A stretch of 64,000 nt of DNA from Coprinus comatus (lineage: Eukaryota; Basidiomycota; Agaricomycetes; Agaricales; Agaricaceae). The number at the start of each line of letters is the position of its first letter. Position 1 is the stretch's first letter. The position numbers and the translations under genes are program-made. The notes under the pieces were generated by a model. That model saw only the letters and a program-made list of their open reading frames with translations. It ran no database searches and had not been told where the DNA came from. The stretch is from contig JAWPGT010000002.1 in the NCBI GenBank assembly GCA_034638255.1, positions 372,001-436,000 of the forward strand, in the 5' to 3' direction. This document shows, piece after piece, positions 1 through 64,000 of the stretch.

Positions 1-1
1 T

Positions 2-1096
2 GGAGAAGGGCATCTGTTCTGCAAGGAATGTGTTTACACCGACCTATGTAAGTGCGGTCTCGATATCACTCCGTCTTTATTAACCGATACAGTGACGCAG
101 AAGAAGGACATCAAGAGACAGAAAGATAAATTAGATTCATGGAAACGGGAGAGTGAAGAGGAAAAATCACGGGCCCGCGAGACAGCTCGTGAACGAGTTT
201 TGCTAGAGTTTGAACAGAGTCAATTGGGATTAGCTGCACGCCCAGGGGGGATTGGAACGAAAGGTGGAGCATCAACTGAGGAAGGTATTGTTGCCGATTT
301 CAACGTCGTCTCTCCGTCCACTCAAAATTTATCAAGGCAGAGGCACAAAGCGAAAGTTCGAGTTTGACACATCAGCCGTTGAATCACTGCAACGGGAGGC
401 AGAGGAAGCGGCAATGCGCAAGATCGAGAAAGAACAGGCAGAAGCATTGAAAAGTAAACTCCCTGACTTCTGGTTACCCTCGTTAACTCCAACCTATACA
501 TCTACGGGGACTCCGACATCATTAAGTCAGGTTAAAATCCAAACTATGTGTCGTGGCGGCAATCCTGCACACGCTATATCGTTAGTCCCGAATTTCTCAT
601 TCAAAGCGTTGTCCCTAACAAGTTATAGCTTAAAGAGTTTAACTCCGGTTGAATTTACTGTCTACGAAGATAAATATCGAACGGGTGATAATGGGTCCGA
701 ATCTAACAACAAGGTATTAAAAGAAGATTTGGATCCCATATGCCCTTCTTGTAAAAAGCAGTTGTCTAACAACCTCCTCCTATTTCGTGAGTGATCATAA
801 TCTGCTTCACTACTATTGATAATATTTATCTTTATTGTTATACACATGGTAGTAATGAAGCCTTGTGGGCATGTCACTTGTAAAACGTGCACTGATAAAT
901 TGGTGCGACCATCAAGCCAGTGCATAGCCTGTGATCATCAACTTAAAAAGCAAGATATAATTGAGCTCAAACGAGAGGGTACGGGTTCAGTTTTTAACTC
1001 ACGTAGCTTCTCTGACTTTCCTGTTGCTTAGGGACGGGATTCGCAGGAGGAGGTATTGCAGAGGCCTCTAGAACCGGTGTAGCTTTCCAAGGATAG
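2..1096 (+). CDS. NOSIP: NOSIP-family U-box/RING-like protein, 5' truncated
   Basis: The 5' end lies outside the window. Six exons can be joined: 2-47, 93-284, 337-580, 629-786, 853-978 and 1032-1096; their total length is divisible by three. The product starts in the N-terminal zf-NOSIP region (GEGHLFCKECVY), followed by a charged helix typical of the family (QKKDIKRQKDKL), a KRKFEFDTSAVESL segment, and a C-terminal U-box/RING-like module with CPSC and MKPCGHVTCKTC. It ends in the family-typical GTGFAGGG stretch. NOSIP homologues are nuclear E3-ligase-like proteins, linked to splicing complexes in animals. The third intron is 48 bp and in frame, so a plain ORF reads through it. The fungal function is not established; family assignment is firm. 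Confidence 0.9.
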
Positions 1097-1667
1097 CCGA
1101 AGTATCAATACACTATACTCATGGTTTTATCTCATGGCGTTGATGCGCTTTACTTCTCCCCGATCTTCATCTCCACTCTAGTGTGGATCGAACTCTACGT
1201 GAATGTGTATCCCTTGGTTCTCCGAGTTCTTCCTGCCAGTGTTTGCGATAATTTTACCAAGTTTCTTGAGGCATCTCACAGGAAGTAACCGCTCCACCTC
1301 CTCGCGACCAATCTGTATCAGTCACTAAATAATATTTTAACCCATGACGACGCACTTGTGCTTCTATGGTTGAGTTGAGGAACAAGTATGATTCTTCTTG
1401 GAGCTACCATAATGACCCGATGGAACAATGTGAACTCGTCAATCTATATGGGCGGCTGGAGGTACTAGGCTCAGTGGAACTATTCTTATCGCTCGCCTTC
1501 TCATGGTTGCATCACTTGTATCTCAGGTGGTTATTAATATCCACTAATACAGGTTTACACGAGGAAGCCATCCTCTTAATATGTTGTGAGGGTGCGTTCT
1601 CATTATAAAAGGCAATGGAAATGGTAGTGTAACCCATTCCCTTCTCCAATATTCTTCCTCACCTATC
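1097..1667. other. intergenic, TATA-type promoter at its 3' end
   Basis: No convincing exon is present; the only longer ORF (1366-1608) has no recognisable protein character. A TATAAAA box lies at 1604-1610, about 60 bp before the ATG of the first aspartic protease. Confidence 0.55.
1604..1610 (+). promoter_or_regulatory. TATA box of first aspartic protease
   Basis: TATAAAA about 58-64 bp upstream of the ATG at 1668. The tandem paralogue has a similar TATA-like element at a matching distance, which supports it. Confidence 0.6.
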
Positions 1668-3359
1668 ATGCGTTCGAGCTTGTATTTCACTGCTACCCTT
1701 GCTATTCTCCCCGCTATGGGCTTTGTAATCCCTGCAAACCCAAGAATAGGAACAGTTGTTCCTTTAACTAGGCGGGCCAACAAGCTTATCGATAATGATG
1801 GTGTTGTCAAGTCCGATATTTTACAAGGACAGGTCTCCAGAGTGGCAAAGTTTGTATCCTCAATAAATGCTTTCGTTTCATGTTAATGTTTGTTCATCTA
1901 GTAAAATGGACCGCGGGTTCCGGGCCTATCAGAAGAATACTGGCACGGAACACCCCAACTGTGCAAAGCTGTTAGATAAAAGAGATACTGGGGCTCTTCC
2001 TCTGATTGATGACGACGAGGTGTTGTGGCACGGATCCATAACGGTTGGTACACCCCCGAAAGAATTCACAGGTTAGCTTAAATATGATCTTCATTTCTGT
2101 CGCTAATGTTCATTAATCAATGCAGTTGATTTTGATACTGGTGCGTGATCTAGGATCCTTTAAATGGATCGAGGTTCATGATGCTTCTCTACAGGAAGCA
2201 GTGATCTATTTTTACCTGGTCCTGACTGTGGTCGAACATGTCGAGGTCACGAAATCTATGAGACGGGCACAAGCACAACTGCTCGCGATCAACGCCAAAC
2301 ATTCACTCTCGGGTTTGGTGACGGTTCAAGTGTACAAGGAGAAGTTTTCGCTGACACTGTGTCCATTGCTAATTTGACCGTAAGTAGCATCTATCTATGA
2401 TAATCGAGAATGGGATCTGATAATCATGCAATGGATGCACAGGTAACTAATCAAGCTGTTGGAGCAGCCACTCAATATTCGACCGGTTTTGAAGTTAACC
2501 AGTTCCCTCCTGATGGTCTTATGGGCATGGCCTTCGCTGAAATATCGGTGTTCAGGCGGGACCCAGTTTTCGAGACGATGATCGCCCAAGAAACAACCGA
2601 TGCCCCACAATTCAGCTTTAAACTTGCAGAAGAAGGCTCTGAGCTGTTCTTGGGCGGTGTTAACCCAGAATTGTTCCAAGGCGAATTCACGAATATCCCC
2701 ATATCCCGAAAGGTTGCCGAGTTTCCCAAAGAATATCGATAATGCATTAGTTAACAAAACTGTGTTATTTTAGGGGTTCTGGCAAGTGACAATGGATTCC
2801 GCTAATGTGGACGGTGCTTCTGCAGTCACTAACCAAGAGGCCGCTATTGATACTGGCACCACTCTCATTGTTGCTCCTCAGGCTGAGGTCGAGCAGTTCT
2901 ATCAGTCTATCCCCGGATCCCAAGATGCATCACAGACTATCGGTGCTGGCTTCTTTACTTGTAAGCTAACTAGAAGATAAAAAGGTTAGACCATAATACT
3001 GACGTATTTATTCAGTCCCTTGTGATGCCAACCCCAACGTTAGTTTGACCTTCGGTGGTAAAGAGTTTGCCATTCCTCCCGAATTCTTCAACTTGGGTAC
3101 TGTAAGTGCTGGATCGCAAGAGTGTGTTGGTGGTATTGCGGGTGTCACCAATATTGACTGTAAGTGTTGCTAAAACTTAGTTTACATGATGTATTGATGT
3201 TTTCCACCAGTGTGGGTTGTGGGTGATATATTCCTACGTGCTGTCTACTCAAGTGAGTGAACATTTCTGCTTGGACGCTTTGGCGGAATCTAATACTACT
3301 TTCCCCATTTAGCCTTTGATGTTGGTAATGAGACTGTCGGTTTTGCGGAGCTTGCTTGA
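1668..3359 (+). CDS. secreted pepsin-like aspartic protease (A1 family), copy 1
   Basis: Nine exons (1668-1849, 1902-2071, 2126-2140, 2195-2379, 2443-2712, 2774-2960, 3016-3159, 3211-3252, 3313-3359) sum to 1242 nt, 413 residues. The N-terminus is a signal peptide (hydrophobic core LYFTATLAILPAMGFV), followed by a propeptide with LTRRAN and a DKRDTG segment that looks like a Kex2-type maturation site. Both catalytic motifs are present: DTGSSD and IDTGTT. Family landmarks PDGLMGMAF, FSFKL, LFLGGVN and the C-terminal VVGDIFLRAVY are also present. It should be an endopeptidase secreted for extracellular or vacuolar protein breakdown. The first catalytic Asp sits on a 15-nt micro-exon (2126-2140). 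The next gene downstream is a paralogue with the same exon layout. Confidence 0.93.
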
Positions 3360-3719
3360 AGTGTTTCAACGGAGTATACACCGCCGACCGGGTGTTCGGT
3401 CGCGGTGTGATTGTGCATATGTCCTCCATTGTCTTTCATGTTGTAAACGTATTGAGGCACCTTTGTTTATGTGGATAATTAGATACCTTTGCGATATGCA
3501 AATTTATTTTTATGGAGTGCAGATCAAATCCCGACACTAGGCTGACGGCGGCGCCCCGAGGTTATTATCTGACGTCCCTCAATGAGCGTGAGTAAAACTT
3601 CACTAGTCTCATCGAAGCATCGAACCCTGCTGGGCATGCCGAGAACGCGGAGAGGTATAAGTAGTAACACGCCTGAAACGTAATTCGTAAAGCCCCTGTT
3701 CATTTCTCCCCCATCTACT
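3360..3719. other. spacer between the two protease paralogues
   Basis: Holds the 3' end of copy 1 and the promoter of copy 2. No coding signal was seen apart from the TATA-like element near 3656. Confidence 0.5.
3656..3663 (+). promoter_or_regulatory. TATA-like box of second aspartic protease
   Basis: TATAAGTA about 57-64 bp before the ATG at 3720, at the same distance as in the upstream paralogue. Confidence 0.5.
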
Positions 3720-5460
3720 ATGTATCTGTCCTATTCCGCGCCCGTTGTGCTCCTTTGTGTGGTCCCGTTTCTGTCTGGAGTTTCTGCTGGAAAAGAAATT
3801 CTGTTACAGAGGGAGGAAGCTGGAGGATTAGCCATTCCTTTACGACGTTCTTTGAACTCTGCTGTGGATGATAATGGTGTTGTAAAGCGTGAAGTTTTAC
3901 AAGCCGAAGTTTCTAAATTATCAGGGTACAATTTACTACGCTTTTATAATTCCCAAGATCTCAAGCAACCGAATTTTATAGGAGAGTTGCTCGGGCGTTT
4001 GATGCATACAAGAAGAGAACTGGATCCATTCATCCTAATGATAAACGCACCGAGAAGGTTTTGACCAAAAGAGGCACAGGAGGTCTTGATTTGGGTGTTA
4101 CCGAAGATTCATTATGGTATGGAGCAATTGAGATAGGAACTCCTGCTAGGGTTTTTGCTGGTAAGTGTGTCGTTGTTCTGTCATTGTTTTGTTATTAATG
4201 GGGCTGTCGGTTTTTTTCAGTCCAGTTTGATACAGGTGATATATCTCTTCCATTTTTTGTTTGTCAGACTATGAAACCTATTGACTGGACAATAAACTAA
4301 TTAGGCAGCAGTGATTTGTTACTATCAGGCACTGGTTGCACTGACGAACATTGCGCTAGTCGCAAGTCTTATGATCCTTCTCAAAGTTCAACAACACAAG
4401 ATACAAAAACACAATTTGACATTGGCTCTGAAGATCAGACAGAGATTGCAGGAACAATCTATAAAGATACTGTATCTATTGCAGGTTTAAAAGTGAGTGA
4501 ACACTCGACGTAATTGTTTTCTGGTGTCATTAGTCCTCTAATAGCTTGTTGGATTTTCCAGGCAGAACAACAAGCGATCGGTGCACTTTCGCAAGTCGGG
4601 GGTCTATTCGGAAACAATCGCTATACCCCTGATGGTATTTTGGGAATGGCATTTCCTGAAATATCAAACTTGGAACAAGACCCAGTCCTTCAATCGTTGA
4701 TTGCTAATGGTGTTTTGAGTAACCCTCAGTTCAGTTTCCGACTGGCTGATTCGGAACCTGAACTTTTCTTGGGTGGTGTCAATGCTGCTCAATTTACTGG
4801 AGACTTCGCAACTGCTCAGGTGACCCAAAAGGTTTCTATTTTTTGCTATTCCAAATAAATACATACCTAAACATACTGACTACAGGGATTTTGGCAAGTG
4901 GCATTAGATGCTGTTAATATTGGAGGCTCTGCGGTTCTTTCGAACAAGGAAGCAATTATTGATACCGGGAGTCATATTATCTATGGCCCACCCAGTGAGG
5001 TATCAGAGTTTTATAAACGCTTCCCAGGAGCTACAGATGCTTCGTCAACCGTTAATCCTGGATTTTACACATGTAAGTGGATATCTTGAGAATACATGGC
5101 GTGATTCAAATCCCTTGCGTAGATTATTGCAATTCGACTTCTGAAGTCAGTTTGACGTTTGGAGGGAAATTATTCTCCATTCCTGCGGAAAGCTTCAAGC
5201 TAGGTAAAGTTAGTCAAGATTCAGGAGATTGCATTGGCGCTATCGCTGCTACTGGAGATAGTTCAAATTGTGAGTCCGACACACCTAAAACCACCGCGCC
5301 GTTCTAATACTTGCGACTAGTCTGGGTTGTTGGTGGAGCTTTCCTACGTCATGTTTATACCAGTGAGTATTCAGGTCCATAAAGGTTAAATTGATGTTGA
5401 CCGATCCCTGCAGCCTTCAATGTTGGTGGTCTCTCCGTTGGGTTTGCGAACTTGGCTTAA
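3720..5460 (+). CDS. secreted pepsin-like aspartic protease (A1 family), copy 2
   Basis: Nine exons (3720-3925, 3982-4160, 4221-4235, 4305-4492, 4562-4831, 4886-5072, 5123-5269, 5321-5362, 5414-5460) sum to 1281 nt, 426 residues. Intron positions and phases match copy 1 one for one, so the pair is a tandem duplication. A signal peptide (VVLLCVVPFLSGVSA) precedes a propeptide ending near LTKRGTG. The first catalytic motif is DTGSSD, again encoded across a 15-nt micro-exon. The second reads IDTGSH, where copy 1 has IDTGTT. Other landmarks are PDGILGMAF, FSFRL, LFLGGVN and VVGGAFLRHVY. The Asp dyad is intact, so activity is expected. The His after DTGS is uncommon for the family and could alter the active-site surroundings. 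Confidence 0.92.
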
Positions 5461-5605
5461 TAGGATCTTTCATATTGCTTTTGTTTCTGCTTTGCGAACA
5501 TTGGACTTTTTTTCTTTCTGTTCTACGAACACTCATTTCTGTTTGTCGTGCAATTGAACATTATATTCCATGAGTTATAAAATGTGTATTAAAAAAATCA
5601 AAAAA

Positions 5606-6364
5606 TTATTTGCGTCCAGCCTGTACCCGAACGCGCGGATCACGTTCGTTTCGTTTGCGGAGCTTTTCCTGGCGTTTACTTGTAGATTCTTTTTCCTCTG
5701 TGGATTCTGTGGGATTTGAAGAACGTCCAAGGAAAAAGGGAGCAATAGCAGATGTCCAGAGTTTATAGACTGCGAAAAGTGGAATCTAAATAAGGGTAGA
5801 AGCCATTAATCCTTGAGAAATTAACTCCCCATAAAACTGTGTGACATACCACCATGTAAAGCAACCAAAACCATTCACCAAAGACTCCACTCCCTATCTG
5901 ACATGTCCCTATTTTATTTTTCAATGGTAAATTTAGTCTCGTGTAAACAAAGATTTGAAATGAAAAAAAAAAAAATGTAAGAGAAAAACGTACATGTTAC
6001 ATATAGAATATCAAAACACCATTCAGTTACGCCGGTCTGACTGAGGTCTTCACCATAAGAAAGTAAAGTAGCAGTTGTAGGATCACGTCTTGGGGTTCCT
6101 ATCTTGATGAGATAATTTGAAAGAAAGAGGGATGGGAAGAAAGTGACAATATAAATGGCCAATGAGGTTTTAGAAGGCGGTAGAGAGCCGCGTCTAAATA
6201 GGAAACGAAGGATGAGAGAAATTATTGTTGGCAAAAGCATGCCAAGCTTCAAATTCTTCACTGTAGCTTCATTCTGGTGAGCTGTTACAAATGCATCAGC
6301 TTTTTTGTAGCATTGATTATAAGAAAGGTAGCGTACCAATGCGTTTTGCGGAGGCGTTGGCCAT
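5606..6364 (-). CDS. SND2: Snd2/TMEM208 (DUF788), SRP-independent ER targeting
   Basis: Four exons on the minus strand (6364-6337, 6281-5994, 5908-5850, 5785-5606) give 555 nt, 184 residues. I chose the ATG at 6362-6364 because it yields MANASAKRIAHQNE joined cleanly by a 55-bp intron; the longer upstream frame runs into the divergent gene's promoter. The protein has the DUF788 layout: HQNEATVKNLK lead, LRFLFRRGSLPPSK, a hydrophobic pair, then SYGEDLSQTGVTEW, further membrane segments, and a basic tail (KRQEKLRKRNERDPRVRV). Snd2 homologues are ER membrane proteins of the SND pathway, which handles proteins with central or C-terminal membrane anchors. The second intron (5993-5909) carries a long poly(T) tract. 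Confidence 0.88.
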
Positions 6365-6480
6365 AATTGATTGTCGTGGAGCTTAGCTGGTTGGCCTGGT
6401 AGAATTATTCCAGTATTTGGTGGGTCACGTGACCAATATAACAAACGCGTTTGTTTTGGCGTCATAGCACTCTTTCCTTA
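6365..6480. promoter_or_regulatory. divergent promoter with CACGTG palindrome and CCAAT
   Basis: Only 116 bp separate the start codons of Snd2 (minus) and the Myb gene (plus). It contains the 12-bp palindrome GGTCACGTGACC (6423-6434) followed directly by a CCAAT pentamer. The E-box core recurs in other promoters of this window. Confidence 0.6.
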
Positions 6481-8973
6481 ATGCCACTAGAGTCAGAACT
6501 CGCTCAGAATGCTATTCAATCCAACCTTGTGATACAACAAACCCTTACAGAACAAGTATCCAAACTTCAGGCTCAACTGAAGGAGCTAGAGCAACTCACA
6601 GTGAGTTACACGTTCAAACCTTGTTACATTATCAAGTCAGTGGAACTTACTGTTCGGTGGTAGGATACAGTTAATAAAGCTGTTACGACAGAAACAATAC
6701 CAGAAGAAGCATTTGAAAGCGAGATACAGATACCCGGAGCCAAAAGAGTGACAAGTCTAATACCTTCATTTGAACTCTTGTTACCAGTGAGTGACGTAAA
6801 TGGACCGTAGCTAAGAGTAATTTCATCCATGTCACAGACATCTCCATTCTATGCAGAAGCTTCCAAAAGAGCTCATTATGAACGGTGGACCACTCCTCAC
6901 CCAAGTAAGTATCACTTGTTAATGCATGAAGTTATATTTTGATTAATTTATACGCACTGCAAGTCAACTCGGAGGTACTTGCCGACGCAGTCAAGAAAGA
7001 GAATATGAGATTAGAAGCATATAGAGAATTACAGAAGTACGTATACCATTTCACAATTTCCTTTGTTTTCAACCTCATTGAACCTTAGCCCCTCAGCACC
7101 ATCTATTGACTTAGAAACCAATGTTGAAGGAATTGATTGGGTGATTGTAGCAGAAAAGGTATAAAATAATAGATCTCCTTATGATTGTTGAAAATGGGTT
7201 TACTCAATTGATGTTATTTGAAGGTGACTGATAATTCTCAAATCAAACGCACGCCGGAAGAATGTCGAATACAATGGTTAGGAACTCTACGTCCAACTAT
7301 CAATAAAGACGAATGGACCCAACAAGAAGTGGACCAGTTGCATCAACTTATAGCTACTACAATGGCTAACAGAGAGAAGATCAACTGGGTGCAGGTTGCC
7401 AAAGATCTAGGGGTATGAAGTTGACTTAACCAGACCACGAGAAACCCTCAACGATACTTTGATAGACGAATCGAATACCTTTGGAATGTATGAAACGTGC
7501 AACTACAAGACCAAGACATCATTGGGATACTGTATCTGACGAAAAGTTATTGGAAGGTGTCAAGAAATATGGAACAAATAATTGGAACCTTGGTAAGCAA
7601 TAACTTTCCACAAATTATCTCAAGTTAACAAAAAATACAGTTGCGAAACATGTATCAGAATTTGTTACTACTGCCCAGTGTCAAATGCGTTACTTCCGTT
7701 CTGTTGATCCAACTATCAAACGTGGACCATGGTCTGCTAAAGAAGACAGTCGATTACGCAAAGCATTTGAAGCATATGGAACTTCATGGATTGACGTATC
7801 ATCCGTGATGTATGGAAGAACAAATGATCAATGTAGAGAACGTTGGACTGAAATTGGTACCGGCGATGGTGGAAAAGGTGCTTGGTCTATTGAAGAGGAT
7901 AAAAGACTATTAGATGCTGTGGAAGAGTTGGGTCATAATTGGAAGAATGTTTGTGTAAAAGTTGGAGGTGGAAGAACATCTACAAATGTATGTTTTTGTT
8001 TTCTACAGTTTTTGAAGAGATTGAGGTTGCTGATATGTATTCCCTGGTGTTTTTTGTACAGTGTCGACTTCGTTACGGTAGGATAAAATCCCGAAAACAA
8101 ACACAAACGGCTTCTGAAAGCTCTGAAACTCCTGAACCTATGATGACCTTAAATACAGTAGCTTCCATGACCACGCCAGTTGCGCCTATTCCCTCCCTGA
8201 AAGCTACAACAACTCGAAGGACACGGAAGTCGAGGAAAACAGTCCCCGAAGTCGAGGTTACCGCATCCAACACAACAACAAACGACGAGTCTCCTACAAT
8301 AGCTGAAATTGAAGCTACTCCTCAGTTATCCACACCAAGACCCAAACCAAGAGCTACACGAAAGGTTAATAAAGGAAAGGAAAAGGCGGTAGAAACGTTA
8401 GTTGAATCTTCGAGTATGAATATAGTGGACGGAAATCCGAATTCGGGACATTCTACTGAATTAGCAGGACCTTCAATAACTCAAACTCCAATTTCTTTCA
8501 ATACGGCCAGTGTTACTTCTGAATTATACCCACTAGAATCATCTCAACCTCGAATACCAATACCGGGCGTAGAGCGCGAAATTATTATTGGTAAACGTAC
8601 TAGGCATATGAATGAGAATAATAGCGAAGAGGAAGAGGAGGAGGGAGAGGAGAAACATCAACGACAAATGAAGAAGCAGAAAACAAATAATAGCAATGAT
8701 GCATCTTTACCTTCTCAAGATGGTGATAATAATCGTAACGGAGAAGTCAACGACAATAATATTAATATGAATAGAGAAAATGATGAAAATGCTAATCATA
8801 ATGATAATTCAAGAGGCTCAGGGATGAGGAGGGGGAGAGGAAGGGGTAGAGGTGGTGGTGGTGGTAGGTTTCCGATTGGTACAGGAACAAGAAATTTACC
8901 AACACCGAGAAGATCTACTCGTGTTGCGAGTACCAACAATCCTATGACCACGAATCCCAATCCTAATCCTTAA
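6481..8973 (+). CDS. multi-Myb-repeat protein, SNAPC4 (SNAP190)-like
   Basis: Ten exons can be joined from the ATG at 6481: 6481-6600, 6664-6786, 6838-6904, 6964-7036, 7089-7158, 7224-7412, 7466-7592, 7641-7987, then 8062-8973. They stay in phase and give about 675 residues. The N-terminus has a short coiled coil (LTEQVSKLQAQLKELEQL). Residues about 130-380 hold successive Myb/SANT repeats with the spaced Trp pattern (NKDEWTQQEVDQL, RHHWDTVSDEKLLEG, KRGPWSAKEDSRL, KGAWSIEEDKRLL). The first half-repeat ending RTPEECRIQW and the four-and-a-half repeat layout resemble SNAPC4, the DNA-binding subunit of the snRNA-activating complex. The C-terminal third is low-complexity: an acidic Glu run, Asn-rich stretches and an RGRGRGRGG box. 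A Bas1-type Myb regulator is the main alternative. Confidence 0.82.
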
Positions 8974-9163
8974 GCTTGTATGCTTCAAAGTAGTTCTATC
9001 CATGTTTACTACAATAGTAATTCGTATAATAATAATAATTCTTATGTTCCCTGAACGGGTCTTATTGGAAAGGAAAGGATAAGTGGAGAAAATCGTATAT
9101 TATACATAACGTAGTAAAGAAAGAAAGAAAAAAAATCACAACACACAAAAGTCTAAAAACATT

Positions 9164-10619
9164 TCAACGAACACCACCACCAACTCTCCATCTCTTCCTA
9201 GGATGTAACCCAGTTTCCCAATTAACAATATGTCCCAATAGTTCAGCGTCTTCTTGACCTGTACTATCTTCTGTGGCCAATAACAAGTTTTTAAGTGATT
9301 CTTGTACTAAACCTGCTGTTTTGAGTTTCTTTTCTAAGGAAGGTAATGCCGCTTTTTTGGGTGGTGACGCCTGTAAACCATATATATATATATAAGAAAA
9401 ATAGAACCAATTAAAAAGAGGAATATTGAGGGAGACAAGAGGCGAAGAACAAGAAACAAAGGACACGTACGGGAGTTTGTAAATAAGTATGTTTAGGTGG
9501 AAGTTGAGGTAAATAAGGAGGTAAACCACGAAGTGTAGTTGGAATTATAGGTGGTCCTGTTTCATCATCCGATTGTAAAAGTTCAGGTGATGGAGAACGG
9601 GATATTGAAGATAGAAGTTGTGCTGGCATGATTTTTGGTTCTATAAATGAGTGTAATTGACGTTTTAAAAAAAATAAATCAAATTTTGTCTCAGGGAGAG
9701 GAGGGGAAAATGTACTTCGTTTTTTGTGTTTCTTTGTCTTCGTTGTTGATGTTGATGTTGAAAGATAATTATAAGTAGTTGGAGTTGGGATTCCTTGTGT
9801 TGTAGGTGTTGATATTTCCGTTTGCATTGCATTTGGATTGTAATTTGGGTCCGAGTTTGGATTTGGTAAAGCTGGTTGTGTTGGTGGTAATCGACGTTTA
9901 TGAGCGATAGGATATATATCTTTCATCGTTATACCGAAATCATCACATGCTAAAAGTAGATCGGTGATTAAAGCACCTGTTCTATTTGCCAAATTCGCGT
10001 ATTCATGTGCTCTTTCAAACATTTGTTCGACAACTAGAAAAAAAAAGAATAAAAGGGAATAAGAAAGGGACGCGTAAACGCGTAGATTTTGTCAAGAGAA
10101 ATTAGAATAAAATAAAAAGAACGTACAAGAAGTTACTTCCAGTTCCAAACGTTTAATAGTTTGACTTTCAGCCTTTTCAAAACCAACGTTTATAACTTCA
10201 TTTTCAATCAATCTTTTCAAAGCATTGGAAGCAACTTTAGGGGTTACTGTAGGTTCTGGAGGTTCTGGTGGTCTTGCAGGAGCTGGGTTTGTTTGTTTAT
10301 TATTATGCAAATATAAACCCGTTGTTGAAGAGATCCCAAGACCAGACAATCCAGATGAAGTGGTTGTAAGTGATAATCCAGATAATCCAGTTCCAATACC
10401 ACCACCTGAGGTTGAAGTTGCTGCATTGATTGCTGTGTTTGCTGTTGAAGTAGCATAAGGCGAATAATAGGATGAAGTTGGTTGTTGGACTTGAATGGGA
10501 ACGTTTGGGTAATGGTTAGTGTAATTTGCTGTTGCAGTTGATGTTGTTGATATTTGGGATGGAGTTGGGGTGTATGATGAGTATTGGATTTGAGGGGTTG
10601 CTGGGTTTGAGGTGTTCAT
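9164..10619 (-). CDS. TAF8: TFIID subunit 8 (TAF8)
   Basis: Three exons (10619-10127, 10033-9471, 9370-9164) sum to 1263 nt, 420 residues. A Ser/Thr/Gln/Pro-rich N-terminal tail of about 120 residues leads into a Bromo-TP histone fold (ASNALKRLIENEVI, then FVEQMFERAHEYANLANRTG and LITDLLLACDDFGI). The TAF8 C-terminal motif follows (LRGLPPYLPQLPPKHTYLQTP), the segment that in other species binds TAF2. The tail ends with basic residues after WETGLHPRKRWR. TAF8 pairs with TAF10 in TFIID, the promoter-recognition complex of RNA polymerase II. The second intron contains a (TA)n run. The start codon lies only 57 bp from that of the divergent FMN1. Confidence 0.88.
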
Positions 10620-10676
10620 GATGATGGTAGGTGACCAAGTTACTGATGGCCGTAAACTACGCTTATCTACTCTCTT

Positions 10677-11395
10677 ATGACTCTCATAGAGCCTCAACAC
10701 CCAGCAGCTCCACTTCAGACGGAGAGCTTTCGTGTATCGAGGCCACAGATTGTAGGCCCTGAGGTGCCCGAAGACCCGTTTCCCATTAAACTCGTTGGAC
10801 CTGTGCAAAAAGGATTTGGCAGAGGAGGCAAGGAACTTGGCTGTCCTACTGGTAAGTTCTTGACACTGTGTGCTACGATGATACCGATGGGTTACAGCCA
10901 ATTTGCCGGATGAGTCTATCCACGTCATGAGCTCTGTTGCAAAGACGGGTGTATACTACGGATATGCACAGATAATCCCACCTTTAGAGGATACCTGGTT
11001 CCCCACCGAGGACATCAAGGTGCTGCCGATGGTAATGAGTCTGGGCTGGAATCCATTCTACAAGAACGAACGTATGACTGCGGTATATATTACAACTCAT
11101 TTTTCTTCGCCTCTACTCATCTACTGGACAGGAAATCCACATTATGCATGACTTCAAATCTGACTTTTATGGATTGGAGATGCGAACAGTGGTGCTCGGC
11201 TACATCCGCCCAGAACTGGACTATACGTCGAGAGGCAAGTGAAAGATGTATATTTTATTGGTAGTGATGCTCAAAGCGATTGCAGAAGCGTTGATTGATG
11301 ATATCGAAACGGACAAGAAAGTTGCATTGCGATCTCTACAGCGTGCAAAATACCAGGAATATATAAAGGACCCGCTCTTTCGACAAATAGAGTGA
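10677..11395 (+). CDS. FMN1: riboflavin kinase
   Basis: Four exons (10677-10851, 10898-11082, 11132-11234, 11286-11395) sum to 573 nt, 190 residues. The product shows the flavokinase signature: [20 protein letters not shown], then [22 protein letters not shown], and [12 protein letters not shown] followed by [12 protein letters not shown]. The enzyme phosphorylates riboflavin with ATP to give FMN, the first step to all flavin cofactors. The third intron (11235-11285) begins with GC instead of GT (AGAG/GCAAGT). The nearest GT donor would throw the conserved EALIDDI segment out of frame. It is a lone kinase domain, as in fungi, not fused to FAD synthetase. Confidence 0.93.
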
Positions 11396-11489
11396 ATTAG
11401 GGATGAAGGATATAAATTACAACGATAGAGAGTACCTGGAAGGATTGAGTATAGAGCCCTAGAGCAGCAAGCAAGGATACATACGATTT

Positions 11490-12143
11490 CTATAGACGTC
11501 TTCTCTTCTTTGAGCGAGTACCACCAATTTTGAGTGCTGTTCGGTCGGTGACGCTAGTGATCATGGTTCGAACTTTCTCTCCCTCCGACATCATCAGTGC
11601 AGCCTTCAGAGCCTCTCTGCCCTGACCAAAACCTCTAAAGAACAGTTGGACTTGCACTTTTCCGGTGTTATCCTTCTCCAGGTCTTGCAAAAACTTGAAG
11701 ACGCGAATTGCGCACTGGTATCCGGCTTCGTAGCTTGCGCGTTGAGCCTTCTTGAAGCCCACTGAGCCGCCGGAGAACCAGGCGATGACTTTTGACTTTG
11801 GAGGCTCGTATTGATTGAGGGAGTATTCGAGAGTAGAAAGGGTAGTGATGGTATTGTTGCGGGTGGAATGACAGTCGAAGCGGTAGTGTTTTCCGGAGAC
11901 TTTGAGCTGTTGGAGCTTGACATTGTCCTGGCTCATTGGGTTCTGGGAAGCCGAGGTATAACCTCCTGGACCAGCAGTGGGTGGGCCGTCATCTACGCGT
12001 GGACCAAGAGGGTTAGTGCTGTCTAGAGTGTCCTTTGAATAATCCTGAAGGAGATCCTCTACAAGCACGGATGCTGGCAGAGATGCTGAGCGGGTGAAGA
12101 TGGGATGAGGGACCCGACGCGAAATGGCACGTAGAGCAAGCAT
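11490..12143 (-). CDS. MRPS11: mitochondrial small-subunit ribosomal protein uS11m
   Basis: Intronless ORF; the ATG at 12143 starts a basic, mitochondrial-presequence-like N-terminus (MLALRAISRRVPHPIFTRSA), preferred over an in-frame start 66 bp upstream. The length is 217 residues. The C-terminal half is the uS11 domain: FDCHSTRNNTITTLS, VIAWFSGGSVGFKKAQRAS, YEAGYQCAIRVFKF, QVQLFFRGFGQGREA and a basic RSKKRRRL tail. It belongs to the platform of the mitoribosomal small subunit, near the mRNA exit. Roughly the first 90 residues beyond the presequence are poorly conserved linker. It is divergent from QCR9, another nuclear-encoded mitochondrial gene. Confidence 0.88.
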   Translation of the reverse strand: MLALRAISRRVPHPIFTRSASLPASVLVEDLLQDYSKDTLDSTNPLGPRVDDGPPTAGPGGYTSASQNPMSQDNVKLQQLKVSGKHYRFDCHSTRNNTITTLSTLEYSLNQYEPPKSKVIAWFSGGSVGFKKAQRASYEAGYQCAIRVFKFLQDLEKDNTGKVQVQLFFRGFGQGREALKAALMMSEGEKVRTMITSVTDRTALKIGGTRSKKRRRL

Positions 12144-12275
12144 ATTTCCAGGCCCAACACACAAAAACTTGCCTTTTCCAATATAACACGCCGTGTCACC
12201 CCCGGTCACACACCGTCACCCGCTCTGTGACCTGCGGAGGTCATCGGAAAGCACGCTCAACACACATCCACCACC

Positions 12276-12620
12276 ATGAGCGTATGTATTCCTGCTGCCT
12301 GTCCAGCCCACGCCGATGTGCTGACCATACTCCCTAGCTCTCTACCACCGTCTACAACACCCTTTTCAAGCGCAACAGTGAGCAGAACGGACTAGTAATT
12401 AGACACTGGAGCTAATACTCTTAATTCAGGTGTCTTTGTTGGCACGATATTTGTCAGTGCTTTCGCCTTTGGCATTGGCTTTGACTCTGGAGTTACTTCG
12501 TTCTGGAACCGCTGGAACCAGGGTGTATGTACGAGCTCACTAAACACAAGCAGATGCTGACATTCTGTGCAGAAACAGTGGCAGGACATCCGCCACAAGT
12601 ACGTGACAGACGCCGAGTAG
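12276..12620 (+). CDS. QCR9: cytochrome bc1 complex subunit 9
   Basis: A 62-residue protein spread over four short exons (12276-12281, 12338-12377, 12430-12524, 12573-12620), total 189 nt including the stop. The first exon codes only for Met-Ser. It reads TTVYNTLFKRNSVFVGTI, a single transmembrane span, then FDSGVTSFWNRWNQGKQW, the hallmark of the UCR_9.5/UQCR10 family. The subunit sits in the inner mitochondrial membrane within complex III near the Rieske protein. Its start is 132 bp from that of uS11m, so both may share a promoter. It is easy to miss because no exon exceeds 95 bp. Confidence 0.93.
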
Positions 12621-12709
12621 AGTAGATTAATTTTTATTATAATATCCGAGCGTGACAGTGTATGTGACAAGTGTGATGTGTGAGTTTGCTGGGAATAAGC
12701 AACGCAGCC

Positions 12710-13795
12710 ATGGACGTCGACTCTGCAAAACCAATTGACTCTGACAAGCCAGACGCAAAGGTCGTCGTCGTCACAAATCTCTCGAGAAACGTCGTAGAAT
12801 CCCATCTCCAGGCTGTCTTTGGCTTCTATGGCCCCATAATAAAGGTCGACCTTCCCCTCTTTGGAAAATGTATGGTCAACTCTTCTCTTTTTTTTCTATT
12901 CTCATACTCATTCTTTCCATCAGCTGGTCAGAACAGAGGAAAGGCCGCCTTGGAATATGAAGATGCTGCTTCTGCACACCGTGCACAGTCTCACATGGAC
13001 GGTGGCCAACTCGACGGTGCTGTTCTAAAAGTCGAACTTTCAGACCTTCCCGTCCGTTCTCGTTCTCGCTCGCCACCACCTCCACCCCGTACCAGACGCG
13101 CCCAACCTCCATTACATCGTAATGGTCGTAACCGGTCTTACTCTCCACGCTCTCGTTCTCGTTCTCTCACTCCATCTCGCAGTCGTTCCTACTCTCGTTC
13201 TCGTTCTCGTTCACCTCTTCCTCCTTCACGTAGACGTGGTCCTGGTCCAGTAGGATCAAGAGATACTTACAGAGGTCGTGGAGGATGGGGTAGAAGAGGT
13301 TTACCACCATCTCATTTCCGTGATCGTCGTTCCAGAACTCCTCCACCCATTCGTCGTGGTAACCTTCCACCACGTCGTCGTTCACCATCTTATACTCGTG
13401 GTGGTTATGGTGGTCCTGACCGTGATCGTGGTTATAGTGGTAGAGGACGTGGTAGACAACTATCACGTTCATACTCACGTTCCAGATCCCCTCTTTCTCC
13501 ACGTTCTCGTTCAGCTAGTTATTCAGTACGCTCCAGTCGATCCAGAACAAGATCACTCACTCGTTCAAGATCCGTCTCCCGTTCAAGATCTATTTCTAGG
13601 TCTAGGTCTCGTACCAGGTCGAAATCGAGGGGTAGATCAATGTCTTATTCTTCATATTCAAGATATAGTCGAAGCCGTAGTAGGACTCCTCCTCGGACTG
13701 CAGTAAGGAAAGATAAGTCTGTTAGCCGAGGTAGGAGTGTTTCTAAGGATAGAGATGATATTAGGGATAGTAGGTCCAGATCTCCAGAAAAATGA
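12710..13795 (+). CDS. RNPS1-like SR protein (RRM plus RS domain)
   Basis: Two exons (12710-12869 and 12924-13795) give 343 residues; the 54-bp intron is in frame. Residues about 17-105 form one RRM (KVVVVTNLSRNVVESHL as RNP2 region, NRGKAALEYED as RNP1 region, then SHMDGGQLDGAVLKVE). The HMDGGQxDG string is characteristic of RNPS1, an exon-junction and splicing cofactor. The rest is an Arg/Ser-rich domain with many RS, SR and RGG units. A role in pre-mRNA splicing or exon-junction complex function is expected; the exact orthology is inferred from the RRM only. The ATG at 12710 is chosen over an upstream alternative because it starts MDVDSAKP directly ahead of the RRM. Confidence 0.82.
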   Translation: MDVDSAKPIDSDKPDAKVVVVTNLSRNVVESHLQAVFGFYGPIIKVDLPLFGKCMVNSSLFFLFSYSFFPSAGQNRGKAALEYEDAASAHRAQSHMDGGQLDGAVLKVELSDLPVRSRSRSPPPPPRTRRAQPPLHRNGRNRSYSPRSRSRSLTPSRSRSYSRSRSRSPLPPSRRRGPGPVGSRDTYRGRGGWGRRGLPPSHFRDRRSRTPPPIRRGNLPPRRRSPSYTRGGYGGPDRDRGYSGRGRGRQLSRSYSRSRSPLSPRSRSASYSVRSSRSRTRSLTRSRSVSRSRSISRSRSRTRSKSRGRSMSYSSYSRYSRSRSRTPPRTAVRKDKSVSRGRSVSKDRDDIRDSRSRSPEK

Positions 13796-14133
13796 GTTGG
13801 GTTGTCTGGTGTATGGTGTGGAAGGAGGGGAAGTCTAATTAGTTTGCTTCTACATATATCTTTTTCTTTTCTTTTCCTGCTCTTTTTCTCCCTCTTTACC
13901 TCCCTCGTAGGCTTGCGTTAATTCGATTATGTTTGACACAAAAACTCAAGAATAATCCATGTATTAGCAATAAAACTGGCGAAACAAACAAGGTCGTAAC
14001 CCAAAAAAGAATAATATATATATGTCGGTCTGTAACTTTCTAAAGAATAGTCCACCACCACCTTTAGTATGAGAAGAAATCAAGAAAAAAGTAAATTCAA
14101 AATGACCATATTTAATCACTGATCATTGAATCA
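13796..14133. other. convergent 3' region
   Basis: Lies between the 3' ends of the SR protein gene and NPC1. AT-rich with pyrimidine tracts; no coding signal seen. Confidence 0.5.
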
Positions 14134-17100
14134 TCATCTGCGAGGAACGTCCTTTTTTTGTTTTTGTTTTTGACCATTAGATATATGAACAGAGATAGGG
14201 TAACACAACTTACGGATATGATTCATAATCATTACGAACAGCATGTACCATCCATTCTTCATCTGTACCAGGTGGTAAACCTTGTCCACCTGCAAGACTA
14301 AGTACTACTGGAAGTAATACAAGTCCATGTAAAGCTCCGGAAATGATTAATGTCAACCACATTCGGAAGTAATAAATCTATTACTGAGTTTTAGTAATTT
14401 ATTTTTTCGAAAAGGGAAAGAAATAGTGAAGGGAGATGTAATACAAACCTCGAGCAGTTTAGAACGTGTTAAAGCCAATACGGACATTCCAATAAGTTTT
14501 GTCAACGTGATACCAGATAGAACCTTTAAACACATAAGCAAAAAAAAAAAAAAAAGAGACGGGGAAAACTAGAATTACTTACTGAAGGTCCAACATCAAC
14601 AAGAGCAGCAAGTACTCTATCATCCCTTCCTTTCTGTCCTTCAACTTGTCCAACACCAATAGGTCCACCATCAATCGCCAAACTACCTTGATTCATAAAA
14701 GCTCTAGCAACATGAGCACAAAATTCCACAGCAATACCCAACGAAATCACAAGATTAACCAAACTAATCGCATTCAAGCTAATTCCCCATAACGGCATAA
14801 CTCCCATAACAGTAACAACTGTTAAAGCTACGACTGTAGTAACAATTGTAGCTGTATGTAAAGAACCAAGAAGAATCGAGTTAACAATTAGGACTGAAGC
14901 AAGTCCTAATCCTAAAACTTCTTGTGTTATTCCAATTATATGAGCATATTGATCAAAGAAAACATAAAACAGAGAATAAGGGAATACTTCTGTTCCAGTT
15001 TCTTTTGAAATTTCATCAGCTATACGATTAGCCGCCGCCAAAGCATTAATAAAATCATTTTGAGATTTGAGTGGTGTATGGAAAGTTCTGAAATGTGATG
15101 CTTCAACTTGACTAAAATCATCATTAACAGAAAGTGCTTGTCCAAAAGCAGTTTTTCCAGCCAATGTACAATCCGCATTTGTTGGTGAATTTAACCAATG
15201 TTCAAGATATTTCATGAATTCTTCGTTTTCAGGTAATCCATCCATAGTAATGTTCCATCCAGGCTCATGATCTTCGTAACATGGTTTACAACGTGGCGAT
15301 GATCTAGGACAAAATCCTGGTGGTCCTCGTTTTTTGACAAGGCAACATTCATCATTAACTGGATTTAACCATCCGAGGAAGTTGTCTATCCATGATGCGG
15401 CAGGTTGATTGATGAATGAAGTTTCGGGTCGTTTACGTTCGGCTTCTAGACGATTGGCGATTGAAACGTCCATGCATGTTGAGAAACGACCACAAAGAGC
15501 TTGTTGTCCTTGACGTTCTTTGACATCCACATTCTTTGCAACAAAGTAGACAGGGGGTCCAATGTCCAGATAGGCGTCAACGTGGTCAAAGTAAGGAACA
15601 AGGTAGGAGTCGGAAGGTAAAGCCAAACGTTGATCTACAAAAGGACTCACATAAATCACCTAAGCTTAATATGGAGGTAAAATAAAGAGGCTTACCAAGA
15701 CCGAGTTCGACATGTTGCATAGAGATAATAGAAGCCACAAAAGTTCCAAGGAAAATGATTATCACAACCGCCTTGACCACAGGTTTCAAAAGGAACGGAG
15801 CATAATATCGACGAATGAATCGCGCCATGTGTCCGATACCAATACCATTGCCACTCGTTTCTGATAAAACAATACGAGATGGCAGTTGAATGCAAGGGAA
15901 GCAGTCGACACGACTAGCCTATAGCACATAAAGTAATTAACTTATTGCCCAACGGTATAACAAAGATACTCACTTCAGTCCTTTTTAGATCCAATAGCAA
16001 AGCACTAATGAACACCGTCACTTGCAATATAGCGTTGATCAATACGCTTCCCGCAGCATACAGCGCAAAGTTACGTACAGCGGGCATGGGCACCAGAGCA
16101 CCCAATGCAAACGCTGTTGTTTCCGTGATAGTACTCAACAAAATCGAAGGTCCCATCTTAGCCAAGGTACGAGCGACTCTTTCTTCGGCAGAGAAGTAGA
16201 GTGGAAGGGAGGTATCATCCACATCAGCATGGGTAGAGTCAAAAGGTGAACGGTGAGATTGTGTTGGCGACATAGGAGCACCGTAACCACCATGTGTACT
16301 GAGTGTTGCATTTGGTCCATGTAAGGCATTTTGCCTATCGAGTTCGTGGACAAGAATGAAAACATTGTCCACTCCGACTGCAAGGACCAGGAATGGAATG
16401 ACTTCGGCAATGATGAGAGTGACTTTGACACCCAACAATGAGAAGAATCCAACGGTGCTTGAAATGGAGAGGAGGACCAAAACAATACTAAAAAATCCAA
16501 GCACCACTTTCGAGTTTACAAAAAGACTGCGAGAAGATGACGCTTCGCTGCATTTGAATAGTCCAGGGAAATTGCGAATCCATCGTGTTAATGATGATAT
16601 GCCACTGACATCGTCCCTTGCAGCAGTCCCGCTGCCAAGAGTCAAAGAAACGTAGAGGAACATAGCCAAGTATGATAGCACGACAATGCGGACGTCCGTG
16701 TTAGTGCTCTTGTTTAATTCCTCTTCAAGAGACACTCCAGTGGAGAAAACAACAGACAGCCCAACTTCTTCAGATTCTTGGCTGACCTTCATGAGGTACT
16801 CCCGCACGGCCGTCTCCCATTCAAGAACAATGGCTTGTTTGTCTGCATCCAAAGAGTCAGAGATGACGAAAGTCACGACAAGTGCCTCCGCTTTCACAAA
16901 GTCTTTATGACCATTCTCATCTAAAGGAACTCCACCCAAGACAAATTGAGGCTCAAGCGGTTGTTCAAAGTCGGGTAGACAATCAATGGGATTCCATGCG
17001 CAGTCTTCAAGATGTTCGGCCCATGTGTCCCGATCATAATCCTCCAAACCATCAGCAAACCATGCAGTTACAGATTGCACTACGCACGATCCGCGAGGCC

Positions 17101-18581
17101 CAGCTGGTTTAAAACACACATCATCAAGTGTATATCCATTGGGTGACTGCAAGCTTCTCATTCCATCCTCTATTGCAAACCAATATTTAAGACGATCCCA
17201 ATTAAGAACAGGACCTTTGTCTCCGACGTGGATGGAAGTTCCTTGGGTTTCATTACCAGAATCTAAACTTTGTGGAAGAGCAGTAACAAACATCTGTTCT
17301 GTCTTGTAGAAAGGACCAAAGTGGTTGTCAAAGTACTCCTTCTGAAGCCGGCTCTCGGAGTCGGGTGCGACCCATAATCGAACAGGATCTGTCTCCACCG
17401 TAAACTTCTTCCACCCAAGATTCAACAATCCAACAGCTACGAACACTACGCAAAGCATGACCCATGGGTTCATCGCTGCGACTAAGCCCAGCTTATAGAA
17501 GGCTCGACGAAGAATATTGTTGAGGCGATATTGACGAGGTTGAACGGTTTCACTTGGGTCTAATAAAGCTGCACCTCGACCTAGAGTACGAGATTCGGAT
17601 TGTGCTCCTATAGAATCCTCTTCGAGATACTGCGACAGAGATCCGGCACCAACAAGACTGCGAGCACGGATTCTAGGAGATGTAGTATCTTCTGCGAGAG
17701 CGACACGTTCGTAGCTCCTTTCGCGACGGATGCGACGGAAACTAGAGATGGAGTATCCGGTCAAAAACCCAAGAACAGCCAAACCATAGGCGATTGAAAG
17801 AATGAAAGATAAACAGGATATTGAACCAACAACACATGACGGCCCAGTGTCCGGTAAAGGGACAGGAGGTAATGTAGGGCAGATATTTGGACAGTCGATG
17901 CATGTACATCGACTTGATAAGTCGCTGTCATAGCAGTTTCTTGGAGGGGCGTTATAAGGGGTTATTTCAGAGGGTGAGGTGTTGGGGAAGTTGATCTGGA
18001 AGGGGCTTCCGAGAGGCTTTACATCACCAAGAAACTTGAAGAATGCACGATAATCTTTGGCACCTCCACCAATAAAGTCCATCGCGTAGCCATTGGTCGC
18101 ACCAAATTGGACATCCTTGCAACTATCATAGAAACCCGTTCCGAAGGATTCAGCTACGAAGAAGTCGGCAGACTTTACTGCGTTCGAATCCTGAGTTGCT
18201 GTGACGTTCACGAATTCGGCTTGTTGAGGAGAACATGTGAATGAGCAAAAGAATGATCTGAAATTATTTCTACAAGCAGGGCAAGATGCAATTAGTGCTT
18301 CAACTTGCACAAAGTTGGCTTTCAGCGCGGCAACTTGGTCGATGCTACAGCAAACTGGTCCATCTGCAAATTCCACTCCACATACTTCAGTAAGCAAAGA
18401 GTGTGCATGACTACCCTCAAGCTGACGCGTATATCGTAAACATGGTACTTCCTGTGACGAATGGGAAGATACCGACCTGTTGCGGGGGTCCATCATATGC
18501 ACATGGCAAGGGTTTGCCTCCATTAGTGCCACATTGGCTATGCATAGAGCATTTCCCTGTACTTGGTAAGTTGTTGCTCAT
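14134..18581 (-). CDS. NCR1: NPC1-type sterol transporter (Niemann-Pick C1 / Ncr1)
   Basis: Seven exons on the minus strand (18581-18477, 18421-15974, 15918-15696, 15634-14583, 14523-14449, 14377-14214, 14137-14134) sum to 4071 nt, 1356 residues. The N-terminal sterol-binding domain is Cys-rich (GKCSMHSQCG, AYDGPPQQ, CSFTCSPQQAEFVNVTAT). A membrane span, a large luminal loop and the sterol-sensing domain follow (LGVKVTLIIAEVIPFLVLAV, GVDNVFILVHELDRQN, GPSILLSTITETTAFALG). A second luminal loop and a second five-span block end in FRMWLTLIISGALHGL. NPC1 takes sterol from NPC2 and moves it into the vacuolar/late endosomal membrane. The chosen ATG gives no obvious signal peptide, so an upstream exon may be missing. 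The last exon adds only the final codon and stop and is uncertain. Confidence 0.93.
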
Positions 18582-18727
18582 GATTTTGCAACAATCTCTA
18601 CAGCGGGAGCATAAAGGTGTGGAGTAGAGAATATACAGGGGCAGGAGACTGAGCTAGTGTGCTTAGAATCACGTGAATGACGCCAATTCATATGAGCGCT
18701 ATTGAAATATTTGTATTATTAACCGTC
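18582..18727. promoter_or_regulatory. divergent promoter of NPC1 and DPH1 with E-box
   Basis: Stretch of 146 bp between the two start codons containing the palindrome TCACGTGA at 18669-18676. Confidence 0.55.
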
Positions 18728-20489
18728 ATGTCCACGGCAACAAAACCAAAAAAGCGTTTCGTGGGTAGCAAATCTGCTAAACCATCTAAACCAGGGGCAC
18801 ATTCAGTCCTCACAAATCAAATTCCGGCGGAGATTCTCAACGACGATCAGCTTAACGCCGCCATCCGTCAATTGCCCACCAACTATTCGTTCGAGATTCA
18901 TAAAACTATACATCATGTCAGGAAGAATAATGCAAAAATGGTCGCTCTTCAGATGCCAGAAGGTCTTCAGATGTTTGCGTGCACTATCGCAGACATAATT
19001 GAGCGGTGCGCAGGAACTTCTCAACAGCGATAAAGCATGATTGAAAAAATCTACCGGTAGGTTTACCGACGCCTTGACAGTCATAATGGGAGATGTCACC
19101 TATGGAGCCTGCTGTATAGATGATTATACTGCTGTTGCGCTCGGCTGCGACATGATGGTTCACTATGGACATAGCTGTCTAGGTCTGAATTTGCTGTTTT
19201 CTCCGTGAACCCTGTACTCAACGTAACGTAGTCCCCGTTGATCAAACCAGCATCAAGACCCTATACGTCTTCGTCGAAATCGGCATTGACTCTTCCCATC
19301 TACATCAATCGATTAGACTAAATTTCCCAAGTGACCGCAAAATCTTCCATGAAAGATTACTCAACCATGAAGACGAAGCTAAATCTCTACCTGCTGGCAC
19401 ACGAATTGGATCGGGCACCGCACAACTTCGAATAGAGGGACCCTCGGCAGAAACAACGCCCATAAACGATACCTTGCCTCAGAGCTCGATGGTGGAACCG
19501 ACGCGTTTGGCTCTCGTTTCAACTATTCAGTTCGTCGCCGCACTACAAAAACTAAAAGAAGATCTTGTGTCCGGTTATGAAGAACCACTCACTCAAAACC
19601 CTGGACTAATAGGAGAAAGTGAACAGGACACCTCTTTGGATCACATAAAAAGTGAGAAAGTGTCTCAATATTGGGCGGGAAAATACGATGCCATGATACC
19701 TCGCTCTAAGCCTTTGTCGCCCGGTGAAATACTTGGATGTACTGCACCTACCCTCAAGGATGTGGATGCACTCGTGTGCGTGCTTCGTGGAACTTTATCG
19801 CCCAGAAAACTTAATATCATCTATATTCAGATATTTGGGGGACGGGCGATTCCATTTGGAATCTATCATGATTGCAAATCCAACGATACCAGCATTCCGC
19901 TATGATCCATACTCCAAAAAGCTGACTAGGGAACGATATGATCACAGCGAGATGCAGTTACTTCGTGATCAGGCGGTGCAAACTGCCAGACATAGTCTCG
20001 AATCTCTCACCACATCGAATGAACTATCAGCTAAAGATCGCTCTACATCAACTCCACTTTGGGGTGTAGTCCTGGGAACTTTGGGCAGACAAGGGAACTT
20101 GAATCAAATGCAGGTATGCTTGAAATTTGTTTTATACCTTCTATCACCCTGACAGTGATCTATCTTAGGCGATAACCAGGCAACTGGAAGGATTTACGAC
20201 ATCTATTCCTTATGTCCAAATCCTGCTTTCTGAACTCTCACCTGCGAAACTTGCGCTATTCAATCCTTACATCTCGACATTCATTCAAACATCATGTCCC
20301 CGCCTGTCGATCGACTGGGGCTATGCCTTTGAACGGCCCCTCCTTAGCCCATACGAAACAGCTGTGGTCGTTGGAAAGGCACCGAGCTGGCTCCAGAAAT
20401 CTGATGACCCTCAAAGTGGTGTGTACCCGATGAACTTCTATGAAGCTGGAACTCCGTGGGCTGTGTCAAGAAGTAAAGGCTCGTTTTAA
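18728..20489 (+). CDS. DPH1: diphthamide biosynthesis protein 1
   Basis: Five exons (18728-19005, 19061-19182, 19232-19775, 19831-20113, 20169-20489) sum to 1548 nt, 515 residues. The N-terminal motif [16 protein letters not shown] and [20 protein letters not shown] are typical of Dph1. The three cysteines that hold the 4Fe-4S cluster are visible, one per domain: [16 protein letters not shown] and EILGCTAP. With Dph2 it transfers the 3-amino-3-carboxypropyl group of S-adenosylmethionine to the target histidine of elongation factor 2, the first step of diphthamide. The [14 protein letters not shown] and [17 protein letters not shown] stretches also match the family. The ATG at 18728 ([11 protein letters not shown]) is preferred to an in-frame one 51 bp upstream. 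Confidence 0.94.
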
Positions 20490-21292
20490 TTACGTGTACT
20501 TATGGGTTGGTTTTTTTTTTTTTGCTTGAAATGTTCTTTCCCCGACAACATGACATCACATGACAGGACAGTTTTTAAAAAAGAATAGCGCCAGAAGCCT
20601 GCTGTAAAGACGGTGACATGCCACAAACTGGGAGCGTAAATATAATGATGCAATGTGATCTTCCTCCTTCCTAATATGGAGAGTTATGTACCTCGACTTC
20701 CGAGTTCCCTGACGGAAACAAGACTTTGCACAAAATTTCCACCGAGCTAGATCCGTCGACGAACAATTTCCCATAGATATACATATATCCGAGAGGAACT
20801 GGAAAAAGCAGCCTCTGAGTGCATTATGGATACTTAGGTAATAATTAAAACTTGCTTTAGCGTCAGCACTTCGACAGACATGATAAAGGGACGCGGACAC
20901 TCAATTACGTCACACAAGCCGACGAGTTCATGTGGATCTGTGGGCAATGTAACTACTAGACAGGTCACAGCTAGAGCCTGGCACGGTTGTATGGGGTGAT
21001 CCAGGGACACACAATTATTGTGGATGCATATATATTCATGCCAAAGTCTGAAAATTTTCACGGCTAAACAAGCCTAAACTGCGTCTTGACTACAACGGTG
21101 TCGGCATTTATCAAAAATTTAAGTGCTTCTAAATTACGGAATTGACTTCAATTGGGACAAGACCCTCGCCGAGTCGACACATATACTCATATATGAACCT
21201 TGTGTGGTATCGAGCAAGACCCTTTCCCATTCTTCTGTTTCTTCTGCCTCCCTCAGATCGCATATGCTATCATAGTTCACGGGACCCAAAAA
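20490..21292. other. intergenic
   Basis: Follows DPH1. It starts with a poly(T) tract near 20510. Only short unrelated ORFs occur; no RNA gene or repeat was recognised. Confidence 0.45.
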
Positions 21293-23216
21293 ATGAATGA
21301 AGAGGCGACAAGAAACCTTGTTTCTGATGCCTATGTGATGCAAATGGGTAGCTACACTCAGAGTGAGTGTATCGGCCTGCATTATGATCTCGGCCCTTTG
21401 CTCATGATTTATATTTTTCATTGTTACCAGTGGCGGCCGTAGTACTCACGACGTACGACCACTGTAAGCATTTCAACAGCCTAACTTTGTTTTGGCGACG
21501 GTACTAATGACATATGTACCCACTAGTCATAACGTTTGATGATGAGGTACGTCTTCAAGTTCAGGTTGTTTTGCTAAACAAGAGCTCACCATATTCCGAT
21601 CAAAGATTCGTCGTGTATGGGTAAGGGGTGGTCATATCAGTAGTAATATTGCAACAAAGAACTCATACCTATCCATCCTTTCTACAGCAAAGTCGGTGGT
21701 CAGCGAACAAGATCTTCTACCTGATCGTAATTCGTTTAGTAAATTTATGGGAGGATGCATATATTCACATACACATTTCCAGTGTCGGTATGGTGGACTC
21801 CTACTTATCTCGTGAGTACTATTACAATTTCTATCCGTTGTCTCTGACACAGAACCATTAGCGGCGAACTCCTCAGTAAGTTTGATCCAGAATCATGAAA
21901 TACGTATTTTTTCATATCTAATTATATTCAAGACTTTCTGAACCCGAAGCCAACAGAAGCAGTGAGTGGTAAATTCCATTTCCTTGTAGTGTCCCTAATC
22001 ATTAATGACCTCTGATAGGTGTACGGTGCTCCTTCATCATCTCACGAACATACTAATTGACAAGTCCTTCCACTCTATATTCATATTCTCCTCTTACACA
22101 GATGTATGTCATTCAATTAATTCTTAGTGATCAACGCATTAATTCTGAACATCGGCAATTTAACCAGGTCTTTGGGGAATCCGTGTTACTGCGTTGATAG
22201 CTATAATAATATCATGTACAACCCAAGGTGTGTATTGTATCAGTGTTCTAGCCTTAGCTAATGCCACATTCCTTTCCAAGCTATAATGCAATTTCGGATT
22301 CGAGCCATTTACCCCCCTGGTAGTATTCTGACTAAAATTCTGATAGGGTTTTTTGTCGTAGAAGTAATAATTCTACTGGCCTTTGGTTTTCTCATCTTGC
22401 AAGGGATAGAAGGTAAGGCTTTGTTATATCCCTCTACTATATCACCCTCATACTTTATAAAATAGTCGCCGTCGCTTACTCAGCGAGTAACGTCCAACGA
22501 TGTGTTTGCACTAAGTTTCCCTCTTATTCATTCATGTTTTGGGTTCCTATCCTCTGCTTCGATACCTTTTTATTTATACTAGCTGCCTACCGTCTCAGGG
22601 GCTTGGATGAATTCAAGGTTCTCGATATCGAGCAGCTTCTTTCGTCGCTAACCGTGATTGTCATACGAGACAATTTTGGATACTTCTTTCTGTAGGTGCT
22701 AGGTTATCCTGAGTTTCTTTTTTCTCAAAAGCAACCAAAAATTATAGCATGTTTGCAATGTACCTGGCAACAGCAATTGTTTGGTTTAGTGCGGATGTAT
22801 GTCTTTATTTTTCCGTCCTCTTCTAAATTCAAAAACTCATAGAAATCTAGATTCGATACTACGTCGTTCCCGCTCGTTTCTCGTACTCGATGACGGTCAT
22901 CATGGGTTGCCGCATCACCTTGAACTTGAGCGATGCATACTATAACACTCCTGATAAAATAAATTGGGATTCTAATAGTATGCATTCATCTGTCAGGTTC
23001 GCACGAACCTCCGATTGTGACGATGATTTAGACGGGGGATATTGGAGTTATGGGCGGCGGGTGTCGAGGAGATCCTGGTGGGGATCTATCGACGGAAGGA
23101 ATGAACCAGTTGAGAATATCGAGAATATCGAACTGAAGAATATGGATCACAAACATGAACACGAAATGGCCCCTGAACTAGAACTTGGAAATATAGCCCG
23201 AGGATCGAAATCATAG
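21293..23216 (+). CDS. DUF6533 multi-pass membrane protein, many exons
   Basis: The N-terminal exons join as MAAVVLTTYDH / ITFDDE / IRRVW / QSRWSANKIFYLIV, giving the Y-D-H-x-x-T-F-D-x-E signature of DUF6533, a domain almost restricted to basidiomycetes. Downstream exons encode further hydrophobic helices: ILIGFFVVEVIILLAFGFLI, the MFWVPILCFDTFLFILAAYR segment, and SLTVIVIRDNFGYFFLNY. The hydrophilic Asp/Glu/His-rich tail (GRRVSRRSWWGSID onward) ends at 23216. The overall layout resembles a seven-helix membrane protein. Start at 21293 is the best candidate. Exon borders between 21800 and 22200 are unresolved because several tiny exons are possible. The function is unknown; these proteins occur in large families in mushrooms. 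Confidence 0.72.
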
Positions 23217-23611
23217 CTTCGCGAATTTTCAAACCAAGGTTACCAGATGCACGTTATACATAATTTGATTTTTACACTAAATAATTGCTTTGATCGATGA
23301 CCCCGAAGTCCAGTTAAACCCGGTTACGCACAAAAATGTTTACTAGAGGAATTTTCACCAATACTATTTAATGACAGGGCTGCTGAAGCTGTTCGTTTGA
23401 CGTTTTGGTGGTGAGTAGTGGATCAATGCATCTTTGTGAAAGTAAAAGAACTATGTCATCAATTCCATGTTCAATATCAGCGCTTATGAATCGCAAGGGT
23501 TTTAAAAAACTATGAATGTATGCAAGAAACAGAACAAAGGGAATAATAATCTACATACAATAATCAGTATCATAACATGTTTGCAAGACAAATCACGGTA
23601 CCTATCTATAC
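23217..23611. other. convergent 3' region
   Basis: Between the 3' ends of the DUF6533 gene and the following minus-strand gene; no coding or RNA signal seen. Confidence 0.45.
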
Positions 23612-24205
23612 TCATGAAGCCTTCGGGAATAACACTCCCTCATCAACTGCATCTTTCCTGTTCTTCTGAAGAATTTTGCTTGTCACTTCCAAGGTCGCGT
23701 ATCCAGGTAGCGGTTGACCGGTTGGGGGTAGTGCTTCAACGCCATAAAGAGCCTCAATAACTTGTCTTTCTCTCCCGATTATAGATCCACTCCACGAATT
23801 TTCCTTGTACATTTCGGCATAATGTGTTGTTTGATTGGCTCTGTCAAAGCTCCAGGGGCTCATTTTGGGTGCAGAACGTTGGTGAGCCAGAAGTCTGTCA
23901 TAGGCTTCGTGGCGAATACGGTTCGCGGACCTGGAAAGGTCTGTGTTTTCAAGGAAAGCATCATCAATTCGCTGTAGGAGGTTTTCGGGTGTGATGAAGT
24001 CGTCTGTTTGGTGGTAGAGAGATACAAGAGAGCGTAGTTTCTGCGTGGGGAGGAGGGGTTGGGTCTTCGGGTCGACTTTGGGCGTGCGTCCTTTGCGGCG
24101 AGAAGGAGCTGGGACCTCAATATCGACGTCTCTGCGAGCCACGCTCGTCGCAAAAGTACGCGAGAGACGGGCAGGGAGTAGACGGGCGGTAGTGGTCAAC
24201 GACAT
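23612..24205 (-). CDS. predicted mitochondrial protein, unknown
   Basis: Uninterrupted ORF of 197 residues on the minus strand. The N-terminus (LTTTARLLPARLSRTFATSV) is rich in Arg, Ser, Thr and Ala without acids, with an Arg-rich step after it, as in a mitochondrial targeting peptide. The remainder is soluble and charged, with LVSLYHQTDDFITPENLLQR, MSPWSFDRANQTTHYAEMY and GQPLPGYATLEV. It looks like a mitoribosomal or respiratory-assembly protein in composition and size, but I do not recognise the family and assign no function. It is the last ordinary gene before the inverted-repeat region. Confidence 0.72.
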   Translation of the reverse strand: MSLTTTARLLPARLSRTFATSVARRDVDIEVPAPSRRKGRTPKVDPKTQPLLPTQKLRSLVSLYHQTDDFITPENLLQRIDDAFLENTDLSRSANRIRHEAYDRLLAHQRSAPKMSPWSFDRANQTTHYAEMYKENSWSGSIIGRERQVIEALYGVEALPPTGQPLPGYATLEVTSKILQKNRKDAVDEGVLFPKAS

Positions 24206-24450
24206 GGCTGGTCGCTATTTCTCAAAAATCCCGACGCGTCCATTCCGAGTGTCACACACAGTCACATCAAACCTACTTTAATACAGTGTCACACTATCTA
24301 CTCCTCGGAAAAGGGTCACAAGTACTTCATCAGCATCTCTGAAAGTACCAAGATACTAAGTAGAAGGCTTAGTTTATTGGCGCCTCAGCATCACTGCTGC
24401 CATATTCAATCCATCATTAGCTCCAGAATACGAATCAATTTCATACATGG

Positions 24451-25265
24451 CTAGGCTATCTACTCCTTGCTCGGGTGCGTAAAAAAACCCAGTGGGAAAA
24501 AGCTACCGGCAGGCACAAACGATTGTAGACTACAGACTATGTACCAAAGAAAAGAAAAGAAAAGATTTCCAAAGTTCTGCAAAGATGTCGTTAGTTAGGT
24601 GAGTTGATACTCAAGAGTACTCATTGGACGATATCAGGAATTTGAAGCCATTGTCGAGGGTTCGGAGTAGACCTGTGGATGAGAACGTCAGCCAGTAACC
24701 TAGTGAGAGAGAGACCTTGGACGAACCATGTGTATTATCAAGCCCCGCTCCAGTCCCAATGACCACCTCATGAGAGCCTAACTGCGCCCTCCCTTCTTAA
24801 TCCACGTTAGCAGATCCTACGCCCTGAGAGAGCAACCCATCACGGTCTTCCCCCCCTCTCGATGTGCAACCTCGACTTGCCCATTTCTGGACTGGAGGAC
24901 CTGCACAAAGAGAATACTTCCGGACACGCCGGACCCAGCGAAGGATCCAACGGCCATGTAGGCTCAAGTAGTTCATCCAGGAAGACGTGAGGGTGATGAA
25001 GCTTCTCGGCCACCAGTTCCGGATAATCCACCTTCGGCAAATACATCGAGGTTGTCGGTTGGCTGAGGATAAGAAGAGTTGGCCAGAAGTAATGTATGAG
25101 GAGGGATGAGCGGACTGACATTGTGGTCAAAGGTCAAGAGGTTTGAGGGCATCTTTCGTAGGTGCGCCGACTTAAATATGCCAGTCCATGGTTTGGGTTT
25201 ATTTGATTTTTGAGGCTGACATACCCTGATATTGGAAAGCAAGTGAGACAACTAATTATAGCTCT
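24451..25265 (+). repeat. left arm of large inverted repeat
   Basis: This segment is the reverse complement of 27797-28610. Two long overlapping ORFs in different frames are residue-for-residue identical in both arms, so the arms are near-identical at nucleotide level. It includes an AAAAG short tandem run near 24547-24567. Outer divergence begins next to CTAGG at 24451; the inner end is at GCTCT near 25265. Confidence 0.9.
24840..25121 (-). CDS. uncertain ORF in left arm, reading outward
   Basis: 93-residue ORF from the ATG at 25121, with a hydrophobic signal-like N-terminus (SSLLIHYFWPTLLILS) and no recognised domain. The same DNA is open in other frames, one of which carries GSFAGSGVSGSILFVQVLQS. 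An intron-like CTAAC...AAG signal follows it. This could be part of a spliced gene, or not coding at all. An identical copy lies in the right arm. Confidence 0.25.
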   Translation of the reverse strand: MSVRSSLLIHYFWPTLLILSQPTTSMYLPKVDYPELVAEKLHHPHVFLDELLEPTWPLDPSLGPACPEVFSLCRSSSPEMGKSRLHIERGGRP

Positions 25266-25916
25266 AGCGTCATCGTTTCATTGTTACAAAGCCAAGTGGC
25301 TCACACCATGGCCATCAACGAATCCTGGCATCATAACCACAAGATGTATTTCTAAGTTGAAATTGCTGAATCTCCTAATGAAGGAGGAGACTGTTCATTA
25401 ACTCCGCCACGTTGTAACGGGTAGATGACCTAATACGTCATCTGTTATGTTTCAATTTTTGAAAGTTTATTATTATTTGTCCAACGCCCTTTATAAGACG
25501 TTGGACCTAGTTACGATGTACTTAATTCTTACCTTTTTCGACTCTGAAATACAGAGACCGTGCAGAATCAGCTGCTGTTCGACTACGTGTAAGAATATCA
25601 CCTACTTGTAACCCTACGACCGGTTACACACGTACTTAACACTAGAAATATACATATGAATCAACTTGGTTTAGAGTATATGAAATCCGATGTCTCATAT
25701 CATGTATTAACCCTTCATTCCTGTTCTTTCATAACCAGTCTATACATGACCGAACGTTGGCTCGGTCTGTTTTGAATTTGACCTCCGTGGCTAACCTTCC
25801 AAATTTAGTAAGCCCTTTTCCTAAAATGGATTATGTTTATTCTTACAAGATAACGAGTTTGAACAATTATATAATCTCTCAATGAACATAGACTAGATAC
25901 TAGTATATTGAGGCAT
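25266..25916. other. unique inner segment, left
   Basis: AT-rich non-repeated DNA between the left arm and the 3' end of the glycopeptide gene; no exon or RNA gene recognised. Confidence 0.4.
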
Positions 25917-26772
25917 TCAACAGAACGTAACAGCAAGATTGACCTGGAGACAGATATTCTTAGAGAACCGTTAATTGTGGAGAAGAACCTTAGAACTTAC
26001 ATCATTAGTCTGGCAGGCGACTTGTACCCAGTAATCTGTAGGGGTATGGAACGCAGTGGGGCAGTTCGCGCTAGCGCCTTAGTTTTGATTAACGTGAGTA
26101 GAAGCAAATTTTATACTTTCAAAGGTTGGACTTACAATTGGCACCAGCCCCATCACAACCATTGTAGTAACTTCACCGCAAAAGAATTATTATTTTGAAC
26201 AAGGAAGAGTTTAGACTTTATAGTGCTCACCCGAATCCAGCAGGCTGAGAATACGCAAGACTAAACCACATATCAGTAAGTCATTGTGAACCATGTTCGA
26301 CAGTACCATGCTTACGGGGGAATCAAAGAGATATCAGCACTGGAACCACTTCCAGGGGTGGTTGGGTTGACCAGGGTGAGTTCAACAAGAGTACATCCAT
26401 CACCATTGAAACCGCAGCGACCTAATGGTTCCGGAATAGATAATCCAGTAGCCATTCATTGACTTCTGAAGCGTAGACACTAGTTATGATTACATACCAG
26501 TGTCGAGATAAGCAATGGCAGCACGAAGGGGGGCATTCACAGTATAATCTCCTCCAGTCGAGAGGATATTACCTCCTTGAATTAACCTTGGCTGTGAGGT
26601 GTGAAGCGGGGAGCCTGATTAGTTGTTTTGTACTTTGGAAAGTAATACCACTGCCGGCACTACATACAGTTCCGTAGCCACATCTATTATCAAAGTGGAC
26701 AGTGTGCCTCTCAGCGAGAACACCCATGGCACCAGCAAGGATAACCGTGAAGATAGTTGCGAGTTGATACAT
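25917..26772 (-). CDS. secreted 'glycopeptide'-family cysteine-rich protein
   Basis: Seven exons on the minus strand (26772-26668, 26591-26498, 26421-26316, 26260-26231, 26170-26136, 26077-26001, 25943-25917) sum to 474 nt, 157 residues; every junction has GT...AG and keeps frame. A signal peptide (LATIFTVILAGAMGVLA) is followed by HTVHFDNRCGYGT, GGNILSTGGDYTVNAPLRAA, CGFNGDGCTLVELTL, PGSGSSADISLIPP, YYNGCDGAGANC and a C-terminal QTNDVNLAVTFC. This is the layout of the small secreted proteins annotated as glycopeptide in many agaricomycete genomes, distantly thaumatin-like in the HTVxFxNxCGxGT start. The function is unknown; an extracellular or cell-wall role is likely. The gene is intact although it lies inside the inverted repeat. 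Confidence 0.85.
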
Positions 26773-26838
26773 ACTTAATGAATACTGCGGAAGATGGGTC
26801 AATTTGTTTATGGAGTCTGATGCTTAAACAGATACTAG

Positions 26839-26845
26839 TTTTATA
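26839..26845 (-). promoter_or_regulatory. TATA box of glycopeptide gene
   Basis: TATAAAA on the minus strand about 67 bp upstream of the ATG at 26772, a typical distance for regulated secreted-protein genes of this window. Confidence 0.5.
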
Positions 26846-27796
26846 CTTTTTGTAATTTGAAAAGTGAGGTAATATCAAGGTGCAAGGTGACTATACTTGG
26901 AGTGGTTTCGCACAACGGTGGTATCTGGATGCCGAGCATCGACCTCGACCAGTGTAGGCCGTATAGAAGTAATAGCCAGAGCATTGAAGCGAAAGACATA
27001 AATCCTTTTGGGTTGAACTTTCTATTCTTACCATCTGTACACCCAATGAAGCTCTCGAGTAGGAAATGTTAATGAGTATCGGAGACTCAGGAATAATAAA
27101 TAGGTCACTAAAGTCTTCCAATTGATTAGCGAAATAACCGGTACTGTACATTGGTCGGGTTGTCTATAAGTGTCTTACCCGCAGTTGATGTTCAAAAACC
27201 TTGAACCACTCAGAATCCCACAAGCACATGGTTTTCTTGGGACTCGGCATCATCATGCAGTACTATTACCGTCTGCATTCAAACGGTATCTAAATATAGT
27301 CGTCCTGCGGGCTGGTAAAGGCCGTATGCTCTCATGGCAGCTCACTACTATATAAATGGGTTCAGACTCGTTTGTAGCATTAATTAGGAACAGATAGCAT
27401 TCCTATCACATAAGACTTATTATATAAACTTGTCACAACTTTGTGATTTGAAGCCACATTTCGGATTAAGATATTCACTAACCTCGGACTTACTACAGGG
27501 GATAGATTTATTGCCTGGACTGTACAAAGTGGACTGTTGGTTCGAGAAGTATATTATCCTGCCATTCTTCGCGACTTGGATACAAATATCGTGGCACGGT
27601 TATAGTAGTGGAATATCAACAAACACACAGTTAGCGTTTAATTAACTGTAAAGACTGCAACACTTCTCAATCATAGCAAATAAGTATTACATTTACCGCA
27701 CAACTTAGTTCGAGAGGTACCAACCACGTCTTGTTTCAACATGAGATGACGCGCATAATTAATAAATTATGTGGCGGTCTTGGCTGGGCTATAATT
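26846..27796. other. unique inner segment, right
   Basis: No gene recognised. Next to the right arm the sequence CTATAATTAG is repeated (27790-27811); a TATATAAAT string occurs near 27349. Short ORFs have no protein-like features. Confidence 0.4.
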
Positions 27797-28610
27797 AGAG
27801 CTATAATTAGTTGTCTCACTTGCTTTCCAATATCAGGGTATGTCAGCCTCAAAAATCAAATAAACCCAAACCATGGACTGGCATATTTAAGTCGGCGCAC
27901 CTACGAAAGATGCCCTCAAACCTCTTGACCTTTGACCACAATGTCAGTCCGCTCATCCCTCCTCATACATTACTTCTGGCCAACTCTTCTTATCCTCAGC
28001 CAACCGACAACCTCGATGTATTTGCCGAAGGTGGATTATCCGGAACTGGTGGCCGAGAAGCTTCATCACCCTCACGTCTTCCTGGATGAACTACTTGAGC
28101 CTACATGGCCGTTGGATCCTTCGCTGGGTCCGGCGTGTCCGGAAGTATTCTCTTTGTGCAGGTCCTCCAGTCCAGAAATGGGCAAGTCGAGGTTGCACAT
28201 CGAGAGGGGGGGAAGACCGTGATGGGTTGCCTCTCAGGGCGTAGGATCTGCTAACGTGGATTAAGAAGGGAGGGCGCAGTTAGGCTCTCATGAGGTGGTC
28301 ATTGGGACTGGAGCGGGGCTTGATAATACACATGGTTCGTCCAAGGTCTCTCTCTCACTAGGTTACTGGCTGACGTTCTCATCCACAGGTCTACTCCGAA
28401 CCCTCGACAATGGCTTCAAATTCCTGATATCGTCCAATGAGTACTCTTGAGTATCAACTCACCTAACTAACGACATCTTTGCAGAACTTTGGAAATCTTT
28501 TCTTTTCTTTTCTTTGGTACATAGTCTGTAGTCTACAATCGTTTGTGCCTGCCGGTAGCTTTTTCCCACTGGGTTTTTTTACGCACCCGAGCAAGGAGTA
28601 GATAACCTAG
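27797..28610 (-). repeat. right arm of large inverted repeat
   Basis: Reverse complement of 24451-25265, from AGAGC at the inner end to CCTAG at the outer end. The outer tip differs from the left arm by one base within the last 11 bp, and flanking DNA diverges beyond it. Confidence 0.9.
27941..28222 (+). CDS. uncertain ORF in right arm, reading outward
   Basis: Identical to the left-arm ORF at 24840-25121 but on the opposite strand, so both read away from the central gene. A TATTTAAG string about 57 bp upstream could act as a TATA box. Coding status is as uncertain as for the left copy. Confidence 0.25.
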   Translation: MSVRSSLLIHYFWPTLLILSQPTTSMYLPKVDYPELVAEKLHHPHVFLDELLEPTWPLDPSLGPACPEVFSLCRSSSPEMGKSRLHIERGGRP

Positions 28611-28788
28611 TCTCCACAATAATGTATGAATATGTAGCACTCAATTACTGGTTCCATCGTACATTGAAAGTTTAAATCCATAAGATCATATTATTTTGAT
28701 GAGTTACTTTCTATTTCAGTATGCATGGTGATTAGATTCTATGGCAATCCAATATTGACAAACGTTTACACACTGGCATTGATCCTAC

Positions 28789-30431
<1,643 letters not shown>

Positions 30432-30762
30432 CTTAAGTGGGTGTAAAGTTACAAAACTTGGGATTGCGATACTTTGGAGGTTCTTGCCGGGACTTCCGCG
30501 TCGGCCGACCTTCCGATCAATATCACGTGGGGAAACATCGTTGGTAATTAACTCTTGCAGGTTAGTTTGCGGTTTTTTTTTTTGGAAAAGTAATATTCGT
30601 CTGTGCTGACCGAATGCCAACTTATGAATGCGCTTATCAGAATAAACATTTCCAAAAATCTACGCACAATAATTGCTCCAACACGGTCGCGTGACGTAGA
30701 ATGCACAAATATACGTGACGCGACGTGTATACTATAATTCTAAACGAGCATCTCCATCCACA
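30432..30762. promoter_or_regulatory. divergent promoter of LYS12 and Cdt2-like gene
   Basis: Stretch of 331 bp between start codons with a CACGTG core at 30524-30529, about 95 bp upstream of LYS12. A poly(T) tract occurs near 30572. Confidence 0.5.
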
Positions 30763-32605
30763 ATGTTACCCAGCCCAAGTTCCTCTCCACGCGTCATCCT
30801 CAAAGACCACATCAACATTACAATCACCCCTCCAAAACACCGCAAATTTTCTCTTTCAACACCTCCAAAAGAGTCTTCTACGCCTCGAAAACGACCTGCC
30901 AAGAACCATGCCAATGACAGTGGTAGAAAACGTACAAAGATATCCAAAGCTATTGAGGAAGAGGTAAGCGAGGAAAGTGAGGAAGAGGACCCGAGTCTGT
31001 TTGAGGAAGAAAGCGAGGAGGAGGATGTGTTTGTGGATGGTCGGACTAAGACGCATCGACCGAACGCCTTTCGTTTACATTCTACATTTGCATCTACCTC
31101 TGCCCATAAGATCGCACGTCTAAACTGTGAGCACATAAACTTCCGTTATACATTTTGTTCTTAAATCTTTTTTTCTAGTTTCCACGCGACCCATCCTTGA
31201 ATCATTCGTTTCTGGCCTGAAAACTGATATCTATACATGCCAAGCGGTCAATGTCAATTCCTTCCTAACACCACCCTACGCATGCTCATATTCTCATGGT
31301 AAGTACTACTTTGGAGAGAGTATTCCCCATCTCCTAATGTGTCAACACAGCTGCCAAGCACGGTGGATCACCTCTCCTTGCCGTTGCAACAGAAGAAGGC
31401 TCTGTTCAAATCATCAACACTTCGAAACGAAACTCGTGTGAGCCAGGTTGGTGCATCATATCTTACCTTGATCCCTATGCTGAACTAATTGTCTAGAACC
31501 ATCGAGAACAACCTTCCAGCCTCATGAGAACGGAGTTTTCGATGTGAAATGGAACCGAACGGACACGCAGATCGCAACGTCCTCGGGCGACCATACAGTC
31601 CGAATAAGTTCAGTTAAAACCCAACAGCTTACACATGTACTTCAAGGCCACACCAGCACAGTGAAAACAGTCGCTTGGGATCCTGCAAATGACGATCTGT
31701 TGGCCAGTGGTGGACGAGACGGTGCCATATGTCTCTGGGATCTCAGAACACAGACCTCACAAACTGAAGATGGAATCTATGTTGTCAACCCTGTTGTTGT
31801 CATTCCTGATGCCCATGAAGACCCGACGAAAGCGAAGATTAGAAAAAGTAAAAAGCACGTCCCCGTCCCGAAGACAGTTACAAGCCTCATATATCCTGAT
31901 GGTGCACCGTATGGGTTGATCAGCAGTGGTGCTTTTGATGGGTAAGTGTATCAATCTTGTTCCCATGGATTGAAATTCACAGATAGCTTCAGTATTCTTC
32001 GATTCTGGGATCTACGGAAGCCTGAAACACCTCGCCGTCCTCGGTCAACCAAAACTAGACTTCCTCTCACACTCTACTCTTCGCCATTAGACCCTACAAC
32101 ATTACTTGGCTCTAAACGCCCCAGAGGTATTATCAGCCTTGTACAAGGCACAGGACCAACAGCTGGTCTCATCTTCGGACTTGGCCAAGACTCCAAGATT
32201 CATACCTTCACTTTACCTACTCTCTCCGCGCAACCAACCAATTTTGCAGACGTGAATCTACAATCCAATTCCTTCTATGTTGGACTGTCTTTGTCACCGT
32301 GTGGGTCGTGGTTAGCTTCTGGTGCTAGTGGTCACAACTCTGGCTCTGGTAGCTTCTTATTCGATGTCGGAGATGCAGGGAGAGCGTCTTTCAGGGGAAA
32401 TTGGGAATCACATCGACGTGCTGTCAAGCTGCAAGGACAGAAAGGTGAGGTGGGAGCTGTAGATTGGGCTGATGGAATGCTAGCGACGTGTGCAGATGAT
32501 GGGACGGTGAGAGTATGGAGACCAGATGTAGAGGTGCATCGACACTGTCTACAGGATCCAGATGATGCGCAGTGGGACTGGTGTTGGTCAAAGCAGATCG
32601 CCTGA
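30763..32605 (+). CDS. WD40 protein, Cdt2/DTL-like CRL4 substrate receptor
   Basis: Starts at the ATG 30763 (MLPSPSSSPRVILKD). The first 120 residues are disordered: basic RKRP and KKRTK-type stretches and an acidic SEESEEEDPSLFEEESEEED block. The WD40 propeller follows over several exons: GSPLLAVATEEGSVQII, NGVFDVKWNRTDTQIATSS, LQGHTSTVKTVAWDPAND, GAICLWDLRTQ, FDGILRFWDLRKPETPRRP, YVGLSLSPCGSWLASG and MLATCADDGTVRVWRPD. Two WDxR boxes (ICLWDLR, RFWDLRKP) are of the DDB1-binding type. Cdt2 directs CRL4 ubiquitin ligase to PCNA-bound Cdt1 and replication inhibitors. Orthology rests on repeat spacing and the inserted basic loop after the WDLR repeat; another DWD receptor is the alternative. Confidence 0.75.
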
Positions 32606-35600
32606 CGCTATATTGAGTAGGAGTTTCTCTTGTGTAATTATAGTTTTATTCACTTGTTATAATTACTTATTAGCCGCCAACATCTGTTTTCTCATTTCAA
32701 TCAATATCCTAACAAGAGCTTAAACGTCAGCGCTAATGTCAGGCTTCGATCCTTCAATTGTTCCTTAGCTTGCCGCTTGAGCGCTCGAATCATACTTCAA
32801 ATGAAGAGCATATAGTATCGTTACATCCGAATCGCAACGCCACGCCTGGAGAGTAGTGATTAAAGGTTGGATAGACTTTCAAGCTAATGGATTCTTAAAG
32901 CGCGCGCGTAATATATAGTTGGGGGATAAACCTATCGGGTATACTTTGTAGGTGTCCTGGAGTGATAATCACCAAGATCTGTTCTTCCATTTTGGTCTTC
33001 ATCGATGCATCACTCTCACACCCAACATGCAGTATAAATAGTTTCACCATGTTAAGCCCCTCTAACAACTTGTATCTCAGGCTTGCAAGAGTTGCAAATC
33101 GGATCATACCCGTCTTTGGCAATTTTATGTGTATGATGCAGAACACTCCATGAGTGTTTAATGTTGGCTCAACATTTCTCATTGAAATAACTGGGCCATG
33201 ATGAAGCTTTGACCTAGAAGGGGCAAGTCCAAACGCTCAGACATCCTCGGGGTTATAACGATAAGTGATTCTTATCTATCTGATAACTGACATCATTGAT
33301 TTTCTTTGGGAGTAAGAAGACGACTGGAATCCGGTTCAACCGCTTAACTGCTTTAGTCAGTCCGTGGATGTCTGGATTTGCTTGAACCGTTCGAACCGTC
33401 CTCTTCTCTAGGATACAAGATACATTCTACACCTTCTGTCCTCCCGGGTGTTGGAGGCACTGGCGCTTAGATGTCAAATAAGTTCGAGGTTGATTTTCAT
33501 TTTCATGCAACGTACTATGTGGTATTCTCGGACCGAAACCAATATGTAAGTGTGCTGAGTGGAACCGTAGATGAAGAATAGCACTGATTAACCTTTGTAT
33601 GAGTTACCTTGGGGAAGCACCAACTTTTACTCAAGGTTTCTCTGTGGGTCGATGGTCATAATAATACATCTCTGATATACTACCAGTATTTACCACATGT
33701 TACTGGCATTTGTCATGATCCATCTTCTTTTGAAAGGTTTTACGACTTGGTCTTTCATTTGAGTCTCGAAAGTGCTTGGATGTATAATAGAAACTTGTTA
33801 TCAATCTTCAGCCGCCGGTCGGTTCGGTTACGCTCCTAGACATCAGCCTCATATCTAGTCGTAATCTATTATTCAGTCTTCTGAATTGAAGCTTGATCAT
33901 CATTTCAATGGGTCTTAATAAAGTAAGTTGTACACATGAGAAAAAAACCAAAACACCTTAGCTATTTATTTGAGACCACGTTGTACAGAAGTTCATCTGA
34001 CCAAGAGGCACATCTTTTCTGCGGGTATAAAGTGGTAACATCAACATCCTGATCCCAGTGACGGTGGCGTCTAAAAGAACCCACTATTTCTCTTTAATGT
34101 GGATACCCGTAATCACGTACATTGTATATGCCGGAAAGAGTTACCGGAGATTTACTCCCGAACTTCAACGCTTAATATCAAGAAAACTTATAAACAAGAT
34201 TTTGGGCTATTCTCAAAATAAATTCGTTCCGAGACTCGAGCGGTTGTTCACTCCCTGATACGGACGTACGGTTATTGTACCTGTAAATCCTCTAGAAATA
34301 AACTCGCTTAAAGCGAGAGGTGAAACATGAAAAAAAAAAAATCACGCTGCCCAAAGCGAGATAATGTAGTTACTACTCAGCCTATCAAACACTTCTAGAA
34401 ACTACATCTTAACAATACAAGAGATCCAGGCCAGAAGGTGGCGTATGGGAAGCGGAGACCTATATTAATTGGAGCTCCTGGCTCAGTAAGCATCGCTTTG
34501 ACAGAAATCTAGAAGGAGCGAACTCTTGTGGCAAAAGCAAAGACTATCAAACACATACTGTATACATGTTCTCGGAACTGCTTACCTAATTTGGATCTGT
34601 ATATACACCATTCCAACAAACCCGAATGACGAAAATAAATGACCGAGTTAAGCGGGAGACAAACCAAAATCCATTGCCTGAGAAATGCTGGACAAAAAAC
34701 ACTGTCTGCCCTTCGACGAACAAAAGAAGATGCCTTACAAAAAGTGGCTTAGAAGTGGGCACTGGGTAGGTAATACTGGGTAATAATACACTGCGGTTAG
34801 ATAATGCACCAAGAAGACTAAGAAAGATTAGAATAAGAAGACGATATGATGGATAACCGGAGTCCCGCAAGAGGCTCCAAAGAAGTGCGTAAACCATTTC
34901 CTCGGGGCGTGGATTATGTTTAAACGTTAAATCATTGCAACTATAGTCAAGCACGGCAGAGGCCGACTTCATCGGTAAAAGGATTCTTATGTTTCATGCA
35001 AGAAGAGACAACAACTATTAACGAACGCATCTGTGCCTACGTTAACATGCGTGTCTGGATGATGACATGCAATATGGAAAATGGAGTCCTGAAAACTTAC
35101 CTCATGGAAGACATGGAAGTTGTATCATCTTTTTGACACACGTCGGTTGCTTTTGAAGCGTGTTATCCTGAGTTACTTATCTTCGTCAGCTTCTACAGAT
35201 CTTCTATACCAAAAGACAAACAACCCGGGCAAAAGTAAAACAAAAGTGATTAGCTGTCAGCGCTGACAAAGCCCCAATTCTAGAGTTCTCTGTTACCCAA
35301 AGTTGTAAAGAAGAATGTTGTGCAGGTGGTATGCAACCCGGATTACAATTCCAGAGAAGCCACTCCCCTAATGCGGATACAAAAAATAAAATTAAAGGGT
35401 GAAATAGTATAACGGAAAATACGTGAGAAGACAATCTATACAAGCAGGTCAAATCATGGTGCTTCATGTATGTCATGACTGATAATAGATCCCATTAGAA
35501 GAGCTCGATCTCCTTCATACAGATTCGGCAATCGCGGGTTTCTAGTGGGTGTAGTAAAAGCGTACCATAGGCTCCTAGGAAGGAGTAAATGTCACGAGAG

Positions 35601-35790
35601 CTCCACGCTATCTCGAAAGAAGATCGGGTAAGCGAAGATACACTACATGCAACTAATATTCTTCCGGCGGCACAGGTCAATTACTTCAAGGAGTAGGTAA
35701 CGTTTGCGTACAGCCGAGTACAGTATAAATACGTTGGGCATGTAAATCATTAGTCTCCATCAGCTTCCGTTTTTCTGAACTACAAGCACA
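32606..35790. other. gene-poor 3.2-kb region
   Basis: No gene supported. A possible short spliced reading frame starts at the ATG near 33472 with an intron-like GTAAGT after the NQY codons, but it ends soon and has no known domain. A hairpin-like CTCGCTTAAAGCGAG occurs near 34306. No tRNA, rRNA or clear repeat was recognised. The 3' edge holds the promoter of the dioxygenase gene. Confidence 0.4.
35724..35731 (+). promoter_or_regulatory. TATA box of 2OG dioxygenase gene
   Basis: TATAAATA about 60 bp upstream of the ATG at 35791. Confidence 0.6.
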
Positions 35791-37390
35791 ATGTCTACTC
35801 CTACCACTGAACGTCCTTTCATCCCCTCCTACCAACTTGCTCCCCCGACATCCATTGAATGTAGGTGTTTCTTCCCGATTCTTTGTTATTTTTTTTTTGA
35901 TTCTAATTGATACATCATAGTGGAATATGCTGATCTCCCAACTATCGATCTCTCCAAGGCCGGCACTCTAGAAGGCAGGAAAGAGTTGGCAAAGACACTC
36001 GTCGAAGCTATGACCACCCATGGATTCTTCTATATCATCAACCATGGATTCACTCCTGAACAGGTATTGTTGAAATTTCCTGATCTCCAAATGACAATGG
36101 ATTCACCCAATCACTACCACTCAGACCAAACGTGTCTTCGACATGGCAAACGTTCCCTTTGCTGATGTGCCCGAAGAGGAGAAGAAAGAATACGAGGGAA
36201 AGATGAAGACCCAAGGTTCTTACCAAGGTTACAAATTGCGCCAGTACTGGGTGAGAGCTCCTTCTACTTGTTCCCATTTGATTCATGTTATTGACTATAA
36301 TGTTACCACTTCTAGCATATCGATAACGGTGTCCGTGATCAGATTGAGAACTACAACAGTTAGTTCCAAAAATCAGGTGGCCAAAATTGTGAGAACTAAC
36401 TGATTTTAATAGTCAACCGTCTTGTGTACAAGCGTCAACATCCCAAGGCCCTCCGTCCATTGCTTCCTGAGATTGACATGCTTGCCAAGCACAATCATTA
36501 CAATGTTCTCCATCCCATTCTCAGGCTCCTCGCTTTGGGTCTTGAGGTTGACGAGGAAACATTCGTCAAGATGCACGAATTCGATCAAGAAGCTGAAAGT
36601 TTCGGCAAGTTACATTTTGTTCCCATAACATTCGGCAGTTTTACTGATACCGAGTTTCTTAGTTCGCTTCATGAAATAGTAATTGACTATCTTTATCTCC
36701 GCCCATTTCTTTTTTTACTGACTGTATTCCCACCAGCTACCCCCGAACAAAGGAAGAAGAAGCCGCAACTAACAGTGTGTGGCTGAAGGGACACACCGGT
36801 TAGTTTCTCACTTGCCTCTTAGATATCTCAGTACCGCTCACTCATGAAATACTTGACCAAAAAAAAAACACAGACTTCGGTACCATCACTATTCTCTACA
36901 GTCAACCAGTCTCAGCTTTACAAATCCTTACTCCCGAAAAGACCTGGAAGTGGGTCAAACATGTTGAAGGTGCTCTTGTTATCAATGCTGGTGATGCTAT
37001 GGAATTCCTTTCTGGAGGATTCTACAAAGCTACTATCCATCGGTATGTTTTTTTTCTCTTTTTCCTACCTGCAATATTAAAAACGAGTGACTTACAAATC
37101 TCTCCACATAATTTAGTGTTGTTCAACCTCCTGCCGATCAACAAACTTATGAACGTCTCGGTGTCTTCTACTTCTCCATGGCTGATGATATCACCTCTCT
37201 CAAGCCTTTGACTCACAGCCCTGTCCTTCAACGCCATGGTATTGATCGTCGATTCACAGATGAGAATGCACCAACTATGGAAGTATGGAGAAAGGGTAGA
37301 ATCATGGCTTATGGTCAATCTGATCTGACAAAGAAGGGTGAGATTGAGGAGGAAGTCATCAATGGTGTCCTCGTCAAGCACTATAACTAA
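35791..37390 (+). CDS. 2-oxoglutarate/Fe(II) dioxygenase, isopenicillin-N-synthase-like
   Basis: Starts MSTPTTERPFIPSYQ. The DIOX_N part reads LEYADLPTIDLSKAG, LVEAMTTHGFFYIINHGF and DVPEEEKKEYEGK. The jelly-roll part supplies the Fe(II) ligands: LKGHTDFGTIT (His-x-Asp) and the distal His in GGFYKATIHRVVQPP, with ERLGVFYFS contributing the 2-oxoglutarate site. Such enzymes hydroxylate or oxidise small molecules; the substrate cannot be told. A 16-nt micro-exon (36663-36678, coding RFMKY) is needed to restore the family sequence. It is preceded by a GC-AG intron (36605-36662, CG/GCAAGT). The gene stands alone with a TATA promoter beside a gene-poor region, which suggests conditional expression. 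Confidence 0.87.
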
Positions 37391-37783
37391 GTGTCAAGTG
37401 TCATGCAGTATCTATAAGAATGTATTATGATTATCTTGTTCGCGAATCGAATTTTACATATGTACTTTCTCTCTCTCATTGGAATGGGAAGTCCAGACAT
37501 CTGGAGAGCTATGTTCTTTGCAATGGATTATCGTAGCTTCAAAACAAATCACAAGGTCAAGCTGACATGTAGAATAATAAGCGAGTAAATTACAAGCATA
37601 CGGTATACCGAATGCGAAGTGGTATCCAGTATGGAAAAGAAGAGGAATGGCAATGTGAAGCAGATAAAAACGATAGCATCAAAGAAGAGTATGCAAGTAG
37701 TCGAATATGGATGAATTAATACGCAAATCGACGTCCCCCTAAAAATTCCAAAAGAAAGGAAGCATACAAGTGTAATATGCTCA
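37391..37783. other. convergent 3' region
   Basis: Between the 3' ends of the dioxygenase gene and ARL1; no coding or RNA signal seen. Confidence 0.45.
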
Positions 37784-38709
37784 TTACTTCTGCTGAATTG
37801 CATTGACCAACCTACATTTTTTGAAGGGAGAGTTAGCAGAATAAGAGGGAAAAAGTAGCAACCACTAACCAATCAAGCCCATCTTCAAGACCTTCGCCTT
37901 TGGTAGCAGAACTACCCCTAACACTCCACGGTCTTGACTTTTCACCGCCGGCGAGTCCGAGTTGCTCGCTTATATCCTCCGGCTTCATTGCTCCGTCGAT
38001 ATCCTGTTTGTTACAGAAGACTAGAAGAGGAACACCTTTCAATTCTTCTTCCGCAAGCATTGTTAGCAGTTCCGTTCGCGAGGTACTTAGACGTGCGTGG
38101 TCGGAGGAATCAATGACATAGATGATTGCTGACGTATTTGGGAAGTAGCATCGCCAATATGGTCTTTCAGACCAACATTATGTGAGCATAAACTAGAATA
38201 CAGGGTGAACTGAAAAGCTTACCGGATACTTGATTGACCTCCAAGATCCCAAACTTGGAATTTAATATTCTTGTACTGTAAAGGTATACGTCAACGTCAT
38301 AAGCCTTTTTGAGTGGTAATGCCGGGCACAGCATACCTGAACAGTCTCTACGTTGAACCCGATAGCTAGAAACCATATATTCAGTTATTCCGAACAATAA
38401 ACTTAAAGATGATACAGTCGTACTTGGAATAGTTGATACGACTTCACCAATCTATGTGTTAAGCCGCTGTGTTAATCTCACACCATTCTTCCCCGGACTT
38501 TTGACAACAATCACCTGTAAGCGATATAGAATCGTCGTCTACACGGACAAAGTACATAGTGTTGAGTAAACAAAATGCAAGTAGCTAGAAAAAAGATATA
38601 CCTTTCCAGCGGAATCCAACCCGAGCATCAAAATCCGGACGTCCTGGTCTTTACTCCATCGTACCAGCGATGCCAAGGAGCCGAAAAGACTAGATATTGA
38701 AAGACCCAT
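37784..38709 (-). CDS. ARL1: ARL1-type small GTPase
   Basis: Multi-exon minus-strand gene. The ATG at 38709 gives MGLSISSLF with Gly2 available for N-myristoylation; an upstream in-frame start would lose this. Motifs in order: P-loop GLDSAGKTT, RLQIGEVVSTIPTIGFNVETV (switch I), [21 protein letters not shown] (G3 and switch II; split by an intron), VFCNKQD (G4) and SSATKGEGLEDG (G5), ending VNAIQQK. ARL1 acts at the trans-Golgi, recruiting GRIP-domain golgins. Sequence around RPYWRCYFPNTSAIIYV matches ARL1 better than ARF1 or ARL3. A CACGTG core lies about 120 bp upstream. Confidence 0.9.
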
Positions 38710-39241
38710 TTCAAGATGATGAGGTAGAGAGAGAGAGAGAGGGAATAAGAGATGTAGAAGAGGAGAGAGCACTCCGGGCAAAGAGAACAAGTTTAATGAA
38801 CTGGCGCTCCCCACCTGCTTATGCAGACACGTGAATGCCGTTTTAGGTAACCAGTAAAAAGTTAGCTCCGGGGTTGGAGTTTATGGTGATGAAGTCAATC
38901 AGCTATTAGGCCTCTCTGTTTTAGGGATAAACTGTGAAGCTTGATATACTTTTAATGATAATAAAGCTCAAACAGCGCTAGTAATATTAAGGCTGCGGAT
39001 GTGATTGACCATAAGTACTCTCAAGACCCAGTGTCCGGCCGGGTATAATGGCACATTGTTACCACTCTACTCTGAATGAAGCTTGAAACCGGAGTTCAAA
39101 CGTTCATATTTATTTATTGGATATGCCGAATATACCAAAGGCCCTTTCCTTTCTCAGTGTCGGTTACATACGATCCATCCAAAATAATAATTGCCATAGT
39201 CCCTATGCTACATAAGATTTTACTTCTAAACAATGCATCAA
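38710..39241. other. intergenic with E-box
   Basis: Contains CACGTG at 38828-38833, upstream of ARL1, and a GA-rich purine repeat on the minus-strand 5' leader side near 38730. No coding signal. Confidence 0.45.
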
Positions 39242-40514
39242 TCATATCACTCTAGGATGCACATGAGAACGGGGTTGATACCCAAGTGGCAAAGCACTCC
39301 TCATCGCCCTCTCTTCGATTTGATATTTCGGTCTCGGAACACCACCAGTTCCAGGTGGAGCCCTGTGGACAAGACTAGGACTATGCATACTCCTTTCCTC
39401 TTGTATCGGTGGTGGTATCCTTCTCGATTTTTCCATGTAAGAAGCATCGGGTGGACTGGTAGCGGGCCCAGCAACTAAAGCCCTTGAACGAGCTTTAGGC
39501 GACATTGTCATTTTCTGGCGTAATGCCAGACCTGCAGAAACAGTAGATGGTGGAGGTAAAATTGCGTCGGAATCCTTTAACGGAAGGAAAGGATTCTTAA
39601 ACTGGTTTCTGGATAACCAACTTCGCCGTCGACCAGAGGGTGATTTTGATGCTGGTTTTAGAATACCGGCGTGAGGCTGAACAAGAACATGACGACCATT
39701 GGGTATCATGAGAGCCTTGGGAGGTACTTGAAGAATACGACGTCGATCCGCTCTTTCTCTTGACTCGACATCGAGAATTGTACGAGCAAGATGGGCATTC
39801 TTCGGAGTTGTTGGAGGAGGGAAGTCAGGTGGATTACCAGGTCGATCCAAGATACTGGGATATCTCGGTATACCATTAGGCATTGATGGAACAGGTCGCG
39901 TAACATGTCCCGCTTGACCAGGTTCAGAAGGGCGTCGTGGATTATAAGCCGGGTTATGGGGAGGCCAAGTATCAGGAGGTTCATCTTCCGTCTCGCGTTT
40001 TCCTGTAAAGGCATTTCGCAGACGTTGCAAATGTGAGATTTTCTTGACAGGTTCTTCTTTCTCTGATTGTGACTTGGGTTTTGTTTCCAACACCCACCAA
40101 CTTGTACCCTTGGCGGATTGAAGATCAATATGCCACCATTGAGCCTTCTCCTTTTCAACATCCCCTTCTTCAACAACCCCATTGTCTATCTGCTGCATAG
40201 CACGCTTTCGTCTTCGCATATAAAAGAAGAACAAAGCTATCGTGATCACCAGGATAGCTACCGCCGCAACAATAAATACTATGGCGGTAGTGTTTGGTTT
40301 ATTGGATGATGCTATGGATCGTCTGAAAGAAGGGGGGTTAAGAATCATGTAATAAGGATTATTAAAGAGGGTCTTACACAAACATATGTACTATTGTAGG
40401 ATCCCGCGGAACATTATCATCAGTGTTCTGGCCATCCAGGTCATGGTAGGCAAATCCAGGTCGAACCAGCAACGCATGTGAGATGAAGAACCAGCTCCAA
40501 CGAAAAGTCATCAT
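39242..40514 (-). CDS. single-pass membrane protein, unknown
   Basis: Two exons (40514-40378 and 40322-39242) sum to 1218 nt, 405 residues. The start MMTFRWSWFFISHALLV looks like a signal peptide; a short extracellular piece follows (DLDGQNTDDNVPRDP). The transmembrane helix AIVFIVAAVAILVITIALFF is followed by a stop-transfer MRRRKRAM. The remaining roughly 320 residues would be cytoplasmic and disordered, with many Pro, Ser and Arg, and an acidic WWHIDLQSAKGTSWWVLE patch near the membrane. This is the topology of fungal receptor-like or cell-wall-sensor-like proteins, but the ectodomain is very small and I recognise no family. The function is unknown. Confidence 0.72.
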
Positions 40515-41160
40515 TGTTATTAACAGCACGAAGGCTCCCAGAGTCTTTCCGTTCCAGACGGGGCTGCAATGAGCAGAGATAGTTGAGGTGAGAAACCAGT
40601 CTAAAGGATTGCCTGAACGTCGAGACACGGTATATAACTGTTGGCACCAATCGAGGGTTACGGTGATGCACTGCCTTTTGATGTGTTTTGGAGAGGTTGG
40701 AGATGATTCTTTGGATACTAAAACGAATGATTTCGGATGTGTTGCATGTTTCAGAGACGGGATATACGACAAGCCCTAGTCCGCTTATTACAAAGTTCGA
40801 TATGACGAATGCCTCGCAAGATATTTAATGAGTCGAATTAATTCCAGAGCCAGCATTTTATATGTAGCTTGATTTCCCCAGTATTGTTTCAGCGTTGTTT
40901 GGGTGTCAAGAGGGATGTGACGGGTGACGGTGTTACTGGACGTGTCTGTTCGTGGTTCTTCGAGGAACAACCCCAGAATGCCTCGTGGAGAGGATCCAGT
41001 ACGGGAAATGCTCGTGTGATTCCTCCAACAGAGTCAATTTTCGGACTTATCGTAGGAATCCTTTCTACAAGCGCCCAATCATCCACTTTAATAAACACGA
41101 CGCGTGACTCTACCAAACACATTACCGCCGAGTGCTGAAGATACCATACACACCGGTTTC
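40515..41160. other. divergent intergenic region
   Basis: Separates the membrane protein (minus) from the Trp/Gln-rich gene (plus). Only short ORFs without protein character; no clear motif. Confidence 0.4.
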
Positions 41161-43868
41161 ATGGCCAAAAAGAAAGGGGCGAAACAGAAAAATGAGGAAG
41201 AGGAAAAGTCAAAGGAAAACAAAGGGGCCAAAACAAAAGTCGTCACTTTTGACGCCCCAGTATCAGGTAAAGTATTCAATACAAGTCGTTGCTTGTTCGC
41301 TACGCAGTCACAACTTAGGCTTACCACGCGTTCCGCAGGCCATTTGCCTGCAGGCGAAGCAGTTGAAAGTGAAGAGCCCGATTCAGGCTCAGCTACGTGG
41401 GGGCAAATCACAGCACCAACGCAGTGGAATAACTCAGACTGGGATCAACAACAACCAGCAGCCTGGACAGATAACCCTCCCGAGTCACATCCCAGCTCAC
41501 CATCCATCCATTCGGGGGCCCAATCACCACATCCAACCTCACCCCTTCCCCAACAAGCCTTATCGCCACATCCTGATCCAACTATTCTATCTAAAGATAA
41601 CATGGGTATGCCAACCCAGGAAACACATGACGAATTCCAGAACTGGAGCGCTGATCAACAGCCTAGTACACAACAACAATGGGGAATACCTCTCAATGAT
41701 GCAACCCCTATTGGTTTCGCGTCCCCTCAAGTTGCCCAACATCACTCTCTGCCCGTAGCTGCAGTCACTACTACTCAAATGAAAGTCAGTGCGAGTGAGC
41801 AGGCACGAATATGGGAGCAGTCCCATCCTCCGCGACGTGCACCACATCCACCACAGCCTCCTCCCCCCGTTGCCCCACAAGCGCCTCCCGCGCCTGTCCC
41901 TGCATCACGACGAGATTTTCAGTTACGACAACCAATGTCAACAGAACAATGGACAAAATGGGCAAAAGCAAACAATGTAGTACCGCCTAACGCTCGCCAT
42001 GGCAATAGGGATGATTTTGCCATTGCAGCAGCAGCCCTTGAGAGAGAGTTGAAGAAAGCTGCTGCAACAAGAGGAGGGGTTCAATTTAAAGAGCCTGCTC
42101 GACCTGCTCATCAAACTCATAGTGCGTGGCCACAACAAGCTGAACATCATTCACATAGAGAGATGCGTCAACCAGCTTCTGCGGATGGATGGCCCGGGGG
42201 TGCACATAGAACGAGTGGGATGGCGTGGGGAGGTATAGCGAGGTCGAAAATGAGCGGTCATGGGAGTGAGGCGGGCTTTAGTCAAAGTAACTGGTCCCAG
42301 CATCCAAGGGGGGGACAATCTCAAGATTCTGCGTCGAAGCATACTGCTAACGCTTGGCAGAAATGGGGCCCTCCACCAACCATTCCTTCGGAAACGGAAG
42401 AAACTGAAACCGAGGATGAAGACGAAGACGAATACTACGACAATGAGGAGGCGGAGGAGTGGGGTGAGCAAGGGAGGAACCAAAGCTGGGGTGCAAGCGG
42501 TAGTGGGTGGAATAAAGCAGACAAACGGGGCCGAAATGATCAGAGCGGTAGCGAATGGGTGGATGATAGTGGCTGGCCCCAAAATGCAACAGGGGGAGAT
42601 TGGGATTCTCAGCATCGTGATGACAGGCGAAATAGCCACCAGCAGAGTAACTGGGGCCGAAATTCCAAGGTGATTACTGATCCACCAGAGAATGCTGGGT
42701 CCAGGAATGTCCTGTCCCCTCAGCAACATTCTCAAATCCTCAATTCATTACTCAATCTTCCACAGGGACATTCCCATCGTGGTGTCCAACTCTCAGACAA
42801 ACCAGTAAACGGCCACTCCAAGCCTCTATCAGATCCTAATGCATGGGGCACCCAGGATTCTAGTCCATGGGCCCAAGACCCCAACGCCTGGGGTCAAGAC
42901 CCTATGGCGGAGTCAAGCTGGGGTCCTATACAAGAGGAAACAGAAAACAAAAGCCAATATCGACATTCTCAAGCAGGAAAACATAATCAGAATTTCGAAT
43001 CGTGGGGAGCTGGTCTCACTGACACTCCTTCACGGACACTGGCATATGCTTTCAAAGGCAACGACGCATTTGTACCCGCAAACAAGCCACATACTACAAC
43101 TCATGAAAAATTATCTTTGTCTCTTCAGGAGTCGGACGAGGCGGCATTGGCACCTGTACACGAAGCGTTATTTGGAAAAGCTAGATGGGCCAAGGACCGC
43201 ATTTATTGGATGTTTCCCGCTAATAAAGACGAAAAAGTGACGCGTTGCTTATTATGGGTGGATAGCATGGCAGAACAACTTGCTGCTTTTGGTGTAAGTC
43301 CAATGTTTTCTGTTTCTAAATGTTGGTGTACTCAATGAATATCAGATACAAAAATTCATTCAAACTCGAGAGCGCGGAGCAATTCTCATCAACGTGAACT
43401 TTCAGCTTCCTGATTACCCAGCTCAGCCTTTGATTGATTGGTTAACGTTCGGTCGACTACAAGATACCATGGACAAAATACTACAGGAATCGGTTATATT
43501 TTATGATCCAAGTAAACACGTTGTAGTATACCTTTTCCTACCATCAGGAAGTGCGAAGAGCATTGCCATATGGAGACGCAAGGTTACAGTACCCGCTCAA
43601 ACGCGTGCAATGTACAAGGACTACATCAACCAGACCTTGGCTGGTCTAAAGAAGCCGAAGGATTATGTTGTGTATGTTGACCGGTGAGTGATTAACGTTT
43701 GACTCTGCCTTGCAATGGTCTGATTTGATTCACAGCTTGCCCTTGAAGCCTGAGGACCCAGATAAAACGACTGTTCTTTCCAAAACCTCACCTACAAAAT
43801 TCGTCAAGGCGACGTCACCTATCGCAAAAAAGAAAAGAAAGTGGTGGCAAATCTTCAAATCCAAATAA
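41161..43868 (+). CDS. Trp/Gln-rich disordered protein with conserved C-terminal domain
   Basis: Start ATG 41161 (MAKKKGAKQKNEEEEKSK, lysine-rich). A probable in-frame 72-bp intron (41267-41338) removes a segment with donor GTAAAG and acceptor CGCAG. The next 550 residues are low-complexity: repeated W-G, Q, P and H units such as SAWPQQAEHHSH and ETETEDEDEDEYYDNEEAEE. The last 190 residues form a folded module: EALFGKARWAKDRIYWMFP, IQKFIQTRERGAILINVNF, LPDYPAQPLIDWLTF, VVVYLFLPSGSAKSIAIWRR and KPKDYVVYVDR, across introns at 43294-43345 and from 43685. A basic tail ends at 43868. I recall similar C-terminal modules only as uncharacterised basidiomycete proteins. The tryptophan spacing recalls GW-repeat scaffolds, but this is only an analogy. 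Confidence 0.78.
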
Positions 43869-44119
43869 TTTACTCGTTCTCTTCCGGGTTTATATACCTC
43901 TATTCCTGCTATCGCATTATAATTGCTTTCATTTCATGTATTCTTACATTCATACCCTTGTACTCATACCATTCTTTAGTCGATTTTATTTAGAAGATTA
44001 TTTAGAAACAGTAGGTGTAACAAAAGTATCTTTATATCTGTTCACGTGCCGGGGAACGTAAAGTTAGGTCATTATAATCAATTGGTCGGAAACTGCTCTT
44101 TATTCACCGCTGCTGTGTC

Positions 44120-44746
44120 ATGGTTCTATCTGAAGTAGCGCCAGCCACCGATGCATTTTCTGTGGCACAACATGCCATAGATAGTACAGCAAACCATGAA
44201 AAACGGGTACCGTTTGCACCATATACACGGCTGGCTATCTTGACAGGGATCTTACTGCCTATTGGTGTAATACCCTATCTGTTAGCCAGAAGACGTATTA
44301 CGGGTCTACGAAAACACGTTGACGAACTGGAGTCGAAGTTGATTGCGGTGGAAAAACAAATAAATAACCACGTCTTAGAGACGAAAGGTATTAGGGACGA
44401 ACAGTTGAAGACAAGAGCAATGCTAGGTGATATGAGGGAGAATATGGGCGAATTGCAGCAGGAAATAATACAGCAGACAACGGAGCAAAGCCAAGCAAAT
44501 CGGGAGTCACAGTTACAGATACAAAAGCAGTTGATGGAGATGCATGACACAACCGGGTATAGTATATTTTCTGTGGAAGACAAAAGGATACTGACACTGA
44601 AATGTTCCAGGGACAAGATGCGAAATGTCGGCGTGTCTTTGGGAGAACTAGCAGAGTTTGTGGGTGAGGTGGAGAAAAGGACCTGGCTTAAGAAGAGTGG
44701 ACGGGCTGATCGACTAGCGCTGTTAGGAAAACGTGTTAGTGGATGA
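44120..44746 (+). CDS. small membrane protein with coiled coil, unknown
   Basis: Intronless ORF of 208 residues starting MVLSEVAPATDAFS. One membrane span (LAILTGILLPIGVIPYLLA) is followed by RRRITGLRK, which sets the rest in the cytosol or matrix. A coiled coil of about 90 residues follows, rich in Glu, Gln and Leu (HVDELESKLIAVEKQ, RENMGELQQEIIQQ). The C-terminus is amphipathic and basic. It has no recognised domain. A CACGTG core lies at 44043-44048, about 75 bp upstream of the start. Similar layouts occur in organelle-tethering or mitochondrial membrane proteins, which is only a guess. Confidence 0.7.
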   Translation: MVLSEVAPATDAFSVAQHAIDSTANHEKRVPFAPYTRLAILTGILLPIGVIPYLLARRRITGLRKHVDELESKLIAVEKQINNHVLETKGIRDEQLKTRAMLGDMRENMGELQQEIIQQTTEQSQANRESQLQIQKQLMEMHDTTGYSIFSVEDKRILTLKCSRDKMRNVGVSLGELAEFVGEVEKRTWLKKSGRADRLALLGKRVSG

Positions 44747-44904
44747 TAGTATGACGCACCTTGCCATCAGGCAATGTTTCCCACGTGTAGCTTGCTCCTA
44801 CCATAACCATCGTTTCTATTGCGACTCTTCTCCCTCCCCTGAGTGCTTGTAGCATGCAGATTGCTGTGTAGCCTTAAGCCATTTCATTTTTTTCTATCAC
44901 AGCC

Positions 44905-47900
44905 ATGTCAAATCAACCACATTCTCTCAATAATTCTGCTTCTCAACCCATACCGACATCACAGCCTGAACCCACAGTATCTGCCGACACTACTATAGAG
45001 CAGAAGCACAGCGGCGAAGAACAAGCACTAGAATCTCACGAAGTTATAGAACTCCAGACCTTCAGTGAGCGCAAAGCATGGATAGAGGAGAAGATTAGAG
45101 TGAGCGTCTCTCCTTTTCGTATTCTCCACTCTGTGATTGACCATAGTCCCCAGTTTTTGGAGCGTATGCCTCCTGTGGAGGTGTTTGTAGGACTAGATTC
45201 GTTACGCTCATCTGCAGAGGTCGTTACTGGTCTTCCCACTCGTGCGGAGCTCAACCAATGGATCGCTGAACATGATGCTATAGAAAAGGAGACGGAGATT
45301 TTTGATACTGGAGAACTAACAAAGCTGAGGCAATTAACCAAAGGTTAGCTACATTACATTTCCGGACCATTGCACTCTTGACATTTTCTGTAGCCGCGAC
45401 ACAACGAAATTTATCCCCGGAGGATACTGATGTTATTGAACTTACCCTCACTACAATTTATGCCCTGGACAAATTATTACATCTGCTACGTGACCGTTCA
45501 GAAAATCTCGAACTGTTTGGGATTCGAATAACCTGGGAGGAATATCGATCTGGAGCTTGGGTGGAAAGACGAGAAATACTCGAGGATCTCTCTCATTTCA
45601 TCCATAAACGAGCACGTTGGAATACCACAATCTACGAAACAACGATTAATGATCGCTCTCCTCTTGGACTTCAACGGCGTGGTTCTGTCCACTCATTCGC
45701 ATCAGGTGGCTCAGATACATCGGTTAATTCAGCGGCGTTTTCGCGTAGCGCTCGTTTCAAATTGGCAGAAGTGTTATCCAGGGACGCAGCACAATTTGGT
45801 AGCCGTGTTACGGCCCTGCGTCATGGCAAAATAGCCTCGGCGGGAAAGGTTTTGGATAAACTTATTGATAACAGCAGAAAACCTGTTCCCGAGGAACTGC
45901 TAGATGAACAGGACCGTTTGGAGGAAAAAGGTATCAACGAATTGGAACAAATTGGCAAGTTTGCCATGAATTTGGTTATGCAATGGAGAAAGTGAGTCAG
46001 GAACCGCCTGTTTTAATACTCAATCCATTAATCTTCTTTTGTCACAGGGCCGATGAGATTTACGTTGAGACCATGAAAGATAGAGTGTCTGCTCAGAACC
46101 TAATTGAAGAAATTGAAACGGCCAAACTACACCATCCAACACAACGACAGAGTAACTCCTTTGTTTCGCGCGCAGGTGCATTGGCAACACGGTTGTCTGT
46201 TAGGGTTAACCCAGTCACAAGTCCGCAATTCTTTTCCTATCCTACCCATCCGCTCTTCGAGGATCAAAGAGAATTTAATGAACAGCTTGCTCAGTCTTTG
46301 TCATCCGATATACAAGTTGCATCGGATTTGATCGACAAAGTGACTAAATCTGCTAAGGAATACAAAGCCATGTTCGACGCTGTGAATCGGCTAGACACAG
46401 TTTTGGAAGACGCCATGGGGACGAATGAGAATTTCAAGGAATATCTCAAGAAGATGGATTTTGGATTCTCGAATAAAGATGGAGATGGTTCTCCTCCTAA
46501 TATTAGCTCCGAGCGTTGTTTGGACACCACGCGACACTCCGTTTTCGTTGCTCTGTGGCCTTCTGTATCAGAGTCTATTTCGAACGCTATCGTTCACGCC
46601 GATGAAATCCTTCCTGAACTTCAACTTGCATTGGCTTTATTTGACGCATCGGGCGTTAGAGATCTGGATTATAGGAGTCGGGCGCTACTGGAAGTCCAAC
46701 AACTGGCTAGGATGAAGGAGAAGGTTCAGAAGGCGTATGAGAAGACAATCACAAAGTTAGATCAACTTCGTGAAGCACGGAAGGTCTCTCAAAACGTAAA
46801 TGGCATTCAACAACGTATTGTAGATTTATGCCATCAAGTGAAAGAAGCTATGGAACACGCACGTTGGCGACAGAATTCTCTCGAACGTAACTTACCATTG
46901 ACTCCGGAAAGTTTCCCTTCATCAGTCGAAGACGTGGATAACGATAATTCTCCCTCTCCCGATTTTTCGAAGTTGTTGGATGAGATCAGACAAAGCATCA
47001 AAGATGACGTCGATACCCCTTTCAATTCATTATGCCCACTTCTCGAAAACCCTCTCAAAGAACATTTTATACATCGTCTCAACACTCTCAACAACGCTAT
47101 TACAACATGCGAAGAAATGATTGGAACTTTGGCATCTTTACAGAAACAAGCAATGGTTATGAATTCCATTCGAGAAGAATGTCATGCCCTTCAACTACGT
47201 ATAGAGGATACCAAACTTCGTTCCAGCACCATTGCAGAAAACATCATGGGAGATGTTCTTACGAATGAGCATGCAATTGATGATATTCGACTCCTTCATG
47301 GCGAAGCCGATAAAATCCAAATCGACGTCCAATCATTTACCGAAGGATTGACAATGCGAGTACCATTTATCGCACGACAAATATCATTTGGAGGAACATC
47401 AAAACAAAGATCCACGAGTGGAGAGCTAACCACTATTCTTGAACCTCATCAATTTGATCTTCATTCAGTTGATGCTGCCGTTCGTGCTGATTGTAATTCA
47501 TTTGTAATGAGGCTTGGTGGTGAAGTTGAAGGTCTTGTGAAGTGTAAGCATCATTTAACACTTGCACGTCTTGCCAAAAATTTGGACAATGATTTGTCCG
47601 AAACGATTTCACAACTTTACGATGCTACTCAAGAACTTAATGGGTGGAGAACAAAACGAGAACAAATCATGGGAGATGTGGATCTTAAATTGTTGAATGA
47701 ACTTTTGAAGGTCGTTGAGGATTATAGTCATTCAAATCGAAAGGTAATTAACCAACGTTTTTCACCACATCGAGAATTATTGCGACGAATGGAAGTATCT
47801 TCTACTCCTCTCGATCAATCTATTCGTGAAACATTATACAGCGCCCGTGTACGGTCCGTGGATGATACGGAATTGCGGTTTAATACTTGGGTGGAGAATC

Positions 47901-50488
47901 TAAGCACTTTCAAGAGTGACGTTGAGCAGACTATTCGTAATGAGCTTTTCCGTCTCTGATGAATTGAAAAGGGCTGAAGAAGAACAGCGAAAGGTGGAGG
48001 CAGAACAAAAAGCCGTGGAAGAAAGGGAACAGCGACGAAGAGAAGAAGAGCAGAGGTTGAAAGAAGCAGCGGAAAGGGAAGCGGCGGAAAGATTAGCGGA
48101 AAAGGCGAGGGCTGAAAAGGAGAAGCACCGATTGGCAGAGGTTGAGGCGGAGAAGGCGCGGTTGCACATTAAGAGACTAGAAGCAGAAAGGAAAGCGTTA
48201 TTGGAGAAGCAAGCAGCAGAAGCGGATAGATTGCGACTGACACAAGAATACAGTTCAAGCATTGAAGCCCAGCGGTTGCAGTCACAACGAGAGAAGAATG
48301 AGCTGGATGCGAAGCTACGTAGGCTCCAAGAAGAATTGAACTCTACCAAACGACTACAGGAAGAACAGAAGCAGATGACTGCCCAAGAAACGGCAAAGAC
48401 GGTAGCTGAAATGGAGAAGCAGCGACAAGAGATGGAAGAGTTGCTAAACGAGTACCGACGTAAGGTAGAAGAATTGAAACATCTGGAAAATCAGGCGGCA
48501 GATCCACAAGTGACCCAGACTTTAACGATTCCTGTCTTAGACGGTTAGTCGATCATCGCGTCCCCTTCCACCGTACTAATGAACTGACTTATGTCATCAT
48601 AGACGCGTTTACACTGGAGGTATCCCCAGTCACACCCACACCTCGAACACAAGGGATGCTCGAGCTCGAAGCTCAGATACACGCTTTAAGGAGAAGATTG
48701 AGTGCACTTGGTCTTAGGGAAAAGCTTAGATCGTCGAAAAAACTTGCCAACTAAAGAACAGGCCGAACAACTTCGGGATGAGATCACATCTATATCAACA
48801 GAGAGTGCAAGTATGCCAAGGGACATTGAAGACTATGCTGTCAATGCTGTTCTCCGGTCCTTTCGCACAGATCTTGGAGTTGCATTGGAGCAGGTGCTGC
48901 AATTAGAAAAACTAGCTGGTCTCAATTTCGCCTTCCAGGAATGTGACAATGCCTTGAGCGATCTACTGGAACATATCGATAGTTATCCTTCACTACCCGA
49001 AGCAACTATCACCTCGTTCTCTGTTCTCAGTTTAGCAACACCCGAAGAGCAATTATCAGCTCGCTTGCAGTTCACCAAGGAGAATATAAACACTATGCAA
49101 AAATTAGCGAAACCTGTCCTTTCCGATGATCGAGTTGCAACTGAGCGTACAAGAATAACGCAAACTTGGGATGAGCTCGCTGAGATGACAGCTGACAAGA
49201 TCGACGGGAAGAATTCTCAACCCTCCAGCGCCCTTGGTTCAGAGAACAGCTCAGGGAGGAGCAGTACCATCTCCACGAGTAATATCACCCCTCGGGCCTC
49301 TACCGGGCACAAGAAGAAGGATTCGTACAATAGTCTCAGACTACCCTCTCAACCACTAAATCGAGGACGCCTTTTAGCCCCACCAACTATTACCCCACAG
49401 CGTCGAACAGTCTCTGGTGGTAGTGAGACTAGCACACCAAGGTCTTCAAGTAGAGCATCTATCTCCTCTTCGCGTTCCTTCAATCCCAGTGCTTCCTTAT
49501 ACCAACCGACCTTTGCGTCTCGTCAAAGAACGACAAGCTTATCCACTAACAATGCGATACCAATATCTAACCCTTCTAGACAACCATCTTTGGCACCTTC
49601 ACGTAATAGAGCACAAACGGGTCAAAGTAAACGTAGTGGCTCTCCAACTACATCTGAAGCCTCTTCTACCCGATCATCTGCTCGTTCATTCGCAACATCA
49701 ACCTCACGTCCCAAACGTACTTCTATATCTCAGGTTCCAGGTGGCACTTGGGGACGTGCACCACGCGATTCTTTATCTTCTATTCTTTCACGTCCTGTGA
49801 CACCAAAAAATCAAAAGAAAGAGAGGCCACCGTTCCGTAAGAAGTATGTACCTAATCCGAAGAGTAAACTTGATGTAGCTGTTGGTGATGTCGTGAATAA
49901 TCTACCGGTTGGGATTAATATAGAAGGGTTAACGGAAACATGGAAAGATCAGAGTGGTAAATACTGGATTGGAAACCAAGACGCAAAACTTTGTTTCTGT
50001 CGGATCTTACGATCTCAGACTGTCATGGTTCGTGTTGGTGGTGGGTGGTCGGAACTGTCAAAGTAAGTACATTACACATTCATTCATTTCTGGGAAGTTA
50101 AACTGACAATATATGTTCATTTAGATTCATCAAAGACCATTTTGCCGATAGCTTCCGAATTTTATCAGAGTCTCCTCCACGTCCAGGTGCTGGAGAGGAA
50201 AAATGGATCAGTTCAGCTTCATTACTTAACAACGCTGAGACTTTGAAATCACCACCAGCGCCTCCCAAAACACCAGAACCCAAACTTCCATTTGTCCCAT
50301 CCTTTTCACTCCTGTCACCAACCGGTCAAAGCCCACGCTCAATCGCTTCTTCTCCTTCTACAAAGGGCTCTCCGTTAACTCCCTTGCAATTCATGCGAAG
50401 AGCTGAGCCTGAGCCAGCAATGTTAAGGCCGGTTACGCCAACTAAACAAAACCGTGGTTCCGTCCCTCTTCGTCTCTGGAGACCTTGA
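44905..50488 (+). CDS. large coiled-coil protein with GAS2/GAR microtubule-binding domain
   Basis: Starts MSNQPHSLNNSASQ at 44905 and runs for about 1,700 residues. Residues up to about 1000 are helical, spectrin-like blocks; then a strong coiled coil of Glu, Ala and Arg (EEREQRRREEEQRLKEA), another helical block, a Ser/Thr-rich basic linker, and near the end a GAR/GAS2 domain (GDVVNNLPVGINIEGL, ETWKDQSGKYWIG, CFCRILRSQTVMVRVGGGW). GAR domains bind microtubules in spectraplakins and GAS2 proteins, so this is a candidate cytoskeletal linker. Introns follow ACCAAAG (45345) and AGAAA (45992). The frame breaks twice, near 47945 and 48720, each repaired by dropping one base from a 4-base homopolymer, or by assuming unusual introns of 43-46 nt. 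Confidence 0.78.
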
Positions 50489-50861
50489 GATGATATGAAC
50501 TGGAATACATTATGTAGTCGTGATGCTACTCCCTCATTTATTCTTAGCCCACTTTCATGATCTTTATAATATGCTTTATTTTTAACAGTCGACATTCTCG
50601 TATCGTTCAACCGCTGTCTATCTATCTCCTTCCCTTATGCTCTTCTCTGCATAATTCGTCTTATTCGCTAGTTGTTTTTCGTGACGTTATATTGTACATT
50701 ACATAGCTTTCCAAACCAATATCTGCTGTTTCTTCTATCATTCAAACTAATAATTCTTTCTATGGGTCTAGAGCTGGTAGAGGAACAACTTGAAGTAATG
50801 TACAACTCGGACTAAATATGGACAATTTCTTGTAAATATTACTTCACTACTTTTTCATTCT
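50489..50861. other. convergent 3' region
   Basis: Pyrimidine- and AT-rich spacer between two convergent genes; no coding or RNA signal seen. Confidence 0.45.
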
Positions 50862-52609
50862 TTACGTGCGACGGGTTCGTTTGCGACTTCGCGTTGTGTC
50901 TAAGTTGTGCGTTCGTTTTTGATGTCGTTTCAAGAGGTCCTGGCGCACAAAAGCAGTAGCTCCAGGTGGACACAAGTCACATACGAAAGGTCGATTTCCA
51001 GTATGACTAAGCTCATGTCGTTTGCATTCATTTTTACGGAGAAACCTTGCCGAACTATCGTGCATGGAAGAGTTGAATATACAGAGATGGGAGCTTCTAA
51101 AAACTCACCAGCTAGAACAAGCAAAAGGTCTCTGTCCCAAGTGACCTCCCATGTGGATCATGATATGGTCTCGTCTTCGGTTCGACTGATTGCATCCTAT
51201 GATATAACAGCGGAATTCTTCCGTCGTTGAACCTTCCCGCGTTAATTTACCCGCAAAGGAGAGTAACCACTTCTTATCGTAATCCTGGCCTGGATTCCTA
51301 AGTCGGTACCGCTCTGCTTTAGATTTTAACTCCTCCAGTTCGAGACCTCGGTGAGCATCGAGTATTGGAGTTCCATAATCGATAGGTAAAACTGATATTA
51401 ATAAAGCGTCTCTGGAGCCCTCCGGTATATTTTCCTCTTTCACAGCCAGACAAGGAGAAGTAACCACCCGTTTTCGACATGTTTTAACTAGCTTGGGGCG
51501 TGTCTTGCGCTTCACAGGACTAGGAATAAAAACAGAATCCACACTTGTTGAAGTAGCTGACAACAGACTCGGTTCATAGTCGCTAAGTTTCACTTTAATT
51601 GGAGATGATTCCTGGAGGCGTCGGAGATTCTGTTCTGTCAATGGGGCTGGAGAAGAGGCAACATGTTCATGGACCAAGGGTAAACAGGACATGATGGGTT
51701 CCTGCTTGATAAGAGGGGCATATTGCTTCGACTCAGGATCTGAGCATTCTACCTCTGTCAGCACCATTTCCGGAGTTTGAAGGAGTGGAAGTGAAGGCGA
51801 TGGCCCTGGCTCCCGATCTGGTGGTGGCATGATGTCAACTGGGTTCACACCAAAAAGCGGCTCGGAGAGAAGGCCCTGGGAATAGTTAACACCACAAAAC
51901 CATCCGGATGTTCTAACACTGGTCTCTGCTTGTTGAAAAAGAGTAACTATGCCGAGTGCGGAAGCAGGGTTGGCTTAGATACTATAGTAAGCAATGTGAC
52001 GATAAATATAGGGGACATAGGCAGACCTGTAGGCCGAGATGATATTGCAGGTTCCTCAGCATAACCCAAACCTGAAGTGTCCAGAACACGCTGAAACGTT
52101 CGGTTTTTCTGCCGTATCGCAGATAGTGGTGTTCCAGGAGAAGCCTCAGAGGTGCCTTCAATTTTTTTTCTTTCTATGATTGGTTCGTTGCTGATTAAAT
52201 CGGAATCTGTGTGGTCGAATATACTTTCATTCAGTAAGGCAGACAGACTCAGAGGTTCCAAAGGTGGATCTTCCAGTTCAACATGAATATCAAGCGGCCC
52301 ATATGTAGCCTCGGTTCGCATGGGACCATGATGGCGCAATATGCGTTCATGCACAGATCCTGGTTTATATGCTGGATGGGACTCGCTTCCAGGGTATATG
52401 ATGCCAAGTCCAGGAACCATAGAAATTCCAGAAGACTGTCCTCGAAAGGCCTGAAGTGATATATTTGATTGGAAGTCGTCATAGTCCTGTTGAGCATTCA
52501 TAGTTGATGTACCAAGAGACCAGAGCCTAGGATTTGTACTTGAAGGAGAGTAGACTGTAGCATTGAGTGACGCCAGCGTCAAGTTTCCCGCCCGTTGCGA
52601 TGTTAGCAT
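50862..52609 (-). CDS. C2H2 zinc-finger transcription factor
   Basis: Minus-strand gene from the ATG at 52609 (MLTSQRAGNLTLAS), with at least two introns (around 51950 and 51100). The first 470 residues are disordered, Ser/Pro/Glu-rich with possible activation segments (LEDPPLEPLSLSALLNE). A basic patch PVKRKTRPKLVKTCRKR may be a nuclear localisation signal. The C-terminus has tandem fingers: CYIIGCNQSNRRRDHIMIHM with GGHLGQRPFAC, then FLRKNECKRHELSHTGNRPF, then CDLC with a widened loop and HQKRTH, and a basic tail TRSRKRTRRT. Linkers of the TGxRPF type indicate DNA binding. Target genes are unknown. Finger 1 has an unusual H-x3-H layout. Confidence 0.82.
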
Positions 52610-52805
52610 AGTTTGAGGGAGTAGAAGAATAGAATGTGTGTTCCGTCCTTGTAAGATGATAGAAGATGGAATGGAATAGGTCAAGAAAACAGGAAGGAGG
52701 GAAAGATGAATATATGCTATTATATAAATAGCTTCTTTTTGGCCTTGTTTATCATATCGACTCGGTGGACTAAAATAGGACTTTACAACTTCTTACAGTG
52801 ACCTC

Positions 52806-53985
52806 ATGCTCAAAGTTGTTGCCTTGGACCGGACAACATGCCTACTAGATCGACATATAGCGCACAAAACCAGGACTTTCTGTTGCCGCCAGCTCAATAC
52901 TAAGTCGTCATCCCCAAAACAGAGGTCAAGGTGGTCATTACCTATCTTCGGTCTGGTCACTGGAGTAGCCGCGTTATATTTCTTCCTGCCAGATCCATCT
53001 CGTCATGCACCTACGTCTTCACGAAGACCTCTCAAAGCAACGCATTTCACTCCTACTACCGTTGTTTCCAATGTCACATCTGGACCACACACAAAAATAC
53101 TGAAGCTGAAGGTTGCACCTCATCTGATACCCAAGGACGACCCCGTTGGCTTTGGACCAGTGTGGTCCGTGTTCATTAAAGACGACGATATTCAAGTAGA
53201 GAGACCATATACACCATTAGAAGGTATAGACGAGGATGGGAATATGATATTCTGGATCAAGAAATACCCGAAGGGCGAAGTCGGACGGTGGTTGCATTCA
53301 AAACAACCTGGAGATACTATTGAAATTCGAGGCCCACTAAAAACTTGGTTTTGGAAGGAAGATGAATGGGATGAAATCGTGTTTGTAAGTGTCCTCTTCC
53401 ATGGTTCTCGAATGACGGCTAAAATATCATAGATATCTGGTGGGACAGGGATTACTCCTTTCTCTCAATTAATTCATCAGGTCTTTAAGAAACCCTTGAA
53501 CTACCCATCAAATACACGCTTTACATTACTGCATGGTTCGCGAACACCAGAAGAATTACCATCCCCACAACTCCTGGCACCACTCCTTAAGTATGCCGAA
53601 AAGCACCCGGAGAAGTTCAGGATGCAGTTCTTTGTCGACGAGGATGATGGGTCAAAGCCACCTTTGCCAGTATCGCCACTCGATATAGGGCGGCTCAACG
53701 ATGATCATCTGAAGAAAGTATTGGGCATTCCCGAACCAAACCGTTGGCAGAGATTGTTCGGGAAGAAATCAAGTTTCGAAGTACCCCAGAGGACACTTTT
53801 CCTTGTCTGTGGTCCAGAACCGTAAGCGTTGGCGCCTTATTCTGTATTAAATGGTCATGTTAACAGAGACTGTCAGAATGATCGCAGCTGTTGCCGGACC
53901 ATACGGTCGTAATTACTCACAGGGACCAACTCTGGGGATTCTCGGAAGGCTGGGGCTGACTTCAAAACAGGTTTGGAAACTATAA
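52806..53985 (+). CDS. mitochondrial FAD/NAD(P) oxidoreductase, Cyc2/cytochrome-b5-reductase-like
   Basis: Starts MLKVVALDRTTCLLD; an Arg/Lys/Thr-rich leader and a single span (LPIFGLVTGVAALYFFLP) suggest an inner-membrane anchor. The FAD-binding FR domain includes VERPYTPLEGID and MIFWIKKYPKGEVGRWLHS (flavin and phosphate contacts). After an intron comes the NAD(P)-binding part: ISGGTGITPFSQLIHQV, FTLLHGSRTPEELPS, a long insertion, LFLVCGPEP, and a last exon MIAAVAGPYGRNYSQG ending at 53985. The family transfers electrons from NADH or NADPH to a haem protein. The domain arrangement resembles yeast Cyc2, which serves cytochrome c haem attachment; a Mcr1-like reductase is the alternative. Confidence 0.82.
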
Positions 53986-54226
53986 TTTGTATCTATATGA
54001 ATTTCCATACACCATCTAAAACATGGGCTTCGCAACGGTGCCAGCGTGAATGGATTTAATTTGATAAGTGGTTAATTCACAGCAATATCGCCGCAGGTAT
54101 TCTTTGCATTAGATTCCAAGTCCTACTTACATCTCAACAAACATAATTTTTCGTACATACAAGGGTTTAACTAAAAATTCAATGAAGTGTCCAGGCATAT
54201 GTCTTTCCAACACCTACCTAAAGAGA

Positions 54227-55492
54227 CTACACAAGCTCCCAGCCGACTGTTTTTCCCGCCCAGAAAGGAACCAGCTCATCGCCACCTAGAATATACTTTT
54301 CATCTACAAGCTTTCCAACTTCGATTTTCTTCAACTGGATAGACTTGCCCTCCTTGGCAGGTCGATTATAGAACGCCCTGCCGAAGTCACTAACAAATCC
54401 TTGAAGCTTGTCCAACGCCCCAAAGGACTCGAGTAACTCTGCTACCAATGGAAGTAAGATGGGTGAAGTATAGACACCTGCTGCACAAGGGCTAGTAGGG
54501 GTACTTGTAGATTTTGCGTGAGGAGGATGGGGAGCAGAATCAGACCCAAGGAAGAAACGCGGATGGCCTGAAAAAGGATATATGGGCAAACCAGCTATTA
54601 CTCTCCACATATGGTCTTACCTTCTTTGACGATATTCCTTAGAGCAGCTCTGTCGTCGGGGTATTTGGCAACTGGTTTGCAAAAGTTCCAAGACTGGCCA
54701 GCCCAATCGTCAACAATGAGTGCCAAGTGATGAGCGGTTATAGTACATGCAACAGTGGGCCCACAAGCCTTGACTGCTTCGATGGCAGCCTTGGTTGTTG
54801 CGTGCTCAAGAACAATGCGCAATTTGGGGAAGGCAGTGTGAAGCTTGAAGAGGTGGGGAAGAAATTGAACCTCGGCATTAAGAACATGAATGTTCTAGAA
54901 ACAATGGTATTCAGAATTGGTCAATTTCAAACGAAAACCAGCGTTCCTTACATTTGTAGGATCCGAAGGAACTTCGCCATGTAGGTTGAGAACCATGTCT
55001 ACTTCTTGCATGGCCTCAAAGACAGGATAGTATGCTTCGTACGACTCAATACCACCATCTGAGTTGGTTGTTACACCGCGAGGATACGACTTTACGCCTG
55101 ATTAGAGCACATTTAGCTTGAACTTTTATGCACAAGTAGCTAAGCTCGTTCGTACCGACAATACCGGCTGCGCTGGCCTTCCGAATCTCGTCCGGGGTAA
55201 GTTCAGGGGACAAGTACAAAGTCATCAAAAATTCAACATTGGGGTCAATCTTCTCAAGGTCTGCTTTGTATTTCAGTGCCTGTTCTGTGTTAGTAACGGG
55301 TGGTTTGAGGTTGGGCTATCTGTATGTTCAACTGTTTCGGTCTCATATGATGTAGAAGGGTCGTACCATGACATATGCCAAATCAAAGCCACCCTTCCTA
55401 ACATGAGGAGTGATGAGTTCTGAAATCGATTTCGATCCCTGTCGCAAGTGTACATGGAAGTCTGCCGGGGACCTGATAGTAATAGACGACAT
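54227..55492 (-). CDS. URA4: dihydroorotase
   Basis: Minus-strand gene, start ATG at 55492 (MSSITIRSPADFHVHLRQG). The metal centre is complete: DFHVH (His-x-His), GVKSYPRGVTTNS (carboxylated Lys), NLHGEVP (His), LEHATT (His) and LGSDSAPH (Asp). Exons are joined by four or more short introns; the C-terminus reads PFWAGKTVGWELV. The enzyme closes carbamoyl aspartate to dihydroorotate in pyrimidine synthesis. It is the single-domain class I form typical of fungi, separate from the CAD-like Ura2 protein. It shares a 253-bp intergenic region with the divergent kinesin gene. Confidence 0.94.
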
Positions 55493-55745
55493 AGTGTAAA
55501 TTATCCAGAAAATTTGCGTAGCGATCGATGGAGAGCAATGTAACACTCAGAACTCGGAAATAGATTAGATCGCATATTTCCAGATCTTCGCGAACACGTG
55601 ACCATTACACGGTGATGGTTCAGACTTCTAAGAAATGAACATGCGGCAATTCAGTACTTCATCTCCTCATTGTCCGTAACCATACTTCACATATCCACCA
55701 GGCAGCATCTGTTAACACACCACACCAATAACCTTTACATTTAAT
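55493..55745. promoter_or_regulatory. divergent promoter of URA4 and kinesin-8 with E-box
   Basis: Contains CACGTG at 55595-55600, roughly 105 bp from the URA4 start and 150 bp from the kinesin start. Confidence 0.5.
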
Positions 55746-58700
55746 ATGGTTGCCGCTGGCTCCATCACCGTCGCAGGTACGCGTCTTTTCACATCCATGC
55801 CGACTCTAGGTATTCAATATAGATCTCAATAGTCCGTGTGCGTCCACCTACTACTTCGGAAGCACAACGCCTTCCAGAACCATGCTATGACACGGCGGTC
55901 AGAAGTGATGGAAATTTATCAACTCCCGGCAAGGTCGTTAATACCGCAACACTACGAGACATCGTCCAAATTGTCGACGACCGGATATTATGCTTTGACC
56001 CCGATGAAAAGGACAAGGCGAGAGCTTTTGTAGAGAGGGGGTTCCTTCCTCCTGGAACAAAGCGATATAAAGACAAGAGGTTCATGTTTGACCGAGTATT
56101 TGGACATGATACACGGCAACAAGAAGTATATGAAGCAACCGCCCAGCCACTCCTGCAAGGATTGTTAGACGGGTTTAATGCGACGGTGTTCGCGTATGGA
56201 GTAAGATCTAGCTGCCATTAAAAGCATATCAGGAAGCTAAAGCATCGAGTAGGCCACCGGTTGCGGTAAAACGCATACGATCAGTGGAACAGAATCTGAC
56301 CCTGGAATCATATACCTCACAATGTCTGATTTATTCCAACGCATAGAAGACCGGAAGGAGGAATGGAATGTAGAAGTAACAGTAACATTCCTAGAAATTT
56401 ACAACGAAGAAATTCGGGACCTTCTGGCAGAGCCTAGCTCGCATCAACCGCGGGGTGGCTTAGCAATTAGGGAAGACAAGACTGTGAAAGTCGTGGGACT
56501 GGCAGAGCTAAAACCCTGCAATGCGGAGGAGGTTAAAGAAATCGTGCTACTGGGGAATTCTCGCCGAACACAAAGCCCAACTCACGCTAATGAGACGAGT
56601 TCGCGGTCGCACGCTGTACTCCAAGTTCATGTTATGCAATCCCCGCGTACTGCCAATGTGACGGAGCAAAGGACGATGGGAACATTGTCGATAATCGATT
56701 TGGCTGGTAGCGAGCGAGCTGCTGCTACACAAACATGGGAAAACGTATGGTGGAGGGTGCCAACATTAATAAATCTCTACTCGCACTTGGAAATTGTATC
56801 AATGCTCTGTGTGAAAGTGGAGGTGCAATCCGACATGTTCCATACCGCAATAGCAAACTCACGCGTCTACTCAAATTTTCACTTGGTGGAAACTGCAAGA
56901 CGTCATGATCGTTTGCGTTGCTCCAACTTCAGCTCATTTCGACGACACCCATAATACGCTTGTATATGCAGAACGCGCGACGAAGATTAAGACAAAGGTT
57001 GTCACTCGTAACGTTGTCAACGTAGATCGACACGTTGGCCGTTATGTTGAGGCTATCAATCGTCTTAACATCGAAGTAGCAGAGTTAAAAGAGAAGCTTG
57101 CTGGCAAGCGAAATGTAGAGCTCGACATTCAAAATCGCAAGAAAACAGAGACAAGAGTAGAAGTTGAGCGGGCTCGGAGTGATATTAAAGTCAAGGTTGA
57201 ACAAACGAAAACTTCGATTATCGACGGCGCAACGTGTTGTGGCAAACTTTCAGTGGCAAAGTCTAAACTATCTGCAATACGCAAGAGATTGTCGCAACTT
57301 GTGTTTACAGGCAATGAAGCGACAGGAGATATTGAAGCTGAGCGAGGGCTATTGCAGGCAATGGCCGATATTGAGAGGATGTACTTAAACCTAATTCAGC
57401 ACTCAATATCCGTCTCCAGCGGTCGTCAAATTCAAATGCCATGTTTGATGCGACTATGAGGGCCGTTTCTGAGAGGAGGTCAGAGAGGCTAGACGACGCT
57501 GGTGTAGAAATAGTAAAACTAGAGGCTATGTTCCGCCGCACGGAGATGGAAAAGGTCAAGATGGAAGGTGAGCGGGATGCATTGAAGGAGTCGGCCGATG
57601 ATATGGCGGAAGTTATTGTAAAGTTGGTTGGGATATTGGGCAGGTGTACAGTGATGGTTGGGAATGCCGCTACCGCGTTGAACGGGAGTCAAGGTGATTC
57701 CGCGGATCCTACAACATACAAAAGATCGCTATTATGTTACAGAACATCAAGCAAGCGAATGATGCGACTTTCAATAACCTCCTTGGCCATTCAACAACAT
57801 CATACGCGCTTGCAGATACAAGTGCTCTTATGATTGCCGCGGATCACTTCCAAGCACAGAACAGCTCATTCACCAGACGTTCAAGTTCTGGACCTGCTGT
57901 GCTGGAACAATCTTCTCTAAAAGATCGAGGGTCCCGCCGATTATCTGCTTATAGTGGCAATCACCTGGGCTCACCTCGGAGCTCCCGTCGATCACCACGG
58001 AAATCGCTTCGCTCAAGCCTTAGCTCACAACCATATAGAAAGGTATCGGATAAAGAACGGAAAGGACCAAAAGTTAGCAAAAATGTTCAATGGAGAGACG
58101 AAGCTGGAGGCGATCTCGTCGAGTCTGAGTCTATGGCCAAAATAGTCCCACCACCTGTTGCTGTCTCGGTTATACCTGCTAGCCCTATCCGCGAAGTTTC
58201 ATCTTTGTCGAGACCGAGTTCTTCGGTAGCCGACGAGTCGTTATTAATCCCTCGTCCTCCATCAGCATTAGGCTCTGAGAGTGATTGGGAAGATGAAAAC
58301 GAGAAGACGGATGATAGCTTGAATATGTCTTTTAACCTTTCGACGTCGTTACCTTCATCTCGTGATACCAGTCGATTATCAAACCCCTCTTCAAGTTCTC
58401 GTTCATTTGGTCGGCGCAGACCCAGCCGATTAGACCCAAGCTTCCTCAAGGCACGTAGTAAAGGTTCCAGTCTGGCAAGTCTGGCAGAAGATGATGAAAG
58501 TGGTAATTTGTCGGAAAGACATGGACTAACACCCATGGATCTTAATGGATCCGAGGATATGGGTGTACTGCATATACCTAAAGGATGTCGCGATGGTACT
58601 GGTCACACTCGTCGTGTACCAACTTCCCCAAGTAAAAACCACCCCTCATCAGTTATAGGAAAGCCTACTAGTACTTCTAACCGACGAAGGTCGAACATTG

Positions 58701-58978
58701 GTCCTATGAGGATAGAGAAGGCGCGTAGGAGATCCAGTCTGAGTCTGGATGGAGATATTTCCCACAATGAGGGAATGTCCACAAAGCATAATGGTCCAAG
58801 ACGAATGATGCTGAATAGCCCGGCGAGGAGAACAAAGAGACCTTCGTTGACGAGGGGAGCAGTTGGTCCCCCTTTGAGGTTTAAACTGAATTCCTCTGCA
58901 TTAGCTTTACCTACCGGTGGGGATCCTAACGCAAGCATAGACCTAAGCGCGAATAGACAAAAACCAACATGGAGATGA
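55746..58978 (+). CDS. kinesin-8 (Kip3-like) with four single-base frame breaks
   Basis: Exon 1 ([10 protein letters not shown]) joins to VRVRPP at about 55828; a second intron precedes the P-loop [10 protein letters not shown]. The motor continues with NETSSRSHA (switch I), IDLAGSERA (switch II), [13 protein letters not shown] and [36 protein letters not shown] and the neck region [11 protein letters not shown] fit kinesin-8, which walks to microtubule plus ends and shortens them. The tail is Ser/Arg/Pro-rich. In this copy the frame slips by one missing base near 56731, 56902, 57393 and 57721; each side of every break is clearly coding. Either the consensus sequence is wrong here or the gene is decaying. 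Confidence 0.8.
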
Positions 58979-59287
58979 CGGTACCTGGCTTCTAATTATA
59001 ATTTGTAAAAATACCTGTTTCATGACCTTTGATGTTTATGATATCTCTTTCCTCTACTATCTCTTACCTATGAAGCCTTCCCTCATCCTCATCCCCTAAT
59101 CATTCTGTATCCTTTGTTGTTTCCTTTGGTTGTATACCCGGCCTTATATTGGCTACGCCACCTGTACTCGTATGTCAATTCTTAATATTGTGAATTTGTG
59201 ACGTGAATAATTTTTCCGGGCACTTGACTTTCCTCGCGACGATTTGTGGTGGGGAAGGACATGCATGATATTAAGAAGAAATATTAT
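58979..59287. other. convergent 3' region
   Basis: Between kinesin-8 and the p24 gene; AT-rich, no coding signal. Confidence 0.45.
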
Positions 59288-60151
59288 CTAGATTATACGC
59301 TTAACCTCAAAGAAAGACTAAATATATGTCAGTTTTATATGTTGAATGATACCAACAGTTGGACGTACCTTGAGATAGTATACCTGCCATCCTACGACAG
59401 CGAATAATACAATAGCTTGTAGTACCGACCACCATTTTACACGAGAGTTTGTTGATTCAGCAGTGTTTCTATGTGTTCGTTCTCGGACAACAATATATTC
59501 TTGTTCGTCTTTGACTGAAGTGAGACCAATTGCGAGACTGCGGATTTCACGCTCAATGGGAGCAACCACCTCTGTAAGATGTTATTTAATTTGATTATAC
59601 TCGTCACAGTAACAGATAACTCACCATCCTCATCAACGTAGATGACACCATGCACGTTGAAGCTGCGCATACATCATTAGCGTTTCAACCATGCATAGCT
59701 CTAGCTAGTTAACAAATACCTGACAATCTTGTCCGCTATGGCACTCATTTGATTAGAGAAGCAATATTCATGTCTTCCATCGCTGCTTGCTGTGATTGCA
59801 AGAGTGCCCGTATCTTGACGGACTTGCTTTCCGAGAACCTTGCCTGAAGGATCGGTAAGCTGTGACAATATTAGTACCAAGAGGTGGAATATGTTTGTGT
59901 TATTATGGAGCTGACCCAAAAGTCGATGTCTAGATGGCCACCGCCTCCGACTTGATATGTTACAGTCATCTAGGGAGGGAAGTGAGTGGATGTGGAACTG
60001 TGGTATATGTACATTAACTCACCTTGTCATTAACGTGGAGATCTTCAAAGAAACATTCCTTCTTGCCTGCTGGAATCTCTATTGAATGTGCGACGACGAG
60101 GAGAGGAATGAGGGTGAAGGCGGAGAGTAGGGTGTAGAGTAGCCTGGACAT
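59288..60151 (-). CDS. EMP24: p24 family cargo receptor, Emp24/TMED2-like
   Basis: Minus-strand multi-exon gene, start ATG 60151. The signal peptide MSRLLYTLLSAFTLIPLLVV is followed by a GOLD domain (IEIPAGKKECFFEDL, TVTYQVGGGGHLDIDFWL, YCFSNQMSAIADKIVSFNVHG). A coiled-coil stalk (VVAPIEREIRSLAIGLTSV), one membrane span (WWSVLQAIVLFAVVGWQVYYL) and a cytosolic tail SFFEVKRII complete it. The double Phe and the KR near the end are the COPII and COPI sorting signals of the family. p24 proteins cycle between ER and Golgi and help load GPI-anchored cargo. FNVHGVIYVD points to the beta/Emp24 subfamily. Confidence 0.9.
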
Positions 60152-60309
60152 GTCTTGTTAGGTGTTGACGACGTTGCAACAATTTAGACGTGATGGAAGG
60201 ACCCCGAAGAGTCTCCCACGGTGTGCGGAGATGGCCAGAGAACGAGTGATGATTGGACTTTTGATATATATTCCCTTTCGATCTATTATCTTCACAACAA
60301 CACACCACA

Positions 60310-61166
60310 ATGGCAGAGAACACTGACGCTCTTGCTCCCAGGGTATACTCCACCGTTTATTCGCCATCTATCCAACTTATCCACCTTTTCAGGACGAGGA
60401 GACCGACGTTCACTACGAACCCGTTATCAAACTCACAGAACAAGTAGAGACGAAAACCTTCGAGGAGGATGAAGATGTCATTTTCAAGATGTATGTCTGA
60501 TCTTATGCGATTACAATCGTATTCGTTGATCATCTTATCTGTGTATATTCAACTCATAACCACCTTTTTCCCGTCGTATCTCCTAGGCGTGCCAAGCTCT
60601 TCCGCTTTGATGCTGCATCCACCGAATGGAAGGAAAGAGGTACTGGAGATGTGAAACTCTTAGAACACAAGGAGACGAAGAAGGTTAGGCTTCTTATGAG
60701 ACGTGACAAGACCCTGAAGGTTTGCGCCAACCATCTCAGTATGTCCCTTTCCCGTTAATTATATCACATCGGTCACTAAAACATCGATCCCCTTCTTCAG
60801 TCAGCGCTGAGATGAAACTACAGCCCAATATCGGCTCTGATAGGAGTTGGGTCTGGAAGGTTGCTGCTGATTTTGCTGAGAGCCCAGCTACCGCAGAGAC
60901 TTTGGCCATCCGATTTGCCAACTCTGAGAGTAAGTAGCCATTCTACATATCACAAACATCCTTCATTCATGTTTGAAATAGACGCTGCTCAATTCAAGAC
61001 TGCATTTGAGGATGCCCAGAAGCAGAACATCGGACAATCTGACGAGCCCCCTGAGGAGGGGGTGAAGGAAGAGGCCAAGGAAGAGCCAGAAGCACCAAAG
61101 GAAGACGAGAAAAAGGAAGAAGAGAAAAAGGAAGAAGCCGATGAAAACAAGGCAGAGGCAGGCTAG
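60310..61166 (+). CDS. YRB1: Ran-binding protein 1
   Basis: Five exons from the ATG at 60310 ([11 protein letters not shown]). The Ran-binding domain reads [55 protein letters not shown] and [15 protein letters not shown]. The last exon codes for a Glu/Lys-rich tail ([19 protein letters not shown]), as in fungal Yrb1. RanBP1 binds RanGTP exported from the nucleus and speeds GTP hydrolysis together with RanGAP, so it is needed for nuclear transport. Length and layout are normal. Confidence 0.93.
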
Positions 61167-61442
61167 AATTTGCTGTTTTTCCACCGTATTTTTGTGTTGA
61201 CCGAACCCACCACCTTCTTCTGCCCACGTACATATTGTACCTTCATACCTGTTGAATTGATATACTTTGTTAACAATAATTGTAACTTTTGTGCTTCCGG
61301 ATAATTTTATCTGGTGTCCACTGTTTTACATTACAGTATTAGATGATACAAGAGACGGATGATAAATGTCGTACAAATCTAAACATAGACTGCAAAGCAC
61401 ATCCTTCATGTTAACGAGGGGCCCAATGCACAAACGTTCGGG

Positions 61443-63682
61443 TCAAGACGCCGATTCGCGTTTGCTCTCTTCAGCAGCCCAGGCTTCCCAAAATGCGACA
61501 CCTTGCGACTTTTTCCAGTATCGTGGTGGTGATATACCCTTAACCACATCCTCGGTAATCAAGACATGACGAACATCCTAAAATGTGTCGGTGAGCCATT
61601 TTGACTGGACGTTATAAGTACCATAGACTTACAGACCCCCTGTCGAACGACCAGATTTAATGAGCATCATGTTCTTTTGATAATATCAAATACTTACGGA
61701 ACTTCATACATCGGTTCAAGTAGTAGTGTCTCCTGCATAAACCATTATCAGACATACGACAATAAATGAGTATAGTTGCCTCACCATAATTCCTCTCAAT
61801 CCACGTGCTCCTCCGCCTCTTTCTGCAGCCTTACGACAAATTTCATCCAAAGCTACATCGGTAAATCGTATTTCTACACCGGAATATCCAAAAAGGGCTA
61901 CATATTGAGATATTAGAGAACCTTTCACATCCGTTAATATACGCCGTAGATCTGGAACTGTGAGAGGTGATAATGTTGTTATTGATGGTAAACGTGAAAT
62001 GAACTCCGGAATGAATCTTTTATGACAATATAATTTGAGTTCAAAGAAATGCCGAGAACAAAATGAGGTTAACAATTACCCATATTTCACCAGATCCGAA
62101 GTTTCTAGGTGTTGTAAAAGATCGTGTGAGGGCTTTTTGTTTGGTGTGAAGAATGGCAAATTCTTAGGTATATCAAAACCTGGTCCACTCAAGTTTGCTG
62201 TGAAGCCTATTGACTGTAGGAAAATTGGGCTAATTCAGCGCAGATAAGTGAACGTTGTCAAAGAAAGCACACTAACACCTTTCGCCACGCGCTGTTTGAT
62301 AATATCTTCTAGTCCAACAAATGCACCGCTGAGGATGAACAAAACATTGGATGTATCAATATGATACATATCAGGTTTGGCTGACAATACAATTTCAGTT
62401 ATTTGTAATTAGTAGGGTAACGAAAAATATACCTGTGGCCAAATGTGGGGCACGCTGTCCGCTTCTTGGATGTTGACCGGTAAAAGGTTCTTCAGGAGGT
62501 CCAGCGCCTTTAGCTTGAACAGAAACAACAGAACCTTCCATCATACGTAGAAGCGCTTGTTGTACTCCTTCACCACCTACATCCCTAGACGTATCTGTAC
62601 CCACACCTCCACTCTTCTTGGCGATCTTGTCGACCTCATCAATGTAAACAATCCCCATGCTAGTATCTATTAGTTATATTTAGTAAGATGATTTAAATTA
62701 TTTACCTTGCTCGTTGTGGATCCCAATTTGCGGCTTGTAACTGTGACAATATAATCAATAACAAGCATAGTACCCCTCGAGTTACCCACAAGGCGTTGAA
62801 TGGCCATATCAACATCTTCTCCTACATCTATTTATATTGAGTAAAGATGTTATAATGCAAGGATAAAGGTCCATACATCCAGCTTGTGTAAATGACGTTG
62901 CATCACTGACAGAGAAAGGTACATCAAGAACTCGAGCAAGTGTTCGCGCCAATAATGTTTTCCCTAAGGAATTCATCAAATAAATTCATTTGAAATACAG
63001 AGATAGCTCACCTGAGCCAGTAGGACCACTTGGAGGATATAGCACATGAAATCTTCACAAAACATATAATAACATATGCATAAACGTACATTACTAGAAC
63101 ATTACTCTTTTCGAATAAGGGCGCTCGTTGGGTTGGGTGGAACGTTGCAGTTGAATTCTTTCTAATAGGTCGAACGCGAGCAGAACTAACACCACTACTT
63201 GCTGTGAATATATGAGTTCCACTTGCCAGCCGACCCTTTAAATTAACACATACTATCAATCCAGTCAGACCCATCCCTTTCTAATAGCTCTTCATCAAGA
63301 ATTGAGAGGTTGGCCCGAACCCGGTTGTAGTGATTATACACGCTATAGTGGCGATACATGTTATACTTCAGTGTGGCTGGCATTGTCATTCCTAGGAGCG
63401 AAGATGCTTACGCTACAGACAACACTTTCTTTGCGCTCTCCTGGCCAATTATGAATTGATTCAAATAGTTTACAAGCTTCGAATAAATTAACAAGATTTA
63501 ACAATGGTATGTGGTTAGAAAATGAGTACCTCACGAGGAGTTGCTAGTCCAAACGCTGGCAGTTCTCTCTCCTTGTGGCCATTGTCAGGAGGTGTATAAT
63601 CACTTAACGGTTGTGTCCGGAGCTGTCGCGTTAGCATGCGAATATGGCGAGTAGGAACCAAGAGGTTATGTCTCCGCAGCAT
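61443..63682 (-). CDS. MCX1: mitochondrial ClpX-type AAA+ unfoldase
   Basis: Minus-strand multi-exon gene, start ATG 63682 ([17 protein letters not shown], a presequence). Then [20 protein letters not shown], Walker [32 protein letters not shown], an intron before [14 protein letters not shown], Walker [56 protein letters not shown] and the sensor-2 [11 protein letters not shown]. It ends EESKRESAS. The N-terminal zinc-binding domain of bacterial ClpX is absent; the chain goes from the presequence straight into the AAA+ part, as in yeast Mcx1. It should be a matrix unfoldase; in yeast it activates haem synthesis. No ClpP gene lies in the window. Confidence 0.93.
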
Positions 63683-63883
63683 ATAGGCAGATGTTCAGAA
63701 GATTATGGCGTTGAAGCTTGTAAGAGACCAGTGTAAGATGACACGCGGTAAAGAAGAGGTGAATACAAAGTGTATTGGAAATACGTTCAGGAACGCTAGA
63801 GGACTGATCAGGAAAGCAGATACAAGCGTAAACATTGGTCTTATAACTTACCCCAACCTCAAAACATTTAAACATTCTCAACA

Positions 63884-64000
63884 ATGGATACTCATTCGCG
63901 TGGTAGAAGGTATGATGACTCTGACCGTGATGAGCGGGGGCATCGCTCATCTAAACAAGACAAGAGCTCGCGCAAGTACGATGACGATGACGATGACGAC
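63884..64000 (+). CDS. partial gene, charged N-terminus
   Basis: ATG at 63884 opens a frame running off the window end: MDTHSRGRRYDDSDRDERG, then a Ser/Lys/Arg stretch and an uninterrupted Asp run. This is RS/RD-type low complexity seen in splicing or chromatin proteins; no domain is visible, so the identity is open. It would be divergent from ClpX with about 200 bp between starts. Confidence 0.55.
   Translation, partial: MDTHSRGRRYDDSDRDERGHRSSKQDKSSRKYDDDDDDD

Follow-up and report, generated by a model that had tools for sequence, protein, structure and literature searches.

In the Saccharomyces 'flip/flop' region, inverted repeats are described, in the part of the account that we draw on, as continually homogenised and open to re-inversion (PMC9731477). 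The long inverted repeats of C. elegans are read, in the portion of that study considered here, as actively maintained across species (PMC1803023), and Helenus, a TRIM-type non-autonomous LTR element, is reported from some Agaricomycetes in the sections of the work that concern us (PMC10886601). Here, we describe a near-perfect inverted repeat around a single gene in a 64-kb window, by which we mean the whole stretch of DNA analysed (C2:372001-436000 of a 35.7-Mb assembly in 134 contigs). The explanation that we rank first, at about even chances, is that the two arms are older inverted copies of a dispersed repeat that were recently made identical by gene conversion.

The arms are reverse complements of one another except for one substitution (24456) and one single-base indel (24831), and they are separated by a spacer of 2529 bp; the claim in the earlier note of mirror-image arms of about 815 bp around 2.5 kb is thereby borne out. 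The same note had called the structure the only large repeat of its region, and in a self-BLAST of the whole 64-kb window it is indeed the sole repeat at E<=1e-5. Read in the same orientation, the tips are CTAGGCTATC for one arm and CTAGGTTATC for the other. The inner end of the right arm carries a 12-bp tandem duplication, TAATTATAGCTC followed by TAATTATAGCCC. The coordinates of all features are collected in Table 1.

Table 1 Features of the inverted repeat and positions of related copies
Feature	Position	Length	Strand	Remark
Left arm	24451-25266	816 bp	-	One copy of the dispersed ~0.85-kb unit
Right arm	27796-28610	815 bp	+	Second copy, opposite orientation, 2 differences from left arm
Tip core, left arm	24460-24521		-	Common to four loci downstream of retrotransposon pol
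Tip core, right arm	28540-28601		+	Letters identical to left arm core
Solo LTR	25413-25628 (25408-25633 with flanks)	216 bp	.	TGTAAC...GTTACA ends, CACGT on both sides
Glycopeptide/Glp-like gene, seven exons	26772 to 25917	157 aa	-	Unique splice solution and relatives
Exons of this gene	26772-26668, 26591-26498, 26421-26316, 26260-26231, 26170-26136, 26077-26001, 25943-25917		-	Stop included
Right spacer part	26773-27795	1023 bp	.	Only self-match in the genome
Other near-full-length units (ten)	C2:348 kb, C5:1000 kb, C24 (two), C52 (four), C127 (two)			
Part-units	C52:62304, C106, C53			

As for the setting, an open reading frame at 15917-18577 encodes Niemann-Pick C1 N-terminal, middle luminal and sterol-sensing domains, consistent with a housekeeping region. 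The right neighbour of the block (28789-29058, minus strand) is the C-terminal exon of a gene of the isocitrate/isopropylmalate dehydrogenase family, and for the left neighbour, on the minus strand at 23615-24214, neither a Pfam family nor a solved structure was matched.

Assemblers are known to stumble over long inverted arms that are nearly identical, and one real arm might have been placed twice. The two arms nevertheless differ at two sites, the inner and outer sequence that each arm joins differs between them, and the right part of the spacer matched only itself genome-wide with a search tool that skips very common words, all of which argues against an assembly artefact, and we consider one very unlikely.

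The arms are not confined to this locus. Searched against the genome, the left arm gave 27 matches, pieces included, and searches with the left arm and another copy identified at least 12 near-full-length units, that is, the two arms and at least ten others; these counts are lower bounds, as the searches score the best candidates only. Checking the arms against their own genome, as had been proposed earlier, thus uncovered a dispersed family. Because the match between units spans about 800-870 bp even where their surroundings otherwise differ, we regard the unit as discrete. In gap-free columns between left-arm positions 24457 and 25222, identity to the arms is 93% for the unit at C2:348 kb, 82% for the C5 unit and 63-64% for the other eight, while BLAST over aligned stretches gave 91% against C2:348 kb and 77-78% against C5. 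The alignment behind the identity and clustering values leaves aside L028 and L029, in which only the tip is present, and the part-unit at C52:62304 is in no alignment. The closest other inverted pairs of units lie 22 kb apart (on C127 and C52) and are 90% identical. The arm tips do share sequence, as noted earlier; what they share is the 3' terminus of the dispersed unit and not the end of a transposon. Units on C24, C52, C106, C53 and C127 lie partly inside large duplicated blocks. Several of these units (L020-L029) are in 5-9-kb blocks that are 94-99% identical and common to different contigs, and on C106 and C53 the block keeps the tip alone, the rest of the unit being missing.

The spacer combines parts of different history. 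CACGT flanks a solo LTR at 25408-25412 and 25629-25633; with its TG...CA ends, this 5-bp target duplication and many copies in the genome at 92-99% identity, the element is a solo LTR that has inserted between the left arm and the gene. Elsewhere in the genome, matches to the 2529-bp spacer are restricted to the LTR and the gene, and 26773-27795 has no match but itself. The order unit-then-gene recurs once, 48 kb leftward at C2:348325-350219, with one arm only and with 75% identity at the DNA level in the gene part. Because unit and gene recur there with a single arm, the left arm and the gene are an old association, and the second arm is an addition or a later neighbour.

For the enclosed gene, exactly one splice structure yields the 157-aa protein, with seven exons and six GT-AG introns (the splice script accepted GT-AG introns of 38-94 nt), in agreement with the intact seven-exon gene reported earlier. 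Its product is matched by 376 proteins at E<=1e-3, the best-scoring one at 73% identity over 98%, and shows full-length similarity to named members of the Glycopeptide/Glp-like family; among 120 listed of the 376 relatives, the names are glycopeptide, Glp-like protein, hypothetical protein or none, and the named ones are from what we take to be mushroom-type fungi (Agaricomycetes), which makes it very probable that the DNA analysed here also comes from such a fungus. Against Pfam, the product reached no family at its cut-off. Paralogues are indicated by exon matches at C2:349.4-350.2 kb and C9:833 kb, with a weaker resemblance at C3:926-927 kb. As judged from these relatives, the gene is an ordinary member of a widespread Glp-like family of mushroom-type fungi, and its earlier description as captured effector-like cargo gives way to membership in a common fungal protein family.

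The 24451-28610 block has the long terminal inverted repeats of a foldback or long-TIR element and these enclose a gene, so that a non-autonomous 4.2-kb element with a captured gene deserves consideration. Such an element was expected to show short target duplications and multiple copies, and this genome offered neither: no 5-9-bp direct repeat was present at the block ends with shifts of up to 8 bp, and spacer searches found no second complete copy of the 4.2-kb block. Moreover, the 1023-bp right spacer part matched only itself, the arms occur as dispersed single units, and unit and gene exist elsewhere with one arm. Based on the target-site, copy-number and single-arm evidence, we reject an element with cargo, which we hold to be the least probable of the readings considered here.

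We instead favour gene conversion. The arms are opposite-orientation copies of the ~0.85-kb unit, which is apparently non-coding; the left one forms an old pair with the glycopeptide gene, a pair likewise present 48 kb away, and a second, inverted unit lies on the far side of the gene. Conversion, in which repair synthesis copies one arm onto the other, would recently have made the central ~810 bp identical, and pairing of the arms could at times invert the 2.5-kb gene segment; the 12-bp tandem duplication at the inner end of the right arm may be the trace of a misaligned copying end. We infer the conversion itself, its direction and any flipping. We favour conversion because the arms differ at only 2 sites in 816 while the next relative is 93% identical with clustered differences, because sequence of the family seems to run on beyond the part that is identical, and because unit and gene recur with a single arm at C2:348-350 kb. 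Of the two ideas put forward in the earlier note, the inverted duplication kept identical by conversion fits this scheme, whereas the foldback or long-TIR element does not.

The main rival is a plain recent inverted duplication, in which one arm was copied once to the other side of the gene by template switch or break repair and has yet to diverge, with the similarities in the flanks arising by chance. We rank it second, as a serious contender somewhat short of even chances. The two differences in 816 positions and the paralogous block with one arm only are also what a single copying event would leave. If, on the other hand, the arms are older family members, family sequence should extend past the identical tract, and this was the rationale for comparing the flanks with the family and with random stretches. 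For the left inner flank, anchored, none of 1500 random stretches was as good against the C2:348-kb copy (157 of 1500 against C5). The right inner flank, anchored on the second tandem motif, was equalled by 5 and 3 of 1500 random stretches, which speaks against duplication; anchoring on the first motif gave 485 and 209 of 1500, and without an anchor the values were not significant (1055 and 410 of 2778), as duplication would have it. On the outer side, anchored against four references, the right flank was equalled by 15, 24, 178 and 231 of 1500 random stretches and the left flank by 39, 336, 434 and all 1500 of 1500. With six references together, the right outer flank resembled the family (187/20000), which again counts against duplication, and the left outer flank showed no family signal (5408/20000), which counts in its favour. 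In six leave-one-out controls, true family members reached 0 or 1 of 4000, far better than the outer flank of either arm. This pairwise test used six of the seven reference flanks extracted and was run after a profile search of the outer flanks, which reported neither flank. Homology past the identical tract is thus strong in one flank, weak in two and without signal in one. A duplication followed by a single flip of the gene segment would derive the family-like right outer and left inner flanks both from the original unit. The flank support for two older, converted copies is real but weak and uneven, and it separates conversion from duplication only weakly.

The arms also bear on exchange beyond the pair. 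Compared with the C2:348-kb copy (L017:4326-5099), their differences are clustered, with a 170-bp run without a substitution (0/2000 shuffles, gap columns excluded). Within this same run the arms differ from the C5 copy at 4-12 positions per 40 bp, and outside it some stretches differ from the C2:348-kb copy by up to ~25-30%. Clustered differences were also present in other family pairs (eight pairs tested). The patchy identity suggests a recent ectopic exchange between the arms in the window and the C2:348-kb locus.

What the unit is was approached from several sides. On the minus strand of the left arm, inspection by eye revealed a TATA-like box, a mostly conserved ATGTCAGT, two intron-like stretches in which the branch-point-like and CAG ends are conserved (also by eye), and a very conserved 3' tip. 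The sense direction would accordingly point outward, along the minus strand in the left arm and the plus strand in the right, with the promoter-like end facing the gene. An open reading frame of 97 codons exists in the arm; we rejected it as a protein gene, as it contains stops in the relatives at C2:348 kb, C5 and C52, and it gave no candidate in a protein search and no family match in Pfam. Indels between unit copies are often not multiples of three and break any common frame. A known RNA was likewise dismissed: Rfam gave no match, whether across the window at the gathering score or across 24300-28800 at E<=1. Neither the tip region of 96 nt nor another stretch within the arm folds better than shuffles (z 0.38 and -0.13). 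For a Helitron, with ends assigned by eye, the homology of the family extends beyond those ends. Because of the frame-breaking indels, the stops in relatives of the open reading frame and the lack of known relatives, the unit is probably non-coding or a decayed gene.

The tip of the unit has a wider distribution than the unit itself. When at most one mismatch was allowed, a 17-base tip piece was found at 18 places (13 exact and five with one mismatch), and with two mismatches at three more, compared with six matches at up to two mismatches for the same piece read backward. Units or part-units account for 14 of the 18 places; at the other four, on C4, C15, C26 and C40, an open frame ends roughly 80-110 bp upstream. 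A Pfam search of three of these loci detected a chromodomain in all three and an integrase zinc-binding domain in two, and the fourth, on C40, matches C15 at 98% identity around the core. On C26, the core comes after the end of pol and before a purine tract. Beyond this tract is a 303-bp sequence that has a second copy ~6.3 kb upstream at 99% identity; with LTR limits read by eye, the C26 core is thus placed between pol and a putative 3' LTR. The ~45-bp core of the arm tips also occurs in Ty3/gypsy chromodomain retrotransposon loci, after pol and before the 3' end (around 1490-1600 in L051-L054). A protein search for a reading frame across the tip core gave no candidate.

Two crossing short helices fit the core, with 98.7% of cells pairing in an alignment of 11 rows. 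Each helix contains one double change (A-U for G-C in the C5 copy, U-A for C-G in the window), a pattern reached by 9/500 shuffles, and each double change rests on one sequence. In slid versions of the helices, 1-66% of cells pair with 0 or 1 double change, although one such version comes near in covariation score (0.088 vs 0.099). The first core alignment comprised 16 of the 18 places, omitting the left arm and L026, whose letters are identical to kept rows; the 11-row alignment additionally omits L027, a duplicate of L020, and the four rows from retrotransposons, which the aligner had shifted one base out of register. By eye, these four rows are without the outermost pair of helix 1 and fit less well, and a pair of helix 2 is broken in L052; L025, which was kept, also breaks one. 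These data hint that the tip core may be a structured RNA (pseudoknot), which we offer as a lead only. A more far-reaching and, in our estimate, doubtful proposal is that the tips carry a small mobile RNA element, a ~60-nt pseudoknot present just downstream of Ty3/gypsy chromodomain pol and at the 3' end of the unit. Through it the transcript of the unit would be handled by the retrotransposon machinery or by a host factor, which would seed inverted repeats that later exchange sequence and can flip genes.

If conversion and flipping occur, the locus would be a compact case, from a mushroom-type fungus, of a dispersed repeat that turns a one-gene segment into an inversion-prone cassette, and PCR on populations could track both its orientation and the sequence of the arms. 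An RNA signal so far unrecognised could lie behind the core that the unit has in common with sequence downstream of retrotransposon pol. For now, the main lesson of the locus is one of caution: a gene between long inverted arms need not mean a transposon.

Compared with known systems, the arm unit resembles Helenus in being a small repeat linked to LTR retrotransposons; Helenus, in the passages considered here, has paired LTRs, PBS, PPT and 5-bp duplications, whereas the arm unit has only the tip core in common with retrotransposon loci (PMC10886601). With foldback transposons such as Tetris of Drosophila virilis, as far as the cited description goes, the block shares long terminal inverted repeats, but unlike them it has no target-site duplication, no second complete copy that we found, and arms that occur as single dispersed units (PMC4079207). 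The C. elegans repeats are similar in being long, inverted and nearly perfect; in the part of the report used here, they consist of gene pairs and intergenic sequence and were compared among related species, whereas our comparison is within one genome (PMC1803023). Among published systems, the Saccharomyces flip/flop region comes closest. As set out in the portion of that work on which we rely, it has 4-kb repeats that carry sporulation genes and enclose 24 kb with 15 genes, and inversion is shown in populations (PMC9731477), whereas here the arms are 0.8-kb copies of a dispersed, apparently non-coding unit, one gene is enclosed and inversion is proposed only. What the two have in common, on the same partial account, is near-identical inverted repeats around genes that are homogenised by recombination and between which orientation can flip (PMC9731477).
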